In this document: positions 1 to 64,000 of the stretch, one piece after another
Position numbering within the stretch: position 1 is the first letter of the stretch
Layout of the letters: every line of letters starts with the position of its first letter
Source: Streptomyces sp. 378
Lineage (GTDB): Bacteria; Actinomycetota; Actinomycetes; Streptomycetales; Streptomycetaceae
DNA length: 64,000 nucleotides
Assembly (NCBI RefSeq): GCF_030124145.1
Contig: NZ_JASKMS010000016.1
Coordinates: 1-64,000, forward strand
Direction: 5' to 3'
Position numbers and translations under genes: made by a program
The notes under the pieces: model-generated
Databases searched by the model: none
Told to the model about the DNA's origin: nothing
Seen by the model: the letters and a program-made list of their open reading frames with translations, nothing else

Positions 1-300
1 GAGGGGGACTCGGGGTCGGGGTTGGTGGCGGGTGGGTTCGCGGCCCGGTGGTGCGGGGTGTGGTGGGCGCGGTCTGAGGGGGACTCGGGGTCGGGGTTGG
101 TGGCGGGTGGGTTCGCGGCCCGGTGGTGCGGGGTGTGGTGGGCGCGGTCTGAGGGGGACTCGGGGTCGGGGTTGGTGGCGGGTGGGTTCGCGGCCCGGTG
201 GTGCGGGGTGTGGTGGGCGCGGTCTGAGGGGGACTCGGGGTCGGGGTTGGTGGCGGGTGGGTTCGCGGCCCGGTGGTGCGGGGTGTGGCGGGCGCCGTCT
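1..300. repeat. 75-bp tandem repeat array, four copies
   Basis: Four head-to-tail copies of a G-rich 75-bp unit start at 1, 76, 151 and 226. The first three are identical as far as read; the fourth differs only in its last bases. The window opens inside the array, so its true length is unknown. Because 75 is 25 codons, every frame open in one unit stays open through the array, so the apparent 25-residue repeat proteins on the + strand are probably by-products. I see no convincing gene here. Confidence 0.95.
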
Positions 301-387
301 GACGGGCCCGGAGGTGCGGGGGGTGGTGGACGCCGCTGACGGGCCCGTTCCGCAGCGGCGGCGGGGGCACGTTTCGGCGCGACTCTC

Positions 388-491
388 GGGCACTCGGGGT
401 CGGGGCCGGTGGCGGGTCGGTTCGCGGCCCGGTGGTGCGGGGTGTGGTGGGCGCCGTCTGAGGAGGGCTCGGGGTCGGGTTCGCGGCCCGG
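388..491. repeat. Degenerate copies of the 75-bp repeat
   Basis: After about 90 unrelated bases a diverged copy of the unit appears at roughly 391-463, followed by a shortened one to about 491 that has lost its middle. Together with the perfect copies this looks like an older array decaying at its edge while the inner copies stay uniform. The remaining bases up to 582 hold no recognisable gene. Confidence 0.75.
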
Positions 492-582
492 GCGCCGGAT
501 GCCCTCCGCAAGCCCTCCGCTTCGCCGGAGCAGGGGCCCCGCGGGCACCCGTGCCTCCCCCGGCGGCACGGGCGCCCGCGGC

Positions 583-2625
583 TCAGGCGAGCAGTTGTGG
601 CGGCAGCGGGGCCGTGTGGGTGACCGTCAGGCCTGACACCGCCCTCGTCAGCGCCACGTACAGGCGGCGCAAGCCCGTCCGTTCGTCCGGTTCGCCGTCG
701 ACCACCGCCCCCGGCTCGTCCAGGACGACGTAGTCGTACTCCAGACCCTTCGCGAGTGACGCGGGAACCAGGGTCAGGCGGGTCTCCCGGGTGGTCTCCT
801 CACCGGGGCCGAGGTACGGGATCCCGGCCTGCTCCAGCGCCTCGGCGAGCTCCGGGACGCGGACGTCCGCCGCGATCAGGCCCGTCGAGCCCTCGTGGCG
901 CAGCCACGCGCGGCAGGCGTCGACCACCTCCGACGCGGCGGAGACCGGCCGGACCTCGAAGTGGCCCGGGTTCTCACGGATCGACACCACCGGGGTGAGG
1001 CCCGGGGCGATGTGCGGGAGCAGCCGGGAGGCGTAGGCGATGACGTCCGTCGGGACGCGGAATCCGGCCGTCAGCTCCTCCACCAGCGCGTCCGGCTTGC
1101 CCAGGTGGGCCAGCGCCTCTTGCCAGCCGCGGGTCGCCCACGGTGTGGTCCCCTGCGCCAGGTCGCCGAGGACGGTCGCGCTGCCGGTCGTGCAGCGGCG
1201 GCCCACCGCCCGGTACTGCATGGGGGACAGGTCCTGCGCCTCGTCGAGCACGACATGACCGAGGGAGTGCGTGCGCCGGATCAGGTCGGTGGCCTCGTCG
1301 ATCAGGACGGCGTCCGCCGCCGACCACCGGGCCGACTTCACGCTGCGCGCCGGCTTCGCCCAGAGGATCGCCTTCTGCTCGTCCTCGTCGAGAATTCCCT
1401 CGGCGTGCTCGGCGAGGAACTCCGCGTCCGACAGCAGCCGCAGCACCAGTTTCGCCGGGTCGACCGCCGGCCAGACCGCCTTGACCGCCGCCTTGACCGC
1501 GCTGTCGCGGGCGACCGCGTCCTGCACCCGGTCGTCCGGCGCCTCACCCGAGCGCTCCATCTGCACCAGCACGGCGTGCGCGACGCGCTGCGGCAGGGCC
1601 TCGCGGGCGGCACCGTAGCGGATGTCGCGGTCGAGCAACTCGCGGACGATGCCCTGCAGTTCGTACGCCGGGACCCGCCGGCGGCGCGAGCCGCGCACCA
1701 CCATGACCGGCTCGGTGGGCATCGTGACGTGCGCGTAGAGGGCCCGGCGCAGCACCCGCGCCAGCCGGGCGTCGCCCTTGACGACCGCGGCCGCCGCGTC
1801 GTCCGTGCCCTTGATCTCGACGTGGGACACGAGGTCGTCGACGGTGGCCTGCTGCACCGTCAGCTCGCCCAGCGCGGGCAGCACTTGCTCGATGTAGTGC
1901 AGGAAGGACCGGTTCGGCCCGATGACCAGGGTGCCGGTGCGGGCGAGGCGCTCCCGGTGGGCGTAGAGGAGGTAGGCCACCCGGTGCAGACCGACGGCGG
2001 TCTTCCCGGTGCCCGGACCCCCTTGGACGCACACCGTGCCCGAGAGGCCGGAGCGGACGATCTCGTCCTGCTCCGGCTGGATCGTCGCGACGATGTCCCG
2101 CATCGGCCCGACGCGCGGCCGTTCGATCTCCTGCTGGAGGAACCGGCTCGTCCGCGCGGTCTCCTCCGGGTCCGACAGGTGCTCGTCCTCGTAGGCGGTG
2201 AGGTCGCCGCCGGTGTAGCCGAAGCGGCGGCGCAGCGCGATGTCCATCGGGTCCTTCTTGGAGGCCCGGTAGAACGCCTGCGAGACCGGGGCGCGCCAGT
2301 CGATGACCATCGGGTCGCCGTCCTGGTCGTGCACATGCCGCCGCCCGATGTAGAAGCGCTCCCCTTCCGCGCCCTCCGCCTCCCCCGCGCCGGGGGCGTG
2401 CAGGTAGTCGAGCCGGCCGAAGAACAGCGGGGTGTCGCTGAGATCGGCCAGGGCCTTGATGCGCTCCTCGATCTGGTGAGCCAGTACCTCGGCGTTGACC
2501 CAGTTCGCGGTGACGTCGCTGATGTCGAGGGCCTCGACGTCCTCGCGCATGGCACGCAGGGCGGAACGGGACGCGGAGAGGTGGGAGCGCTCACGCGCGA
2601 GAGGGTCGTGGACGGGCGTGGACAA
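583..2625 (-). CDS. helR: HelR/HelD-type RNA polymerase recycling motor ATPase
   Basis: A superfamily 1 (UvrD/Rep-like) ATPase of about 680 residues. The N-terminal charged helical segment precedes a Q-motif-like PEQDEIVR, a Walker A (GGPGTGKT) and a DEAQDLSP Walker B/motif II; a C-terminal helicase-like region ends in a typical ALTRA motif. Family knowledge: HelD/HelR proteins release stalled or rifamycin-bound RNA polymerase, and HelR of S. venezuelae protects against rifampicin. I chose the TTG at 2625 because GGAGG lies seven bases before it and the sequence upstream is unlike the family. The frame stays open further upstream without a ribosome site. Whether it is HelR rather than another HelD paralogue is an inference. 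Confidence 0.85.
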   Translation of the reverse strand: MSTPVHDPLARERSHLSASRSALRAMREDVEALDISDVTANWVNAEVLAHQIEERIKALADLSDTPLFFGRLDYLHAPGAGEAEGAEGERFYIGRRHVHDQDGDPMVIDWRAPVSQAFYRASKKDPMDIALRRRFGYTGGDLTAYEDEHLSDPEETARTSRFLQQEIERPRVGPMRDIVATIQPEQDEIVRSGLSGTVCVQGGPGTGKTAVGLHRVAYLLYAHRERLARTGTLVIGPNRSFLHYIEQVLPALGELTVQQATVDDLVSHVEIKGTDDAAAAVVKGDARLARVLRRALYAHVTMPTEPVMVVRGSRRRRVPAYELQGIVRELLDRDIRYGAAREALPQRVAHAVLVQMERSGEAPDDRVQDAVARDSAVKAAVKAVWPAVDPAKLVLRLLSDAEFLAEHAEGILDEDEQKAILWAKPARSVKSARWSAADAVLIDEATDLIRRTHSLGHVVLDEAQDLSPMQYRAVGRRCTTGSATVLGDLAQGTTPWATRGWQEALAHLGKPDALVEELTAGFRVPTDVIAYASRLLPHIAPGLTPVVSIRENPGHFEVRPVSAASEVVDACRAWLRHEGSTGLIAADVRVPELAEALEQAGIPYLGPGEETTRETRLTLVPASLAKGLEYDYVVLDEPGAVVDGEPDERTGLRRLYVALTRAVSGLTVTHTAPLPPQLLA

Positions 2626-2914
2626 GGGGGTGCCTCCGGAGGGACCTGCCGAGAGTGGTCGGTGACGAGCCGGCCGGTTTCCGTCCGGTCGGCGGCGCTC
2701 CATGAGGGAGGCGGGCAAGAGCGGAGATCCTAGAGGAGCGGGGCCGGCCGCCGCCAACGGTTTTCTCGGAGCCCTTCCCCTCATCCCCCACCCCCTAGGG
2801 GATGGCCCCTCCTCCCTGAGGGGTGCGGGTCGGCCCAGGGGCGTATGCGGGCCGCCGCAAGGTTCGGTCCCGAGACCGACGCGGACTTTACAGGCCGAAT
2901 CGCACCATGGAGAC
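2626..2914. promoter_or_regulatory. Divergent intergenic region upstream of helR
   Basis: This 289-bp gap separates the helR start (minus strand) from a small plus-strand gene and must hold both promoters. It contains the palindrome CCCCTAGGGG near 2792-2801 set in a larger imperfect repeat (ATCCCC ... GGGGAT). Rifamycin-inducible helR genes are known to have an upstream inverted-repeat element, but I could not recognise its consensus here with any confidence. Confidence 0.4.
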
Positions 2915-3103
2915 ATGAGCGCAGCAACCATCCACCCCGCCCCGGCACCGGGCCGCCCGCACGGCGCCACCGCCGTGGCGGGCAGCCACCGCCACCGTCT
3001 CGGCGATGCCCTGCGCGCCGTCAAGGTCTTCGCGGGCGCCGCCTTCGACGTGGTCATCCTCGGTCAGTACGGAGAGGAAGTCGGCGTGGTCCGCCGCAAG
3101 TGA
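2915..3103 (+). CDS. Small hypothetical protein (62 aa)
   Basis: A 62-residue protein with a Pro/His/Ala-rich first half and a helical second half (ALRAVKVFAGAAFDVVILG) followed by GEEVGVVRRK. The hydrophobic stretch is short and may be an amphipathic helix rather than a membrane span. It is divergent from helR and convergent with the XPB helicase gene, whose stop codon lies 19 bp beyond. A nearby ATG at 2907 reads straight into a stop. I do not recognise the family. Codon bias toward G/C in third positions supports coding. Confidence 0.6.
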   Translation: MSAATIHPAPAPGRPHGATAVAGSHRHRLGDALRAVKVFAGAAFDVVILGQYGEEVGVVRRK

Positions 3104-3122
3104 GCGGACCGGCCGGGCGCCG

Positions 3123-4766
3123 TCAGCTCTCCGCGAGCAGCTCGTCCGCGTCCATGATCCGGTACGCGTACCCCTGTTCCGCCAGGAAGCGCTGGCGGTG
3201 GGCCGCGAAGTCCTGGTCGACGGTGTCCCGGGCGACCACCGAGTAGAAGTGCGCCTGGTGCCCGTCCGACTTGGGGCGCAGGACCCGGCCGAGGCGCTGG
3301 GCCTCCTCCTGCCGGGAGCCGAAGGTGCCCGAGACCTGGATCGCGACCGTCGCCTCCGGCAGGTCGATCGAGAAGTTCGCGACCTTGGACACGACGAGCA
3401 CGCTGATCTCGCCCTGGCGGAAGGCTTCGAAGAGCTTCTCCCGCTGCGCGTTCGACGTCTCGCCCTTGATCACGGGCGCCCCGAGGTGCTCGCCGAGCTC
3501 GTCGAGCTGGTCGATGTACTGGCCGATGACGAGGATCTGCTGCCCGGCGAAGCGGCGGACGATGGCCTCCGTGACCTTCCGCTTGGTCGCGGTCGTCGCA
3601 CAGAAGCGGTACTTCTCCTCCGTCTCCGCCGTGGCGTACGCGAGCCGCTCGGAGTCGGTCAGATTGACCCGGACCTCCACGCAGTCGGCGGGCGCGATGT
3701 AGCCCTGCGCCTCGATCTCCTTCCACGGCGCGTCGAACCGCTTGGGGCCGATCAGCGAGAACACGTCCGACTCGCGGCCGTCCTCCCGGACCAGGGTGGC
3801 GGTCAGACCGAGCCGCCGCCGTGCCTGGAGGTCGGCGGTGAACTTGAAGACCGGCGCGGGCAGCAGGTGCACCTCGTCGTAGACGATCAGCCCCCAGTCC
3901 CGCGAGTCGAACAGCTCCAGGTGCGGGTAGACGCCCTTCCGCCGGGTCGTCAGCACCTGGTAGGTCGCGATCGTGACGGGCCGGATCTCCTTCCGCGTCC
4001 CGCTGTACTCACCGATCTCGTCCTCGGTGAGCGACGTCCGCTTCACCAGCTCGTGCTTCCACTGCCGGGCGGAGACGGTGTTCGTGACGAGGATGAGGGT
4101 GGTCGACTTCGCCTGGGCCATCGAACCGGCCCCGACCAGGGTCTTCCCGGCGCCGCAGGGCAGCACGACGACGCCCGACCCGCCGTGCCAGAAGTTCTCC
4201 ACGGCCTGCTTCTGGTACGGCCGGAGCGCCCAGCCGTCCTCGGCCAGCTCGATCTCGTGCGCCTCGCCGTCGACGTACCCGGCGAGGTCCTCGGCCGGCC
4301 AGCCCAGCTTGAGCAGCGTCTGCTTGATCTGGCCGCGCTCGGAGGGGTGCACCACGACCGTGTCCGGGTCGATCCGGGCGCCGACCAGGGGCATGACCCG
4401 CTTCGACCGCAGGATCTCCTCCAGCACCGGGCGGTCGGTGGTGGTCAGGACCAGGCCGTGCGCCGGGTGCTTGGAGAGGGTGAGACGGCCGTAGCGGTCC
4501 ATCGTCTCGGCGATGTCGACGAGCAGCGCGTGCGGCACCGGGTAGCGGCTGTACTGCACGAGCGCGTCCACGACCTGCTCGGCGTCATGGCCCGCCGCGC
4601 GGGCGTTCCACAGGCCCAGCGGGGTCACACGGTAGGTGTGGATGTGCTCCGGCGCCCGCTCCAGTTCCGCGAACGGGGCGATGACCCGGCGGCAGTCGTC
4701 GGCCTGCTCGTGGTCGACTTCCAGGAGCAGGGTCTTGTCGGACTGGACGATCAGCGGACCATTCAC
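3123..4766 (-). CDS. XPB-type DNA repair helicase
   Basis: A superfamily 2 helicase of 547 residues, the usual length of bacterial XPB. In order: an N-terminal damage-recognition-like domain, Walker A (PCGAGKT), the DEVH box (VYDEVHLLP), motif III GLTATLVREDGRE including the XPB-specific RED sequence, and motif VI (EEAQRLGRVLRPK). It is expected to unwind DNA with 3'-5' polarity; its in vivo role in actinobacteria is not settled. The start is a GTG with an AAAGGG sequence about nine bases upstream; the open frame continues to 5003 without support. A gene for a protein with XPB/Ssl2-like helicase domains lies downstream at 5648-8188. Confidence 0.93.
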   Translation of the reverse strand: MNGPLIVQSDKTLLLEVDHEQADDCRRVIAPFAELERAPEHIHTYRVTPLGLWNARAAGHDAEQVVDALVQYSRYPVPHALLVDIAETMDRYGRLTLSKHPAHGLVLTTTDRPVLEEILRSKRVMPLVGARIDPDTVVVHPSERGQIKQTLLKLGWPAEDLAGYVDGEAHEIELAEDGWALRPYQKQAVENFWHGGSGVVVLPCGAGKTLVGAGSMAQAKSTTLILVTNTVSARQWKHELVKRTSLTEDEIGEYSGTRKEIRPVTIATYQVLTTRRKGVYPHLELFDSRDWGLIVYDEVHLLPAPVFKFTADLQARRRLGLTATLVREDGRESDVFSLIGPKRFDAPWKEIEAQGYIAPADCVEVRVNLTDSERLAYATAETEEKYRFCATTATKRKVTEAIVRRFAGQQILVIGQYIDQLDELGEHLGAPVIKGETSNAQREKLFEAFRQGEISVLVVSKVANFSIDLPEATVAIQVSGTFGSRQEEAQRLGRVLRPKSDGHQAHFYSVVARDTVDQDFAAHRQRFLAEQGYAYRIMDADELLAES

Positions 4767-4947
4767 GCGCGGCACCCTTTCTGTGGCCGGAGGGCTCGGA
4801 CGGCTCGACAGCGCGACGCCTCGGCCAAACGTCCAGTGTGCCTGATCGACCGCGCCGGGTGGTGTGATCTGCGCGTCCGGTCGTACTGAATGCCTATTCA
4901 TCCCAACGTGTGGTGTGAATTCAGTTTTTCCGGTCCGGCCCCGAAGA

Positions 4948-5040
4948 ATGGCGCGGGTGCAGAACCCGACGACCACCACGCTCGGATACGCCCTGTTCGC
5001 CACCCGCTGGCTCCAGGCCCCGCTGCACTTCGGGCTCGCT
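4948..5040 (+). pseudogene. Truncated YqhA/UPF0114-like fragment
   Basis: An ATG-initiated frame gives about 31 residues containing ALFATRWLQAPLHFGL, which resembles the conserved N-terminal signature of YqhA/UPF0114 inner-membrane proteins (ASRWLLAPVYFGL). The match then stops abruptly and nothing of the remaining 130 or so residues follows. The break runs into the 3' end of the small peptide gene on the other strand. I read this as the 5' remnant of a deleted gene. The match is short and made from memory. Confidence 0.45.
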
Positions 5041-5069
5041 GGAGGGCGACAGCTACCGGACGCGCCGCG

Positions 5070-5249
5070 CTACTTCAGCATGGGCAGACTGACGTTCTGG
5101 ACCAGCGGGCCCTCGATGGTGACCCCCTCGGTGACCAGCGGCGCCGCACCGGCGACCGGCAGGGGCAGCGGCGGCGCGGCGGCACAGGGCCAGGACACCC
5201 CCATCAGCGCGACGGCACAGAGGGCGACGGCGGGCAGCTTCTCACGCAT
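5070..5249 (-). CDS. Small secreted peptide (59 aa)
   Basis: A 59-residue protein with a clear Sec signal peptide: MREK, then a hydrophobic core (VALCAVALMGVSW) ending in a CAAA-type cleavage site around residue 25. The predicted mature part is about 34 residues, rich in Pro, Val and Leu, without cysteine. The ATG has only a distant AAAGG upstream, so the start could be a little earlier. It lies 98 bp downstream of another small secreted peptide gene, with a perfect palindrome between them. I recognise no family; a cell-surface or signalling role is speculation. Confidence 0.65.
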   Translation of the reverse strand: MREKLPAVALCAVALMGVSWPCAAAPPLPLPVAGAAPLVTEGVTIEGPLVQNVSLPMLK

Positions 5250-5293
5250 GGGTACGACGAGGCCTTTCACGGGCTGGCGGACGAGGAACACCC

Positions 5294-5311
5294 CCCCGGG
5301 CCGGCCCGGGG
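5294..5311. terminator. 18-bp perfect GC palindrome between two peptide genes
   Basis: CCCCGGGCCGGCCCGGGG is a perfect palindrome located between the upstream 43-aa and downstream 59-aa secreted peptide genes, inside their likely common transcript. It could act as a partial terminator or stabilise the upstream message. There is no following T-run, which is usual for Streptomyces. Confidence 0.5.
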
Positions 5312-5347
5312 ACCCCGGAGCCGGCCCGACGCGGGGGCGGGAACGGA

Positions 5348-5479
5348 TCAGATGTGCGGTGTCTCCAGGACGAGGCCGGCGACGTCGATGCTCACCGCGG
5401 AGGCCGGGGTGGCGAGCCCACCGAACGTCATGAGGGCGGCGGTGGCGAGGACGGCGGCGACTCGACGGACAGCGCGCAT
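5348..5479 (-). CDS. Very small secreted peptide (43 aa)
   Basis: A 43-residue protein: MRAVRR, a hydrophobic core and the signal peptidase site PASA at about residue 28, leaving a predicted mature peptide of only 15 residues (VSIDVAGLVLETPHI). The ATG is preceded by AAGGAAG at good spacing, which makes the gene convincing despite its size. It is the first gene of a probable two-peptide transcript running toward the XPB gene. A mature product this short would fit an extracellular signal or a surface-assembling peptide, but this is inference from size alone. Confidence 0.62.
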   Translation of the reverse strand: MRAVRRVAAVLATAALMTFGGLATPASAVSIDVAGLVLETPHI

Positions 5480-5647
5480 GCGGGGGACTTCCTTTCGTGA
5501 GGCTCACAGGACACCCGGTGGCTGCCCCGGCCCGCACGGCGTGACGCGGCACGCCCGGGAAGGTCGCCCGAGCGTGGGACATCCCCGGCGTGGCGTGCAT
5601 GAACGCCCGCCTGTACCCGAACGGGTGACACGGCCGGTGAGGGGCCG

Positions 5648-8188
5648 TCAGTCCCCGTCGTCGGCGAGTTCCGCGACCCCGGTGATCCGGTGCAGCGGGT
5701 ACGTACGGACCTCGTCCGCGGTGTGGTCGTAGGCCGTGACGAAGCCGCCCTCGACGCGGACCGGGGCGATGACCCGCTGGCTGGCGGCCCCCTCGGCGTT
5801 GACGTAGCCGATCCACAGGGCCTCTCCGGTGAGCACGGCGGCCTGCATGGTGGCGAGGGTCTCGGCGGCACCGGTGCGGGGCGGCTCCCCGTCGAGCGCC
5901 GGGGCGGTGCCGGGCTTGCGCGGGGTGGTGGAGGCGAGGTCACCGGCCCGGATGGCGCGCAGCGCGGCCGCGAGGAGGGTGTCGTCGGGCGTCGGCGGGC
6001 CGTCCGGCACCGGCTCGGGCGCGGTGCGGGGCGGGGTGCGGTGGGCCAGGGCGCGGGTGATCAGCACATCGCCCTCGGCGGACTCGGCGGCCGGCGCGAA
6101 GCCCATCGCCCGCAGGCCTTCCAACAGTCCGGACGGGTCGGCCTGCGCGGCCAGCACGGTCGGCGCGAGCCGGCGCAGCCCGAGTCCGGCGGCCCGTTTG
6201 TCGGCGAGGATCTCGTTGAGCACCGCGTCGTCGTCGCAGCGCACGTACGCCGAGGCCGCGCCGACGCGCAGATGGCCGTGCCGCCGGGCCACGTCGTCGA
6301 TCAGGTAGGCGAGCGGCTGCGGCACGGGTGTGCGGGAGTGCGCGGCGAGAAAGGCGTGCAGGTCGGATGCGGCCTGCCCGGCGTCCAGTGCCCTCCGCAC
6401 CGAGCCGGGCGTGAACCGGTACACGGTGGCCCCGCCCTTGGACTCGACGTCCGCCAGTACGCCCAGCATGTCCGCGAGGGGCCGCCGCAGCGGCCCGGGC
6501 GCCACCGCCGTCAGGTCGGCCTGGAGCAGCACGTGGTCCAGCGGCTCGGGCAGCAGCGGCGCGAGCAGCCGGGCCGCCGCGGCGGAGGCGACGGCCTGTT
6601 CGGCGGGGGAGAGGGGAGTGAGCGGGGTGGGGCGGTGATGGTGGTGGACGGGCAGTTTGTCGCCCGGCCCGACGGGCTCCGCCTCCGGGCTCTTCGCGGG
6701 AGCCGCGGGCGCGCCCAGCAGGGTCCGGCCCTGGGCCGACAGCGCGCCCCGTCCCGTGACGCCCAGCAGCTCCGCCTCGGACAGGGCCCATTCGGCGAGC
6801 CGGCCGCGCGGGTCGTCCTCGCGCCGGTCGCCGCGCAGGGGCCGCTCCCAGCGCAGCCGGGCCAGCACCGACCCGGCTGCCGGAGCGGCGCCCTCGGGCA
6901 GCCCGGCCAGCAGCGTCAGCACCCGGTGCCGCACCTCGGGCGCCGCCGAACGGTCCAGGCCCGGCCCGAGCGCCGACAACGTACGGTCCTTCGCGTCCCG
7001 CCCGCCCACCAGACCGGCCGTGCGGGTCGCCGCGAGCCACGCCGTGACCAGCCGGGACCAGCGCTCGGCGGCGGGCAGCTCCCGCCACTCGTCGTACGCC
7101 GGGGTCGCCGCGTACCGCTCGTCGGCCTCGCCGTCCGAGGCGATCAGACCGGCCGCGTACGCCAGTTCCACCCAGAACGCGGCGACGGGCTCCGATACGT
7201 CGAGGGCGACGGCGGTCCGCTTCAGGTCCCGCACGCTGAGCCCACCGGCCCGCAGCACCGCCGGTCCGCCCTCGTCCCAGTCCTTCAGCAGCTCCTCGAC
7301 GGTCGCGAGCGCGGTGTACGCCTGCCCGGCCGCGGTGCTGTCCACAACCTGTGGACGATGCGTGGCCGCCACCTCGACCACCGGCGGCACCGGCTCGGGC
7401 GTCCGGTGCGCCAGGCCCCGCCGCAGGTGCAGGGCGACCTCGCGCGGCAGGACGACCGTCCCGGGCGCCGTCGGCAGCAGCAGCCCCCGGTCCAGCAGCC
7501 AGCGCAGCCGGGGCGCCGGATCGGCGGTGACCTGCCCGTACGGCGGCCCCCACACCAGGCGTTCCAGTACCTCCAGGGAGTCGGCCGGGGCCCCGGCGAG
7601 CAGCGCGGCCATCCGGGCCCGGTCCGTGAACAGCCCGGCCAGGGCGGTCACCGCGGAGACCGCGTCGTGCGTCGAGGGCAGACCGGCGGCCGTGACGATC
7701 TCCTGGATCCGTCCCGGGGACATTCCGGCGGTGGCCTCCTGGACCGTCGGGCCGAGCCCGGTCGGCGAGGGGTGCTGCGGCGAGGGGGCCAGCAGCTCAC
7801 GCGCCGTGCGGACCAGCCGCAGCCGGTCGTCGCCGCCCCACACCAGGGCCTGTTCGCGCAGGCCGTCCAGGGCGTGCGGCAGGGCCGCGACGACGGCGGG
7901 GGCGGCGTCGTCCCCGGCCATGAGTGCGAGCAGTTCGCCGTAGGTCGCCGGGTCCGCCGCCACGGCCAGCGCCTCCGCCGTCTGCAGGGCGAACCGGTCC
8001 AGCCGCTCCAGGGCCCGCACCACCGAGGCACGGGTGCCGGCGCGGGTCGCGAGCTGGGTGAGGTCGGTGGGGACGGGCGTGATGAGATCCGGGCGGCTGC
8101 GCAGGAGCGCGCCCAGCGAAGCGTCGCCCCGCGCGCGGAGCTCTTCCGCGAGGGAGCGGGGGGCCGGGGGCCTGTCCTCGGTGCTCAT
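5648..8188 (-). CDS. XPB/Ssl2-like helicase-domain protein with WYL-like tail
   Basis: A protein of about 846 residues of the actinobacterial 'helicase C-terminal domain-containing' family (XPB/Ssl2-like domains). It begins MSTEDRPPAP, continues with winged-helix-like repeats, and has no Walker A motif, so it is not an active helicase by itself. The last 70 residues (ETLATMQAAVLTGEALWIGYVNAEG ... RVIAPVRVEGG ... YPLHRITGV, described in pieces) look like a WYL-type ligand/nucleic-acid binding module. It lies near the XPB helicase gene on the same strand, which suggests a shared role. GTG and ATG starts within three codons are both possible; the ATG was used. Confidence 0.85.
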   Translation of the reverse strand: MSTEDRPPAPRSLAEELRARGDASLGALLRSRPDLITPVPTDLTQLATRAGTRASVVRALERLDRFALQTAEALAVAADPATYGELLALMAGDDAAPAVVAALPHALDGLREQALVWGGDDRLRLVRTARELLAPSPQHPSPTGLGPTVQEATAGMSPGRIQEIVTAAGLPSTHDAVSAVTALAGLFTDRARMAALLAGAPADSLEVLERLVWGPPYGQVTADPAPRLRWLLDRGLLLPTAPGTVVLPREVALHLRRGLAHRTPEPVPPVVEVAATHRPQVVDSTAAGQAYTALATVEELLKDWDEGGPAVLRAGGLSVRDLKRTAVALDVSEPVAAFWVELAYAAGLIASDGEADERYAATPAYDEWRELPAAERWSRLVTAWLAATRTAGLVGGRDAKDRTLSALGPGLDRSAAPEVRHRVLTLLAGLPEGAAPAAGSVLARLRWERPLRGDRREDDPRGRLAEWALSEAELLGVTGRGALSAQGRTLLGAPAAPAKSPEAEPVGPGDKLPVHHHHRPTPLTPLSPAEQAVASAAAARLLAPLLPEPLDHVLLQADLTAVAPGPLRRPLADMLGVLADVESKGGATVYRFTPGSVRRALDAGQAASDLHAFLAAHSRTPVPQPLAYLIDDVARRHGHLRVGAASAYVRCDDDAVLNEILADKRAAGLGLRRLAPTVLAAQADPSGLLEGLRAMGFAPAAESAEGDVLITRALAHRTPPRTAPEPVPDGPPTPDDTLLAAALRAIRAGDLASTTPRKPGTAPALDGEPPRTGAAETLATMQAAVLTGEALWIGYVNAEGAASQRVIAPVRVEGGFVTAYDHTADEVRTYPLHRITGVAELADDGD

Positions 8189-8340
8189 CCGGTCCACGGT
8201 AGCGGGTCGCCTCCCCGGGCCGGGCCGAGCGTGCGCGGCCCCGTCCCCGAACGCGGTACGGGCTTTTGGCGGCCTCGCGGGCACTCGCGGTACCGTCGTG
8301 CGACGGCGTCACGCAACGCACCCGCCCCGGAGGGGACTTC

Positions 8341-9327
8341 GTGGGGATTGAGAGCGACCAGGTCGTTTACGAGTATCTGAGCCGCGTCGGCGACGTGGCC
8401 CAGCAGCGGCAGTTGTCGTCGGCCACCCGTATGCGCCTGGTCGCGGACCTGCGCAACGAGATCGACAAGCGCCGTGCGAAGGCCACCGTCGACTCGCCCG
8501 CCGCCGTCCGCCGCATCCTGTCCCGGCTGGGCAGCCCCGACGACGTCGTGACCGCGGCAGCGGGCGGCACGGCGGGTGAGCCGCGCAGTGCCGCCCCCGC
8601 CTCCGTCCCCGTGCAGCGCGACGCCGAGCCGGAGGAGCGGACGAAGGGCGTCCTGCGGCGCGTCGTACCGCGCCCCCGCCCGGCGCGGCAGGCCGAGGAG
8701 CCGCACCCCGCGCCCTTCGACGGCCCGGCCCCGCCGCACCTGGCCGCCGGGCACGAGCTCGGGGACAGTGCCGTCCAGCCGGACTGGTGGCGGGTGGACA
8801 GCGGCCCGTTCGGCGTCGGGGACGAGGTGCCGGGGTTCGTGGGCGGTGTGGAGCTGCCGGACCTGCTGAAGCCGCCGGCGCCGCGCAAGGCGGAGCAGGA
8901 CACGGCCGCCGGGGAAGCGGCCCCGGTCGTCGAGGTGGCCGAGGTGACCGAGGAGCGGGGGCGTCGCCGTCTCCCGCGCCTTCCCGCCGGAAACTGGAGC
9001 AACCCGCTCCTGCTGATCGCCGCCGCACTCCTCGTGGCCGGTGCCGTGCTCGGCAACTGGTTCGTCCTCCTGCTCGGCTGGCTCATCGCCTACGCCTCCC
9101 GCCGCCTGAGCCAGGCCGAGACGAAGTGGGCGGTCGTGATCCTGCCGGGCCTCTCCGTGGCGGGGGGCCTGATGTGGCTGTGGGGCCGGATGAACGGCCG
9201 CTGGGGCACCCCGATCGCCGAGGGCCAGATGAACGCCGCGGTGGCGGAGACCTGGCCGTGGGTGGTGCGGGGAGCGGCGGTGGCGTCGGCGCTGTTCCTG
9301 GTGTGGCGCTCCCAGCGCTCGCGCTAG
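8341..9327 (+). CDS. HAAS-domain-like membrane protein
   Basis: A 328-residue protein. Residues 1-75 form a helical module (YEYLSRVGDVAQ ... LRNEIDKR ... ILSRLGSPDDVV) resembling the HAAS/DUF1700 signalling domain found on actinobacterial membrane proteins. A long acidic, proline-rich linker follows, then three or four membrane helices in the last 110 residues. The GTG start is set by GGAGGGG eight bases upstream. The TAG stop overlaps the left arm of the inverted-repeat element that follows. Function is unknown; the family often partners with regulators or transporters. Confidence 0.75.
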   Translation: MGIESDQVVYEYLSRVGDVAQQRQLSSATRMRLVADLRNEIDKRRAKATVDSPAAVRRILSRLGSPDDVVTAAAGGTAGEPRSAAPASVPVQRDAEPEERTKGVLRRVVPRPRPARQAEEPHPAPFDGPAPPHLAAGHELGDSAVQPDWWRVDSGPFGVGDEVPGFVGGVELPDLLKPPAPRKAEQDTAAGEAAPVVEVAEVTEERGRRRLPRLPAGNWSNPLLLIAAALLVAGAVLGNWFVLLLGWLIAYASRRLSQAETKWAVVILPGLSVAGGLMWLWGRMNGRWGTPIAEGQMNAAVAETWPWVVRGAAVASALFLVWRSQRSR

Positions 9328-9427
9328 GCCCCTTCTGATGGATCTCCGCGGCGTCGCGACGCCCGGCACGCACGCTCGCCGCACCGAACGCCGCTCCTTC
9401 TCCCACGGAGATCCATCAGAAGGGGCC
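9327..9427. mobile_element. MITE-like element A: 22-bp perfect inverted repeats
   Basis: A 22-bp arm starting GGCCCCTTCTGATGG (9327-9348) is repeated perfectly in inverse orientation at 9406-9427, enclosing 57 bp. The loop is too long for a simple terminator. Blocks of the loop at 9352-9371 and 9380-9399 recur, 19 of 20 bases each, in the element at 23591-23795, which has different outer arms. I see no target-site duplication. It sits exactly at the stop of the preceding gene and may also serve as a terminator. Confidence 0.75.
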
Positions 9428-9481
9428 CGCCGGTCGCGGGGGGACGTCTGCCGTTCGAACCGCCTGGGCACAATGGCCCCC

Positions 9482-10114
9482 ATGGCCTCGATGACCCCGC
9501 CCGCGCTGACCGTCGGCTTCGACCTCGACATGACCCTGATCGACTCCCGCCCCGGCATCCGCGCCTGCTACCGGGCGCTGTCCGAGCGGACGGGGACGTA
9601 CGTCGACGCCGACCTCGCGGTCACGCGGCTCGGGCCGCCGCTGGCGGAGGAGCTGATCAACTGGTTCCCGGCCGAGGAGGTCGCGGCCGTGGCGGACCTG
9701 TACCGGGAGATGTACCCGACGATCGCCATCACCGCGACCCCGGCGCTGACCGGCGCCCGGGAGGCCATAGCGGCCGTACGGGAGGCCGGGGGACGCGCGA
9801 TCGTCGTCACCGCCAAGTACGAGCCCAACGCCGAACTGCACCTCGCCCACCTCGGCATCGAGCCCGACGCCGTCATCGGCGACCTGTGGGCCGAGCAGAA
9901 GGCGGAGGCCCTGCGTGAGCACGACGCGGGCGTCTACGTCGGCGACCACGTCGGGGACGTGCGCGGCGCCCGGGCGGCCGGGGCCCTCTCGGTCGCGGTG
10001 GCCACCGGTCCCTGCCCTCCGGCGGAACTGCGCGCGGCGGGCGCGGACGTCGTTCTCACCGATCTGACCGAATTCCCGGGGTGGCTTTCGGACTACCGTC
10101 CCGCGCGCGCCTGA
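9482..10114 (+). CDS. HAD-family hydrolase (phosphatase-like)
   Basis: A 210-residue haloacid dehalogenase superfamily protein. Motif I is FDLDMTLID near the N-terminus (DxDxT nucleophile), a VVTAK segment supplies motif II/III, and GDHVGD near residue 155 is the acidic motif IV. An alpha-helical cap lies between motifs I and II, as in phosphoglycolate phosphatase-like members. The ATG at 9482 fits a leaderless start (CACAAT, seven bases, ATG); an in-frame ATG at 9473 is the alternative. The last 22 bp overlap the 3' end of a convergent membrane-protein gene. Substrate unknown. Confidence 0.85.
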   Translation: MASMTPPALTVGFDLDMTLIDSRPGIRACYRALSERTGTYVDADLAVTRLGPPLAEELINWFPAEEVAAVADLYREMYPTIAITATPALTGAREAIAAVREAGGRAIVVTAKYEPNAELHLAHLGIEPDAVIGDLWAEQKAEALREHDAGVYVGDHVGDVRGARAAGALSVAVATGPCPPAELRAAGADVVLTDLTEFPGWLSDYRPARA

Positions 10115-10341
10115 CGCCGGCCCGCCGCCACGGAACGCAGCACTCCCGCACCGGCCATCAGGAATCCGACCGCCATGAGCATGCTCAATCCGAACATGTA
10201 CGTCGGAAAGGGCTCCGTCCCGAGAAACAGCGGGGCGAGGGTGACCAGAGTGGCCAGGGCACCGAGGAAGAAGACGACGGCTCCGGCACGGACCAGGCGG
10301 TCGCCGGGAGCGGCGGAATTCGTTTGGGTTTTGTCACGCAC
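10093..10341 (-). CDS. Small two-helix membrane protein (82 aa)
   Basis: An 82-residue protein with a short polar N-terminus, two hydrophobic segments (AGAVVFFLGALATLVTLAPLF and YMFGLSMLMAVGFLMAGAGV) and a basic C-terminal tail, so both ends probably lie in the cytoplasm. The start is a GTG. Its 3' end overlaps the convergent HAD hydrolase gene by 22 bp, and it is divergent from the cold-shock gene. Family not recognised; conserved-looking composition and codon use support a real gene. Confidence 0.7.
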   Translation of the reverse strand: MRDKTQTNSAAPGDRLVRAGAVVFFLGALATLVTLAPLFLGTEPFPTYMFGLSMLMAVGFLMAGAGVLRSVAAGRRQARAGR

Positions 10342-10506
10342 CCGACCAGGGTAGTTCCCAGCGCGAAGGGAACAACCGGGTGACGTCTTGTCACCGGCTG
10401 CAAGACCATTAGCCTGGGTACCGGCGGGTCCGTACGACCCGCCCGAGTGCTATCAAGAGCCGTTTCCAGAAGCAGTTTTCCGACGAGTACGAGGACGAGG
10501 ACAGAC

Positions 10507-10890
10507 ATGCCCACCGGCAAGGTCAAGTGGTTCAACGGCGAGAAGGGCTTCGGCTTTCTCTCCCGCGACGACGGCGGTGACGTCTTCGTCCATTCCTCGG
10601 TCCTCCCCGCCGGAGTCGAGACGCTCAAGCCGGGTCAGCGCGTGGAGTTCGGTGTCGTCGCCGGGCAGCGCGGCGACCAGGCGCTGTCCCTGACGATCCT
10701 GGACCCGACCCCGTCCGTCGCCGCCGCGACCCGTAAGAAGCCGGACGAGCTGGCCTCCATCGTCCAGGACCTGACGACCCTGCTGGAGAACATCACGCCG
10801 ATGCTGGAGCGTGGCCGCTACCCCGAGAAGACGGCCGGCAAGAAGATCGCCGGTCTGCTGCGCGCGGTCGCCGACCAGCTGGACGTCTGA
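10507..10890 (+). CDS. Cold-shock domain protein, extended form
   Basis: A 127-residue protein. Residues 1-66 are a canonical cold-shock domain with both RNA-binding motifs (KWFNGEKGFGF and DVFVHSS). A 60-residue C-terminal extension (KPDELASIVQDL ... EKTAGKKIAGLLRAVADQLDV) is absent from classical 67-residue Csp proteins but typical of this Streptomyces subgroup. The protein should bind single-stranded nucleic acid. A GAGGA-type ribosome site precedes the ATG. It ends two bases before the convergent mqnD stop. Confidence 0.93.
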   Translation: MPTGKVKWFNGEKGFGFLSRDDGGDVFVHSSVLPAGVETLKPGQRVEFGVVAGQRGDQALSLTILDPTPSVAAATRKKPDELASIVQDLTTLLENITPMLERGRYPEKTAGKKIAGLLRAVADQLDV

Positions 10891-10892
10891 GC

Positions 10893-11741
10893 TCAGGGAA
10901 AACGCAGCGCGTCCGGGCCGAGGGGCGGTACGAGTCCCTCGGCAGCCGCGCGGGTCAGCAGTCCGCGTACGGCCGCGTAGCCGTCCTCGCCGAGGTCGGC
11001 CGTGAACTCGTTGACGTACAGCCCGATGTGCCGGTCGGCCACGGCCGGGTCCATCTCCTGGGCGTGCTCCATGACGTAGGGTCGGGACACCTCGGGATCG
11101 TCCCAGGCGGCGCGCACCGACCTGCGGATGGAGTCGGCCAGCAGCCGCAGCCTCCGCTCGCCCAGCGACCGCTTGGCGATGATCGCGCCCAGCGGGATCG
11201 GCAGCCCGGTGGTGTGCTCCCAGTGCTCGCCCATGTCGGCCAGCTGGTGCAGCCCGTAGTCACGGTAGGTGAAGCGCGCCTCGTGGATCACGAGCCCCGC
11301 GTCGACCTTCCCGTCCCGCACGGCCGGCATGATCTCGTGGAACGGCATGACGACGATCTCGCCGACCCCGTCGGCCAGCGTGTCCGCGGCCCACAGCCGG
11401 AACAGCAGATACGCGGTGGACCTCTCACCGGGCACCGCGACGGTCCGCCCGGTGAGGTCGGCCTCCGCCTCCCGGGTCAGCACCAGCGGCCCGCAGCCCC
11501 GCCCCAGCGCGCCCCCGCAGGGCAGCAGGGCGTAGTCGTCGAGGACGTAGGGCAGCACGGCGTACGACACCTTCAGCACGTCGAACTCGCCACGCTCGGC
11601 CATGCCGTTGGTGAGGTCGATGTCGGCGAAGGTCACGTCGAGGGCGGGGGCGCCGGGGACGCGGTCGTGGGCGAGGGCGTCGAAGACGAACGTGTCGTTC
11701 GGGCAGGGCGAGTACGCGATCTGCAACGGCTCAACGGTCAT
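10893..11741 (-). CDS. mqnD: 1,4-dihydroxy-6-naphthoate synthase (menaquinone, futalosine route)
   Basis: A 282-residue protein matching MqnD: N-terminal IAYSPCPNDTFVFDAL, then a periplasmic-binding-protein-like fold with GERSTAYLLFRLW and VIHEARFTYRDYGL. It converts cyclic de-hypoxanthine futalosine to 1,4-dihydroxy-6-naphthoate in the cytoplasm. Its ATG lies 11 bp inside the 3' end of mqnB, so the two are translationally coupled. Same order as SCO4327-SCO4326 of S. coelicolor. The remaining pathway genes (mqnA, mqnC) are not in the window, as expected. Confidence 0.96.
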   Translation of the reverse strand: MTVEPLQIAYSPCPNDTFVFDALAHDRVPGAPALDVTFADIDLTNGMAERGEFDVLKVSYAVLPYVLDDYALLPCGGALGRGCGPLVLTREAEADLTGRTVAVPGERSTAYLLFRLWAADTLADGVGEIVVMPFHEIMPAVRDGKVDAGLVIHEARFTYRDYGLHQLADMGEHWEHTTGLPIPLGAIIAKRSLGERRLRLLADSIRRSVRAAWDDPEVSRPYVMEHAQEMDPAVADRHIGLYVNEFTADLGEDGYAAVRGLLTRAAAEGLVPPLGPDALRFP

Positions 11742-12426
11742 GCCGGTTCCAACCCTCCAGTACGGGCGTGAGCTTCCCGAATCCCTCGGTCAAGGCCGCC
11801 AGGGCGTCCGGGATGCGCCAGGCGGCGCGGTCCCGCGGCCCCACGGGATTGGAGATCGCCCGGATTTCCAGCACGGGCACCCCGTGTGCGGCGGCCGCCT
11901 CGGCGACGCCGAAGCCCTCCATGGCCTCGGCCAGGGCGGTGGGGTGCCGTTCCCGCAGCGCGGCGGCCCTGGCGGCCGTGCCGGTCACGGTCGACACGGT
12001 GAGCACGGCCCCGGCCCGGGCGCCGGCGGCCTCGGAGACCCGCCGTACGAGATCCGCGGGCGGCCGGTGCCGGACGGTGCCGAACCCGAGCTCGGTGACC
12101 GGCACGAACCCGTCCTCGGTCTCGGCCCCCAGATCCGCGGCGACGATCTCGTCGGCGACCACGAGCGATCCCATGGCCGCCTCGGGCAGGAAGCCGCCCC
12201 CGATCCCGGCGGACACGACGAGGCCGTAGGGCGTGCCCTTGAGGGCGGCGGCGGTCAGGGCGGAAGCGGTGGAGGCGGCGGCGAGCGCGGGCCCGACACC
12301 CACAGCGATCACATCGGTCGTGTGGTGGGCAGTCGTTCCGCCGGGGCGAGGGGGGTGCGGCTTCGGCGACGGCACCCCGAAGGCTTGAGCCACCGCGTCC
12401 CTCTCCAGGGAGACAGCGGTGGCCAC
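11731..12426 (-). CDS. mqnB: Futalosine hydrolase
   Basis: A nucleoside phosphorylase/hydrolase-fold protein of about 231 residues. It shows GVGPALAAAST, VVSAGIGGGF, VVADEIVAADLGAE, TVTGTAARA and EAMEGFGVAEAA followed by EIRAISNPVGPRD, all typical of MqnB. It removes hypoxanthine from futalosine to give dehypoxanthine futalosine. The GTG at 12426 (VATAVSLERDAV) is the first plausible start and lacks a strong ribosome site; 29 bp separate it from the upstream lipoprotein gene, so read-through coupling is likely. It overlaps mqnD by 11 bp. Confidence 0.94.
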   Translation of the reverse strand: MATAVSLERDAVAQAFGVPSPKPHPPRPGGTTAHHTTDVIAVGVGPALAAASTASALTAAALKGTPYGLVVSAGIGGGFLPEAAMGSLVVADEIVAADLGAETEDGFVPVTELGFGTVRHRPPADLVRRVSEAAGARAGAVLTVSTVTGTAARAAALRERHPTALAEAMEGFGVAEAAAAHGVPVLEIRAISNPVGPRDRAAWRIPDALAALTEGFGKLTPVLEGWNRHDR

Positions 12427-12455
12427 GAGAACCCGGCCGAGGCCGGCGGGAGCGA

Positions 12456-12929
12456 TCAGGCGTCCTTCTTCAGCTTGAAGTTCCACAGGCCCGACGGGGC
12501 CTTGTCGCCCTCCTTGATGGACACCAGCGTCGAGTTGCCCTGCGCGCCGTACTGGGCGTTGAAGAACACGCTGCCCGGAATCGTGCGGTAGGTCTTCGTG
12601 CTGGAATCGGTCAGCGGCTGACCGTTCATCAGGATCGTCCAGCCGTTGTCGGCGATCTCGGGGTCGACACCGAAGCGCACGGTCTCGTCGGGGTCGACGG
12701 AGATGCTCTTGATGCCCTTGTCCTTCAGGCACTGGGCGAGATCGGACGACTTCAGGGTGTCGCCCTCGCCGCCACAGGTGGCCTCGGTGGTCACCGAGTC
12801 GCTGCCCACGGTGACCGTGGCCATCGAGGTCGGCTTCTCACAGGCCGACAGGACGAGCAGTCCGGCGGATACGACGCCGGCGGCGGCGACGGCGCGGCGG
12901 CGTCGCACAGCGGATTGCAACGTGTTCAT
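12456..12929 (-). CDS. DUF2771-type lipoprotein
   Basis: A 157-residue exported lipoprotein: basic N-terminus (RRRR), hydrophobic segment and lipobox LSAC with the acylated cysteine at about residue 30. The mature part carries two further cysteines (TCGGEG, QCLKDKG) that could form a disulfide, and an immunoglobulin-like C-terminal part typical of DUF2771. Function unknown. It directly precedes mqnB-mqnD on the same strand and probably shares their transcript. Confidence 0.85.
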   Translation of the reverse strand: MNTLQSAVRRRRAVAAAGVVSAGLLVLSACEKPTSMATVTVGSDSVTTEATCGGEGDTLKSSDLAQCLKDKGIKSISVDPDETVRFGVDPEIADNGWTILMNGQPLTDSSTKTYRTIPGSVFFNAQYGAQGNSTLVSIKEGDKAPSGLWNFKLKKDA

Positions 12930-13004
12930 GGGCGAAGGCTATCGGGCCGACGGGTCGCACCGCCCACGCGGGGTACGGCTCCCTGGGAGAACCATCGGAA
13001 GGCC

Positions 13005-14477
13005 CTACGCGACGCGGGCCCGCCCCGTGCCCCCGCGCCGGGCCGAGTCGATCAGTCCCCGTACGGTCGTCAGCCACCCGGCGCCGACGATCGCGGCGCC
13101 CACCGCCAGCCCGGCCGTGCCGTTGAGCGGCATCGCGATGCCGACCGCCCCGCCCAGCACCCACGACATCTGCAGCAGCGTCTCGGAGCGTGCGAAGGCG
13201 GACGTACGGACGAGTTCGGGCACGTCCCGCTGGATCAGCGCGTCGAGGGAGAGCTTGGCCAGGGCCTGCGCGAACCCGGCGATCGCGGCCAGGCCGGCCA
13301 TCACGACCGCGCTGAAGAACACCGCGGCCGTGATCGCCGCGCCCGCCACGCACGCCACCACCGTCACGATGATGATCTCCGGCGCCCGCGAGCGCAGCCA
13401 GGCCCCCACGGCCGTACCGAGCGCGTTGCCCGCGCCCGCCGACACGCCCACTATCCCCAGGGACACCGCGGCGCTCTGGCCGGAGATCGGGTGCTCGCGC
13501 AGCAGGAACGCCAGGAAGAAGATCAGGAACCCGGTCAGGCAGCGGATGGCGGCGTTGGCGGCCAGGGCATGGGTGACGGCCGGGCCCACCGTGCGCAGCC
13601 CGGGGCGCTTGACCGGCTTCCGGTGCGGCCCGTGCAGGTGCTGCTCGTCCGCCGCCAGCAGGGCCCGGTCCTCGCCCTTGGCCGAGTCGACCTTCGGCGG
13701 CAGTGTGAACGACAGGATCATTCCCGCCACGAAGATCACGAAGGCGCCGTAGAGGGGCCAGCGCGGCCCGATCTGCTGGAGTCCGATGCCGATGGGCGCG
13801 GCGATGCCGGTGGCCAGGAGGCCGCCGAGGGTGACGCGCGAGTTGGCCTTCACCAGGGAGAAGCCGGGGGGCAGCAGCCGGGGCACGACGGCGCTTCTGA
13901 CCACGCCGTACGCCTTCGACGACACGAGGACGCCGAGCGCGGCCGGGTACAGCTCCAGGCCGCCGCCGACGACCGCGCCGGACAGGACGAGCGCGAGCAG
14001 CGCCCGGGCCAGCATCGCGCCGGCCATCGCGGCGCGGCGGCCGTGCGGAAGGCGGTCGAGGAGGGGGCCGACGACGGGCGCGAGGAGGGTGAAGGGCGCC
14101 ATGGTGATGGCGAGGTACAGGGCGACCCGGCCGCGCGCCTCGTCGGTGGGCACCGAGAAGAAGACCGTGGAGGCCAGGGCGACGGTGATCATGACGTCGC
14201 CGGCGCCGTTCACCCCGTGCAGTTCGATCAGCTTGCCGAGGCCGGACTCGCCCGCCCCGTGCGCGTGGGTGGCCTTGCGGATACCGCGGGCGGGACCCGT
14301 CACCGGCAAACGCAGAGCGCGGCCGACCGCGCGCACGGAGCCGCCCAGACGGCCCGGCCCGCTCGGTCGGCTGCTTCCCTTGACCCCTTTCGACCCACCG
14401 GTCCCGGTGGCGCCCGGGGGTGTCTTCGCGGCTGCCACGACGTCATAGTGCCCCGATACGGCCGTGGGTAGTGCCAT
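13005..14477 (-). CDS. MFS transporter
   Basis: A 490-residue major facilitator with about twelve membrane helices after a 90-residue Gly/Ser/Pro-rich cytoplasmic N-terminus. The loop 2-3 region contains GPLLDRLPHGRRAAM, the MFS motif A equivalent. A charged central loop (KVDSAKGEDRALLAADEQHLH) separates the two halves. Substrate unknown. The ATG at 14477 has no ribosome site but lies seven bases after TATACA, so translation is probably leaderless. It is divergent from the DUF3027 gene. Confidence 0.88.
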   Translation of the reverse strand: MALPTAVSGHYDVVAAAKTPPGATGTGGSKGVKGSSRPSGPGRLGGSVRAVGRALRLPVTGPARGIRKATHAHGAGESGLGKLIELHGVNGAGDVMITVALASTVFFSVPTDEARGRVALYLAITMAPFTLLAPVVGPLLDRLPHGRRAAMAGAMLARALLALVLSGAVVGGGLELYPAALGVLVSSKAYGVVRSAVVPRLLPPGFSLVKANSRVTLGGLLATGIAAPIGIGLQQIGPRWPLYGAFVIFVAGMILSFTLPPKVDSAKGEDRALLAADEQHLHGPHRKPVKRPGLRTVGPAVTHALAANAAIRCLTGFLIFFLAFLLREHPISGQSAAVSLGIVGVSAGAGNALGTAVGAWLRSRAPEIIIVTVVACVAGAAITAAVFFSAVVMAGLAAIAGFAQALAKLSLDALIQRDVPELVRTSAFARSETLLQMSWVLGGAVGIAMPLNGTAGLAVGAAIVGAGWLTTVRGLIDSARRGGTGRARVA

Positions 14478-14484
14478 TACCGCT

Positions 14485-14490
14485 TGTATA
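14485..14490 (-). promoter_or_regulatory. Leaderless-type -10 box of the MFS gene
   Basis: On the minus strand TATACA is followed by exactly seven bases and then the ATG at 14477, the geometry of a leaderless Streptomyces transcript. The -35 region is weak. This also decides the start codon, since no Shine-Dalgarno sequence is present. Confidence 0.55.
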
Positions 14491-14710
14491 GGGCCTGTGG
14501 GGTGACCGTCCGGGGCGTCGGTTCGTGATCGGGTGGGGTCACAACAGGACCGTCGGTGTACGCGAAGTGGGGCGGAAGGGTAGCGTGCGTATCTCAGCCA
14601 TCCCGCAAAATGGATGAAGGACGTCGACGCGGTCCCCTGGTCCGCTCCGTCCGCCCCCCGCGCCGGGAGTGGCGCACTCGTGAGACGGCGTATGGAGAGA
14701 AGCGATACCT

Positions 14711-15637
14711 GTGAGCGCAGCGACAACGCGAAGCCGCACCCCCGACCGTCTGTGCGCCGAGGCCGTCGACCTCGCACGCGCCGCAGCCGAGGAGGCGGCG
14801 GCGCCGGGAATCGTCGGGGAACACGTGGGGCTGATCTCCGAGGGGGACCGCGTCGTCACCCACTTCTTCGAATGCCGCGAGCTCGGGTACCGGGGCTGGC
14901 GCTGGGCCGTGACGGTCGCCCGGGCCTCCCGGGCGAAGATCGTCACGGTGGACGAGGCGGCGCTGCTGCCCGGCCCCGACGCGGTGCTCGCGCCCGAGTG
15001 GGTGCCGTGGAGCGAGCGGCTGCGCCCCGGTGACATGGGGCCGGGCGATCTGCTGCCCACCGATGCCGAGGACCTGCGTCTGGAGCCGGGCTACACGGGC
15101 GAGGACGAGCCGGCGCCGAAGTCCCCCGTCTCGCACGAGCTGGCCGACCTGGTGGAAGCGGAGGACGCGGACCTCACCGCGGACTCCCCGGCCGGCTACA
15201 CGATCCCGCCCCGGCGCGGTTCGATCCCGGCGGTCGCCGAGGAACTGGGCATGCGCCGGGCCCGTGTCCTGTCCCGCTACGGCCTGCACACCGCGGCCGA
15301 CCGCTGGGAAGAGGCGTTCGGCCCCAAGACCCCCATGGCCCAGGCGGCCCCCGCGGCCTGCCTCAGCTGCGGCTTCCTCGTCCCCATCGGCGGCTCCCTC
15401 GGCCAGGCCTTCGGTGCCTGCGCCAACGAGTTCTCCCCGGCCGACGGCCGCCTGGTCTCCCTCGCCTACGGCTGCGGCGGTCACTCCGAGGCCGCGGTCA
15501 TGCCCCGGCCGCCCCAGCCCGCAGCCCCGGTCATCGACGAGACCCGGGTCGACCCCTTCCCGCTGCGCCCGTCCTCGGACTCGGGCTCGGTGACACCGAC
15601 CGCGGACGCCGACACGGAGGAGCTGGGTCACTCGTAG
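14711..15637 (+). CDS. DUF3027 domain-containing protein
   Basis: A 308-residue protein of the DUF3027 family found throughout actinobacteria. The N-terminal part contains HFFECRELGYRGWRWAVTVAR and a conserved region ending WVPWSERLRPGD. A later Cys pair (CLSCGF, ACANEFSP) and a CGGHSEA motif suggest a small metal-binding or structural knuckle. Function unknown. The GTG at 14711 follows GGAGAG; an in-frame ATG 18 bases upstream is possible. The C-terminus is low-complexity and acidic. Confidence 0.88.
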   Translation: MSAATTRSRTPDRLCAEAVDLARAAAEEAAAPGIVGEHVGLISEGDRVVTHFFECRELGYRGWRWAVTVARASRAKIVTVDEAALLPGPDAVLAPEWVPWSERLRPGDMGPGDLLPTDAEDLRLEPGYTGEDEPAPKSPVSHELADLVEAEDADLTADSPAGYTIPPRRGSIPAVAEELGMRRARVLSRYGLHTAADRWEEAFGPKTPMAQAAPAACLSCGFLVPIGGSLGQAFGACANEFSPADGRLVSLAYGCGGHSEAAVMPRPPQPAAPVIDETRVDPFPLRPSSDSGSVTPTADADTEELGHS

Positions 15638-15761
15638 CCGCCCGCGGCCCGCCCGGCTCCGGGGCCGCTCCGCCCCCGGCCGTCCGCGCCGGACGGGCGC
15701 ACGGCGGGTGCTCCCCAGGCGGTACCTTCGTCCTCACGTCCACGAGGAGAAGGAACGGAAC

Positions 15762-18700
15762 GTGAGCAGCAAGTTCGTGCGGCCCGCCGCCGAGGGGGCC
15801 GATCCGTTCGGTACCGCCCGTCTGCGGCGCGGTGTCCTCGACGCCTGGGCCACCAGCCCCGCCCGGTTCCGCGAGGACGCCAATGCCGAGGAGGACCTGG
15901 TTCTCGGCGGCTACCGGGACCGGCTCGTCGTGGAACTCGCCCAGAACGCGGCCGACGCGGCGGCCCGGGCCGCGGTGCCGGGACGGCTGCGGCTCACCCT
16001 GCGGGACGGGGTGCTCGTCGCGGCCAACACCGGAGCACCGCTGGACGCGGCCGGGGTCGAGTCGCTGTCCACGCTGCGGGCGTCGGCCAAGAGGAACTCG
16101 GGGGACACGTCCTCCGTGGGGCGGTTCGGCGTCGGCTTCGCCGCCGTCCTCTCCGTCACCGACGAGCCCGCCGTCGTCGGCCGGCACGGCGGCGTGCGGT
16201 GGTCGCTGGCCGAGGCCAGGGCCCTGGCCGCCGAGACCGCCCGGCACAGCCCCGGCCTCGGGGACGAGGTCCGGCGGCGGGACGGGCACGTCCCCCTGCT
16301 GCGGCTGCCCTACGCCGCCGAGGGCACCGCCCCCGACCCGTACGACACGGCCGTCATCCTGCCCCTGCGGGACGCGGCCGCCGCCGACCTCGCCGAGCGG
16401 CTCCTGAAGGCCGTCGACGACGCCCTGCTGCTCACCCTGCCCGGGCTGCACGAGCTGGTCGTCGAGATCAACGGGGAGAACCCGCGGACCCTCACCCGCC
16501 GGACCGACGGGCCCTTCACCGTCGTCGACGACTCCGCCCACGGCGTCACCCACTGGCGCAGCGCCGCAGCCCACGGCCCCCTCACCCCCGACCTGCTCGC
16601 CGACCGGCCCGTCGAGGAGCGGCTTCGGCCCCACTGGTCCGTCACCTGGGCCGTGCCCGTGGACAGCGACGGCAGCCCGGCCCGGCCCCGCACCAACGCG
16701 GTCGTGCACGCCCCCACCCCGAGCGACGAGCCGCTCGGCGTCCCGGCCCTGCTCATCGCCTCGTTCCCGCTGGACTCCACCCGCCGGCACGCCGCCCCCG
16801 GCCCGCTGACCGACTTCCTGGTCCAGCGCGCGGCCGACGCCTACGCCGAACTCCTCGGCCACTGGCGGCCGGTGACCTCCGGGATCATCGACCTCGTGCC
16901 CGGGCCGCTCGGCAAGGGCGAACTGGACGGTGCCCTGCGCCGGGCCATCCTGGAGCGGCTGCCGCGGACCGCGTTCCTCCCGCCCGCCCTCCCGCCCCGC
17001 GAGGACGACGACCTGCCGGATTCCCTGCGGCCCCGGGACGCCGAGGTCGTCGAGGGCGCGGGCGCGGACACCGTGCGGGTGCTCGCCGAGGTGCTGCCCA
17101 CCCTGCTGCCCGCCGGGCTGGAGCGGCGCGCCGAGCTGCGGACCCTGGGCGTCGCCCGGGTCCCGCTGACCGACGCGATCGATCGGCTGGCCGGACTGGA
17201 GAAGGAACCCGGCTGGTGGCGGCGGCTCTACGACAGCCTGGCCGGGACCGACCCGGAGCGGCTGTCGGGGCTTCCGGTCCCGCTGGCGGACGGCAGGACG
17301 ACCATCGGGCCCCGGCAGGTGCTCCTGCCCGGCGCGGAAGCCGCCCGGATCGACCCCGAGGTGCTGGCCCGGCTCGGCCTGAAGGTCGCCCACCCGGATG
17401 CCGCCCATCCGATCCTGGAGAAGCTCGGCGCCCTGCCCGCGACCCCCCGGGCCGTCCTCACCACCCCGCAGGTCCGGACCGCCGTCGCCGCGTCCCTGGA
17501 CGACGAGGGGGGCGTGAACTGGGAAGAGGACGTCCTCGACGCCGACGAACTGGCCGACACCGTGCTCGCGCTGGTGCGGGACGCCGGCCTCCAGCCCGGT
17601 GAGGAGCCCTGGCTCGGCGCGCTAGCCCTGCCCGACGAGGACGGCGAACCGGCCCCGGCCTGCGAACTGGTCTACCCCGGCGGTCCCTTCGCCCAGGTCA
17701 TGCGCGAGGGCGAACTCGCCTGCGTGGACGCCGAACTGGCCGCCAAGTGGGGCGAGCAGCCGCTGGCCGCCTGCGGTGTCCTGGTGGACTTCGCGGTCGT
17801 CCGCGCCACCGACGTCGTCCTCGACCCCGACGAACTGGAGCCGCGCGAGGGCGACTTCGCCGAGCCGGACGACGCGGGCCTGCTGGACGCCGTCGACGTG
17901 TGGTGCGAGGACGTCCTCGACCGCTTCCCGGACAGCCCGGTGCCGCCGGTCGCCATCGAGATCCTCGCCGTACGGGACCTGGACCTGGTCGACGAGGACA
18001 AGTGGGCGCAGGCGCTCGCGCTGCTGTCCCGGCCGCCGTTCAGGGACGCGATCGTGCAGCCCGTGCGGATCCTGCTGCCGGACGGGACCCACGAGGCCGT
18101 CCGGCCGTACACCGCCTGGTGGTTGCGCGGCAACCCGGTGCTCGACGGCCGCCGCCCGGCCGGACTGCGGGCCGCCGGCGGCGACCCGCTGCTGCGCGGG
18201 CTGTACGACGAGGCCGATGCGACCGGGTTCGAGGACGAGCAGGTGCTGCGGGCCCTGGGGGTGCGCACCTCCGTCGCCGCGCTGCTGGACGAGCCCGGCG
18301 GTGCCGCCGAGCTGCTCGACCGGCTCGCCGACCCCGAACGGGAGGTGACGGGCGCTCAGCTGCACGCCCTGTACGGGGCGCTGGCCGATCTGGACCCCGA
18401 GCAGGTGACCCTGCCGGACGACCTGCGGGCCGTCACCGACGGCCGGGTGGAGGTCGTGGACGCGGCCGACGCCGTGGTGTGCGACTCACCCGACCTGCTG
18501 CCGTTCACCGAGGGCGTCCCGCTGCTCCCCGTACGGCCGTCACGCGCCGCCGGGCTGGCCGAACTGTTCCAGGTGCGGCGGCTGAGCGAGTCCGTCACCG
18601 GTGAGGTCACCTCCGAGGGCACCGAGCACGACGTACCGGAGCCGGTGCGGGTGCTGCTGGGCCGGCGGACCCCCTCCACCTACGTCGAGCACGAGGAACT

Positions 18701-18890
18701 CGTCGTCGACGGTGTGGAGATCGACTGGCGGCTCACCGACGACGGCGTGCTGCACGCGGCCACGCTGGAGGGTGTCGCCGCCGGGCTCGCCTGGGCGGCG
18801 GGGCAGTGGCCGCGGCGGTTCGAGGTGGGGGCGCTGCTGGAGGACCCGTCCCGCACGGAGGAGCTGGCGCGGGACCGGTGGTTCGACTGA
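15762..18890 (+). CDS. Sacsin-like GHKL ATPase-domain protein
   Basis: A 1042-residue protein. The first 200 residues are a GHKL (Hsp90/MutL-type) ATP-binding domain: N-box ELAQNAADAA, a DGVLVAANTG loop and the glycine-rich SVGRFGVGFAA lid motif, the arrangement seen in sacsin-type proteins. The rest is a large acidic region without clear motifs, repeating short PLADGR/LP segments. Role unknown; the family is assumed to act as an ATP-driven chaperone or scaffold. The GTG start is well supported by GAGGAGAAGGAA upstream. Likely monocistronic. Confidence 0.85.
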   Translation: MSSKFVRPAAEGADPFGTARLRRGVLDAWATSPARFREDANAEEDLVLGGYRDRLVVELAQNAADAAARAAVPGRLRLTLRDGVLVAANTGAPLDAAGVESLSTLRASAKRNSGDTSSVGRFGVGFAAVLSVTDEPAVVGRHGGVRWSLAEARALAAETARHSPGLGDEVRRRDGHVPLLRLPYAAEGTAPDPYDTAVILPLRDAAAADLAERLLKAVDDALLLTLPGLHELVVEINGENPRTLTRRTDGPFTVVDDSAHGVTHWRSAAAHGPLTPDLLADRPVEERLRPHWSVTWAVPVDSDGSPARPRTNAVVHAPTPSDEPLGVPALLIASFPLDSTRRHAAPGPLTDFLVQRAADAYAELLGHWRPVTSGIIDLVPGPLGKGELDGALRRAILERLPRTAFLPPALPPREDDDLPDSLRPRDAEVVEGAGADTVRVLAEVLPTLLPAGLERRAELRTLGVARVPLTDAIDRLAGLEKEPGWWRRLYDSLAGTDPERLSGLPVPLADGRTTIGPRQVLLPGAEAARIDPEVLARLGLKVAHPDAAHPILEKLGALPATPRAVLTTPQVRTAVAASLDDEGGVNWEEDVLDADELADTVLALVRDAGLQPGEEPWLGALALPDEDGEPAPACELVYPGGPFAQVMREGELACVDAELAAKWGEQPLAACGVLVDFAVVRATDVVLDPDELEPREGDFAEPDDAGLLDAVDVWCEDVLDRFPDSPVPPVAIEILAVRDLDLVDEDKWAQALALLSRPPFRDAIVQPVRILLPDGTHEAVRPYTAWWLRGNPVLDGRRPAGLRAAGGDPLLRGLYDEADATGFEDEQVLRALGVRTSVAALLDEPGGAAELLDRLADPEREVTGAQLHALYGALADLDPEQVTLPDDLRAVTDGRVEVVDAADAVVCDSPDLLPFTEGVPLLPVRPSRAAGLAELFQVRRLSESVTGEVTSEGTEHDVPEPVRVLLGRRTPSTYVEHEELVVDGVEIDWRLTDDGVLHAATLEGVAAGLAWAAGQWPRRFEVGALLEDPSRTEELARDRWFD

Positions 18891-19022
18891 GCGGAATCGA
18901 CCGATTCAGTGGAGACTTGGGGCTGTTGGTGAAAACTGGCGCACATATTTTTCACCTGCCGTACAACCAAGCGCACTGCTGAACTATCTGATCATGCGAG
19001 TCAACAGACTCCACGATCACTT

Positions 19023-19056
19023 GGGCCCCGAGAGCCGACGACGAGCACCGGGGCCC
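19023..19056. promoter_or_regulatory. 5'-leader hairpin upstream of secreted protein
   Basis: GGGCCCCG at 19023-19030 pairs with CGGGGCCC at 19049-19056 across an 18-base loop, about 20 bases before the ATG at 19076. The stretch 18930-19010 just upstream is unusually A/T-rich for this genome and probably holds the promoter. The hairpin could be a leader element or simply stabilise the message. Confidence 0.4.
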
Positions 19057-19075
19057 CTCTCCAATTGGAGAACGC

Positions 19076-19984
19076 ATGCGTATCCGAGCCACCGTGGCCG
19101 CCGTCACCGGCGCCCTGGCCCTCTCCGCCCTCGCCGTGCCGGCCGCGCAGGCCGCGGAGCCGAAGGTTCCCGCGAACATCGCCGCCGCCAGCGAGGTCGT
19201 CCACGCCGACTCCGGCCGGTCGGCCTTCGCCGCCGACGTGGACGGCGGGCCGATCGCCCTGAACGCGACCTTCTCCTCGGTCAAGGTCAACAACGGCAAG
19301 AACGTCAAGGTCGGCACCACCAACGTGGTCAAGGTCCCGGTGTCCTTCACGCTGACCCACGGCCAGGAAGTGGACATCCACGCCCCGGACTTCTTCGCGG
19401 CCGTCGAGCTGTACCGCGGTCCCTCGTTCGAGGAGACGGTCTTCTTCTTCGACAGCAACGACGCGACCTGCACGGACTCCTCCGCGACCGTCGCCCACTG
19501 CAAGGCCACCGTCGCGATCGACCCGTACGCGCTGCTGAACGAGGACGCCGGCTCCTGGAAGGCGGCGGCGTTCGCGGTCGCGTTCAACGGTGAGGACCCG
19601 GAGAACCCGAACCTGGACAACGTCGGTGTCGCGGTGAAGGACCCGACGAACTCCTTCAAGCTCCAGCGGTACTCCAAGCTGACGGTCAACGCCTCGCCGG
19701 AGCCGGTGAAGAAGGGCAAGACCATCACGGTCACCGGCAAGCTGTCCCGCGCCAACTGGGACGACAACAAGTACCACGGCTACACCAACCAGTCGGTGAA
19801 GCTGCAGTTCCGCAAGAAGAACTCCAACACCTACACCACCGTGAAGACCATCAAGTCCAACTCCACGGGCGGACTGAAGACCACCGTCAAGGCCGCCACG
19901 GACGGCTACTTCCGCTACTCCTTCGCGGGCACCACGACCACCCCGGCGGTCAACGCCACGGGTGACTTCGTCGACGTGCGATAA
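19076..19984 (+). CDS. Secreted protein with C-terminal Ig-like domain
   Basis: A 302-residue exported protein: Sec signal peptide ending PAAQA at about residue 26, then a beta-rich domain (NATFSSVKVNNGKNVKVGTT) resembling DUF5707-type Streptomyces proteins, and a C-terminal immunoglobulin-like domain starting around residue 200 (SPEPVKKGKTITVTGKLS). A disulfide between the cysteines in DATCTDSS and AHCKAT is likely. No catalytic residues recognised; an extracellular binding or structural role is inferred. GGAG precedes the ATG. The gene stands alone between a long A/T-rich leader and a strong hairpin. Confidence 0.82.
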   Translation: MRIRATVAAVTGALALSALAVPAAQAAEPKVPANIAAASEVVHADSGRSAFAADVDGGPIALNATFSSVKVNNGKNVKVGTTNVVKVPVSFTLTHGQEVDIHAPDFFAAVELYRGPSFEETVFFFDSNDATCTDSSATVAHCKATVAIDPYALLNEDAGSWKAAAFAVAFNGEDPENPNLDNVGVAVKDPTNSFKLQRYSKLTVNASPEPVKKGKTITVTGKLSRANWDDNKYHGYTNQSVKLQFRKKNSNTYTTVKTIKSNSTGGLKTTVKAATDGYFRYSFAGTTTTPAVNATGDFVDVR

Positions 19985-20010
19985 CACCGTTCGCGCAACG
20001 ACGTGAAGTA

Positions 20011-20070
20011 GCAGCGCCCCGCAAGGGGCGCGGGCAACCGCGCGATCAGCCCCGTACGGGGCGCGGACGG
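20011..20070. terminator. GNRA-capped hairpin terminator, dispersed-repeat-like
   Basis: GCGCCCC (20014-20020) and GGGGCGC (20025-20031) form a 7-bp stem capped by GCAA. It is followed by CGGGCAACCGCG and a second imperfect repeat (CCCCGTACGGGG). From memory, sequences of this kind recur between many Streptomyces genes. Here it separates the convergent secreted-protein and P-type ATPase genes and probably ends both transcripts. Confidence 0.7.
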
Positions 20071-20105
20071 AACTCGGCGGAGAGCCTCACGGCCCGAGCC
20101 GAGCG

Positions 20106-22499
20106 CTAAGCGGGAAAGCGGCGGTCCACCCACCTCCACAGGAGTTCCAGGGTGGCCGCCGCCACCGCCGCGATGCCGACGGCGGTCCACGGCATCGTCA
20201 TCCCGACCAGCTTCAGCGCGAAGAAGTGCTGCAACCACGGCACGATCAGCACCAGCAGGAACGCCCCGGCCATGGACGCGACGAGGGCGACACGCCACCA
20301 GGTGTAGGGCCGGGCGATGATCGCCAGCACCCACATGGAGATCAGGAAGAGCGTCAGCGTCGCCGCACTCGTCTCCGCGTCCAGCGCCCCCGCACCCGTG
20401 TAGTGATCCCGGGCGATCAGATACATCGCGAAGGTCGCCACCGCCGCCACGACCCCGCCCGGGATCGCGTACCGCATGACCCGCCGTACGAAGTTCGGCT
20501 TCGCGCGTTCCTTGTTGGGCGCGAGCGCCAGGAAGAACGCCGGGATGCCGATGGTCAGCGTGGAGAGCAGAGTCAGGTGGCGCGGCAGGAACGGGTACTC
20601 CACCTGCGAGCACACCACCAGGACGGCGAGCAGCACCGAGTAGACCGTCTTGACCAGGAACAGGGTCGCCACGCGGGTGATGTTGCCGATGACCCGGCGC
20701 CCCTCGGCCACCACCGACGGCAGCGTCGCGAAGCTGTTGTTCAGCAGCACGATCTGCGCGACCGCCCGGGTCGCCTCCGAGCCGGAGCCCATCGCCACGC
20801 CGATGTCGGCGTCCTTCAGGGCGAGCACGTCGTTCACCCCGTCACCGGTCATCGCGACCGTGTGCCCGCGGGACTGGAGCGCCCCCACCATGTTCCGCTT
20901 CTGTTGCGGGGTGACCCGCCCGAACACCGTGCCGTCGTCGAGGGCGTCGGCCATCCCGTCCTGCTCGGCGGGCAGCCGGCGCGCGTCGACGGTGGTGCCG
21001 GACAGCCCGAGCTTGGCGGCGACCGCTCCCACCGACACCGCGTTGTCACCGGAGATGACCTTGGCCCGGACGTCCTGGTCGGCGAAGTAGCGCAGGGTGT
21101 CGGAGGCATCCGGCCGCAGCCGCTGCTCCAGCACGACCAGGGCGGTGGGCCGCGCCCCCGTCGTCACGTCGGGATCGCCCAGGTCCCGCGCGACCCGGGC
21201 GAGCAGCAACACCCTGAGGCCCTGCTCGTTCAGCCGCCCGGTCTCGGCGAGGGCCGGATCGTCCTCCGCCAGCAGCACGTCGGGCGCGCCCAGCAGCCAT
21301 CGGCTCGACCGCCCGTCGCCCTCGCTGAGCGCGGCGCCGCTGTACTTGCGGGCCGAGGAGAACGGCAGGGCCTCGGTGCAGCGCCAGTCCTCGACCGCCG
21401 GGTAGGTGTCGATGATCGCCTTCAGGGAGGCGTTCGGCCGCGGGTCCGACGCGCCGAGTGCGCCGAGCACCTTGCGTACGTACGTCTCGTCGGCGCCCTG
21501 GATCGGCCGTAGCTCGGTGACGTCCATGCCGCCCTCGGTGAGGGTGCCGGTCTTGTCGAGGCAGACGGTGTCGACCCGGGCCAGCCCCTCGATCGCGGGC
21601 AGCTCCTGCACCAGGCACTGCTTGCGGCCGAGGCGGATCACGCCGATGGCGAAGGCGACCGAGGTGAGCAGGACCAGGCCCTCGGGGACCATCGGTACGA
21701 TGCCGCCGACCGTGCGGGCGACCGAGTCGTCGAAGGCGTTCTCCTTGACGACCAGCTGGCTGATGACCAGGCCGATCGCGGTCGGGACCATCATCCACGT
21801 GACGTACTTGAGGATCGTGGAGATGCCCGAGCGCAGCTCGGACTGGACGAGGGTGAAGCGCGAGGCCTCCTCGGCGAGCTGGGCGGCGTAGGCCTCCCGG
21901 CCGACTTTCGTCGCCTGGAAGGCCCCGCCGCCCGCGACCACGAAGCTGCCCGACATGACCGGGTCGCCCGGGTGCTTGACGACCGGGTCGGCCTCGCCGG
22001 TGAGCAGCGACTCGTCGATCTCCAGCCCGTCGGCCTCGACACAGACGCCGTCGACGACGATCTTGTCGCCGGGCCCGATCTCGAGCAGGTCGTCCAGCAC
22101 GATCTCGGAGGTGCTGACCTGCGCGGCGGTCCCGTCCCGGCGTACGGTCGGCCGCACCTCGCCGATCAGCGCGAGCGAGTCCAGCGTCTTCTTCGCCCGC
22201 CACTCCTGGACGATCCCGATGCCGGTGTTGGCGAGGATCACGAACCCGAACAGGCTGTCCTGGATCGGCGCCACCACCAGCATGATCACCCACAGCACGC
22301 CGATGATCGCGTTGAAGCGGGTGAAGACGTTCGCACGGACGATGTCGACGGTGGACCGGCTGCTGCGCACCGGCACGTCGTTGACCTGGCCGCGTTCCAC
22401 CCGCTCGATGACCTGTGCACCGGTCAGGCCGGTCTCACGGGAGGTGACCGTCGCCGGCCGTGCGGAGTCGGTCCGGGCACCCGTGTCGAGATGCGTCAT
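20106..22499 (-). CDS. CtpE-like P-type cation-transporting ATPase
   Basis: A 797-residue P-type ATPase. Actuator motif TGEA at residues 167-170, membrane motif PEGL at 272-275, phosphorylation motif DKTGT at 315-319, hinge GDGVND near residue 560, and a C-terminal bundle of about six helices. The PEGL motif with surrounding VPMVPEGLVLLTS matches mycobacterial CtpE, a calcium uptake pump; calcium as substrate is therefore inferred. There is no N-terminal metal-binding domain, which argues against heavy-metal export. Monocistronic, read toward the secreted-protein gene. Confidence 0.92.
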   Translation of the reverse strand: MTHLDTGARTDSARPATVTSRETGLTGAQVIERVERGQVNDVPVRSSRSTVDIVRANVFTRFNAIIGVLWVIMLVVAPIQDSLFGFVILANTGIGIVQEWRAKKTLDSLALIGEVRPTVRRDGTAAQVSTSEIVLDDLLEIGPGDKIVVDGVCVEADGLEIDESLLTGEADPVVKHPGDPVMSGSFVVAGGGAFQATKVGREAYAAQLAEEASRFTLVQSELRSGISTILKYVTWMMVPTAIGLVISQLVVKENAFDDSVARTVGGIVPMVPEGLVLLTSVAFAIGVIRLGRKQCLVQELPAIEGLARVDTVCLDKTGTLTEGGMDVTELRPIQGADETYVRKVLGALGASDPRPNASLKAIIDTYPAVEDWRCTEALPFSSARKYSGAALSEGDGRSSRWLLGAPDVLLAEDDPALAETGRLNEQGLRVLLLARVARDLGDPDVTTGARPTALVVLEQRLRPDASDTLRYFADQDVRAKVISGDNAVSVGAVAAKLGLSGTTVDARRLPAEQDGMADALDDGTVFGRVTPQQKRNMVGALQSRGHTVAMTGDGVNDVLALKDADIGVAMGSGSEATRAVAQIVLLNNSFATLPSVVAEGRRVIGNITRVATLFLVKTVYSVLLAVLVVCSQVEYPFLPRHLTLLSTLTIGIPAFFLALAPNKERAKPNFVRRVMRYAIPGGVVAAVATFAMYLIARDHYTGAGALDAETSAATLTLFLISMWVLAIIARPYTWWRVALVASMAGAFLLVLIVPWLQHFFALKLVGMTMPWTAVGIAAVAAATLELLWRWVDRRFPA

Positions 22500-22632
22500 G
22501 CATTCGACGGTACGTGCGGTTTTGCCGCTTCACCCGCTGAATGCGGCGAAGATCCGACCTCAGACTGACGGACTTCGTGCCGTGGTCGTACGGGAGTTGT
22601 ACGCCGTAGGACCCCGGTGCCACGCCCCGGTG

Positions 22633-23478
22633 TCAGCCCGCCCGGCGTGCGGTGAACAGCAGGTACTCCCATTCCAGGACCGTCCCGTCCGAGCCTGTGC
22701 CGAGGTCGCCGTCGCGGGCGAGGTCCACCAGGGCACCGTCCAGGGCGGCGGCGCGTTCGGGCTCACCGGCGATGTTCTTGTAGACACTGATGGCCGGGCC
22801 GTAACGCTCCTTGAAGTAGTCGCGGAACATCTCGGGCGTCTCGAAGCGGTCGACCCGCACCGTGCGGCGCTCGGCCCTGACGTCCGTGACCCGGTCGCCG
22901 AGGAGGGCGCGCACATGGTCCTCGTCCCCCCACAGCGGGGGCGGCTGGGCACCGGGCGGGGGCGGTGGCGCGTACGGCTTCATCGCGGCGAACATCCGGC
23001 CGATGAAGCCCTGCGGCGTCCAGCTGAGCAGCCCGATGGTGCCGCCCGGACGGCAGACCCGGACGAGTTCGTCGGCGGCCCGCTGATGGTGCGGGGCGAA
23101 CATGACGCCCACGCAGGACAGCACGGTGTCGAACTCCGCGTCGCCGAAGGGCAGGGCCTCGGCGTCGGCCTCCCGCCAGGTGAGGTCCGCGCCCTGCTTC
23201 CCGGCCTCCCGGCGGCCCGCTTCGAAGAGCTCCGGGGTCAGGTCGGCGGCCACCACGTCCGCGCCGGCGAGGGCCGCCGGGATCGCGGCGTTGCCGGAAC
23301 CGGCTCCCACGTCCAGCACCCGCCGGCCGGAGCCCACCCCGCACGCCTCGACCAGGATCGCTCCCAGTTCGGGGATGACCTCGGCGGCCAGGGACGGGTA
23401 GTCGCCCTGGGCCCACATCGCCCGGTGCTTGGACTTCAGGGCACGGTCGGCCTCGGCCGCGCTGTCTCGCATCGTCAT
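22633..23478 (-). CDS. Class I SAM-dependent methyltransferase
   Basis: A 281-residue methyltransferase: motif I VLDVGAGSGNAAIPAA, acidic residue of motif II in VVAADLTP, motif IV with DTVLSCVGVMFAPHH, and RVCRPGG. A proline-rich insertion (PPPPPGAQPPP) lies about residue 178. Ubiquinone/menaquinone-type (UbiE-like) fold; substrate not predictable. The ATG at 23478 follows GAGGAG with seven-base spacing, which excludes the GTG five codons upstream. Monocistronic, with the MITE-like element B behind its promoter region. Confidence 0.88.
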   Translation of the reverse strand: MTMRDSAAEADRALKSKHRAMWAQGDYPSLAAEVIPELGAILVEACGVGSGRRVLDVGAGSGNAAIPAALAGADVVAADLTPELFEAGRREAGKQGADLTWREADAEALPFGDAEFDTVLSCVGVMFAPHHQRAADELVRVCRPGGTIGLLSWTPQGFIGRMFAAMKPYAPPPPPGAQPPPLWGDEDHVRALLGDRVTDVRAERRTVRVDRFETPEMFRDYFKERYGPAISVYKNIAGEPERAAALDGALVDLARDGDLGTGSDGTVLEWEYLLFTARRAG

Positions 23479-23590
23479 CGCCGCACTCCTCACCGGTCGG
23501 GCGGCGGTTTCGCGCCGACGGTTCTCGAGCGTTTCGCCGCCTTGTACGAGCGTAGGGAGAGGGCGGAGGCGTGTCTCGGGGAAGAGCGGG

Positions 23591-23795
23591 CTAGTGCCGC
23601 GGCGGGCAACGTTTGCCCGTCAAGGAGCGGCGTCCGGTGCGTGCTCTCGGCGTGCCGGGTGCAAGCCCTCGTACTGGGTGTACTCGGGCTTGTGCCCGGT
23701 GCGGCGGTGGGGGCCCCTCCCGTTCGAGCGAAGCCGAGAACGGGGGAGCGTGCCGGGCGTCACGACGGGGCGAACGTTGCCTGCTGCGGCACTAG
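23591..23795. mobile_element. MITE-like element B: 23-bp terminal inverted repeats
   Basis: The 205-bp element is bounded by a 23-bp arm beginning CTAGTGCCGCGGCGG at 23591 and its inverse at 23773-23795, 21 of 23 bases matching. It has no open frame of note. Inside are two hairpins, one with arms CTCCCGTTC and GAACGGGGGAG. Two 20-bp internal blocks (23622-23641 and 23748-23767) match the core of element A at 9327-9427. The right end is followed directly by another CTAG, a possible target duplication. No transposase of its own. Confidence 0.82.
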
Positions 23796-24074
23796 CTAGG
23801 GAGCTTCGGGCGTCGCCGTCAGGTGCTCGTCGGACGCCGCCCGCTTGATCGCGGCTTCACGCCTGCGGACGTACCAGATGCCGATCAGTCCCAGCCCGGC
23901 ACCGGCCAGGCAGGTCCACACCCACCAGGTGTGGCCGTGGTCGTCGAACCAGCCGTAGAAGGGGAGCTGGACGAGGAAGAGAACGAACCACAGGATCGTG
24001 CCGCCGGTGACGGTGGCGACCACGGGGCCCTCCAAGGGCTCCGGCGCCTCGTGTCGGGGGGTCCATTTCGCCAT
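23796..24074 (-). CDS. DUF2530 membrane protein
   Basis: A 92-residue protein of the actinobacterial DUF2530 family with two membrane helices (TGGTILWFVLFLVQLPFYGW and VWTCLAGAGLGLIGIWYV) separated by a short HGHTWW loop, followed by a basic cytoplasmic tail (RRREAAIKR). Function unknown. Its TAG stop is formed by the bases adjoining the right end of MITE-like element B, so insertion may have altered the last residues. Divergent from the purine permease gene. Confidence 0.85.
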   Translation of the reverse strand: MAKWTPRHEAPEPLEGPVVATVTGGTILWFVLFLVQLPFYGWFDDHGHTWWVWTCLAGAGLGLIGIWYVRRREAAIKRAASDEHLTATPEAP

Positions 24075-24191
24075 GGGGACAGCTTACGAGGCGATCAGGT
24101 CTACGCGCGGAGATGGCCGATCGCGCTCTTATACGTTCATACTGAAACGGTTTGTGTCTGTCCACTTCTCTTCGTAGGAAACACCAAACAC

Positions 24192-25643
24192 ATGTCCTCC
24201 TCGGCTCCCGCCAAGGTCCCCGCCCCTGAACAGCCGGGAGCCGGGCCCACGTACGGCTCACTCGACCGCTTCTTCCGGATCTCCGAGCGGGGCAGCACCC
24301 TGTCCCGCGAGGTCCGGGGCGGTCTCGCCACCTTCTTCGCGATGGCCTACATCATCGTGCTGAACCCGATCATCCTCGGCAGCGCGAAGGACATGTACGG
24401 TCACCAGCTCGACAACGGGCAGCTGGTCACCGCGACGGCCCTCACCGCCGCGCTCACCACCCTCCTCATGGGCGTCATCGGCAACGTCCCGATCGCGCTG
24501 GCCGCCGGCCTCGGCGTGAACTCCGTCGTCGCCCTCCAGCTGGCCCCGCGCATGTCCTGGCCGGACGCGATGGGCATGGTCGTCCTCGCCGGGTTCGTGG
24601 TCATGCTGCTGGTCGCCACGGGACTGCGCGAGCGCGTCATGAACGCCGTGCCCTACGGGCTGCGCAAGGCCATCTCCATCGGCATCGGCCTGTTCATCAT
24701 GCTGATCGGACTCGTCGACGCGGGCTTCGTCTCCCGCATGCCGGACGCCGCACAGACCACCGTCCCGCTCCAGCTCGGCGGTGACGGGCACCTCAACGGC
24801 TGGCCGGTGCTCGTCTTCGTCCTGGGCGCCCTGCTGACCCTCGCGCTCATCGTGCGCAAGGTCTCCGGCGCGATCCTGATCTCGATCGTCGCCATGACGG
24901 TCCTCGCGGTCGTCATCAACGCGGTGGCCAAGGTGCCGAGCTGGGGGCTGACCACGCCGAACTGGCCCGGCAACCCGGTCGCGAGCCCCGACTTCGGGCT
25001 GATCGGGCAGGTCAGCCTGTTCGGCGGCTTCGGGAAGGTCGGCATGCTCACCGGCGTGCTCTTCGTCTTCACCGTGCTGCTGTCGTGCTTCTTCGACGCG
25101 ATGGGCACGATCATGGGCGTCTCCGACGAGGCGAAGCTGACCGACGGCGAGGGGCAGATGCCCGGCATCAACAAGGTGCTGTTCGTCGACGGCCTCGCGG
25201 TCGCCGCCGGCGGCGCCAGTTCCTCCTCCGCGACGACCGCCTTCGTCGAGTCCACGGCGGGCGTCGGCGAGGGGGCCCGGACCGGTCTCGCGAACGTCGT
25301 CACCGGCGGCCTCTTCGCCACCGCCCTCTTCCTGACACCGGTCGCCACGATGGTGCCGTCCCAGGCGGCCACGCCCGCGCTGGTCGCGGTCGGCTTCCTG
25401 ATCATGGCCGGTTCGGCCAAGGAGATCGACTGGGCGGACTACACCATCGCCGTCCCGGCTTTCGTGACGATGCTGATGATGCCCTTCACCTACTCGATCA
25501 CCAACGGCATCGGCATGGGCTTCATCACCTTCGTGGTGCTGCGGCTGGCGGCCGGGCGGGGCCGGGAGGTGCCGGTGGCGATGTACGTCGTGTCGGCGGT
25601 GTTCGCGTTCTACTACCTGATGCCGGCGCTGGGTCTGACCTGA
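24192..25643 (+). CDS. NCS2-family purine permease (AzgA type)
   Basis: A 483-residue transporter with about 13 membrane helices. It starts with a Pro-rich tail and FFRISERGSTLSREVRGGLATFFAMAYI (described in parts), the AzgA/GhxP signature, then GLGVNSVVALQ, a conserved SCFFDAMGTIMGV and the Ser/Thr-rich ASSSSATTAFVESTAGV segment, all hallmarks of hypoxanthine/guanine/adenine importers. Substrate is inferred as hypoxanthine or guanine. AGGAA precedes the ATG at 24192. The 3' end overlaps the convergent ribbon-helix-helix gene by 31 bp. Confidence 0.92.
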   Translation: MSSSAPAKVPAPEQPGAGPTYGSLDRFFRISERGSTLSREVRGGLATFFAMAYIIVLNPIILGSAKDMYGHQLDNGQLVTATALTAALTTLLMGVIGNVPIALAAGLGVNSVVALQLAPRMSWPDAMGMVVLAGFVVMLLVATGLRERVMNAVPYGLRKAISIGIGLFIMLIGLVDAGFVSRMPDAAQTTVPLQLGGDGHLNGWPVLVFVLGALLTLALIVRKVSGAILISIVAMTVLAVVINAVAKVPSWGLTTPNWPGNPVASPDFGLIGQVSLFGGFGKVGMLTGVLFVFTVLLSCFFDAMGTIMGVSDEAKLTDGEGQMPGINKVLFVDGLAVAAGGASSSSATTAFVESTAGVGEGARTGLANVVTGGLFATALFLTPVATMVPSQAATPALVAVGFLIMAGSAKEIDWADYTIAVPAFVTMLMMPFTYSITNGIGMGFITFVVLRLAAGRGREVPVAMYVVSAVFAFYYLMPALGLT

Positions 25644-25846
25644 TCCCCGTCACCGGGATCGGGTGACCCGTAGAACCGCTCCGTCTCCTCGACGGCGGCC
25701 TGGAACCGCTGGTCGAAGTCATCTCGAATGAGCGTCCGGACCACATGGTCCTGGACGCTCATTCCCCGTTTCGCGGCCTGGTGCCGGAGCCGTTCGAGCA
25801 GGTCGCGGTCTATTCGCAGGCTGAGCACGCTGGTCCCCATGACCAT
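25613..25846 (-). CDS. Ribbon-helix-helix (Arc/MetJ-like) protein
   Basis: A 77-residue protein. Residues 5-45 have the beta-helix-helix pattern of a ribbon-helix-helix DNA binder (SVLSLRIDRDLLERLRHQA ... GMSVQDHVVRTLIRDD, given in parts), followed by an acidic tail resembling antitoxin C-termini. No toxin gene lies next to it, so it may be a stand-alone regulator or an orphan antitoxin. Start at the first or third ATG codon. It is divergent from the marR gene and shares its promoter region. Confidence 0.75.
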   Translation of the reverse strand: MVMGTSVLSLRIDRDLLERLRHQAAKRGMSVQDHVVRTLIRDDFDQRFQAAVEETERFYGSPDPGDGDQVRPSAGIR

Positions 25847-25960
25847 GAGGGTTGCGGCACCGTTCGGTACGGTGCGGGGCGTTCCGCAGCTCTATCACCC
25901 ATATGAGTGATGTCACGCTTCAGTGGCGGGGGTCACGGCCGGTCTGTGCGTGACCACTGG

Positions 25961-25992
25961 TCTTTAGCTAGAGTAATGAGTTACGCTAAAGA
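25961..25992. promoter_or_regulatory. MarR operator overlapping a leaderless promoter
   Basis: TCTTTAGC (25961-25968) and GCTAAAGA (25985-25992) form a perfect 8-bp inverted repeat with a 16-bp spacer. TACGCT at 25982-25987, followed by seven bases and the ATG of marR, looks like a leaderless -10 box. It overlaps the right operator arm, so a bound repressor would block initiation. This is the typical autoregulatory layout of marR genes. Confidence 0.7.
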
Positions 25993-25994
25993 AC

Positions 25995-26432
25995 ATGCCG
26001 GACCTCACCCATGGCGACGACGTAGCCGCCGTGAACTCCCTCCGATCCGCCGTGATGCGACTGTCCCGTCGGCTCAAGCACCAGCGGGTCGACGAGTCGC
26101 TCAGCCCCACCGAGATGTCGGTGCTGGGCACCCTGTCCCTGTGCGGCAAGGCCACACCGGGCGAGCTCGCCCGCAAGGAACACGTCCAGCCGCCGTCGAT
26201 GACCCGCATCGTGGCGCTGCTGGAGGCCAAGGGACTGGTCCGGCTGGAGCCGCACCCCGAGGACCGCCGCCAGAAGGTCGTCACACGCACCGAGCAGGCC
26301 GAGGCCATGCTCCAGGAGAGCCGCGCCAAGCGGAACGCGTTCCTGGCCACGCTGGTGGAGAACCTCGACGACGACGAGTGGGTGAAACTCCGCGCCGCCG
26401 CCCCCGTGCTGGAGAAGCTCGCGCACCTGTAA
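25995..26432 (+). CDS. MarR-family transcriptional regulator
   Basis: A 145-residue winged-helix repressor. The recognition helix lies in GELARKEHVQPPSMTRIVALL, and the wing is EPHPEDRRQKVVTRT with the family's DxRxxxV signature. It should act as a dimer released by a small ligand. The next gene, an MFS exporter 27 bp downstream, is its most likely target, and the upstream palindrome its operator. The start appears leaderless. Confidence 0.93.
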   Translation: MPDLTHGDDVAAVNSLRSAVMRLSRRLKHQRVDESLSPTEMSVLGTLSLCGKATPGELARKEHVQPPSMTRIVALLEAKGLVRLEPHPEDRRQKVVTRTEQAEAMLQESRAKRNAFLATLVENLDDDEWVKLRAAAPVLEKLAHL

Positions 26433-26459
26433 CCCGTATGCAGCAAGGAGGCGAACCCT

Positions 26460-27833
26460 TTGAGTTCGGGACCCGGAGCAGCTTCCGCCCCCGCACCTGA
26501 CCCCCACGACTCCCCGCCCACCCCCGGCACACCCGCCGCCCGGCCCGCCCGCACGTCCTCGATGTTCTCCTCCCTGAGGGTGCGGAACTACCGCCTGTTC
26601 TTCCTGGGGCAGGTCGTCTCCAACATCGGCACCTGGATGCAGCGCATCGCCCAGGACTGGCTGGTGCTCAGCCTCACCGGCTCCTCCACCGCCGTCGGCA
26701 TAACGACCGCGCTGCAGTTCCTGCCGATGCTGCTCTTCGGCCTCTACGGCGGTGTCCTCGTCGACCGGCTGCGCAAGCGGCCCGCGCTGCTCGTGACACA
26801 GTCGGCGATGGCCCTCACCGCGATCGCCCTGGCCGTCCTCACGCTCACCGGGCACGTCCAGGTGTGGCACGTGTACGTCGCCGCGTTCGCGGTCGGTCTC
26901 GCGACCGTCGTCGACAACCCGGCCCGGCAGTCCTTCGTCTCCGAGCTGGTCGGCCCCGGGCAGCTGCAGAACGCGGTCAGCCTGAACTCGGCGAACTTCC
27001 AGTCGGCCCGCCTGGTCGGCCCCGCCGTCGCGGGCCTGCTCATCACCGGCGTCGGCACCGGCTACGCGTTCCTCTTCAACGGCCTGTCCTTCATCGCGCC
27101 GCTCACCGGCCTGCTGCTGATGCGTGCCCGTGAGCTGCACACCGTCGAGCGCGCCCCGCGGGGCAAGGGACAGCTGCGGGAGGGCGTGCGCTACGTCACC
27201 GGCCGCCCCGAACTGATCTGGCCGATCGTCCTGGTCGGCTTCGTCGGCACGTTCGCCTTCAACTTCCCCGTCTACCTGTCGGCCTTCGCGGACGACGTGT
27301 TCCACGCGGGGGCCGGCGCGTACAGCATGTTCAACACGCTGATGGCGGTCGGCTCGGTCGCGGGCGCCCTGCTCGCCGCGCGGCGGGGCACGGCCCGGCT
27401 GCGGCTGCTGATCGTGGCGGCCATGGCCTTCGGCGCACTGGAGATCCTCGCGGCGACGACCCCCGCGCTGTGGATGTTCGCGCTGCTCATGGTCCCGCTG
27501 GGCCTGTTCGGCATGACGGTCAACGTCACGACGAACACCAGCATCCAGATGTCCACGGACCCGGCCATGCGCGGCCGCGTCATGGCCCTCTACATGATGG
27601 TCTTCCTCGGCGGCTCCCCGGTCGGCGCCCCCATCGTCGGCTGGGTCACCGACACGTACGGCGCCCGGGTCGGCCTCGCGGCCGGCGGCGCGGTGGCGGC
27701 GATCGCGGCGGCCGTCATCGGCCTGATCCTGGCCCGCGTCGGCAACCTGCGCCTCTCGGTCGGCTGGTACGGCGGCCACCCCCGGGTGCGGTTCGTCCCC
27801 CGCGAGCAGGGTCAGCTGGCCCCGGCGGCGTAG
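26460..27833 (+). CDS. MFS efflux transporter (MarR-linked)
   Basis: A 457-residue transporter of the DHA3/enterobactin-exporter-like MFS group (MFS_3): SLRVRNYRLFFLGQVVSNIGTW at the N-terminus, GGVLVDRLRKRPALL as motif A, and twelve predicted helices. The unusual TTG start is fixed by AAGGAGG eight bases upstream. It forms an operon with marR, so drug or metabolite efflux under MarR control is likely. Substrate unknown. The C-terminal tail is short and hydrophilic. Confidence 0.92.
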   Translation: MSSGPGAASAPAPDPHDSPPTPGTPAARPARTSSMFSSLRVRNYRLFFLGQVVSNIGTWMQRIAQDWLVLSLTGSSTAVGITTALQFLPMLLFGLYGGVLVDRLRKRPALLVTQSAMALTAIALAVLTLTGHVQVWHVYVAAFAVGLATVVDNPARQSFVSELVGPGQLQNAVSLNSANFQSARLVGPAVAGLLITGVGTGYAFLFNGLSFIAPLTGLLLMRARELHTVERAPRGKGQLREGVRYVTGRPELIWPIVLVGFVGTFAFNFPVYLSAFADDVFHAGAGAYSMFNTLMAVGSVAGALLAARRGTARLRLLIVAAMAFGALEILAATTPALWMFALLMVPLGLFGMTVNVTTNTSIQMSTDPAMRGRVMALYMMVFLGGSPVGAPIVGWVTDTYGARVGLAAGGAVAAIAAAVIGLILARVGNLRLSVGWYGGHPRVRFVPREQGQLAPAA

Positions 27834-27850
27834 GGCCCGATCGGGCCCGA

Positions 27851-28438
27851 TCAGTCCCGGGGGAATTCGCCGGTCGTGAGGACGAGGCCGACCACGGTGC
27901 CCGTCAGGTCGATCTCGTCCCCGAAGTCCAGGCTCAGCTCGCCCCGGTACTCGCCGTCCTTGGGTTTGGTGTGCAGATGCCAGCGGCCGGTGTACGGATC
28001 CACGATCAGGTACACCGGCACACCGGCTGCGGCGTAGGCGTCCTTCTTGGGGCCGTAGTCGTTCGCCCCGGTCTTCCTGGAGATCACCTCGGCGACGAAC
28101 TCGACGTCCTGGTAGCGCCACAGGCCCTTGTCGTTCTTCGCCGCGCCCTCCGCCATCACGGTGATGTCGGAGGCGAAGCCGTTGAGGTGGCCCGGGTAGT
28201 CGACACGGACGTCGGACTTCACGCGCTTGCGCGGGTACTTGCCGCGCAGCTGGTCGTAGATGTCCGCGATGATGTCCCAGTGGGTGTCCCGCTGAGGCGC
28301 CATGAAGATGTTCCCCCCGACGATCTCGACCTTGTAGCCCTCGGGGACCGGCATCGTCTCCACCCACTCGAACATGGTGTCGAGGGTGAGTTCACCGCTG
28401 CTGTCGGCCATCTCGATCCTGTCGTCAAGGACGGTCAT
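27851..28438 (-). CDS. Uma2-family putative endonuclease
   Basis: A 195-residue protein of the Uma2 (DUF820) family, a PD-(D/E)XK nuclease fold expanded in Streptomyces and cyanobacteria. Visible are GYKVEIVGGNIFM, the DVEFVAEVISRKTG core with catalytic-type acidic and lysine residues, and PVYLIVDPYTGRWHLH. Biological role unknown. GGAGGAG seven bases before the ATG fixes the start; the open frame continues 21 codons upstream. It ends 17 bp after the convergent MFS gene. Confidence 0.87.
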   Translation of the reverse strand: MTVLDDRIEMADSSGELTLDTMFEWVETMPVPEGYKVEIVGGNIFMAPQRDTHWDIIADIYDQLRGKYPRKRVKSDVRVDYPGHLNGFASDITVMAEGAAKNDKGLWRYQDVEFVAEVISRKTGANDYGPKKDAYAAAGVPVYLIVDPYTGRWHLHTKPKDGEYRGELSLDFGDEIDLTGTVVGLVLTTGEFPRD

Positions 28439-28522
28439 CGTGGCGCTCCTCCCCGGCCGCACCCGTGGATGGATCCGGCCGCGCGGTACAACGATACGCA
28501 CGGTGACCGGGACACGCCCGGG

Positions 28523-29056
28523 TCAGGAGGCCGCCTGCACCCGCCGGGCCAGCAACTGCCCCGGCCACTCGTTCTCGCCGACCGTGAAGGCCTCGGCGCG
28601 GGTGAAGCCGTGGGCCTCGTAGTAGCGGACGAGCTTGCCGTCGTCCCCGGCGTAGCAGTCGACGCGGAGCAGGGAGACCCCGGCGCGGCGGGTCTCCTCG
28701 GCGGCGTGGGCCAGCAGGGCGCTGCCCACGCCGAGTCCCGCGAAGCGGCGGTCGGAGGCGAGCCAGTGGATGTAGCGCTCGGGTTCGCCGGGCTGCGGGA
28801 GGTGGGACAGGTGGGCGCCCGCCGAGCCGGTGAGCGTCAGGGTGCCGGCGGGGACGCCGTCCACGTCGGCCATGTACACGCTGCCCTCCGCCATGTACCG
28901 GCCGACGGACTCCACCGTCTTCGGACTCTGAGACAGGGGCCGCGTCCCCCACTGGCCCGTGCGCCCCTGGGAGACCAGCCACTCCACGCAGCCGTCGAGC
29001 ATCGCGAGTATCGAGGGAATGCCGTCGGGCCCGCCGTCCCGGATGGTGATCCGCAT
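28523..29056 (-). CDS. GNAT-family N-acetyltransferase
   Basis: A 177-residue acetyltransferase: RYIHWLASDRRFAGLGVGSALLAHA carries the acetyl-CoA binding motif A (Q/RxxGxG/A form), followed by LLRVDCYAGDDGKLVRYYEAHGF (shown here as family signature in two parts). Substrate unknown; small-molecule or aminoglycoside-like amines are possible. The ATG at 29056 has no good ribosome site. Only 25 bp separate it from the divergent thpR start, so the two promoters must overlap the coding starts or lie inside them. Confidence 0.85.
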   Translation of the reverse strand: MRITIRDGGPDGIPSILAMLDGCVEWLVSQGRTGQWGTRPLSQSPKTVESVGRYMAEGSVYMADVDGVPAGTLTLTGSAGAHLSHLPQPGEPERYIHWLASDRRFAGLGVGSALLAHAAEETRRAGVSLLRVDCYAGDDGKLVRYYEAHGFTRAEAFTVGENEWPGQLLARRVQAAS

Positions 29057-29081
29057 GGCCTCATGGTGCCAGGCTGGACCC

Positions 29082-29654
29082 ATGAGACTCTTCGCGGCCG
29101 TGCTGCCCCCCGACGAGGTGTGCCGTGAACTCGGCACGGTGGTGGACGAGTTGCGCGCCCTGCCCGGCGCCGACGGCATGCGCTGGACGGGCCGTCCCGG
29201 CTGGCACTTCACGCTCGCCTTCTACGGCGAGGTCGACGACGGCCTCGTCCCGGAGCTGTCGGAGCGGCTGGAGCGTGCCGCGCGCCGTACCGAGCCGTTC
29301 GCGCTGGCCGTGCGGGGCGGGGGACAGTTCGGGCACGGGAAAGCGCTGTGGGCCGGGGCCGAAGGGGACCTGGCGACCCTCCGGCTGCTGGCCGAGCGGG
29401 TCGAGGCGGCGGCGCGCAAAGCGGGGGTGCCGATGGGGGAGCACCGGCGGTACAAGGCCCATCTGACCGTGGCGCGGAACCGGGCGGCGGGGGACGTGCG
29501 GGCCTTCCTGGACGCCCTCGCGGGATTCACCGGACGGACCTGGACCGTGCGCGAGCTGTGCCTGGTGCGCAGCAACCTTCCGACGTCCGGGGTCGCCGGG
29601 GAGCAGCCCCGGTACGAGGCGGTCGGGCGCTGGCCGCTCGGGGGCGCCGGTTAG
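29082..29654 (+). CDS. thpR: RNA 2',3'-cyclic phosphodiesterase (2H family)
   Basis: A 190-residue 2H-phosphoesterase with both catalytic HxTx motifs: HFTLAFYG near residue 43 and HLTVARNR near residue 127, plus the N-terminal MRLFAAVLPP typical of ThpR/LigT. It opens 2',3'-cyclic phosphates at RNA ends (and can ligate tRNA halves in vitro). No Shine-Dalgarno precedes the ATG; CAGGCT six bases before it could be a leaderless -10. Its stop codon overlaps the -10 box of the following tiny gene. Confidence 0.92.
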   Translation: MRLFAAVLPPDEVCRELGTVVDELRALPGADGMRWTGRPGWHFTLAFYGEVDDGLVPELSERLERAARRTEPFALAVRGGGQFGHGKALWAGAEGDLATLRLLAERVEAAARKAGVPMGEHRRYKAHLTVARNRAAGDVRAFLDALAGFTGRTWTVRELCLVRSNLPTSGVAGEQPRYEAVGRWPLGGAG

Positions 29655-29657
29655 GCT
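29652..29657 (+). promoter_or_regulatory. Leaderless -10 box for the 29-aa gene
   Basis: TAGGCT is followed by seven bases and then GTG at 29665, the standard leaderless layout. The box includes the TAG stop of thpR. Confidence 0.55.
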
Positions 29658-29664
29658 CGGTACC

Positions 29665-29754
29665 GTGGACCCGAAAACCCGCAACCGGATCATGGCCGGT
29701 GTGCTCGTGCTGATGTTCCTCGTCGTCGCCCTGGCTTCCGTGCTGGGGAGGTAG
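29665..29754 (+). CDS. Single-span membrane microprotein (29 aa)
   Basis: GTG-initiated 29-residue protein: a basic start (VDPKTRNR), one strongly hydrophobic helix (IMAGVLVLMFLVVALASVLG) and a terminal arginine. The sequence is what a real one-span membrane microprotein looks like, and a leaderless promoter lies directly in front. From memory, very similar short proteins are annotated in other Streptomyces, which I could not check. It follows thpR by 10 bp and precedes a strong hairpin. Confidence 0.6.
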   Translation: MDPKTRNRIMAGVLVLMFLVVALASVLGR

Positions 29755-29797
29755 GGCGGCGGGGACGGCGGACGGCCGTTTCCCCGGCTGCGGGCCG

Positions 29798-29854
29798 GTG
29801 AGGGCTGGTCACGCCCGCGGCGGAGCCGCACGCCGGACCAGCCCCGCCCCTCAC
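29798..29854. terminator. Bidirectional hairpin terminator
   Basis: GTGAGGGCTGGTC (29798-29810) pairs with the inverse sequence beginning GACCAGCCC (29836-29844) and, after a gap, CCTCAC to 29854. Inside is a second small hairpin, GCGGC-GGA-GCCGC (29817-29829). It separates the plus-strand thpR/microprotein pair from the minus-strand reductase remnant. Confidence 0.75.
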
Positions 29855-29861
29855 GGGGCGT

Positions 29862-30050
29862 TCACCAGGCGAAGGCCTCCGGGCTCGGGCCCGGGCCCGG
29901 GAAGATCTCGTCCAAGCCCGTCAGGAGCTCCTCGGACAGTTCCAGCTCGGAGGCGCGGACCGCTGAGGCCAGCTGCTCGGCGGTGCGCGGACCGACGATC
30001 GGGCCGGTCACGCCGGGGCGGGTGAGCAGCCAGGCCAGGGCGCAGGGGCG
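29862..30050 (-). pseudogene. 3' fragment of an aldo/keto reductase gene
   Basis: Read on the minus strand, the last ~60 codons encode an aldo/keto reductase C-terminus (ALAWLLTRPGVTGPIVGPRT, ending GPGPSPEAFAW and a stop). This is clearly paralogous to the end of the intact reductase gene at 30267-31253, but inverted. Homology ends near 30041; no N-terminal part or start is present. The two copies have diverged (several substitutions), so the duplication is not recent. Confidence 0.85.
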
Positions 30051-30054
30051 TACC

Positions 30055-30198
30055 GGTGGACGGCCCGCTGTCATGAACGACGACATGCTCACGGTCGCCC
30101 GCTCCAGACGGGCCAAGGGCGAGAGCGTCAACGCCATCGCCAGGGCCCTGGGCCTCTCACGCGCCACGCTGTACCGGCACATCGGCGAGGGCGCCTGA
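30055..30198 (+). pseudogene. C-terminal HTH remnant of a serine recombinase
   Basis: A 47-residue plus-strand frame, GGRPAVMNDDMLTVARS then GESVNAIARALGLSRATLYRHI, is the C-terminal helix-turn-helix of Hin/resolvase-type serine recombinases (HTH_7), including the GRP minor-groove arm. The catalytic domain is missing: the frame abuts the truncated reductase copy. It marks an old insertion or rearrangement. It might still make a short DNA-binding peptide from the internal ATG at 30073, but I treat it as a remnant. Confidence 0.8.
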
Positions 30199-30266
30199 GG
30201 TAGGCGTACCCGCTGCCCGCCGGACGTCTTGCGTGGAGTGGACTCGAAGGGGTTCGCTTGGCGGCC

Positions 30267-31253
30267 ATGGAATACACGCAGCTGGGACGTACCGGGCTCA
30301 AGGTCAGCCGCATCGTGCTCGGCACGATGAACTTCGGGCCTCAGACGGATGAAGCCACCAGCCACACCATCATGGATGCGGCGCTCGATGCGGGGCTGAA
30401 TTTCGTTGACACTGCAAATGTGTACGGGTGGGGCGAGAACAAGGGGCGCACCGAGGAGATCGTCGGTACCTGGTTCGCCAAGGGCGGGCGTCGTGACAAG
30501 ACGGTCCTGGCCACCAAGGTCTACGGGAACATGGGCGCCGACGGACCGGCCTGGCCCAACCATGACCGGCTCAGCGCCGTGAACATCCGCCGCGCCGTGG
30601 ACGCTTCCCTCAAGCGGCTCCAGACCGACTACATCGATGTCTACCAGTTCCATCACATCGACCGTTCGACGCCGTTCGAGGAGATCTGGCAGGCGATCGA
30701 CGTCCTGGTGCAACAAGGGAAGATCCTGTACGCCGGTTCCTCGAACTTCCCCGGCTACAAGATCGCCCAGGCCAACGAGAACGCGAAGACACACGGCCGG
30801 GTCGGGCTCGTCAGCGAGCAGTGCCTCTACAACCTCGCCGAGCGCCGCGCCGAGATGGAGGTCATCCCTGCCGCGCAGGACTACGGCCTCGGCGTCATCC
30901 CGTGGTCGCCGCTGCACGGCGGGCTGCTCGGCGGAGTCCTCAAGAAGGAGGCCACGGAGGGGCGCCGGGCGAGCGGACGGGCCGCCGATGCCCTCAAGGA
31001 CGCCCGCACGCGCGAGCAGATCCAGGCGTACGAGAACCTGCTCGACAGGCACGGCATCGAACCGGGCGAGGCCGCCCTGGCCTGGCTGCTCACCCGTCCC
31101 GGCGTGACAGGACCGATCGTCGGCCCGCGCACGCAGGAGCAGCTTGACTCGGCGCTGCGCGCCCTCGACCTGGACCTGGGCGCGGAGCTTCTTGCGGCTC
31201 TCGACGAGATCTTCCCGGGGCCGGGACCGTCCCCCGAAGCTTTCGCATGGTGA
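30267..31253 (+). CDS. Aldo/keto reductase
   Basis: A 328-residue NADPH-dependent reductase with the full catalytic tetrad: Asp and Tyr in FVDTANVYGWG, Lys in VLATKVYG, His in YQFHHID. C-terminal cofactor-binding segment GPIVGPRTQEQL is present, length normal for the family. An in-frame TTG at 30258 lies five bases after AAGGGG and may be the true start; the ATG at 30267 gives the family-typical MEYTQLGRTGLKVSR. Its 3' end is an inverted, diverged duplicate of the fragment at 29862. Substrate unknown. Confidence 0.92.
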   Translation: MEYTQLGRTGLKVSRIVLGTMNFGPQTDEATSHTIMDAALDAGLNFVDTANVYGWGENKGRTEEIVGTWFAKGGRRDKTVLATKVYGNMGADGPAWPNHDRLSAVNIRRAVDASLKRLQTDYIDVYQFHHIDRSTPFEEIWQAIDVLVQQGKILYAGSSNFPGYKIAQANENAKTHGRVGLVSEQCLYNLAERRAEMEVIPAAQDYGLGVIPWSPLHGGLLGGVLKKEATEGRRASGRAADALKDARTREQIQAYENLLDRHGIEPGEAALAWLLTRPGVTGPIVGPRTQEQLDSALRALDLDLGAELLAALDEIFPGPGPSPEAFAW

Positions 31254-31477
31254 AGTGACAAATCCGCTTCCCTTACGCACCACACCTGTTCGTCGTCGCC
31301 GGGCCGTTCGCCGGGGTGAACTCGGGTGCGTCCCCGGCCCGGTGGAGGTCGGGCACCGGGCCGGGAAGGGTGACGGCCTCAGCGCACCGCGCCGCGCGCG
31401 TCACCGGCGTGCCGGTCGTCCGAGGGGGAGGCCGACCGATGCTCGTGGCCGGTGACCGGGACCCGGAGGCGAGCGCG
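31254..31477. other. Intergenic, nothing recognised
   Basis: This 224-bp gap between the convergent aldo/keto reductase and SGNH hydrolase genes contains G/C-rich inverted segments (for example GTGACGGCC ... and ACCGGC-GT-GCCGGT near 31399-31412) that could terminate transcription. I see no coding sequence. Confidence 0.4.
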
Positions 31478-32152
31478 TTACGGCTCGTAAGGACCGGCCA
31501 GGGCCCAGCCCTGGTGCATCGCCTCGGCGAAGGCCGCCGCGATCTTGTGTTCGCCGCTCGCGTTGGGGTGGGTGCCGTCATAGGTGTCGGTGTCGACGTC
31601 GTACGACGGCGGGGGTGAGGCCAGCAGGACGGGGGAGCCGGGCTCGTCGAGGTCCGCGGCCGTCTTGGCGAGGAGTTCGTTGAAGCGGGCGACCTCGGTG
31701 GCGAAGGCCGAGTCCGACCGGGCGCGCACGTTCGGGGTGACCGGCAGCCACACCATGCCCACCCGCCGGTTCGCCGCTCGTGCCTCGGTCACGAAGGCCC
31801 GGACGTTCTCGGCGGTCTGCTCGGCGTTCGTGTAGAAGCCCAGGTCGATGAGGCCGAGCGAGACCAGGAGCACGTCCGCGCGGCACGAGCGCACCGCGTC
31901 GCCGATCAGCGGCGCCATGTGCTGCCAGCCCTCGCCCCAGCCGGCCAGGTGGGCACGCGGGAAGTCCGGATCGGCGTAGGCGTACGACACCGGGGCCCCG
32001 GCTGCCTGGTCGTAGAGCGTCTCGCGCGGGCCGACGAGGGTGAAGGGACCGCCGTAGGAACGGCACAGGTGCTGCCACAGCCGGTAGCGCCATGTGTGTT
32101 CGCCCGTGCTTCCGATCGTCATGGAGTCACCGACGGGCATGAACCTGAGCAT
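31478..32152 (-). CDS. SGNH/GDSL-family hydrolase
   Basis: A 224-residue esterase-like protein: block I VGDSMTIGS with the nucleophile serine, and block V DGTHPN with the catalytic Asp-His pair near the C-terminus. Block III is LVSLGLIDLGFY, so the usual GxND asparagine is not evident, which weakens a classical oxyanion hole. No signal peptide, so probably cytoplasmic. The start at the ATG before RFMPVGDS matches relatives; a GTG 19 codons upstream is open too. Substrate unknown. Confidence 0.82.
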   Translation of the reverse strand: MLRFMPVGDSMTIGSTGEHTWRYRLWQHLCRSYGGPFTLVGPRETLYDQAAGAPVSYAYADPDFPRAHLAGWGEGWQHMAPLIGDAVRSCRADVLLVSLGLIDLGFYTNAEQTAENVRAFVTEARAANRRVGMVWLPVTPNVRARSDSAFATEVARFNELLAKTAADLDEPGSPVLLASPPPSYDVDTDTYDGTHPNASGEHKIAAAFAEAMHQGWALAGPYEP

Positions 32153-32241
32153 CCGCTCATCATGGACGATCAGGCCCTCCGGCGGAGTGTGAGTCGGGCC
32201 ACGCCCCACTGAACGGTCGGGCGGGATGGCAGGCTTGGGGC

Positions 32242-33219
32242 ATGCGCAGACCGTTCGCCCTTCTCGCCGCGGCCCTTCTCACGGGCGCCCTCGCCGTGCC
32301 CGCCTCAGCCGCCGACGGCGACGAGAAGTTCACGATCAAGGACCCGCGCATCACCGAGTCCAGCGGCCTGGCGGCCTCGCGGCAGCACCCCGGCATCTAC
32401 TGGACCCACAACGACAGCGACGACGGGGCCTACCTCTACGCCGTCGACGGCTCGACGGGCGAGACGGTCGCCACGATCACCCTGTCCGGCGTGGGCAGTC
32501 CGCGCGACGTCGAGGCCGTCTCCATCGGGCCGGACAACCAGATCTACGTCGGCGACATAGGCGACAACCTCGGCGGCACCTGGCCGTACGTCTGGATCTA
32601 CCGGCTGCCCGAGCCGAAGAACCTGCGCGACCAGACGATCAAGGCCACGCAGTACGTCGTGAAGTACTCCGACGGCGCGCGGGACGCCGAGTCCCTCGTC
32701 GTGCACCCGAAGACGGGCCGCGTCTACATCGTCGACAAGAACGAGAAGGGCGGGCATCTGTACGAGGGCCCGGCCCGGCTCTCGCCCTCCGGGTCGAACA
32801 CCTTCCGCCCCGTCGCGGCCGTCCCCGACCTGGAGGCCACCGACGCCACCCTCTCCCCGGACGGCGAACACCTCGTCGTCCGCAGCTACTTCGGCGCGAT
32901 CGCCTACGACTGGAACGGCGGGAAGATCAAGCGGAAGGAACGCCTCGGAGTGCCGTTCCTCGGCCAGGGAGAGTCCGTCACCTACACCGCCGACGGCGAG
33001 AAGCTCATGTACGGCGCCGAGGGCGCGGACAGCCCTGTGGAGCCGCAGGACGCTCCCGGGGGCGGCGGCTCCGACTCGCCCGGGAGCGGCGGTTCGGCCG
33101 CACGGGACGACGGCGCCGCCGACGACGGGTTCGGCGGCAACCTCAGGACCGGCGTCATCGCCGTGGCCTTGGCGTGCGCCGCCCTGCTCGGTCTGCGCGG
33201 GCTGCGGCGACAGAAGTAG
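32242..33219 (+). CDS. Secreted, membrane-anchored beta-propeller-like protein
   Basis: A 325-residue exported protein: Sec signal peptide cleaved after PASA (about residue 23), a WD40/NHL-like beta-propeller (repeats such as IYVGDIGDN, VYIVDKN, VTYTADGEKLMYGAEG), a Gly/Ser/Asp linker from about residue 265, and a C-terminal membrane helix with RRQK tail (GVIAVALACAALLGLRGL). It should be anchored outside the cell by the C-terminus. No active site recognised. Divergent from the SGNH hydrolase gene, 89 bp apart. Confidence 0.82.
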   Translation: MRRPFALLAAALLTGALAVPASAADGDEKFTIKDPRITESSGLAASRQHPGIYWTHNDSDDGAYLYAVDGSTGETVATITLSGVGSPRDVEAVSIGPDNQIYVGDIGDNLGGTWPYVWIYRLPEPKNLRDQTIKATQYVVKYSDGARDAESLVVHPKTGRVYIVDKNEKGGHLYEGPARLSPSGSNTFRPVAAVPDLEATDATLSPDGEHLVVRSYFGAIAYDWNGGKIKRKERLGVPFLGQGESVTYTADGEKLMYGAEGADSPVEPQDAPGGGGSDSPGSGGSAARDDGAADDGFGGNLRTGVIAVALACAALLGLRGLRRQK

Positions 33220-33459
33220 AAGCCGGAAGGCGTTCTCCGACGCGTCTACGATCCGCCGGAGTTGAGACCCGAAGTGGTCGGAGTCGGGGCCCGAACGTCT
33301 CCTCCGAGAGCGACGCCATCGCCGGGGAGCGACCCGACGCCAGAACCTTCTCCAGCACCGGCACCTGCCAGAGCTCCGCTTCCCGCTGGTGGAGCTGCGT
33401 GCGGCGCGGCCCCGACGACGTAGCCACCGCGCGGCCGGGCCGGCCGGACCGGGACCGGA

Positions 33460-34320
33460 TCACCCGGCGACGAAAGCCACCCGGAACATCTTCGGCCACC
33501 ACTTGCCGGTGAGCAGGAACTCATCGGTGCCCGGGATGGCGGCGATGCCGTTGAGCACCTCGGCGGGCCGCCGCTCCTTCGAGGGCAGCAGTCCCGAGGC
33601 GTCGATCTGAGCGGTGACCGCGCCGGTACCCGTGTCGACGCGCACGATTCGGTCGGAGGGCCAGACATTGGCGTACACACGGTCGCCCACGCATTCCAGC
33701 TCGTTGAGCTGCGGCACCGGACGGCCTCGAAGAGTGACGAGGAGTTCACCCGTCGGGGCCAGCGTGCGCGGGTCCCGCAAGGTGAGCCGAGCGGAACCGT
33801 CACTGGTGACCAGCCGCCCGCGCCCCGGCTGGTGGCATACGCCCCAGCCCTCCGCCGGGTAGGGGAGACGACGCAGCTCGGCCAGGGTTTTGGCGTCCCG
33901 TTCGATGGCGATGCGGTCCCGGAAGGTCAACTGCCACAGCGTCCGTCCGAGGACGGTGATCCCCTCCCCGAACAGTGGCGCCGGCAGGCCGGCACGGACG
34001 GTGGGACGCCGGCCGGGCGGGCCCCGGCGGATCGACGACTCACCGGCCATGCCCGTCCCCTCGTACAGGGTTCGCCCGGCCAGCTCCAGGCCCTGCGTGT
34101 AGGCCTTCGGGTCGTGGGGCAGGACGTCGAGGACCCTGACCCTCAGTTGCTCGACCGACCCCGCGGCAGACCCGGCAACGGCCTGCGTGCGCACCGGTGA
34201 GCGGTCGTCAGCCGTACAGGAGGTGAGCAGTGCCGAGCCTCCCAGGACCGCGGCCGCGAGGGCCGGGAGCGCACGCATCCGCCCGCACCGGGCCATCGGC
34301 CGGGAGCCGCGAACCGTCAT
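33460..34320 (-). CDS. Glutaminyl-peptide cyclotransferase (lipoprotein)
   Basis: A 286-residue member of the plant/bacterial-type glutamine cyclotransferase family (five-bladed propeller): YTQGLELAGRTLYEGTG, LFGEGITVLGRTLWQLTFRD, YPAEGWGVCH, QLNELECVGDRVYANVWPSD, then LNGIAAIPGTDEFLLTGKWWP, all conserved blocks. It cyclises N-terminal Gln to pyroglutamate. The N-terminus has a lipobox-like LLTSC, so it is probably attached outside the membrane. GGAGA seven bases before the ATG sets the start. Last gene of the minus-strand polysaccharide transcript. Confidence 0.9.
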   Translation of the reverse strand: MTVRGSRPMARCGRMRALPALAAAVLGGSALLTSCTADDRSPVRTQAVAGSAAGSVEQLRVRVLDVLPHDPKAYTQGLELAGRTLYEGTGMAGESSIRRGPPGRRPTVRAGLPAPLFGEGITVLGRTLWQLTFRDRIAIERDAKTLAELRRLPYPAEGWGVCHQPGRGRLVTSDGSARLTLRDPRTLAPTGELLVTLRGRPVPQLNELECVGDRVYANVWPSDRIVRVDTGTGAVTAQIDASGLLPSKERRPAEVLNGIAAIPGTDEFLLTGKWWPKMFRVAFVAG

Positions 34321-34408
34321 GCCGGGTCTCCGGCGCCGACGACCGCCTGGCCGACGGCGCGGCACCTGCCGGGCGCGGCCCGGGCCGGCCGCGGCGTCCT
34401 CTCCGCGG

Positions 34409-35938
34409 TCAGTGATGGTCTCCGCCTTCCTGGGCGGCCACCGGAGTGGTGTCCTTTCCCGTCGGTGCGGCCGGCGCGGGGAAGGCGCCGATCGTCGCCG
34501 GCCTGCCGCGGCGGCGGAGCCGTGGCCGGAGCATGAGCCGGGCCAGGAGCCGGAGCCGCCCCCGGCGTCCCGAGGTCTTGGGACGGTACCCGTAGCCGTA
34601 CTGCTCGCTGTCGCGCTTGGCGGGCACCATGTTGAGTACGCTTCCGAGCACCGTGGCGCCCACGTCTTGCAGGGCGCGCACGGCGTCGGTGACCTGCGCT
34701 CGTGAGCTCTTCGCGTACCGGGCGGCCAGCAGGTAGCCGTCGACCGCCGAGGCCATCGCCGGGGTGTCCGCGACCGGGAGGACCGGTGCGGTGTCGATCA
34801 CCACATGGTCGAACCTGTCGGCGAGCGAGCGCACCACGGCGCGGAACTGCTCCGAGCCCAGCATCTCCGCGGGGTTCGGCGGCAGTACCCCGCTGGCCAG
34901 CACCGAGAATGAGCCCGCCGACTGCATCACGTTCTCGGTGTTCGCCTGGCCGATCAAAACGGTGGTCAGTCCGGCGTCCTGTACCAGGCCGAGCGCGGAG
35001 GCCACGCAGGGGCGCCGCAGGTCGGCGTCGACCAGGCAGACCGAGGAACCGAACTCGGCCAGGGAGGACGCCAGGTTGATCGAGATGCTCGTCTTCCCCT
35101 CGGCAGGCACCGCGCTGGTGACCGCGATGACCTTGGGCGGAGCGTCGACGTCGACGAACCGGAGGTTGGTGCGCAGCCGTCTGAAGTCTTCCGCCCGCCG
35201 GCCGAACGAGTCGTCGTCCACCGCCACCGCGTGCCGGGAGGCACTCTGGTCGAGGACGACGCTGCCGAGTACGGCCGGTCCGCCGGTGTCGGCGAGACAC
35301 CGGGTGAGGTCGTTGCGGCTGCGCACCGAGGTGTCCAGTGACTCCCGCGCGACCGCCAGGCCGGTTCCGAGCCCCAGGCCGGCCACGAGCCCGAGTGCGA
35401 GGTTGAGCACCAGGTTCGGTGAGGTCGGCGTCTTGGGCCTGGTGGCGTGCTCGGTGATGCTCAGCCGGACGGGCGAGAGCCGGGCGCCCTCCGGTCGTTC
35501 GATCTTGGCGATGACCTCGGCGAAGCGGTGGGCGACCGCGTTGCTGATCCGGGCCGCCCGGGACGGTTTGGTGTCGGTGACCGTGATCTTGAGAAGTACC
35601 GTTTCGAGAGGCACCTCTGTGGTGATCTTCTGGGCCAGCTGTGAGGCCGTCATGTCCAGGCGCAGAAACTCGGCGACCGGTTCGGTCACGTAAGGGCTGG
35701 TGACCACTTCCGCGTAGGAGCGGACGCGAGCCTGGGCGAAGCTGTTGCCCTGATTGAGCTTGACCGTGTCGTCCCAGTCCTGGAGCGACACGAAGAGGGT
35801 CGAGGTGGCCTGGTACTGCGGTGTGGTGGTGTGGGTGACGAACGCGCCGACCGCTGTTCCCAGCAGGCCCAGCGCCGCGATGATGCGCCAGCGCCTGACC
35901 AGGAACCGAAGGTAGTCGGACAGATTCAAGGTATCCAT
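34409..35938 (-). CDS. Polysaccharide co-polymerase / BY-kinase (Wzz-Wzc type)
   Basis: A 509-residue fusion of a Wzz chain-length domain and a bacterial tyrosine kinase. Two membrane helices (about residues 18-36 and 175-195) flank the extracellular Wzz part; the cytoplasmic kinase has Walker A AVPAEGKTSISINLA, Walker A' VCLVDADLRRP and Walker B HVVIDTAPV. A short tyrosine-containing cluster (SEQYGYGY) near residue 460 precedes a basic/proline-rich tail. It should set chain length and export timing; the phosphatase at 56918 is the likely antagonist. Upstream ATGs are possible starts. Confidence 0.92.
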   Translation of the reverse strand: MDTLNLSDYLRFLVRRWRIIAALGLLGTAVGAFVTHTTTPQYQATSTLFVSLQDWDDTVKLNQGNSFAQARVRSYAEVVTSPYVTEPVAEFLRLDMTASQLAQKITTEVPLETVLLKITVTDTKPSRAARISNAVAHRFAEVIAKIERPEGARLSPVRLSITEHATRPKTPTSPNLVLNLALGLVAGLGLGTGLAVARESLDTSVRSRNDLTRCLADTGGPAVLGSVVLDQSASRHAVAVDDDSFGRRAEDFRRLRTNLRFVDVDAPPKVIAVTSAVPAEGKTSISINLASSLAEFGSSVCLVDADLRRPCVASALGLVQDAGLTTVLIGQANTENVMQSAGSFSVLASGVLPPNPAEMLGSEQFRAVVRSLADRFDHVVIDTAPVLPVADTPAMASAVDGYLLAARYAKSSRAQVTDAVRALQDVGATVLGSVLNMVPAKRDSEQYGYGYRPKTSGRRGRLRLLARLMLRPRLRRRGRPATIGAFPAPAAPTGKDTTPVAAQEGGDHH

Positions 35939-36118
35939 CCCAAGTGTGCAAAACGGCATCAACATTGATATTCGGTAGCTACGTGATCGTATCTGCGATA
36001 CGCGGCCAAAACGCTCCCTCTCTCGCCGAGTCGGCCGGAGCCGCCCATCGGTGTCGGCGAGGCGTGCGTTCCGGCACTGCCGACCCGGAACCGGATCCCG
36101 TACCGTCGAGCAGGCGGA
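35939..36118. promoter_or_regulatory. A/T-rich upstream region with small palindrome
   Basis: The 180-bp gap between DUF4012 and the Wzz/kinase gene is A/T-rich by local standards. It holds CGTATC-TGC-GATACG (35988-36002), a perfect 6-bp inverted repeat about 50 bp before the kinase start, a possible operator. A separate promoter for the kinase gene is therefore likely. Confidence 0.5.
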
Positions 36119-38026
36119 TCAGCCGGTGCACGGACCGCTCGGGAGCGCTCTGGCCCGCAGGGGGCGCACCAGGGGCTGACGCAGCACGTGGGCAGAACGG
36201 GCCGCCGGAGGCTCCAGCAAGTGGAGTACGAGGGTGCGCGCGGCGCCCGCGGGCAACTCGACGTCGAGGGTGAAGACCGGGTGGCCCCGCTCGGTGCCGT
36301 GGCTGAGCTGAGCTGAGCGTCCGTCCAGGGTGGCACCGGACAGGGTGGCGCCGGCACTGGCGTAATAGGACACCAGGAGGCGGTTGTCACCCGGCCGGGT
36401 GTCGTAGGGCGGGTCGTCCACCCGCTGGACGACGTACGGCGGGAGTCCCGAGACAGGGGCCCGGTTGGCGAGGCGCACGGTCACGGTGACCTCCCGCCGG
36501 CCGTCGACGCACCGGCCCGGTGCCCATACGAGCCGGCGGTCGAGGTAGTAGTCGAGCTTCGTACCCGCCGCGTTGTTGACGACCAGTCCGGCCAGTGGAG
36601 CGGATCTTCCGGGCAGGGCTCCGCCGAACGACCGCGCCAGGAGCTCGCGCTGCTCCGCCGCGTGCCTACTCCACACCTTGATCCGCCCGTCTCCCAACTG
36701 CCGGTGCAGTGCCGAGAAGAGTGCGGTCCGGCGCGTGGGGTCCGTCGACGCGCCGAGCAGCCGGATGGCCACCGCGCGCGCCACATCGAGGAAGTACGCC
36801 TTGCGCCGCTTGAAGTCCGGGTGGAGCGCGTAGCTGGCACGCTCGCTGAGATCGACGACGTTGTGGGCGGTGACGGCGCTCCCGTCGGGCAGCCGGGCAG
36901 GGCCGGAGGCGGTGAGGAGCCCGGAGACCGCACCGGGGTCCAGGCCGAAGGCGCCGTCCACCCTCTGGCCGCTGTGCCGCTGCCACGCCGCGGCCCAGAT
37001 CCGCGCCGCGTACGGGAAGTGCGGGCTCATGTTGGAGTTGACCCAGGTCCGGGTCGGGGCGCTGGGACCGTAGAGCCCGTTGAACTCCGCTCCCAGGTCG
37101 ACGTCCGCATAGGCCTCGGTCAGTTCGGTGTCGTTGCCGAAGTGCTCGAAGCTCAGTCGGCCCCGCTCCGCCCTGAGCACCGCGAAGGCTCCGGGCAGCC
37201 CACCCGTTCCACGAGCCTCGGCGGTGTTCTCGAACACCGCCAGATACCGCCGCGGTCCGTCGGCTCCGAGCATCGGGGGCATCAACCGGGCCGCCGCGGC
37301 GGCATCGTGGGCGAGCTGGGTGATCCGGTCGAGCTGCCGGGCGAGTTCGGTGCGCGCCCGGTCGGTGGCCGGCAGCCAGGTGCTGTGCGGGAGGGCGTCG
37401 ACCTCGGCACGCACCCTCGATGCGCTGTGCGAGGCCTGTCCGAGAAGGGGAGCCACACGGCGCAGCGCGGAGAGGTCCAGGTGCCGGCCGTCGTCCGTCC
37501 CGGTGGCATCGAGTTCCGCGACGGTGCGCGTCAGGGGAGAGAGCACGTCGTGGGCCAGCCGGTCGGAGGCCTCCGCGATACCGCGCACCGTACGGAAGGG
37601 ACCGCCGAGAAGGGGCAGATGAGCCGCCGGGAACCAGGCGGGGCCGGTCGTGAGCCGATGAGCCCGGGAGGCGTGGCCGGTGGCGTCGCGCACCGCGTCC
37701 TGCACTGTTGCGGTCGGCGCCGCAGGCGGGCCGGCAGCGGTGACCGGGGCCGCTGCGGGCTGCTGCCGCCGCAGCGTCTCCAGGCTCCGCTGGGCGGCCA
37801 GCAGCTCATTTCGGGCGAGTACGCCGGTGACCGCGATCCAGGCGGCGCCGGCCAGGACCAGTCCGGCCGCGGCGTACAGCGGCATCCTGACACGACGGTC
37901 GCGCAGTCGGCGGACGATCACGGCGGGCAGGACCCACTCCTTGCACCGGCGCGCAGTCCATCGGGCCCGCTCCGCACCGAGCGGGGGTTTCTGCCCCCGC
38001 GACGCACCACGGCGAGTCTCGGACAT
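36119..38026 (-). CDS. DUF4012 domain protein of polysaccharide loci
   Basis: A 635-residue protein: basic cytoplasmic N-terminus, one membrane helix (MPLYAAAGLVLAGAAWIAVTG at about residues 48-68), then a large extracytoplasmic DUF4012 domain with RYLAVFENTAEARGTGGLPGAF (in parts), WVNSNMSPHFPYAARIWAAAW and LDPGAVSGLL. It resembles LytR-like attachment proteins in context; its biochemical role is unknown, but the family sits in actinobacterial and cyanobacterial surface polysaccharide clusters. AGGGAG nine bases upstream fixes the ATG. Transcribed with the phosphoglycosyl transferase. Confidence 0.88.
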   Translation of the reverse strand: MSETRRGASRGQKPPLGAERARWTARRCKEWVLPAVIVRRLRDRRVRMPLYAAAGLVLAGAAWIAVTGVLARNELLAAQRSLETLRRQQPAAAPVTAAGPPAAPTATVQDAVRDATGHASRAHRLTTGPAWFPAAHLPLLGGPFRTVRGIAEASDRLAHDVLSPLTRTVAELDATGTDDGRHLDLSALRRVAPLLGQASHSASRVRAEVDALPHSTWLPATDRARTELARQLDRITQLAHDAAAAARLMPPMLGADGPRRYLAVFENTAEARGTGGLPGAFAVLRAERGRLSFEHFGNDTELTEAYADVDLGAEFNGLYGPSAPTRTWVNSNMSPHFPYAARIWAAAWQRHSGQRVDGAFGLDPGAVSGLLTASGPARLPDGSAVTAHNVVDLSERASYALHPDFKRRKAYFLDVARAVAIRLLGASTDPTRRTALFSALHRQLGDGRIKVWSRHAAEQRELLARSFGGALPGRSAPLAGLVVNNAAGTKLDYYLDRRLVWAPGRCVDGRREVTVTVRLANRAPVSGLPPYVVQRVDDPPYDTRPGDNRLLVSYYASAGATLSGATLDGRSAQLSHGTERGHPVFTLDVELPAGAARTLVLHLLEPPAARSAHVLRQPLVRPLRARALPSGPCTG

Positions 38027-38137
38027 CTGATGTCACTCCCTGGCTGATCTCGTTCGCTGGGGCCCGTAGGCTCCCCCGACGCCCTGTGGGGCGCGGGGTG
38101 TGGAGGTGAACCCTCCGCGCGTCGCGCGGGAGCCGGC

Positions 38138-38797
38138 TCAGTAGGCGCCGTCACCGCGCAGCACGGCGGGGAGGGTCCGGCAGAGGATCGCCAGGTCCAG
38201 CCTGATCGAACAGGTGTCGACGTACTCAAGGTCCAGACGCAGGGCGTCCTCCCAGGCGAGGTCGGACCGTCCGCTCACCTGCCACAGACCGGTGATCCCG
38301 GGGCGGACCAGCAGGCGGCGCCGGGCCTCCCCGGTGAACGCCGAGTCCACGACCGGGAGCGGACGGGGGCCGACCAGGGACATCTGCCCTCGCAGCACAT
38401 TGACCAGTTGCGGCAACTCGTCCAGGGAGTAACGCCGCAACCAGCGCCCGGCCCTGGTCACCCGCGGGTCCTCGCGGATCTTGAAGAGGTGCCCGTCGGC
38501 CTCGTTGGACTCCTCCATGGCGACGCGCAACCGCTCCGAACCGACGTGCATCGTCCTCAACTTCAGGACGTGGAACTCCTTGCCCCGCCAACCGGTGCGG
38601 CGCTGGCGGAACAGCAGCGGGCCCGGACTGTCGAGCTTCACCGCGACGGCGGCGGCGATCAGCACCGGCGCCACGAACAGGAGCAGGACGGCGGCCCCCG
38701 CGCAGTCGATGAACCGCTTGGCGGCCCGGACTCCCCCGTGCGCCCGCCCCCAGGGGACCGGCCGGTGGGGAGCCGTCTTCGCAGCGGTTACCGGCAT
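38138..38797 (-). CDS. Undecaprenyl-phosphate phosphoglycosyl transferase (small, PglC-like)
   Basis: A 219-residue initiating sugar-phosphate transferase: membrane-inserted helix AAVLLLFVAPVLIAAAVAVKL, then SPGPLLFRQRRTGWRGKEFHVLKLRTM, the DELPQLVNVLRGQMSLVGPRP signature with the catalytic acidic residue, and PGITGLWQVSGRSDL (each shown in part). It lacks the multi-helix N-terminal part of WbaP-type enzymes, so it is a monotopic catalytic core. It should load the first sugar onto undecaprenyl phosphate at the inner leaflet. Divergent from the nucleotide-sugar gene at 38989. Confidence 0.93.
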   Translation of the reverse strand: MPVTAAKTAPHRPVPWGRAHGGVRAAKRFIDCAGAAVLLLFVAPVLIAAAVAVKLDSPGPLLFRQRRTGWRGKEFHVLKLRTMHVGSERLRVAMEESNEADGHLFKIREDPRVTRAGRWLRRYSLDELPQLVNVLRGQMSLVGPRPLPVVDSAFTGEARRRLLVRPGITGLWQVSGRSDLAWEDALRLDLEYVDTCSIRLDLAILCRTLPAVLRGDGAY

Positions 38798-38988
38798 CGC
38801 GCATCCCTTCGCTTTCTGCGGCAGAACGGGTGAAACGTGTCCTTGTCCGGGCGCATGGGGCCCGCAGAACATCTCAATCGGGCTATTCCTGACTAAGAAA
38901 TAGAAACACGACATTGACCTACACTTCGGCAATGACACCGAAGCTCGACCTCGCCACCAGCCTGGGCGGGGCGGCCGAGAGGACCTGC
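38798..38988. promoter_or_regulatory. Divergent promoter region of the polysaccharide locus
   Basis: A 191-bp region between the initiating transferase (minus) and the decarboxylase-like gene (plus). It contains an A/T-rich stretch around 38880-38915 (CTATT ... AATAG inverted arms) and TTGACC at 38914, a possible -35 for the plus strand. Both halves of the locus are probably controlled from here. Confidence 0.5.
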
Positions 38989-39990
38989 ATGCGTGCGGTA
39001 GTGACGGGTGGGGCCGGGTTTCTCGGCTCCCATTTGTGTGAACGGCTGCTTCAGGCGGACCACGAAGTCGTCTGCGTGGACAACTTCCTGACATCCAGCC
39101 CCGAGAACATCGAGCACCTCACGGGTGACCGGCGCTTCCAGTTCCGTCATCGGGACATCACCCAGGGCCTGGACGACCCAGGGCCGGTGGACGCCGTCTT
39201 TCACATGGCTTCACCAGCCTCGCCCGCGGACTACCTGAGACTGCCCCTGGAGACACTCCGAGTGGGCTCCGCCGGCACCTGGCACGCCCTGGATCTGGCC
39301 GCCGCCAAGGGCGCCCGCTTCCTGCTGGCCTCCACCTCCGAGTCGTACGGCGACCCGCTGGTCCATCCTCAGCCGGAGGGCTACTGGGGACATGTGAACC
39401 CGGTGGGCCCGCGTTCGGTGTACGACGAGGCGAAGCGCTTCGGTGAGGCACTGACGATGGCGTACCGCAGGAGCCGTGGTGTGGACGCCAAGATCGTGCG
39501 CATCTTCAACACCTTCGGGCCGCGGATGCGCCCGGACGACGGACGGGCGATCCCCACCTTCATCCGCCAGGCGCTGAGCGGGGACCCGATCACGGTCAGC
39601 GGTGACGGCAGCCAGACCAGGTCCCTGTGCTACGTCGACGATGTGGTCGAAGGCCTGCTGCTCATGTTGGCCGGCGACCACTGCGGACCCGTCAACCTGG
39701 GCAATCCACACGAGGTCTCCATGCTGGAGCTGGCACAGTGGATCGGCAAGCTCACCCGGTCCCGCTCCGAGATCACGCTCATTCCCCGTCCCCAGGACGA
39801 CCCCGAGCGGCGGCGTCCGGACATCGCCCTGGCCCGCGAATTGCTGAACTGGGAACCCACGACTCCCGTGGAACGCGGCCTGTGCGACACCGTCACGTAC
39901 TTCCGCCGGCGTCTGACCCCCGGGGAGATCGCCGGGAGGGGCACGCGGCACGCCGGATGCACGCCGAGCTCCGAAGCCGCCCGCTCATGA
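38989..39990 (+). CDS. NAD-dependent UDP-glucuronate decarboxylase-like epimerase
   Basis: A 333-residue short-chain dehydrogenase/reductase: NAD motif VVTGGAGFLGSHL at the N-terminus, catalytic SVYDEAKRFGEA (YxxxK), then IFNTFGPRMRPDDGRAIP and GDGSQTRSLCYVDD, which match UDP-xylose synthases (UXS). It would supply UDP-xylose; a UDP-glucose/galactose epimerase activity is the alternative. GAGAGGA six bases before the ATG selects this start over upstream ATG and TTG codons. The stop overlaps the next start as ATGA, so this begins a tightly coupled operon. Confidence 0.85.
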   Translation: MRAVVTGGAGFLGSHLCERLLQADHEVVCVDNFLTSSPENIEHLTGDRRFQFRHRDITQGLDDPGPVDAVFHMASPASPADYLRLPLETLRVGSAGTWHALDLAAAKGARFLLASTSESYGDPLVHPQPEGYWGHVNPVGPRSVYDEAKRFGEALTMAYRRSRGVDAKIVRIFNTFGPRMRPDDGRAIPTFIRQALSGDPITVSGDGSQTRSLCYVDDVVEGLLLMLAGDHCGPVNLGNPHEVSMLELAQWIGKLTRSRSEITLIPRPQDDPERRRPDIALARELLNWEPTTPVERGLCDTVTYFRRRLTPGEIAGRGTRHAGCTPSSEAARS

Positions 39991-40937
39991 CCGCCCCTCC
40001 GAGCAGTCGAACGACAGCGGTGACGGCGGCTCCCGTGATCGAGTGCCTCGGTGTGCCCATCACCGCGCACACCCGCGACAGTGCGGCCGGCCATGTCGTG
40101 CACCTGGCCGGCCGGATGCGCGAGGCACGCCATGGGCTCACCGACGGACCCGGCGCCTCCGGCATCCGGCGCGGCAGTGACGTACACCTGTCCAACGCCT
40201 ACACGCTCGCGCTGGCCGACCGGGACCCCGAACTGCGCGGCATCCTCCGCTCGGCCGCCCTCAACCTCCCCGACGGGCAGCCGGTCGTGTGGGCCAACCG
40301 ACTGCTGCATCCGAGCGCCGCACTGCCGGGCACGCGTGTCTATGGCCCCGACCTCCTCACGGACGTCTTCGCCCTGACTCAGCACACGGATCTGAACCAC
40401 TACCTTCTCGGCTCCACGCCCCAGGTGCTCGACGCACTCCACCAGGAGCTGCGGCGGCGCTATCCCGGGGCGCGGATCGTCGGCACCTGCTCCCCGCCCT
40501 TCCGACCCCTGCACGTCCACGAATGGCGGCAGCAGGTGGAGGAAATCCGTTCCGCCGAGGCGGACATCGTCTGGGTCGGACTCGGCACGCCGAAGCAGGA
40601 CCGCTGGGCCGCCGAACTGTGCGACGCCCTGCCGGTGGTGGCCGTGGCCGTGGGCGCGGCCTTCGACTTCATCGCCGGCAACAAGCCGCAGGCACCGCAC
40701 TGGATGCGGCACAGCGGGCTGGAATGGCTGTTCCGGCTCGGCTGTGAACCACGCCGCCTGTGGCGCCGGTACCTGTTCGGCAACGCGCGCTTCGTCCACG
40801 GGGTGGTGCGCCAGGCGTCACGCCCGGTGCGAGCGGACAGCGGTGCGGTACACGCGGCATCCGATCGCCTGAATTCGGGCCGACTCGTCGGCCAAGGCCG
40901 GGAAAATCCCGACATCGTTCCTAAGGTACGGCCATGA
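39987..40937 (+). CDS. WecG/TagA/CpsF-family glycosyltransferase
   Basis: A 316-residue GT26 enzyme: LSNAYTLALADRDPELR, LPDGQPVVWANRLL, GTRVYGPDL, NHYLLGSTPQV, the ADIVWVGLGTPKQDRWA block and GAAFDFIAGNKPQAPHWMRHSGLEWLFRL (in parts), all diagnostic. Such enzymes transfer an N-acetylmannosamine or related (glucuronic/N-acetylaminouronic) residue to lipid-linked sugar as the second step of assembly. Starts within the previous stop (ATGA) and its own stop overlaps the next gene, so strict translational coupling. Confidence 0.92.
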   Translation: MTAPPSSRTTAVTAAPVIECLGVPITAHTRDSAAGHVVHLAGRMREARHGLTDGPGASGIRRGSDVHLSNAYTLALADRDPELRGILRSAALNLPDGQPVVWANRLLHPSAALPGTRVYGPDLLTDVFALTQHTDLNHYLLGSTPQVLDALHQELRRRYPGARIVGTCSPPFRPLHVHEWRQQVEEIRSAEADIVWVGLGTPKQDRWAAELCDALPVVAVAVGAAFDFIAGNKPQAPHWMRHSGLEWLFRLGCEPRRLWRRYLFGNARFVHGVVRQASRPVRADSGAVHAASDRLNSGRLVGQGRENPDIVPKVRP

Positions 40938-41746
40938 CGATCACTCCGGTCACACCCTCGATGGGGGATCTGCAAGAGCGCGAGCACGGAGTCGGGCACG
41001 ACTACGCGGCGGGCTCCCCCCACATTCGCCACCACACGATTCGCGACCGGCTGATCGGAGACCTCCACACCCTGGTCCAACAGGTCACCGACCGGAACGG
41101 GCAGTGCCGGGTGCTCGAACTGGGAGCCGGACACGGCACCTTCACCGATCATCTCGTGGCCGCGGGCGCGCAGGTCACGGTGACGGAGATGAGCGAGCCG
41201 AGCGTCCGCTTCCTCCGGAGCCGCTTCCACCGCAATCCGCAGGTCACCGTGATCCACGACAAGGACGGCACCGCGGCCTGCCAGGCCGGGCCGCTCGACG
41301 CCGTGGTGTGCATCTCCGTGCTGCACCACATCCCCGACTACCTGGGCACTGTCAGGCAGCTCATCGAGCGCATCGTTCCCGGCGGCGCGTTCCTCAGTGT
41401 CCAGGATCCCCTGTGGTACCCGCGCCGGTCACGGGTGTCGCTGAGTCTGGACCGGAACGCGTACTTCCTCTGGCGCCTCGGCCAGGGTCAGCTCCGCCGC
41501 GGCCTCGCCACCCGCCTGCGCCGGCTACGCGGCGTCTACGACGACGCCAATGAGGCCGACATGGTCGAGTACCACGTCGTCCGCGACGGCGTCGACGAGG
41601 AAGCCCTGCGGGACCTGCTCGCACCGGCCTTCGCGACGGTGGAGGTCCGGCGTTACTGGTCCACCCAGTCGGGGTTGCTTCAGGCCGTCGGAGAGCGCCT
41701 CTTCCCGCCGACGACCTTCGGCCTCGTCGCCACGGAACGCGTGTGA
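40934..41746 (+). CDS. Class I SAM-dependent methyltransferase
   Basis: A 270-residue methyltransferase: motif I VLELGAGHGTFTDHL, motif II VTVTEMS, motif IV DAVVCISVLHHIPDY and a C-terminal part with DPLWYPRRSRVSLSLD. Its resemblance is to methyltransferases found between glycosyltransferases in polysaccharide loci. Sugar O-methylation is likely but the acceptor is unknown. ATGA overlap with the gene before and GTGA with the one after. Confidence 0.88.
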   Translation: MTITPVTPSMGDLQEREHGVGHDYAAGSPHIRHHTIRDRLIGDLHTLVQQVTDRNGQCRVLELGAGHGTFTDHLVAAGAQVTVTEMSEPSVRFLRSRFHRNPQVTVIHDKDGTAACQAGPLDAVVCISVLHHIPDYLGTVRQLIERIVPGGAFLSVQDPLWYPRRSRVSLSLDRNAYFLWRLGQGQLRRGLATRLRRLRGVYDDANEADMVEYHVVRDGVDEEALRDLLAPAFATVEVRRYWSTQSGLLQAVGERLFPPTTFGLVATERV

Positions 41747-42426
41747 CGCACATGGCGGCGGCACACCTCACCCGGCGGATCAAGCTGAAGACCGCGGAGG
41801 CCGTCGTGCCCTGGCTGACCCGGATTCTCCCGGGTCACGGTCTGGAGCGGTTCGGCAGCGCATACGGAGGGTGGTGGGTCCCCACCGACCTGATCGGTGA
41901 GGATTCCGTCGTCTACGCGGCAGGTGTCGGCGAGGACGTCAGTTTCGACCTCGCCCTCATCCGGCGCTTCGGGTGTGAGGTCTGGGCCATGGACCCCACA
42001 CCCCGCTCGGTCGCGTTCGCCGGAGGAGTCACCGAACCGCGATGGCATTTCCTCCCCTTCGGGTTGTGGAAGGAGGACGCGGTGCTGCACTTCCATCCAC
42101 CCGCCGATCCCGCGCACGTGTCCCACTCCGCGACCGAGGTCCGTGGTCAGGGGCCTGGGTTCGACGCCCAGTGCCACACATTGACCACCTTCATGAGGAA
42201 GCTGGGACACCAGCGGGTCGACCTGCTGAAAATGGACATCGAAGGAGCCGAGGAACCAGTGCTTGACCGGATTCTCGCCGAGGGCACACTGCCGCGAGTT
42301 CTCTGCATCGAATTCGACACTCCGCAAAGCCCCTGGGCCCTGCGCCGACGGCTCCGCCTACTGGAGGACGCCGGTTACGTCGTGCGCCACGCGGAGGCGC
42401 GCAACTACACGCTCACGCGCGGCTGA
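41743..42426 (+). CDS. FkbM-family methyltransferase
   Basis: A 227-residue FkbM-type methyltransferase: WWVPTDLIGEDSVVYAAGVGEDVSFDLAL with the SAM-binding loop, EVWAMDPTPRSV, TLTTFMRKLGHQRVDLLKMDIEGAEEPVLD with the family's DIEG motif (given in parts). FkbM enzymes methylate hydroxyl groups. The GTG start overlaps the preceding stop, with ATG three codons later as an alternative. Stop overlaps the next ATG by one base. Confidence 0.88.
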   Translation: MTHMAAAHLTRRIKLKTAEAVVPWLTRILPGHGLERFGSAYGGWWVPTDLIGEDSVVYAAGVGEDVSFDLALIRRFGCEVWAMDPTPRSVAFAGGVTEPRWHFLPFGLWKEDAVLHFHPPADPAHVSHSATEVRGQGPGFDAQCHTLTTFMRKLGHQRVDLLKMDIEGAEEPVLDRILAEGTLPRVLCIEFDTPQSPWALRRRLRLLEDAGYVVRHAEARNYTLTRG

Positions 42427-43685
42427 TGGCTCCCGGCACGGCTTTGCGGCACGGCTCCTCGCCCTTGCGCGTCGCCGTGGTGCACAGCTTCTACAGTTCG
42501 GCCACTCCCAGCGGCGAGAACCAGGCCGTGGCCGATCAGCTGGCAGCCCTCGCCGGAGCGGGTCACGAGGCGCACCTCGTGGCCGCGCACACCGACGAAC
42601 TCGGCCGCTCCCGGTTCTACCCATTGCGGGCCGCCGCCACCGTGAGTAGCGGGCGAGGCCGTTCCCCCCTGGCCGACCTGCGGAGGCTGCGTCCGGACGT
42701 GGTCCATGTGCACAACCTCTTCCCCAACTACGGGAACTCCTGGCTGCGGCGCTGGGACGGACCGGTCGTCGCCACGGTGCACAACTACCGGCCGCTGTGC
42801 GCCGCCGCCACGCTGTACCGGCACGGAGCGATGTGCACCCGGTGCCCCGACGGCGACCGGTGGGCCGGGCTGCGGAACGGCTGCTACCGCGGCTCGTCCG
42901 TGGCCACCGCGCCACTGGCGTGGGCCGGGCGCCGCGGAGCCGCCGCCCATCCACTGCTGCGTCGCGCGGACCGTGTCGTGGTGCTGTCCGCGACCAGCCG
43001 CCGGATGTACATCCGTGCCGGGATCGAACCGGGACGGCTGGACCTCGTGCCGAACTCCACCACCGACCCCGCACTCCCAGGCCCCGCGGAGACGTTCCGG
43101 CACCGTACGGGCACGAATGAAGCCGCCTGGGTCTTCGCCGGGCGTCTGAGCCCGGAGAAGGGCCTGATGGAGCTGCTGGCCCGCTGGCCGGCCGGAGAGC
43201 GGCTGGACGTGGTGGGCGATGGCCCCCTGCTCGACGACTGCCGCCGGGCCGCACCGAGGGCGGTCCGCTTCCTCGGAGCGCTCGAACACGCCGACCTCCG
43301 GCAGCGCCTGTCTTCCTGGCGGGGTCTGGTCTTCCCCAGTCGCTGGCTGGAAGGCGCCCCCCTGATCTATCCCGAGGCACTGGCCGCCGGACTACCGGTA
43401 CTGGCGTTCGCCGGTTCAGCCGTCGCGGACTCGGTGCGGGAACAGGGCACAGGCACGGTGGTGCACTGGAACGAACCACTGGGCGCCGTCCTCCGCCGCG
43501 CCGCCGAGTGCTTCCCTTCGCTGCGCCCGCACTGCCGGGACGTGTTCCTGCGTCATTACACGGAACAGGTCTGGGCCGAGCGCATCGAGGCCGTGTACGC
43601 CGCCGCTCTCGCGCACCGTGCCGCCCTCCGGCCCGCCCCGGCCGTCGTCGGCCGGGCGAGCACAGCGAGGGGCACGACGTGCTGA
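42426..43685 (+). CDS. GT4-family glycosyltransferase
   Basis: A 419-residue GT-B glycosyltransferase: N-terminal VAVVHSFYSSATPSGENQAV, DVVHVHNLFPNYGNSWL, ATVHNYRPLCAAATLYR, a small Cys pair (CTRCPDGDRW), and the C-terminal donor-binding VFAGRLSPEKGLMELL with E-x7-E equivalent SRWLEGAPLIYPEALAAGLPVLA. Retaining enzyme; donor unknown, GDP-fucose or UDP-xylose are possibilities given the locus. No signal peptide. Coupled at both ends. Confidence 0.92.
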   Translation: MAPGTALRHGSSPLRVAVVHSFYSSATPSGENQAVADQLAALAGAGHEAHLVAAHTDELGRSRFYPLRAAATVSSGRGRSPLADLRRLRPDVVHVHNLFPNYGNSWLRRWDGPVVATVHNYRPLCAAATLYRHGAMCTRCPDGDRWAGLRNGCYRGSSVATAPLAWAGRRGAAAHPLLRRADRVVVLSATSRRMYIRAGIEPGRLDLVPNSTTDPALPGPAETFRHRTGTNEAAWVFAGRLSPEKGLMELLARWPAGERLDVVGDGPLLDDCRRAAPRAVRFLGALEHADLRQRLSSWRGLVFPSRWLEGAPLIYPEALAAGLPVLAFAGSAVADSVREQGTGTVVHWNEPLGAVLRRAAECFPSLRPHCRDVFLRHYTEQVWAERIEAVYAAALAHRAALRPAPAVVGRASTARGTTC

Positions 43686-44887
43686 AGGCCGGCCACCACC
43701 CGAGGATCGTGATCGTCCAGCCCTACATCCCCAGCTACCGGACCGCATTCTTCGAACGTCTCAGGAGTGATCTTCAGGCCGAAGGGTGCGCCTTGGACGT
43801 GCTGCACGGTCCTCCGCCCCCCTCTCACGTGGCACGACAGGACGCTTCGCACTGCTCGGGCGCGATCGAGGTCCCGGTGCGCCGTCTCGGCGTACCCGGA
43901 GGCCGGTCACTCGTCTGGCAGCAGGTGCAACGGCGAGCGGCCTCCGCCGACGTCGTCGTACTGGAACAGGCGTTGCGCAATCTCGAAACGTATCCGCTGC
44001 TTCTTCGGCAGGCGCGCATGACCGGTGGTCTCACTCCGCGTGTCGCCCTGTGGGGCCACGGCCGTACCTACACCAAGCCGGTGAGCCGCATCGAGACCGC
44101 CGCCAAGGACGCCCTCACCCGGCGCGCCTCCTGGTTCTTCGCCTACACCGAGGGCGGAGCCGACCACCTCGCCTCCGGCGGCTTTCCACGCCGGCGCATC
44201 ACCGTGGTGCGCAACTGCGTGGACACCGTAGCGCTCGCCCAGGCCCGCGAGCGCGCGGGAACGCCCGGGACCCAGGAGTTCGCCGAAGCGGCCGCCCTGC
44301 GGTCGCGCCACGGGTTGCTGCCCGGACGGACAGCCCTGTTCGTGGGCGGGCTGGACGCTCCCAAGCGAATCCCCCTGCTGCTGGAGTCTGCTGGGCGCAT
44401 CGCCCGCGCCCTGCCGGGATTCCGGCTGCTCGTGGCGGGGGACGGTGCCGATCGGCCCTTGGTCGAGGCCATGGCCTCCACGGCCAAGAGCCCGGTGGTC
44501 CCCCTGGGGCATATGACGGGAAGCCAGGTAGCGCTGCTCGGAGCGGTGTCGGACGTCATGCTGATGCCGGGCAGGGTGGGGCTGTGCGCGGTGGACTCGT
44601 TCGTTCTGCGGACCCCTGTAATCACCACGGACTGGCCCTGGCACGCACCGGAGTTCGAATACCTGAGGAACGGACACAACGCCGTCATCACGTCCGACGA
44701 CCCGACGGCGTACGCGGCGGCGGTGCAGGCGCTGCTGACCGACCAGGCCCGTCTCGCCTCCCTCCGAGCGCGCTGCCGGGAGGACGCCGCCGCCTACACG
44801 ACCGACGCCATGGCCACGCGTTTCTGTGAAGGGCTGCTCCGGCTGCTCAGCGAGACCCGAAAACCCGCGGCGGACAAGCTGTGGTGA
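43679..44887 (+). CDS. GT4-like glycosyltransferase
   Basis: A 402-residue GT-B glycosyltransferase: IVIVQPYIPSYRTAFFERL at the N-terminus, ALWGHGRTYTKPVSR, then the donor domain with ALFVGGLDAPKRIPLLLESA and LLVAGDGADRPLVEAMA. The usual E-x7-E is replaced by RVGLCAVDSFVLRTPVITTD, an acceptor-domain variation seen in related enzymes. GAGGGG six bases before the GTG sets the start. It is the last gene of the coupled run; 15 bp after its stop lies the left 57-bp inverted repeat. Confidence 0.88.
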   Translation: MLKAGHHPRIVIVQPYIPSYRTAFFERLRSDLQAEGCALDVLHGPPPPSHVARQDASHCSGAIEVPVRRLGVPGGRSLVWQQVQRRAASADVVVLEQALRNLETYPLLLRQARMTGGLTPRVALWGHGRTYTKPVSRIETAAKDALTRRASWFFAYTEGGADHLASGGFPRRRITVVRNCVDTVALAQARERAGTPGTQEFAEAAALRSRHGLLPGRTALFVGGLDAPKRIPLLLESAGRIARALPGFRLLVAGDGADRPLVEAMASTAKSPVVPLGHMTGSQVALLGAVSDVMLMPGRVGLCAVDSFVLRTPVITTDWPWHAPEFEYLRNGHNAVITSDDPTAYAAAVQALLTDQARLASLRARCREDAAAYTTDAMATRFCEGLLRLLSETRKPAADKLW

Positions 44888-44901
44888 GGCAGTGAGCCTT
44901 C

Positions 44902-44958
44902 TCAGCGTTGCCGCTCCAGGGCGAGGACGGCTGCGGTGATTGGCGACATGCGATTCGG
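44902..44958. repeat. Left arm of 57-bp inverted repeat
   Basis: Inverse of 46222-46278 with 55 of 57 bases identical. Read on the minus strand it encodes NRMSPITAAVLALERQR and a stop, while the right arm read on the plus strand encodes the same peptide with one change. This looks like the 3' end of a mobile-element gene present twice in opposite orientation. Confidence 0.9.
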
Positions 44959-45275
44959 CTGCACCGGGCTCCGCGGAATGCCCGCCAGGACTTCAGACGG
45001 GCCACACCCGCTCGACCCGATCAGTGGCCACGCTGAAAAGCCCCGTGTCGCAGATCGAATCGGGTGGCCTGGAGCCGCAGCGCATGGCGGCGGTCGCACC
45101 CGCGGTGCTCATCGGCTCACGCCGGGACCGGGCACCTTGCCGAGGGCGAGTGCCGGCCCCGATGAGCTGGACAAATACCAACAGGCTGCGTGCCGGACGA
45201 CCGGGCGGGTGATGCATGCCGCATGCCAGGTGTGGCACCGAAACCGGTCCGAGGCAGCGCTGTAGCGTCGCTCGC
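44959..45275. other. Non-coding stretch before the flanked methyltransferase
   Basis: About 317 bp inside the inverted repeats with no credible gene on either strand. Near the end a repeat of GCATGC lies at 45214-45230. TAGCGT at 45263-45268 is the probable -10 box of the next gene. Confidence 0.5.
45263..45268 (+). promoter_or_regulatory. Leaderless -10 box of the flanked methyltransferase
   Basis: TAGCGT, then seven bases, then the GTG at 45276. No Shine-Dalgarno sequence is visible, so the start is probably leaderless. Confidence 0.55.
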
Positions 45276-45917
45276 GTGTCTGTTGCGAAAAGCGTTGCCA
45301 GGTCGGTCATCGGCGTCGTCAACCGCCCCGTCGCCAAGGCCCGGTTCGCGTATGCGGCCAGGTCAGGGCCCCTCCTAAAGATCGAAGTGGGCGGCTTCCG
45401 GAGCCGTCGGCCCGGCTGGATCTGCACCGATGTCTGCTGGCACACACGGTCTTATCTGGATGCCACCAAGACGTGGCCCGTCCGCTCCGGCTCGGCGAGT
45501 CACATCTACTCCGACAACATGATCGAGCACATCCGCCTCGAGCCTGCCCGCCGCATGTTCCGTGAAGCCCGGCGCGTTCTGGCACCTGGTGGGCGCATCC
45601 GGCTGTCGACACCCGATGTCGAGCACGCTGTGCGGCTGTACCTGGCACGTGACGACGAGACGCGACGGGAGATGGAGGAGTGCCGGCGGAGGGGGTACCA
45701 GGCCGAGCATCCGGTTGATCTGCTGCGCATGACCTTCCAGGACTGCGGCCATCACGCCGGATTCCTGTGGGACTTCGAGGCGGTGGAGGCGGAGCTCCGG
45801 TCAGCTGGTTTCTCCGCCGTCCGTCGTTACGCACCCGGCCAGAGCGATGATCCTGAACTCCGGAACCTGGAGTCCCGGCCCCAATTCGCCTTGATCGTCG
45901 AGGCGGCTGTTGCCTGA
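45276..45917 (+). CDS. SAM methyltransferase-like protein between inverted repeats
   Basis: A 213-residue protein of the small methyltransferase group in which the usual glycine loop reads KIEVGGFRSRRPGWICTDV; later come HIYSDNMIEHI, RMFREARRVLAPGGRIRLSTPDVE and a C-terminal LRSAGFSAVRRY. Compared with relatives (GSG..RPGWINTD) one or two motif-I glycines are missing, so activity needs testing. It lies alone between the 57-bp inverted repeats, separated from the operon before and after, with its own leaderless promoter. Confidence 0.8.
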   Translation: MSVAKSVARSVIGVVNRPVAKARFAYAARSGPLLKIEVGGFRSRRPGWICTDVCWHTRSYLDATKTWPVRSGSASHIYSDNMIEHIRLEPARRMFREARRVLAPGGRIRLSTPDVEHAVRLYLARDDETRREMEECRRRGYQAEHPVDLLRMTFQDCGHHAGFLWDFEAVEAELRSAGFSAVRRYAPGQSDDPELRNLESRPQFALIVEAAVA

Positions 45918-46221
45918 TCCCCGTCTCGCGGTGTTCGGCTGACGACGCCCTGCGACAATCGGCACGGCAGATGTGAACCCCGAGCAGCACCGAAGTCTCG
46001 ACATCTCACGGCCAACCATGCAGGAGCTTGTCAGAGGGCGTCTGAAAAGCCAGTCAGCGGGCAAGTTGCCTCCGGAGCGGGAGATTCTTTGTCCGCTGGT
46101 TCCGGCGGTCAAGCATGCTCATCGTCACCCGCGAGGGTCCTCGCCGACCGCGCCCGCATGGGAGCCGGCCGTGGGTGACGACATCCCTCAGGCGCCCACC
46201 GGGCCGCGACCTCACGCCAGT
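45918..46221. other. Non-coding stretch after the flanked methyltransferase
   Basis: 304 bp without a credible gene. A GGGCGTCTGAAAAG sequence at about 46037-46050 resembles insertion-sequence ends in style only. A frame continuing into the right repeat (to 46278) has mixed composition and is probably the broken tail of a mobile-element gene. Confidence 0.45.
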
Positions 46222-46278
46222 CCGAATCGCATGTCGTCAATCACTGCAGCCGTCCTCGCCCTGGAGCGGCAACGCTGA
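46222..46278. repeat. Right arm of 57-bp inverted repeat
   Basis: See the left arm at 44902-44958; 55 of 57 bases match in inverse orientation. Outside the arm, weaker similarity continues for about 15-20 bases (CAGTGAGCC-like sequences), inside it stops sharply. Confidence 0.9.
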
Positions 46279-46426
46279 AAGAACTCAGTGAGCCACATTC
46301 CGACTGCGCATCGACGCCGGGAAATCAGCCGCCCAACGGAAGTTCGGCGCGTGCGTCAGGACCATTCCATACGACCGTGACAGACTGGCCGGGGCTTGGG
46401 ATTCCATACGCCCCGGAGGAGGAGCT

Positions 46427-47218
46427 GTGAAAAGCGGAGTTGATTTGCAGCGCGCCGCGATGGCGGAAATCTGCAGTATCCGGGACGACTGGTCCTTCCA
46501 TGTGACCAGCGATCCGCTGACCCGTTTTCTGCGCGACCGGCGGCTGCAAACCGCGCTGCGCATGCTGCGCGTTCGAGGACTGCTCGATCCAGCGAAACAG
46601 AGCGTGCTGATCGTCTGCGGCGGTGTGGGCGGAGAGGGCATCTTCCTGAGGCGTTACGGCTTCACGGACATCACGGTCAGTGATCTGTCCGAAGAGACAC
46701 TCGCCGTGTGCCGCGGCCTGGAACCAAGACTTCGAACCATGTCTCTGAACGCGGAGAACATGGCCGAGATTCCGGATTCCAGTTACGACCTGGTCCTTGT
46801 CCAGGACGGCCTGCACCACTTGCCGCGACCGGTTCTGGGTTTCACCGAGATGCTCCGGGTGGCCCGGAGGGCCGTCATCGTGATCGAGCCGCACGACGGT
46901 CTGGTGGGAAAGCTCATCGGCACCGAATGGGAACGGCAAGGAGACGTCGTCAACTATGTCTTCCGATGGAATCGCTCGATCCTGGACCAGGCCACCCGCA
47001 GCTATCTGCTGTGCAAGCAGGCGATCGTACTGCCGCGCAGGATGTGGGACCACAACGTGGTGGTCGGAAAGCTGGCACGCCGCTTTCCGGATCGTTGGCG
47101 CCTGCCGGTGGCGAAAGCCGTCTACCAAGTACTGCGGCCGGTGAACCGGCTCGGCAACATGATGGTCGCGGTGGTGGTGAAGGCGGACGGCAACCCGGCA
47201 CATCGGAGCGGACGGTGA
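46427..47218 (+). CDS. Class I SAM methyltransferase
   Basis: A 263-residue methyltransferase: motif I VLIVCGGVGGEGIFL, VSDLSEETL, DLVLVQDGLHHLPRPV and RVARRAVIVIEPHD are recognisable. It has an N-terminal helical extension of about 50 residues (KSGVDLQRAAMAEI) and a C-terminal basic part. Substrate unknown; a glycan is likely from context. GGAGGAGGAG just upstream of the GTG makes this a strong start. GTGA overlap with the next gene. Confidence 0.85.
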   Translation: MKSGVDLQRAAMAEICSIRDDWSFHVTSDPLTRFLRDRRLQTALRMLRVRGLLDPAKQSVLIVCGGVGGEGIFLRRYGFTDITVSDLSEETLAVCRGLEPRLRTMSLNAENMAEIPDSSYDLVLVQDGLHHLPRPVLGFTEMLRVARRAVIVIEPHDGLVGKLIGTEWERQGDVVNYVFRWNRSILDQATRSYLLCKQAIVLPRRMWDHNVVVGKLARRFPDRWRLPVAKAVYQVLRPVNRLGNMMVAVVVKADGNPAHRSGR

Positions 47219-47943
47219 ACCTTTCACAGCGTGCCTACATCAGGGTCAGCGCCGCCTTGCCTGCCGCGATCTCCTTCCGGACGGATCTGCTGTTCCCACG
47301 CCTGAGCATGCCCGAACTGGGGCCGTTCAATGGGCAGCTCAGGCGACAGGAGATCATCCGCGAACTGCTGGCGTCGATCAGCTTCGACGAGATCGTCGAG
47401 ACCGGTTCCTTCCGCGGCACTACGACGAGGTTCCTGAGTGACATCTCCGGCCTGCCCGTCCACTCCGCCGAGATCGAAGAGAGGTTCTACAGATACGCTG
47501 CGGTGAAATGCCGCAGCCTTCCAGGGACCCGCCTGTACCACGCAGACTCACGGAAGATGCTGAACATCCTCTCGAAGCGGCCAGGAAACCCCGCGCTGCT
47601 CTTCTATCTCGACGCTCACTGGCAGGAGGACGTACCTCGCTACCAGGAACTGGAGATCATTGAGGCGCACTGGAGCAGAGCCGTCGTGATGATCGATGAC
47701 TTCCGCGTGCCGGGCGACCCCGGTTATCAGTTCACCTCGTACCACGGAATCCCGTTGGACGTGAACTACCTTCCCGGGCTCCCGGGCTGGAAGGCCTTCT
47801 ATCCGAAGAGCGATTCGGTCGGCGAGACCGGCGCGAAGCGGGGATGCATCGTCCTGGCGAGCCCTGAGATGGCCCCGGCCGTGGACGCGCTCTCCAGCCT
47901 GCGCGCGGGCGAACTCACCCGGCAGAGCATCGCGAACGGGTGA
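47215..47943 (+). CDS. Methyltransferase-like protein (class I fold)
   Basis: A 242-residue protein: EIVETGSFRGTTTRFLS corresponds to the SAM loop, followed by VHSAEIEERFYRYAA, a central LLFYLDAHWQEDVPRY and AVVMIDDFRVPGD, resembling Methyltransf_24/cephalosporin-hydroxylase-like proteins that bind a metal through D-D-x-H type residues (DAH, DD). Substrate unknown. It overlaps the preceding methyltransferase stop by four bases and precedes the flippase by 10 bp, so the three genes are one operon. Confidence 0.78.
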   Translation: MNLSQRAYIRVSAALPAAISFRTDLLFPRLSMPELGPFNGQLRRQEIIRELLASISFDEIVETGSFRGTTTRFLSDISGLPVHSAEIEERFYRYAAVKCRSLPGTRLYHADSRKMLNILSKRPGNPALLFYLDAHWQEDVPRYQELEIIEAHWSRAVVMIDDFRVPGDPGYQFTSYHGIPLDVNYLPGLPGWKAFYPKSDSVGETGAKRGCIVLASPEMAPAVDALSSLRAGELTRQSIANG

Positions 47944-47953
47944 ACCCTCGGAC

Positions 47954-49498
47954 ATGCCAGCGGATCACCGTGCGACCGCCTCCGCCCGGCACCGATCTTC
48001 GGAAACCGCATCCCGGTCAGCCGTGATCAGCCTGCGCTGGAACATCGCCGGCTCCGTGGTGATCGTGCTCCTCCAACTCGGATACACGGCCTACACCGCC
48101 CGCGCCGTGGATGCCCGTGCCTACGGCGTCTACGCCATCACGCTGACGGTAGTGCCGTTCTTCGGCTACTTCGCCAACGCCGGACTGTCGGCCTGCGTGC
48201 TCCGGTCGGAGTGCCTGACGCTGCCCTTCGTGCGCGCCGCCCGGCGTCTCGGCATGGTCTCCGGTGCTGTGTGTTTCCTTCTGGTGGAAGCGGTGGCCCC
48301 GGTCTTCGGCTCCTTCTTCCACATGCCGGACCTCACCGTCATGGCGCGCCTGCTGGCATGCGTGTTCCTCGTACAGCCGAGCGCCAATGTGACCGTCGCG
48401 GCCATGCGTCGCGCGGGTGCGGCCCCGATGGCCGTGCTGACCGAGTCGCTGGGCCAGGCGGTGGGGGTGGCAACGGCGGCAGGTCTTCTCGTGTGCGGCT
48501 GGAACCCCTTCGCACTGGCCCTCGCACAGCCGGTCGCAGCGGCCGTGGCCCTGTCCGTGGGCACGGTCTGGGTCACTCGCCGGCCGCTGCCTCCCGGGCC
48601 CCCGGTCAGGGCTCGCGATCTCCTCGCCCCTTCCGGATTCATGACGAGCCACAGCCTGGGGCAGTTCATCACCAACAACATCCCGCTGTGGGCTTCGGGC
48701 CGGCTGCTCGGTCCGGGCGCCGCGGGATCGTACTCCCGAGCATCCTTGTTCACCGGGCTGCTTCTGATGTTCCTGTATCAAGGGATCAACTGGGCCTTGA
48801 CCCCGCTGCTCGCCGAGCGGCGCGCCGAGGGTCTGCGTTTCCGCCAGGACGCGCAGCGAACGCTGTGTGCGGCGTCGGCCGTGGCGTTCATCGGCTTCGG
48901 CATCACGGCAGGCATCGGGCCGGCGGTCCTCCGCCTGCTGCTGGGGCCGGGCTGGGAGCCGGCCGTGGCACTGGTCCCTGTCCTGTCCGCGACGGCGGCC
49001 ATGACCTTGCTGTGCTATTGCGGAGGGTTGATCGACCAGGTACGGAACGCGCCACGGGCCCTGCTCGGCACGCTGACGGTCACGGTCGTGGCGACCGTGG
49101 CGGGGGTTGCCGCGGCCGCGTTCGCGCAGGCCCTCCTGCTGGTCGCGGCCGCGGCCGCCGCGGGACAGGGGGTGGGCCATCTCGTGCAGTTGGCGGCCTG
49201 GCACCGGTCCGGCCTGATGCGCGCCGGCGCCGCCCTGCGTTTGCATGGGGTGCACCTCGCCGTCGGGGCGGCATTGGGCGGCGCTGCCGCGCTCGGCTCC
49301 GCGGACCGTCCCGCGCCAGCGGCCTTGGGATGTGGCCTGGTCGCGATACTGCCGGTCGTGCTCGTGTGCGTACTTCTGCGCGGCCGGATTCCCGTATTCG
49401 CGGTTGCTGTCGCCACGGGTCTGCTACGGAGCCGGAGATCGCTCACTTCCCCTCTCCCGTCGTCTGCGGCCACGGATCCGTCCGACCCGCCGCGTTGA
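47954..49498 (+). CDS. Wzx-type polysaccharide flippase
   Basis: A 514-residue membrane protein of the MATE/polysaccharide-transporter (Polysacc_synt) superfamily with about 12-14 helices. Typical features: ISLRWNIAGSVVIVLLQLGYTAYTARAVDARAYGVYAI (in parts) at the N-terminus, a central GQFITNNIPLWASGRLLGPGAAGSYSRA, and LLLMFLYQGINWALTPLLAE. It should move undecaprenyl-linked repeat units across the membrane. Its stop codon directly abuts the stop of the convergent FkbM gene. Confidence 0.9.
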   Translation: MPADHRATASARHRSSETASRSAVISLRWNIAGSVVIVLLQLGYTAYTARAVDARAYGVYAITLTVVPFFGYFANAGLSACVLRSECLTLPFVRAARRLGMVSGAVCFLLVEAVAPVFGSFFHMPDLTVMARLLACVFLVQPSANVTVAAMRRAGAAPMAVLTESLGQAVGVATAAGLLVCGWNPFALALAQPVAAAVALSVGTVWVTRRPLPPGPPVRARDLLAPSGFMTSHSLGQFITNNIPLWASGRLLGPGAAGSYSRASLFTGLLLMFLYQGINWALTPLLAERRAEGLRFRQDAQRTLCAASAVAFIGFGITAGIGPAVLRLLLGPGWEPAVALVPVLSATAAMTLLCYCGGLIDQVRNAPRALLGTLTVTVVATVAGVAAAAFAQALLLVAAAAAAGQGVGHLVQLAAWHRSGLMRAGAALRLHGVHLAVGAALGGAAALGSADRPAPAALGCGLVAILPVVLVCVLLRGRIPVFAVAVATGLLRSRRSLTSPLPSSAATDPSDPPR

Positions 49499-50275
49499 TC
49501 ACGGGTGGCCGAGTGCCCCGTCATCCGGGCTTCCGCGTCGTTCCGCCCGCGCGCCTTCACGAAGGAACACCGCGTCGCACTGCAACATCTGCCCGGTCCG
49601 GCTGTCGCTGAAGCCGGGCACCAGTGCCGCCAGGGTCATCCCGTACCGGCGCTGCGCGATTCCCAGCGCGTCTTCCAGGAGCAGACCTCCCTCGTACAGT
49701 GGGACACACGAGACTTCCATCTGGAGTCCGGTGCACTGACCGACGCGGTCCGCGGCTCCTTCCAGGACGGCTCCTTCATATCCCTGGACGTCCAGTTTCA
49801 GGAACACGCGCTCCTCGGGACCGGCCACTCGCGGCCAGACGGCGTCGAGGCGAAACTGCTCGGCTTCCTGGACGTCCACGTAGCGGGATTCCGGGCAGGC
49901 CTCTGCGTGCCTGGACAACATGGGCAGCACGGAACTGCTGGCACATCCATTACCGGCTACGTTGACGTTCACGGTGCGATTCTTGTCACCGAGGGCATAC
50001 GGAAACACTTTCCACAGCGGGTCCGCCGCGGCGCGGCGGCGCAGCGTCCGCAAGGGCTCGTGGAGCGGCTCGAAGGAGACGATCCTTCCCCGGTATCCGA
50101 ACCGCCGCAGCATCGCTCCGTACTGACCGCGGTTCGCCCCCACATCGAGCACTACATCGATGCGGCTGCGGTGAATCAGCTGCACGACGCGGTAGTCGAG
50201 TGAACACTGCGGAAACCGGTTCACATCAAGGCCGATGCTCTGTGCGGCGAGACGGATGCGATGAAGGAAAGTCAT
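49499..50275 (-). CDS. FkbM-family methyltransferase
   Basis: A 258-residue FkbM-type enzyme: DVVLDVGANRGQYGAMLRRFGYRGRIVSFEPL is the classical FkbM SAM-binding start, YALGDKNRTVNVNVAGNGCASSSVLPM follows, and FLKLDVQGYEGAVLEGA carries the DVQG(Y)E motif (each in part). O-methylation of a sugar is the most probable function. Last gene of the minus-strand run gmd-GT2-polymerase-FkbM, 26 bp after the polymerase-like gene. Stop codons of this gene and the flippase are adjacent with no gap. Confidence 0.92.
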   Translation of the reverse strand: MTFLHRIRLAAQSIGLDVNRFPQCSLDYRVVQLIHRSRIDVVLDVGANRGQYGAMLRRFGYRGRIVSFEPLHEPLRTLRRRAAADPLWKVFPYALGDKNRTVNVNVAGNGCASSSVLPMLSRHAEACPESRYVDVQEAEQFRLDAVWPRVAGPEERVFLKLDVQGYEGAVLEGAADRVGQCTGLQMEVSCVPLYEGGLLLEDALGIAQRRYGMTLAALVPGFSDSRTGQMLQCDAVFLREGARAERRGSPDDGALGHP

Positions 50276-50301
50276 TGCCCCATTCTCGGGGCTACTTCCG
50301 C

Positions 50302-51741
50302 TTATTGCTGGTATTCACCGTGCCTCTGATTCGCCCCTTTCTCGGCTGTGTCACCCCTCTGCTGGGCGACGAGCGGTTTTCTCCGCACATCGCTGAACCG
50401 GCCTGCCGCGTCGGCACGCAGCTGCCACAGACACAGCCCGAGGAGGACCCCTTGCTCGGGAAACGGAGAGTACGAGACGAAGAGTACGAGCTGGGAGACG
50501 ACCACCAGACGCAGTGCCGGCGTACCGTTCCCGCAGCGACCGAGCCGCCGCCATACGAGAACGTACAAGGTCAGCAGCGTGAGCAGTCCGATCGCGCCCA
50601 GGCGAAGCAGGACGTGCAGGTAGTAGTCGTGCGGGGAGACGGAGATCACCACGCCTCCGACCCACCGGTCGTAGCCGGCGCCGAACGGACTGCCCAGCAG
50701 CCATTCGATCAGGGTCTTGGGCCCGTCCATCAGCTCCTGCCAGCCGAGAACCCGCCAGGAGAAGGTGCTGTTCGGGTCCTGAGTCTCCGCGAAGGAGTCG
50801 GCGAGGACGCTGCCGACCCCGCCGAACATGCCGGCAGTGAACGCCAGTGCGACGATGCACAGGGACACTGCGGCTGCTGCCGCGGAGGCAAGGCGTTGAC
50901 CTGCCCGGGCAGGAATCAACGCCCACCACATGACCGCCATCACGATGGTGATCGCCCAGACGGTCCGGTGTTGCAGCAGCACCACGAAGACCAGACAGAG
51001 TAGCGCCGGCAGGATCTTGCCGCGGGCGCCGTCGGGCCGGCCTTTCCGCTCCCGCCGGTCTCTTCCCGGGCTGTTCTCCGCGGTCGTGGCCGGGGCGGAC
51101 GAGTCCCCGCCCCATGGGCACAGCAGGAGCACCGCACTTTGCGCGAGGACCAGAGCCGACCTGGCCGGCACCGGCCTGGGGTCGTACACCTCCCCTCCTA
51201 CGGTGGCGGCGTCGACGACCGAATGCAGTCCGGTGTTCAGCCATCCGACCAGGCTCAGTGCGGCGTACGCGGCGGCCGAGACCAGCCACAGCCGCACGAC
51301 GGCCCGGGCCCTGCCGGCGTGCAGGGGCGCGGTCGCCACATACAGGACCGAGGCGAAGACCTGCCAGAAGTAGACGCGGGCGTCATTGGCGGCGGCGGGC
51401 AGGCCCCACGCACCGACTCCCCGCTGAATCGACCATACGATCAGGAACAGCACCGCCAGTACGAGCACCAACTCGGCCCGGGGCGCCACCCCACGCCGCA
51501 GTAGCCGGGCGCCGGCCACCAGCATGGCGCAGGCGGCCAGCAGATCACTTGGGCGGATGCTGACGCCGACATCGAAGAGCGGGATCTCACCATTCGCGGC
51601 GATCACCCACACCTGTACGCCCAGGAGGAGACCGATGGCGGTGTTGCAGTGCTGGGTGAAGATCCACAACAGGACGACGAAGAGCGCCAGTCCGACGAAG
51701 AGGGTCTGAGTAATGTCCGAGGCGACGGCTAGGTCGTGCAC
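50302..51741 (-). CDS. Wzy/O-antigen-ligase-like polymerase
   Basis: A 479-residue integral membrane protein with 10-12 helices and a large extracytoplasmic loop between about residues 300 and 370 (VLADSFAETQDPNSTFSWRVLGWQELMDG, in parts; SPHDYYLHVLLRLG), the layout of the Wzy_C/O-antigen ligase family. It should polymerise repeat units outside the membrane. GTG start; 75 bp separate it from the GT2 gene upstream. The C-terminal 30 residues are polar and variable. Confidence 0.85.
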   Translation of the reverse strand: MHDLAVASDITQTLFVGLALFVVLLWIFTQHCNTAIGLLLGVQVWVIAANGEIPLFDVGVSIRPSDLLAACAMLVAGARLLRRGVAPRAELVLVLAVLFLIVWSIQRGVGAWGLPAAANDARVYFWQVFASVLYVATAPLHAGRARAVVRLWLVSAAAYAALSLVGWLNTGLHSVVDAATVGGEVYDPRPVPARSALVLAQSAVLLLCPWGGDSSAPATTAENSPGRDRRERKGRPDGARGKILPALLCLVFVVLLQHRTVWAITIVMAVMWWALIPARAGQRLASAAAAAVSLCIVALAFTAGMFGGVGSVLADSFAETQDPNSTFSWRVLGWQELMDGPKTLIEWLLGSPFGAGYDRWVGGVVISVSPHDYYLHVLLRLGAIGLLTLLTLYVLVWRRLGRCGNGTPALRLVVVSQLVLFVSYSPFPEQGVLLGLCLWQLRADAAGRFSDVRRKPLVAQQRGDTAEKGANQRHGEYQQ

Positions 51742-51816
51742 CGTTGGTCCGTCCTGGGGGGTGATGAGCCGAAGGCGGAAGCACGCGGCAGCACGCCGTG
51801 GCGGTGAAGGGGTGCT

Positions 51817-52758
51817 TCAGAGGGGCAGGTGATGGTTCGACACCGGCTGTGGGGGTGGCGGCGCGGGTGCGTCGCCGGCCGGAGACCGTCTCGTCCGCAC
51901 GGCGGTGACCAGTGTCTTCGCATACGGGGAACAGAAGACGAGCGGCGACCAGACCCCGAAATGGCGACGGCAGAAGCGCCACCATGGCCCGGGGGGCTGT
52001 TCCCGTACCGATGTCGCCCGACGCAGCGCCGTGCGTACCGTGATCCTGGTGGCCCGCGAAGTGCCGGGGGCGAACGGCGGATGGTCGTCACAGACACCCA
52101 CGTGCCCCGGAGCCAGCAGAACCGGGATGCCCGCCTTCCGTGCCCGCAGTCCGTAGTCGCTGTCTCCCATACGGTGCGGGAAGGCAGGGTCCAGGTCTCC
52201 GAGTGTCCGTCGTGCCGCATGGGTGACCAGAACCGCGTTGCCGTTGCAGGAGTCGCAGGCCAGGGGCTTACGGGGGTCTGGTTCGACCCGCTCGAGACGC
52301 GGTGGGCGCCAGGGGGTGCGACGGAGCCGGTAGCCGCCGTAAGTGGTGCGGCTTCCGTCGGCGGAGAGCATGGCGCCGACGGCCACGGCCGCCCGTTGGA
52401 GCGGGTCGGCGGTGCGCAGCAGCACGGCGAGCGCGTTCGGGGCGAGGACCACATCATCGTTGAGCCACAGCACGTGAGCGCCGGGGTCCGCTCGTGCCGC
52501 CGCCATGGCCGTGCCCGTACCCCAGTACACATCGGGATCCGTCCTGACCACATCGGTGCCCGGAAAGGCGGCGCGCACGGCGGCGCCGGTTCCGTCGGTG
52601 CTTCCGGCGTCGACGAGGTGCACGGTCACGGCTGTCCTGGGCGGCAGTCCGAGCTGCCTGTCCAATGACGCCAGGGCTGCCAGAGTTCTGTCCCGGCGGT
52701 TATGACAGGTCATCAGGACGGCTACCTTCTGTGGGGCCGGGCTCCCTGTACGCGTCAC
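51817..52758 (-). CDS. GT2-family glycosyltransferase (rhamnosyltransferase-like)
   Basis: A 313-residue GT-A glycosyltransferase: [22 protein letters not shown] at the start, [16 protein letters not shown], the divalent-metal [14 protein letters not shown] (DD motif), and [40 protein letters not shown] (in parts). Such enzymes often transfer rhamnose or fucose-type deoxysugars, which fits the GDP-fucose genes beside it. The GTG start overlaps the gmd stop (GTGA). Confidence 0.9.
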
Positions 52759-53798
52759 TGAGCGACCAACTCCAATGCCGTCGGAGCGGCGGGTGCGCCG
52801 ACGGGAGCGGCAGGCGCCGGGGGCAGGGCCGCGATCTCGGCATCGACCATCAGCCGGGCCAGTTCCGGGGCCCGCACGGTCGGACGCCACCCCAGCACCC
52901 GCTCGGCCTTGGAGGCGTCTCCGACGAGGTCGTCCACCTCGGTCGGCCTCAGGTATCGCTCGTCGAACCGCACATGGTCGCGCCAGTCGAGGCCGACATG
53001 GGCGAAACACTGCTCGACGAAGTCGCGCACGCTGTAGCTGACGCCGGTGGCGACCACGTAGTCGTCCGGTTCGTCCTGTTGCAGCATCCGCCACATCGCC
53101 TCGACGTACTCCGCCGCGTACCCCCAGTCCCGCCGGGCGTCGAGGTTGCCCAGGTAGACCACGTCCTCCAAGCCGGCCTTGATGCGTGCGGCGGCCGTGG
53201 CCACCTTGCGGGTGACGAAGGTCGGGCCGCGGCGAGGAGACTCGTGGTTGAACAGGATGCCGTTGACCGCGAACATCCCGTACGCCTCCCGGTAGTTGCG
53301 CGTCGCCCAGTACGCGTACACCTTGGCGACCCCGTACGGGGAGCGGGGGTGGAAGGAGGTGCCCTCGTGCTGGGGCGGCGGGGAGGCACCGAACATCTCG
53401 GAGCTGGACGCCTGATAGAAGCGGCAGGGCAGGCCCGTTGTCCTGATCGCCTCCAGCAACCGCGTGGTACCCAGCCCGGTGGCGTCCCCGGTGAACTCGG
53501 GCTCGTCGAACGAGACCCGCACGTGGGACTGGGCGGCCAGATGGTAGACCTCGTCGGGGCGCAGCCGCTCCAGCAGCCCCGCGATCCGGGTTCCGTCGGT
53601 CAGGTCGCCGTAGTGCAGGAAGAGACGCGCCTCGGGGTCGTGCGGATCCCGGTAGAGGTGCTCGATGCGCTGCGTGTTGAAGGTCGAGGCGCGGCGGACG
53701 ATTCCGTGCACCACGTATCCCTTCTCCAGCAGCAGTTCTGCGAGGTAGGAGCCGTCCTGGCCGGTGATGCCGGTGATGAGCGCGGTCTTGTCCGTCAC
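52755..53798 (-). CDS. gmd: GDP-mannose 4,6-dehydratase
   Basis: A 347-residue short-chain dehydrogenase/reductase: [23 protein letters not shown] with the NADP motif, [19 protein letters not shown], catalytic [10 protein letters not shown], and [15 protein letters not shown] plus [22 protein letters not shown] (in parts), all diagnostic of GMD. It makes GDP-4-keto-6-deoxy-mannose, the precursor for GDP-L-fucose (by fcl at 54713) or GDP-rhamnose. AAGGAA before the GTG fixes the start. Ala/Pro-rich C-terminal tail is atypical. Confidence 0.96.
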
Positions 53799-53867
53799 GC
53801 GGGTTCCTTTGCTGGGCTGTGCGGGGTGGAAGGCGCCTGAGCGGGGGCGGGAAGCGGCGGGCACGGC

Positions 53868-54520
53868 TCACTTCCTGGCGACGAGGGACTTGGGAAGTCC
53901 TGCGAAGCGTTCGAACCAGATGGTGGAAGCGGGGAAGTAGGACCGCATCTCGGCTGCGGACAGCAGCTCGACCTCCTGGACGTCCCGGGTGGCCTGCGCA
54001 CGCCCCGCGCGTGGGATGTGTCCATGCCCCCAGCGCCGGGAGACGGCGACGCGGGCCGGGAACGGGAGCCATTGAAGCCCTGGAAACAGCCAGTGGGGTT
54101 CGACGGGGAAGTAGCGGTAGGGGGTCTACACCCAATGGTGGTCCGCGTGGCTGTGCACCGTGTCGGCGAACTGCTTCCGTCGGTGGTGCCCTCCCACATG
54201 CTCCAGGACGGAGTTCGAGTACACCAGGTCGAACGCCGGGTGACCATGTGCGTCGGCAGCGAGAGGCTGCACGCGTCCGCGACGACGGGCGTGATTCCGG
54301 ACTCGGCATGCCGGGCCGTGCGCGGGTCGAGATTGACGGTCACCACGTGGGCCGGCCGAACGGGCAGGCCATGCCAGGCGGTCGGGGTGCCGCCGAGGTC
54401 GAGAACATGCATGTCGGCCAGGTCGGGAAAGCATCGCAGCAGTTCGGCCCAGCGCTTGGCGCGAGCCGCGTGGGCAAGGGTCCCGGGCCTCGTGGGGTCG
54501 GCGATCTTCGTCTTCAGCAT
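53868..54520 (-). pseudogene. Broken class I methyltransferase gene (frameshift and nonsense)
   Basis: The ATG at 54520 follows GAGGGAG and opens a methyltransferase: MHVLDLGGTPTAWHGL, NLDPRTARHAESGITPVVADACSL. Near 54246-54250 the frame shifts: the continuation FDLVYSNSVLEHVGGHHRRK is in another frame. That frame then meets TAG at 54126-54128 in HHWV*TPYRYFPVEPHWL, where relatives have Gln (CAG), and afterwards remains open to a normal-looking end at 53868. The total, 653 nt, is one short of 218 codons. Two independent lesions make it inactive. Confidence 0.85.
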
Positions 54521-54712
54521 CCTGCTCCCTCTCGGCCCGAACTCCGGCACCTGTCAAGAATACGGAAATCGGCGCTATGGTCTGCTTCATGACGTTGTGT
54601 CGCGTTTTCAGTGGTTGTACCATTTCCATCCAGCTCGTGGACGTTTCGTCCCCACAGTGCGCGGAGTCGGCGGCTCTTGACACACCGCCCGCGAAGGAGG
54701 GCATCGAGGCCC
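54521..54712. promoter_or_regulatory. Divergent promoter region of gmd and fcl transcripts
   Basis: The 192-bp gap between the broken methyltransferase (first gene of the gmd run, minus) and fcl (plus) is less G/C-rich than its surroundings near 54545-54630. It presumably carries both promoters; I cannot name definite -10 or -35 boxes. Confidence 0.4.
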
Positions 54713-55753
54713 ATGACCGCCTGTACTGATACCGGTGCCACCGTCCCGGCCGCCTCGGTGGTGAAAGCCCCTGCCCCGGTGCCGGACGGCAGGGTGCACC
54801 GCCCCCTCGACCGCTCGGCGCGCGTGGTCGTCGCCGGAGGCTCCGGGCTGGCCGGTTCGGCAGTGCGCAGAGAACTCCGCCATGAGGGATTCACCGATGT
54901 GGTCGCGCCCGGTTCGGCGGAGCTGGACCTGAGGGAGCGGCGGGCGGTGTTCGACTGGTTCGCGGCCAGGCGCCCGGACGTGGTGGTCCTGGCCGCGGCA
55001 CGGGTGGGCGGGATCAAGGCGAACGCCACCCGGCCCGCCGAGTTCCTCTCCGACAACCTGCGCATCCAGGTGAACGTGCTGGACGCGGCTCTGGAGCACG
55101 GGGTGGAGCGGCTGCTGTTCCTGGGGTCCAGTTGCATCTACCCGAAGTTCGCCGAGCAGCCGATCCGCGAGGAGGCGCTGCTGACGGGGCCTTTGGAGCC
55201 GACCAACGACGCCTACGCCATCGCCAAGATCGCCGGCATTCTGCACGTGCAGGCGGTACGACGCCAGTACGGGCTGCCCTGGATCTCCGCCATGCCGACC
55301 AACCTGTACGGGCCGGGTGACACCTTCCACCCCGAGCGCTCTCATGTGCTGCCGTCCCTGATCCGGCGCTTCCACGAGGCGAAGAAGTCGGGTGCGCGAC
55401 GGGTGGTGAACTGGGGCAGCGGCACACCCCGCCGTGAGTTCCTCCATGCGGACGATCTGGCACGGGCGTGTCTGCACCTGATCGAGCACTACGACGGGGA
55501 CGGCCCGGTCAACGTCGGCACCGGCACGGACCTGACCATCCGGGAACTGGCGGAGCTCGTCGCGGACGTCGCAGGGTACCGGGGGAGCGTCGAGTGGGAC
55601 ACGAAGCAGCCGGACGGTACTCCGCGCAAGCTCCTTGACGTATCCCGGCTCACCGCGCTCGGCTGGGCTCCTCGTATCGGCCTGCGGGAAGGGATCACCC
55701 GGACGTACGCCTGGTACGTGGAGAACCTCGAGTCCGGCACGCTGCGGCACTGA
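54713..55753 (+). CDS. fcl: GDP-L-fucose synthase
   Basis: A 346-residue bifunctional epimerase-reductase: VVVAGGSGLAGSAVRRELR at the N-terminus after about 35 non-conserved residues, LAAARVGGIKANATRPAEFL, FLGSSCIYPKFAEQPI, NDAYAIAKIAGI (YxxxK variant) and PTNLYGPGDTFHPERSHVLPSLIRRFHEA, all diagnostic (in parts). It turns GDP-4-keto-6-deoxymannose into GDP-L-fucose with NADPH. Start at the ATG after GAGG; the N-terminal extension could be shorter. Divergent from gmd, its pathway partner. Confidence 0.95.
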   Translation: MTACTDTGATVPAASVVKAPAPVPDGRVHRPLDRSARVVVAGGSGLAGSAVRRELRHEGFTDVVAPGSAELDLRERRAVFDWFAARRPDVVVLAAARVGGIKANATRPAEFLSDNLRIQVNVLDAALEHGVERLLFLGSSCIYPKFAEQPIREEALLTGPLEPTNDAYAIAKIAGILHVQAVRRQYGLPWISAMPTNLYGPGDTFHPERSHVLPSLIRRFHEAKKSGARRVVNWGSGTPRREFLHADDLARACLHLIEHYDGDGPVNVGTGTDLTIRELAELVADVAGYRGSVEWDTKQPDGTPRKLLDVSRLTALGWAPRIGLREGITRTYAWYVENLESGTLRH

Positions 55754-55893
55754 CTGACTCCACGGCGGCCGGGGCCGGGGGGCGCAGGCGAATCGCCCCG
55801 CGGTGCCATCAGCGGAAGGGCGCCCACGCTCCGGCCGCATGGGTTTCGACCGCCTTCCCGGAGGGGCTTGTTTCAGGCGGGTAGGGCGGCAGC

Positions 55894-55952
55894 GGCCGAC
55901 AGCGGGTGCCCCGAGGCCGTGAGGTCATGCGTCGGGGGCTCCGCTGTCGGCC
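55894..55952. terminator. Long-stem bidirectional terminator
   Basis: The 21-base arm starting GGCCGACAGCGG (55894-55914) pairs with 55932-55952 (19 of 21 positions) around a 17-base loop. It lies between the convergent fcl and LAXTG protein genes and probably ends both. Confidence 0.8.
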
Positions 55953-55997
55953 CCAGGCAGGGCCAAGGTGCAGCAGCTGCCTGATGGAACGGGGTGG

Positions 55998-56501
55998 TCA
56001 GTTGTGCTTCCGTCGCCGGACGGCCATCATCGTGCCGGCTCCGAGCGTCAGCAGCCCTGCGGCTCCGCCCAGCAGAAGGGGCGAGCGGTCCTCACCGGTG
56101 TCGGCGAGGTGAGGCTTGTTCGGGCGTACGGTGATCTCGGCTTTGAGGGTCAGCTTCGATTCCTTTCCCTTGAGAAGGAAGGTGTGCTGGCCCGGGTCGG
56201 TCCACTTGGGGATGGTGACGGTTCCCTCCACCGTGCCGTTGCTGTCGGCGGTGAAGCGGCCCAGCTTGATCGGTTTCGAGAGCAGGAGTGCGACAACACC
56301 CTCGTTCGGATCGAACCCGGTTCCTGTGAAGCTGAGCTCGTCTCCTGCATCTACGGTGGTGGCGCTGAGGGTGAGGCTTGGGGCGTCGGGTGGATACGGC
56401 TGGGCGTGGGCAGCTTGCGTCCCTACGACTGGGGCTGCGGCCAGGACAGCGGCGGCTGCCGTGGCCGCGAAGGCGGCACGACACTTCGATGAGGCCGTCA
56501 T
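55998..56501 (-). CDS. LAXTG-type sortase-anchored surface protein
   Basis: A 167-residue exported protein: signal peptide to about residue 35 (ending AHA), one Ig-like domain (PSLTLSATTVDAGDELSFTGTGFDPNEGVV, in parts), and a C-terminal sorting signal made of LADTG, a hydrophobic helix (PLLLGGAAGLLTLGAGTMMAV) and RRRKHN. LAXTG is the motif of class E sortases in Streptomyces, so it should be covalently attached to the wall. The ATG at 56501 follows GAGGAG by ten bases. Likely structural, possibly linked to the polysaccharide layer. Confidence 0.9.
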   Translation of the reverse strand: MTASSKCRAAFAATAAAAVLAAAPVVGTQAAHAQPYPPDAPSLTLSATTVDAGDELSFTGTGFDPNEGVVALLLSKPIKLGRFTADSNGTVEGTVTIPKWTDPGQHTFLLKGKESKLTLKAEITVRPNKPHLADTGEDRSPLLLGGAAGLLTLGAGTMMAVRRRKHN

Positions 56502-56917
56502 CGCATTCACGCTCCTCAAATGGAATCGGGCGACGGCATGGTCCGGCCCGCGAGTACGGTATGTGCAGATATAGCGCTTGATGCCGCTCGTTAAGCATTT
56601 TCGGGAAGTAAGGCACCTTATGGCGTATGCAGTTCACCGTCCCGGCCGCCAGGGACGAAGGCGCCCGATATGTGCCATTCGGCTAGTCGTCCTGCGGTGG
56701 CCGCCCTGGTCGGCGACGCCCGGTCGGCCAAGGCCCGGCCCTGGCTGGTGGTGTAGTGGCGAACATGGCGATCCGACACGTGTCGCCCGTTCGGAGGTGC
56801 TGGCGTACTACAGGGCGCACCCGACCGACGTGGCGCCTTTCCTGATGGAGCCGTGTCAATGAACACTGGCGTCGCGCTGCACGTGTTGGTCTCCTCTTTT
56901 CCCCGCCTGGAGGGTGC
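56502..56917. other. 416-bp intergenic region, no gene recognised
   Basis: Between the LAXTG gene (minus) and the phosphatase gene (plus). The part 56530-56640 is A/T-rich and probably holds the LAXTG promoter. From 56640 to 56880 short frames exist on both strands but none shows a convincing start or family. Nothing else seen. Confidence 0.5.
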
Positions 56918-57532
56918 GTGCCCCCGTTCCGCGTACTTGTGGTGTGCACCGGCAATATCTACCGCTCTCCGCTTGCCGAGTGCCTGCTCAGGCACCGGCT
57001 GCTCGAACATCGGCAAGTGATCCACGTGAGCAGTGCCGGCACCCGGGCCGTAGCGGGTGTGCCTACGGCTGCTGCTGTCACCTCCTTCCTCGCCGCACGT
57101 GGCCTGCAGCCCTGCGAGGTGGGCTCCCGCCGGCTGACCGAGGAGATGGTCGAGACCGCGGATCTGGTGCTGGGCGCTGCGCGGGAGCATCGTGAGGCCG
57201 CTGTGCGGCTCTCCCCTGTGCGCGCGTTGTCCCGTGCGTTCACCTTCCGTGAGTTCGCCCGTCTGGTGCGGCCCGAGGACGCCGCAGGCACGCTGGATCC
57301 GGCCGCACGGTTTGCCGCCCTCGTACAGGGCGCGGCCGCTCGCCGTGGTGCCGTGTCGACCCGTATGGGCGATGTGGATGTGAAGGACCCTCTTGGCGCA
57401 CCCCCGCCCCAAGTGCAGCAGTGCCTGGTTCAGATCGAGGAGGCCGTCGAGCGGATCACCGCGCTCGTGCGGACCGGATGGCATCCGTCTTCGTCGGCTG
57501 CGAGCCGGGCCGAGCCCGGGACGTGGCCGTAG
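56918..57532 (+). CDS. Low-molecular-weight protein-tyrosine phosphatase
   Basis: A 204-residue LMW-PTP: P-loop VCTGNIYRSPLAE with catalytic Cys10 and Arg16 (CX5R), and the general-acid region DVKDPLG near residue 157. Compared with typical 150-160 residue enzymes there is an insertion between about residues 95 and 145 (REFARLVRPEDAAG). It is the expected partner that dephosphorylates the BY-kinase at 34409-35938, controlling polymer export. GGAGG five bases before the GTG. Last gene on the right side of the locus. Confidence 0.9.
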   Translation: MPPFRVLVVCTGNIYRSPLAECLLRHRLLEHRQVIHVSSAGTRAVAGVPTAAAVTSFLAARGLQPCEVGSRRLTEEMVETADLVLGAAREHREAAVRLSPVRALSRAFTFREFARLVRPEDAAGTLDPAARFAALVQGAAARRGAVSTRMGDVDVKDPLGAPPPQVQQCLVQIEEAVERITALVRTGWHPSSSAASRAEPGTWP

Positions 57533-59248
<1,716 letters not shown>

Positions 59249-59309
59249 AACCGGTGTGACGGGGGGTGCCCGGTCCGGGCCGGGCACCCGCACCCGTAGG
59301 TGGCCGATC

Positions 59310-59972
59310 ATGGGTGGGGATCCGGACATCGAGATGATCACCGTCCCGTCCGGGCAGGTCACCCTGTCGGACCGGCGGACGCGGCGCAGTTGGCGGGTCG
59401 GGGTCGCACCGCTGCGCCTGGCGGCGTTTCCGGTCACCCAGGCGTGCTACGCCGAGGTCACCGGCGAACGTCCGAGCGCGGTCCACGGCGACCGGCTCCC
59501 GGTCGAGGGCGTCTCCTGGTGGGACGCCGTCCGTTTCTGCAACGCCCTGTCCCGGCGCGCGGGCCTCACCCCCGCCTACGAGGTCCGTCCCGATGCCGGA
59601 ACCGCCGACTGGGACACCACCGCCGACGGCGACCGGCTGCCGACCGAGGCCGAGTGGGAACACGCCTGCCGCGCCGGCGGCACCGGCCCCCGCTACGGCC
59701 CGCTCGACGACATCGCCTGGTACCGCGGCAACTCGGACGGCGCCGACCCCGTGGACGGCAAGGAGCCCAACGCCCGGGGCCTGCACGACATGCTGGGCAA
59801 CGTCCGGGACTGGTGCTGGGACCTCTACGACCCCGAGGTCTACGGCACGTACCGGGTGCCGCGGGGCGGCGGCTGGTCCGACGAGCACTGGAGCTGCCGC
59901 GCCTCGGTACGCCGCCGGAGCCATCCGATGTTCCGGATCGACGACGTGGGGTTCCGCGTGGCGCCGGCATGA
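59310..59972 (+). CDS. Formylglycine-generating enzyme-like (SUMF1-fold) protein
   Basis: A 220-residue protein of the FGE-sulfatase superfamily: FPVTQACYAEVTG, PVEGVSWWDAVRFCNALSRRAGL, RLPTEAEWEHACRAGG, NARGLHDMLGNVRDWCWDLYD and FRVAP (each conserved). The Cys pair needed for formylglycine formation at the C-terminus is not obvious, so it may be a binding or scaffold variant rather than an oxidase. ATG at 59310; an ATG seven codons later is possible. Follows the cellulase gene by 61 bp. Confidence 0.85.
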   Translation: MGGDPDIEMITVPSGQVTLSDRRTRRSWRVGVAPLRLAAFPVTQACYAEVTGERPSAVHGDRLPVEGVSWWDAVRFCNALSRRAGLTPAYEVRPDAGTADWDTTADGDRLPTEAEWEHACRAGGTGPRYGPLDDIAWYRGNSDGADPVDGKEPNARGLHDMLGNVRDWCWDLYDPEVYGTYRVPRGGGWSDEHWSCRASVRRRSHPMFRIDDVGFRVAPA

Positions 59973-59978
59973 GCACGC

Positions 59979-60032
59979 GGGAGTACGGGAGAGGGCGCCC
60001 CGCACGAGCGGGGCGCCCTCTCCCGTACTCCC
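59979..60032. terminator. 25-bp perfect-stem terminator with ACGA loop
   Basis: A perfect 25-bp stem, 59979-60003 with 60008-60032, closed by the tetraloop ACGA. It lies between convergent genes (FGE-like and serC), 6 bp after one stop and 13 bp before the other. It is the strongest hairpin in the window and should terminate both. Confidence 0.92.
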
Positions 60033-60045
60033 CTACCCGCGGGGG

Positions 60046-62644
<2,599 letters not shown>

Positions 62645-62739
62645 GGACAGGTCCTGTCTGCCGACAGCGGCACTCAAGCGTGTGCGCTGTGTTCTGGCTG
62701 GCGGGGGTTTCTCTGAGAGTCAGCCGAAGTAAATCTGAA

Positions 62740-62753
62740 CGCAAACGCTTGCG
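62740..62753. promoter_or_regulatory. LacI-family operator between hydrolase and regulator
   Basis: CGCAAACGCTTGCG has perfect outer arms CGCAA/TTGCG and a central CG, the pattern of LacI-type operators. It lies 96 bp before the GH32 start and 99 bp before the lacI-type gene, so both promoters could be controlled by it. Confidence 0.8.
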
Positions 62754-62851
62754 CAACAGGATGGGCGGGTTTACGGTCTCGTCACTCCCCCTCGCACCGA
62801 CGCGGTTCCGGGCCCCGGACACGCGGCGTGCACCCGATCAAGGAGCGTCCC

Positions 62852-63871
62852 GTGACGGTCAGCATCACCGATGTCGCCGAGGCCACCGGGGTCTCGGCGT
62901 CCACCGTGTCCCGTGCCCTGCGCGGTCGCCCCGGGGTGTCGGAGGAGATGCGGGCCCGGATCGTCCAGGCCGCCGCCGAGCTGGGCTACACCGCCTCGCG
63001 CTCGGCGTCCAGCCTGGCCAGCGGGCGCACCTACACCGTCGGCGTCGTCGTCCCGTACGTCGGCCGCTGGTTCTTCGGCACCGTGCTGGACTCCGCGGAG
63101 ACGGTCTTCAGCGCCGCCGGTTACGACGTCCTGCTGTACAACCTCGGCTCACCGGAGGCACGCAAGCGCTTCTTCACCAAGCTGCCGATCCGCAAGCGGG
63201 TCGACGCCGTGCTGTCCCTGCTGATCCCGGACCCGGAGGAGGCCGCCGCCCTGCGGTCCCTCGACGTGCCGCTGGCGACCACGGTCGGCGGCGCCCGGCC
63301 CGGTTTCACGGCGGTCGGCATCGACGACCGGGGCGGGGCGCAGAGCGCCGTACGGCATCTGGTGAACCTCGGCCACCGGCGGATCGGCATGATCTCCGGC
63401 GCCAGCGAGCCGCTGCACTGGACCACGCCCCTGGACCGCCGGCAGGGCTACCTGGACGTGCTGGCCGACGCCGGGATCGAGCCCGATGCCGCCCTGGAGG
63501 CGGACGGTGGTTACACCGTCGAGGGCGGCGAGCGGGCCATGACCGAGCTGCTGGCGCTGCGCCACCCGCCGACCGCCGTGTTCGCCCAGTCCGACGAGAT
63601 GGCGATGGGCGCGCTGCGCGCCCTGCGCCGGCACCGGCTGAGGGTCCCGGAGGACGTGTCCGTGGTCGGCTTCGACGATCACGAGCTGTCCGAGGTGGTC
63701 GGGCTGACCACCGTGGCCCAGCCGGTCGCGGCCCAGGGCCGGGAGGCGGCCCGGCTGCTGCTGGCCCGGCTGGACGATCCGGACGCCGGGCCGCCGCGCC
63801 CCGTCGAGATGCCCATCCGTCTCGTCCTGCGCGAGACCACCGCTCCGCCGGACCCCGGCCGGCAGCGGTAG
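62852..63871 (+). CDS. LacI-family transcriptional regulator
   Basis: A 339-residue repressor: N-terminal HTH (SITDVAEATGVSASTVSRALRG) and hinge helix (SASSLASGRTYTVGVVVP), then a ribose-binding-protein-like ligand domain (VVGFDDHELSEVVGLTTV, RRQGYLDVLADAG). Sucrose, fructose or a fructan oligomer is the likely inducer given the neighbour. AAGGAG six bases before the GTG fixes the start. Confidence 0.93.
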   Translation: MTVSITDVAEATGVSASTVSRALRGRPGVSEEMRARIVQAAAELGYTASRSASSLASGRTYTVGVVVPYVGRWFFGTVLDSAETVFSAAGYDVLLYNLGSPEARKRFFTKLPIRKRVDAVLSLLIPDPEEAAALRSLDVPLATTVGGARPGFTAVGIDDRGGAQSAVRHLVNLGHRRIGMISGASEPLHWTTPLDRRQGYLDVLADAGIEPDAALEADGGYTVEGGERAMTELLALRHPPTAVFAQSDEMAMGALRALRRHRLRVPEDVSVVGFDDHELSEVVGLTTVAQPVAAQGREAARLLLARLDDPDAGPPRPVEMPIRLVLRETTAPPDPGRQR

Positions 63872-63980
63872 CTTCGTCCGCTTCTTTTCCCGCCCGCCAC
63901 CGGGGCGCCGCTCCGGCTCACCCCCGACCCCCTCCCCACCGCCCGCGCACCACGCCCACACCCCGCACGGAGGCACCACC
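63872..63980. other. Intergenic, pyrimidine-rich
   Basis: A 109-bp C-rich gap between the lacI-type gene and the next plus-strand gene. Nothing else is recognisable; GGAGG at its end is the ribosome site of the next gene. Confidence 0.5.
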
Positions 63981-64000
63981 ATGATCACCGGTATCGGACG
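63981..64000 (+). CDS. Start of a gene cut by the window end
   Basis: ATG preceded by GGAGG at eight bases (MITGIG ...). Only six full codons are present, so no function can be read. Position after a sugar regulator suggests a sugar-use gene, but this is a guess. Confidence 0.6.

Follow-up and report, generated by a model that had tools for sequence, protein, structure and literature searches.

Both of the long inverted arms that flank the methyltransferase gene MT in the window (i.e. the whole 64 kb stretch of DNA analysed here) are the 3' end, encoding the transposase C-terminus, of one IS5-type insertion sequence (IS) of ∼880 bp, which we refer to as IS-A. The locus is very probably a horizontally acquired gene set in an IS graveyard. 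Comparison of four genomes showed that MT, to judge from its alignments, was acquired and that its movement among Streptomyces polysaccharide clusters has been independent of the surrounding genes.

The inverted arms and the IS remnants around MT

The arms (44902-44958 and 46222-46278) are identical at 55 of 57 bases in inverted orientation, and a repeat search stretches the pair to 69 nt at 90% identity; from base composition ∼1e-17 such pairs would be expected in 64 kb. Each arm encodes the peptide NRMS[P/S]ITAAVLALERQR-stop, in opposite (outward) directions, and the original prediction of 57-bp near-identical inverted arms sharing a peptide end is therefore confirmed. Its assignment of the arms to mobile-element ends was also borne out, as the plasmid matches and the IS comparison described below identify the encoded peptide as a transposase C-terminus. 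The idea that they are the two ends of a single element had to be abandoned, because both are the 3' end of two separately decayed IS copies. The arms look alike because both derive from the same IS subtype, and the inverted repeat ends after 57-69 bases because the right copy of IS-A has a deletion just inside. There is no need for the arms to have a present role. The case shows that a pair of long, nearly identical inverted arms need not mark the ends of a new element, and may instead consist of one IS end present in two truncated copies.

The window contains, as read from alignment to IS-A, two broken copies in opposite orientation, the left one internally deleted and the right one in three fragments. 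The 3' end of the left copy (44894-45017, minus strand) contains the left arm and encodes the transposase C-terminus in a frame that is broken further in; the corresponding nhmmer match runs from 45021 to 44890 on the minus strand (model positions 749-882, E 9e-26). This 3' part runs straight into IS-A 5' terminal bases (45013-45043, minus strand), which are marked by a match to CCCGATCAGTGGCCAC at 45016-45031. That string, which has no other exact match in the window, lies within the consensus 5' end and is present exactly in 3 of 12 plasmid copies. The left copy has therefore kept both IS ends and lost internal sequence. The right copy (46111-46290, plus strand), identified with nhmmer and containing the right arm, has two internal deletions, and its pieces lie at 46111-46138 (model 174-201), 46137-46217 (model 625-706) and 46218-46290 (model 810-882).

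Scraps of two further ISs, both on the plus strand, sit between MT and the right copy: the 3' end of IS-B, a DDE_Tnp_4-type IS as in locus L105 (45960-46034; 80% over 76 bp), and a 5' fragment of IS-C, of the DUF4096 plus DDE_Tnp_1 type as in locus L104 (46033-46117; two pieces, 87-90%). On the S. violaceusniger plasmid pSTRVI01 (L105 37-98 and 220-1276) an IS-B copy adjoins an IS-A-like 3' end, i.e. the neighbourhood there consists of the same two ISs that adjoin each other to the right of MT in the window. A 9-bp direct repeat, CAGTGAGCC, lies at 44890-44898 and again at 46286-46294, and within it AGT (44891-44893 and 46287-46289) would be the 3-bp target duplication of a transposed unit.

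IS-A on plasmids and in related genomes

When 44880-46300 was compared by blastn with 72,556 plasmid records, 88 matched, 87 of them from Streptomyces. The 20 matches listed cover two outer parts of this region, and a transposase is named under the match in 8 of these 20. A longer IS-A copy, covering model positions 111-879 of 882, is held by a close relative (genome G009). With that copy as the query 144 plasmid records matched, and in 66 of these 80% or more of its length lies at a single place; IS-A is common on Streptomyces plasmids. The IS-A profile HMM has 882 positions, a few flank bases included, and was built from 11 of 12 fetched plasmid copies. In their 3'-terminal stretches the window arms and the copies in G009 and S. 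himalayensis share 85-93% identity with one another and 71-88% with 11 plasmid copies. One further record, L103, which is part of a contig of Streptomyces sp. MMG1533, entered this IS scan only.

An intact relative of the element (L005) encodes a transposase of the DDE_Tnp_4/DDE_Tnp_1 kind, a 249-aa protein with matches to PF13359 DDE_Tnp_4 (2.8e-27), PF01609 (3.6e-17) and PF13613 HTH_Tnp_4 (2.2e-13). The NCBIfam IS5 model NF033581 (IS5_4) gave it 67.7 bits, under the cut-off of 140, and we therefore call IS-A 'IS5-type' and do not file it as a named member. By length alone, IS112 having ∼883 bp, it may be IS112-like.

Terminal inverted repeats are present, with CANTGAGC at the 3' end in 8 of the 12 copies and GCTCANTG at the 5' end in 9 of them; except for this short terminal repeat, the 3' and 5' ends of full copies differ. 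Among the 11 fetched copies in which both ends could be read, only 3 (L087, L090 and L092) have identical 3-bp flanks. The ends of the copies in L083-L094 lie mostly within CANTG, the middle base of which often differs between the two ends of a copy.

The searches of the host genome, a draft assembly of 8.67 Mb in 94 contigs of a kind that can lose repeats, did not turn up an intact IS-A. At E 0.001 and with 40 of 106 first-look candidates scored, the arms themselves were the only matches to a left-end query. With a longer IS query (40 of 261 candidates scored), three further fragments came up besides the pieces in the window, at C2:10684-10955, C22:102392-102496 and C34:67078-67254; the longest of these, 272 bp on another contig, includes a diverged 3' end. 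The transposase protein as query, with all 38 candidates scored, returned fragments of 98 and 43 residues and a distant relative (40%) with an open frame. A MITE, of which many internally deleted copies would be expected in one genome, is not supported as an explanation of the arms, the left end matching only the two arms among the 40 of 106 candidates scored, and none of the three other fragments having both ends.

MT and its flanking genes

MT is predicted to encode a SAM-dependent methyltransferase of 213 aa from GTG at 45276 (45276-45917, plus strand), or of 233 aa from an alternative ATG at 45216 with the same stop at 45917; this ORF lies between the arms. The class I methyltransferase domain was recognised through PF08241 (E 2e-5; 25.6 bits, over the cut-off of 21.2), in a weak match to the C-terminal half of the domain only. 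A PDB sequence search with MT returned nothing significant (best E 0.053, to an unrelated entry), and the predicted fold, with a pLDDT of 44.8, was not used. Upstream of the insert lies a glycosyltransferase gene (GT; 43697-44887, plus strand; PF13692/PF00534) and downstream a second methyltransferase gene (MT2; 46427-47218, plus strand; PF08241). Foreign base composition did not serve as a marker of MT, as its GC content (0.659) lies between those of GT (0.700) and MT2 (0.628). The dN/dS of MT was 0.10-0.28 in four comparisons, as for a gene kept for use under purifying selection. Because of its place among glycosyltransferase and flippase genes (in S. himalayensis also a Wzy_C gene), MT probably adds a methyl group to the cell-surface polysaccharide of this cluster.

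The ∼100 bp before the GTG (45177-45275, plus strand) are kept in all four aligned genomes; a sigma-70 scan found no promoter upstream of MT, and the leaderless promoter that had been proposed for it is one of the weaker parts of the original prediction. The preceding stretch (45046-45176) is common to the window and MMG1533, and is absent from the alignments of G009 and S. himalayensis.

Few genomes carry MT. Matches at E 1e-10 were obtained in 5 of 199 Streptomyces genomes (own included), 3 of which are 30-32% relatives, and at E 1e-30 in 2 of 392 (own included). The corresponding figures, again with the own genome included, were 31 of 199 for GT at E 1e-10 and 3 of 392 for MT2 at E 1e-30. 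The seven best non-own relatives of GT over most of its length (48-96%) are in G009, G034, G139, G117, G041, G101 and G099, and only G009 is among the MT matches of the 199-genome search. Against plasmids and phages MT gave only 27-31% matches, in 3 plasmid records and 1 phage record. When 45040-45300 was compared with plasmids, one 32-base match (a Hymenobacter plasmid) was obtained and none in Streptomyces plasmids.

The locus in four genomes

A pattern scan of GTDB species genomes, covering close relatives only, added S. himalayensis (L048) and Streptomyces sp. MMG1533 (L049) to the comparison. All four close MT loci were found via the MT search, and the presence of MT among them is therefore biased. 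The loci of G244, G034, G117, G139 and G041 contributed gene-by-gene identities, which do not extend to what follows GT there.

The order in the window is GT, AGT, left IS-A copy, upstream stretch, MT, the IS-B and IS-C scraps, right IS-A copy (inverted), AGT and MT2. In G009 it is GT, AGT, MT, one IS-A copy (with 4 stops), AGT and MT2, i.e. there is no left arm, and the single IS-A copy has the orientation of the window's left copy, opposite to that of its right copy. MMG1533 has GT, MT2, the remnant of another flippase gene, the IS-A 5' end, the upstream stretch, MT and a partial second MT2, with MT starting at 6001, ∼1.9 kb past the GT stop. S. himalayensis has a flippase gene, an IS-A 3' remnant, MT, about ten IS-A-end-like bases, other transposases (DDE_5, rve) and FkbM. 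Thus an IS-A remnant of the same orientation lies upstream of MT in the window, S. himalayensis and MMG1533. MT with this remnant occurs at other positions in the latter two, and the right border differs; neither of them has, after MT, an IS-A copy like the window's right one.

The homologous GT-MT2 junction is uninterrupted in MMG1533, as the original reading of MT as cargo brought in would have it: GT (ending at 4075) is followed by the MT2 leader GGTGAGGCAGTGAGTCGCATTCC, and the repeat is there in one copy, CAGTGAGTC. GT and MT2 (start 4220) are 144 bp apart in that genome and so this step is not translationally coupled, at odds with the description of MT as interrupting an otherwise coupled operon. 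The arms do form part of a conserved gene, the transposase, as a reading against mobile cargo would expect; that reading would also need the segment at this junction in all four genomes, and not all of them have it there.

The flippase gene upstream of the IS-A remnant is whole in S. himalayensis and a remnant in MMG1533, where it matches the S. himalayensis flippase at 46% across 138 aa and at 64% across 39 aa; for the flippase of the window itself the figure is 25%. MMG1533 also has, besides its full MT2 (L049 4078-5045; 968 bp, 92.4% identical to the window), a second MT2 with its middle deleted after MT (6645-6855; 211 bp, 95.3%), both identities being for the aligned parts. The uninterrupted junction in MMG1533, lying next to this rearranged region with its second partial MT2, might be secondary rather than ancestral.

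Evidence that MT has moved

The movement of MT between clusters is supported by both its identities and its site groupings when these are set against the rest of the cluster and rpoB. MT and the region upstream of it reach 96.0% identity between the window and S. himalayensis, compared with 92.6% for an rpoB stretch (3.8 kb with flanks). Outside MT the S. himalayensis cluster is 66-77% like the window where alignable (GT 69.5%, FkbM 72.1%, the gene at 50302-51741 65.8% and the stretch at 40382-40817 76.8%). Similarly, between G009 and S. himalayensis MT is 97.4% and rpoB 92.9% identical. No such excess was seen between the window and MMG1533 (MT 96.4%, rpoB 95.3%) or between the window and G009 (MT 95.0%, rpoB 96.7%).

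The informative substitutions in MT were 11 for the grouping of window and MMG1533 against G009 and S. himalayensis, with none for either of the other two groupings; one 3-bp indel in MT gives the same split. The rpoB sites were divided 30:59:8, with the most for window and G009 against MMG1533 and S. himalayensis, unlike MT. A GACTGAGCTCTT junction at the MT stop is common to G009 and S. himalayensis. From these groupings and the shared junction it follows that the window and G009 hold different MT alleles within the same outer borders.

How the locus may have arisen

In the graveyard reading, MT would come from a cluster like that of S. himalayensis, with an IS-A remnant just upstream, beyond the flippase gene. 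It could then have entered the GT-MT2 junction either together with IS-A copies or by recombination at them. Subsequently the ISs would have decayed and MT would have been kept under purifying selection, presumably methylating the cell-surface polysaccharide. The routes by which this may have happened are not equally probable, and we rate recombination between clusters above composite transposition.

Recombination of an S. himalayensis-type fragment (flippase end, IS-A and MT) into the junction, with the ISs hitchhiking or giving short homology, has a chance that we put a little short of even. It fits MMG1533, which keeps the flippase remnant, the IS-A 5' end, the upstream stretch and MT in a row, as S. 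himalayensis does, and where the duplicated partial MT2 is a sign of recombination. However, tblastn with the S. himalayensis flippase found no remnant between GT and MT in the window or G009, and transposition accounts better for the AGT borders that the insert has in the window.

Transposition of a composite unit, in which two IS-A copies (both since dead) carried MT into an AGT target between GT and MT2 with a 3-bp duplication, we consider rather unlikely. As in known composite transposons, two copies of one IS flank the gene. In the window, and likewise in G009, AGT borders the insert on either outer side, where the MMG1533 junction has a single AGT. The MT of S. himalayensis likewise lies between an IS-A remnant and a sequence resembling an IS-A end, GAGCTCTTT. 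Against this, equal 3-bp flanks are so uncommon among the IS-A copies (3 of 11) that AGT is not proven as a target duplication, the right-hand IS differs between the genomes (that of the window being inverted relative to the G009 copy), the MT alleles of the two genomes differ although their outer borders are the same, and there are remains of two other ISs on the right-hand side. In addition, no working transposase for such a unit was found: the window has fragments, the G009 copy has 4 stops, and the host genome has fragments or the 40% relative. The original description of MT as cargo near mobile-element ends therefore stands as regards the ends and the acquisition of MT, and its transposition as a single unit is unproven.

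A bolder and improbable version is that an IS-A-flanked cassette of MT and its own upstream region has repeatedly hopped from one Streptomyces polysaccharide cluster to another, and that two distinct alleles have reached the same GT-MT2 target. If true, such repeated jumps would give swappable surface methylation.

The notion that the arms are the left and right ends of a single mobile element carrying MT is very hard to sustain: they are long, nearly identical and outermost, but the 3' and 5' ends of full IS-A copies differ and both arms are 3' ends, G009 has MT without the left arm, and the left-end search of the host genome gave only the two arms (40 of 106 candidates scored), to which the more diverged 3'-end fragment on another contig can be added. 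Least credible of all is an invertible switch in which the arms flip MT, since apart from the inverted arms around one gene there is an unchanged orientation of MT relative to the cluster in all four aligned genomes, no recombinase family in the 4 scanned ORFs between the arms, and no such arm pair around MT in the three other genomes.

Relation to known systems

One statement in a paper on S. albus J1074 assigns most transposase genes of that strain to two families, e.g. IS112-/IS1647-like (PMC3937824). IS-A is like the IS5-family ISs of Streptomyces in its DDE_Tnp_4 plus HTH_Tnp_4 transposase, its short terminal inverted repeats and its many plasmid copies, whereas the window copies differ in being fragments. 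IS pairs around cargo and decayed ISs are known kinds of arrangement, as is the exchange of glycan-tailoring genes between surface-polysaccharide clusters. MT resembles the last of these in being 96-97% identical between S. himalayensis and clusters that elsewhere, where alignable, are 66-77% like its own. No report of this locus was seen in the literature examined on IS112 and composite transposons in Streptomyces, which does not prove its absence from print. As an instance of genes being shuffled around mobile DNA the locus is clear but nothing out of the ordinary, and the four related genomes can be taken as snapshots of a likely polysaccharide tailoring gene that has moved and been kept while the surrounding ISs rot.

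A separate difference among the genomes lies downstream of MT2. The G009 sequence (L043 11421-11526; window 47352-47788) is without two stretches, of ∼236 and ∼96 bases, of the gene at 47226-47943, which therefore looks broken there; the MMG1533 locus aligns along this gene for 717 bp.
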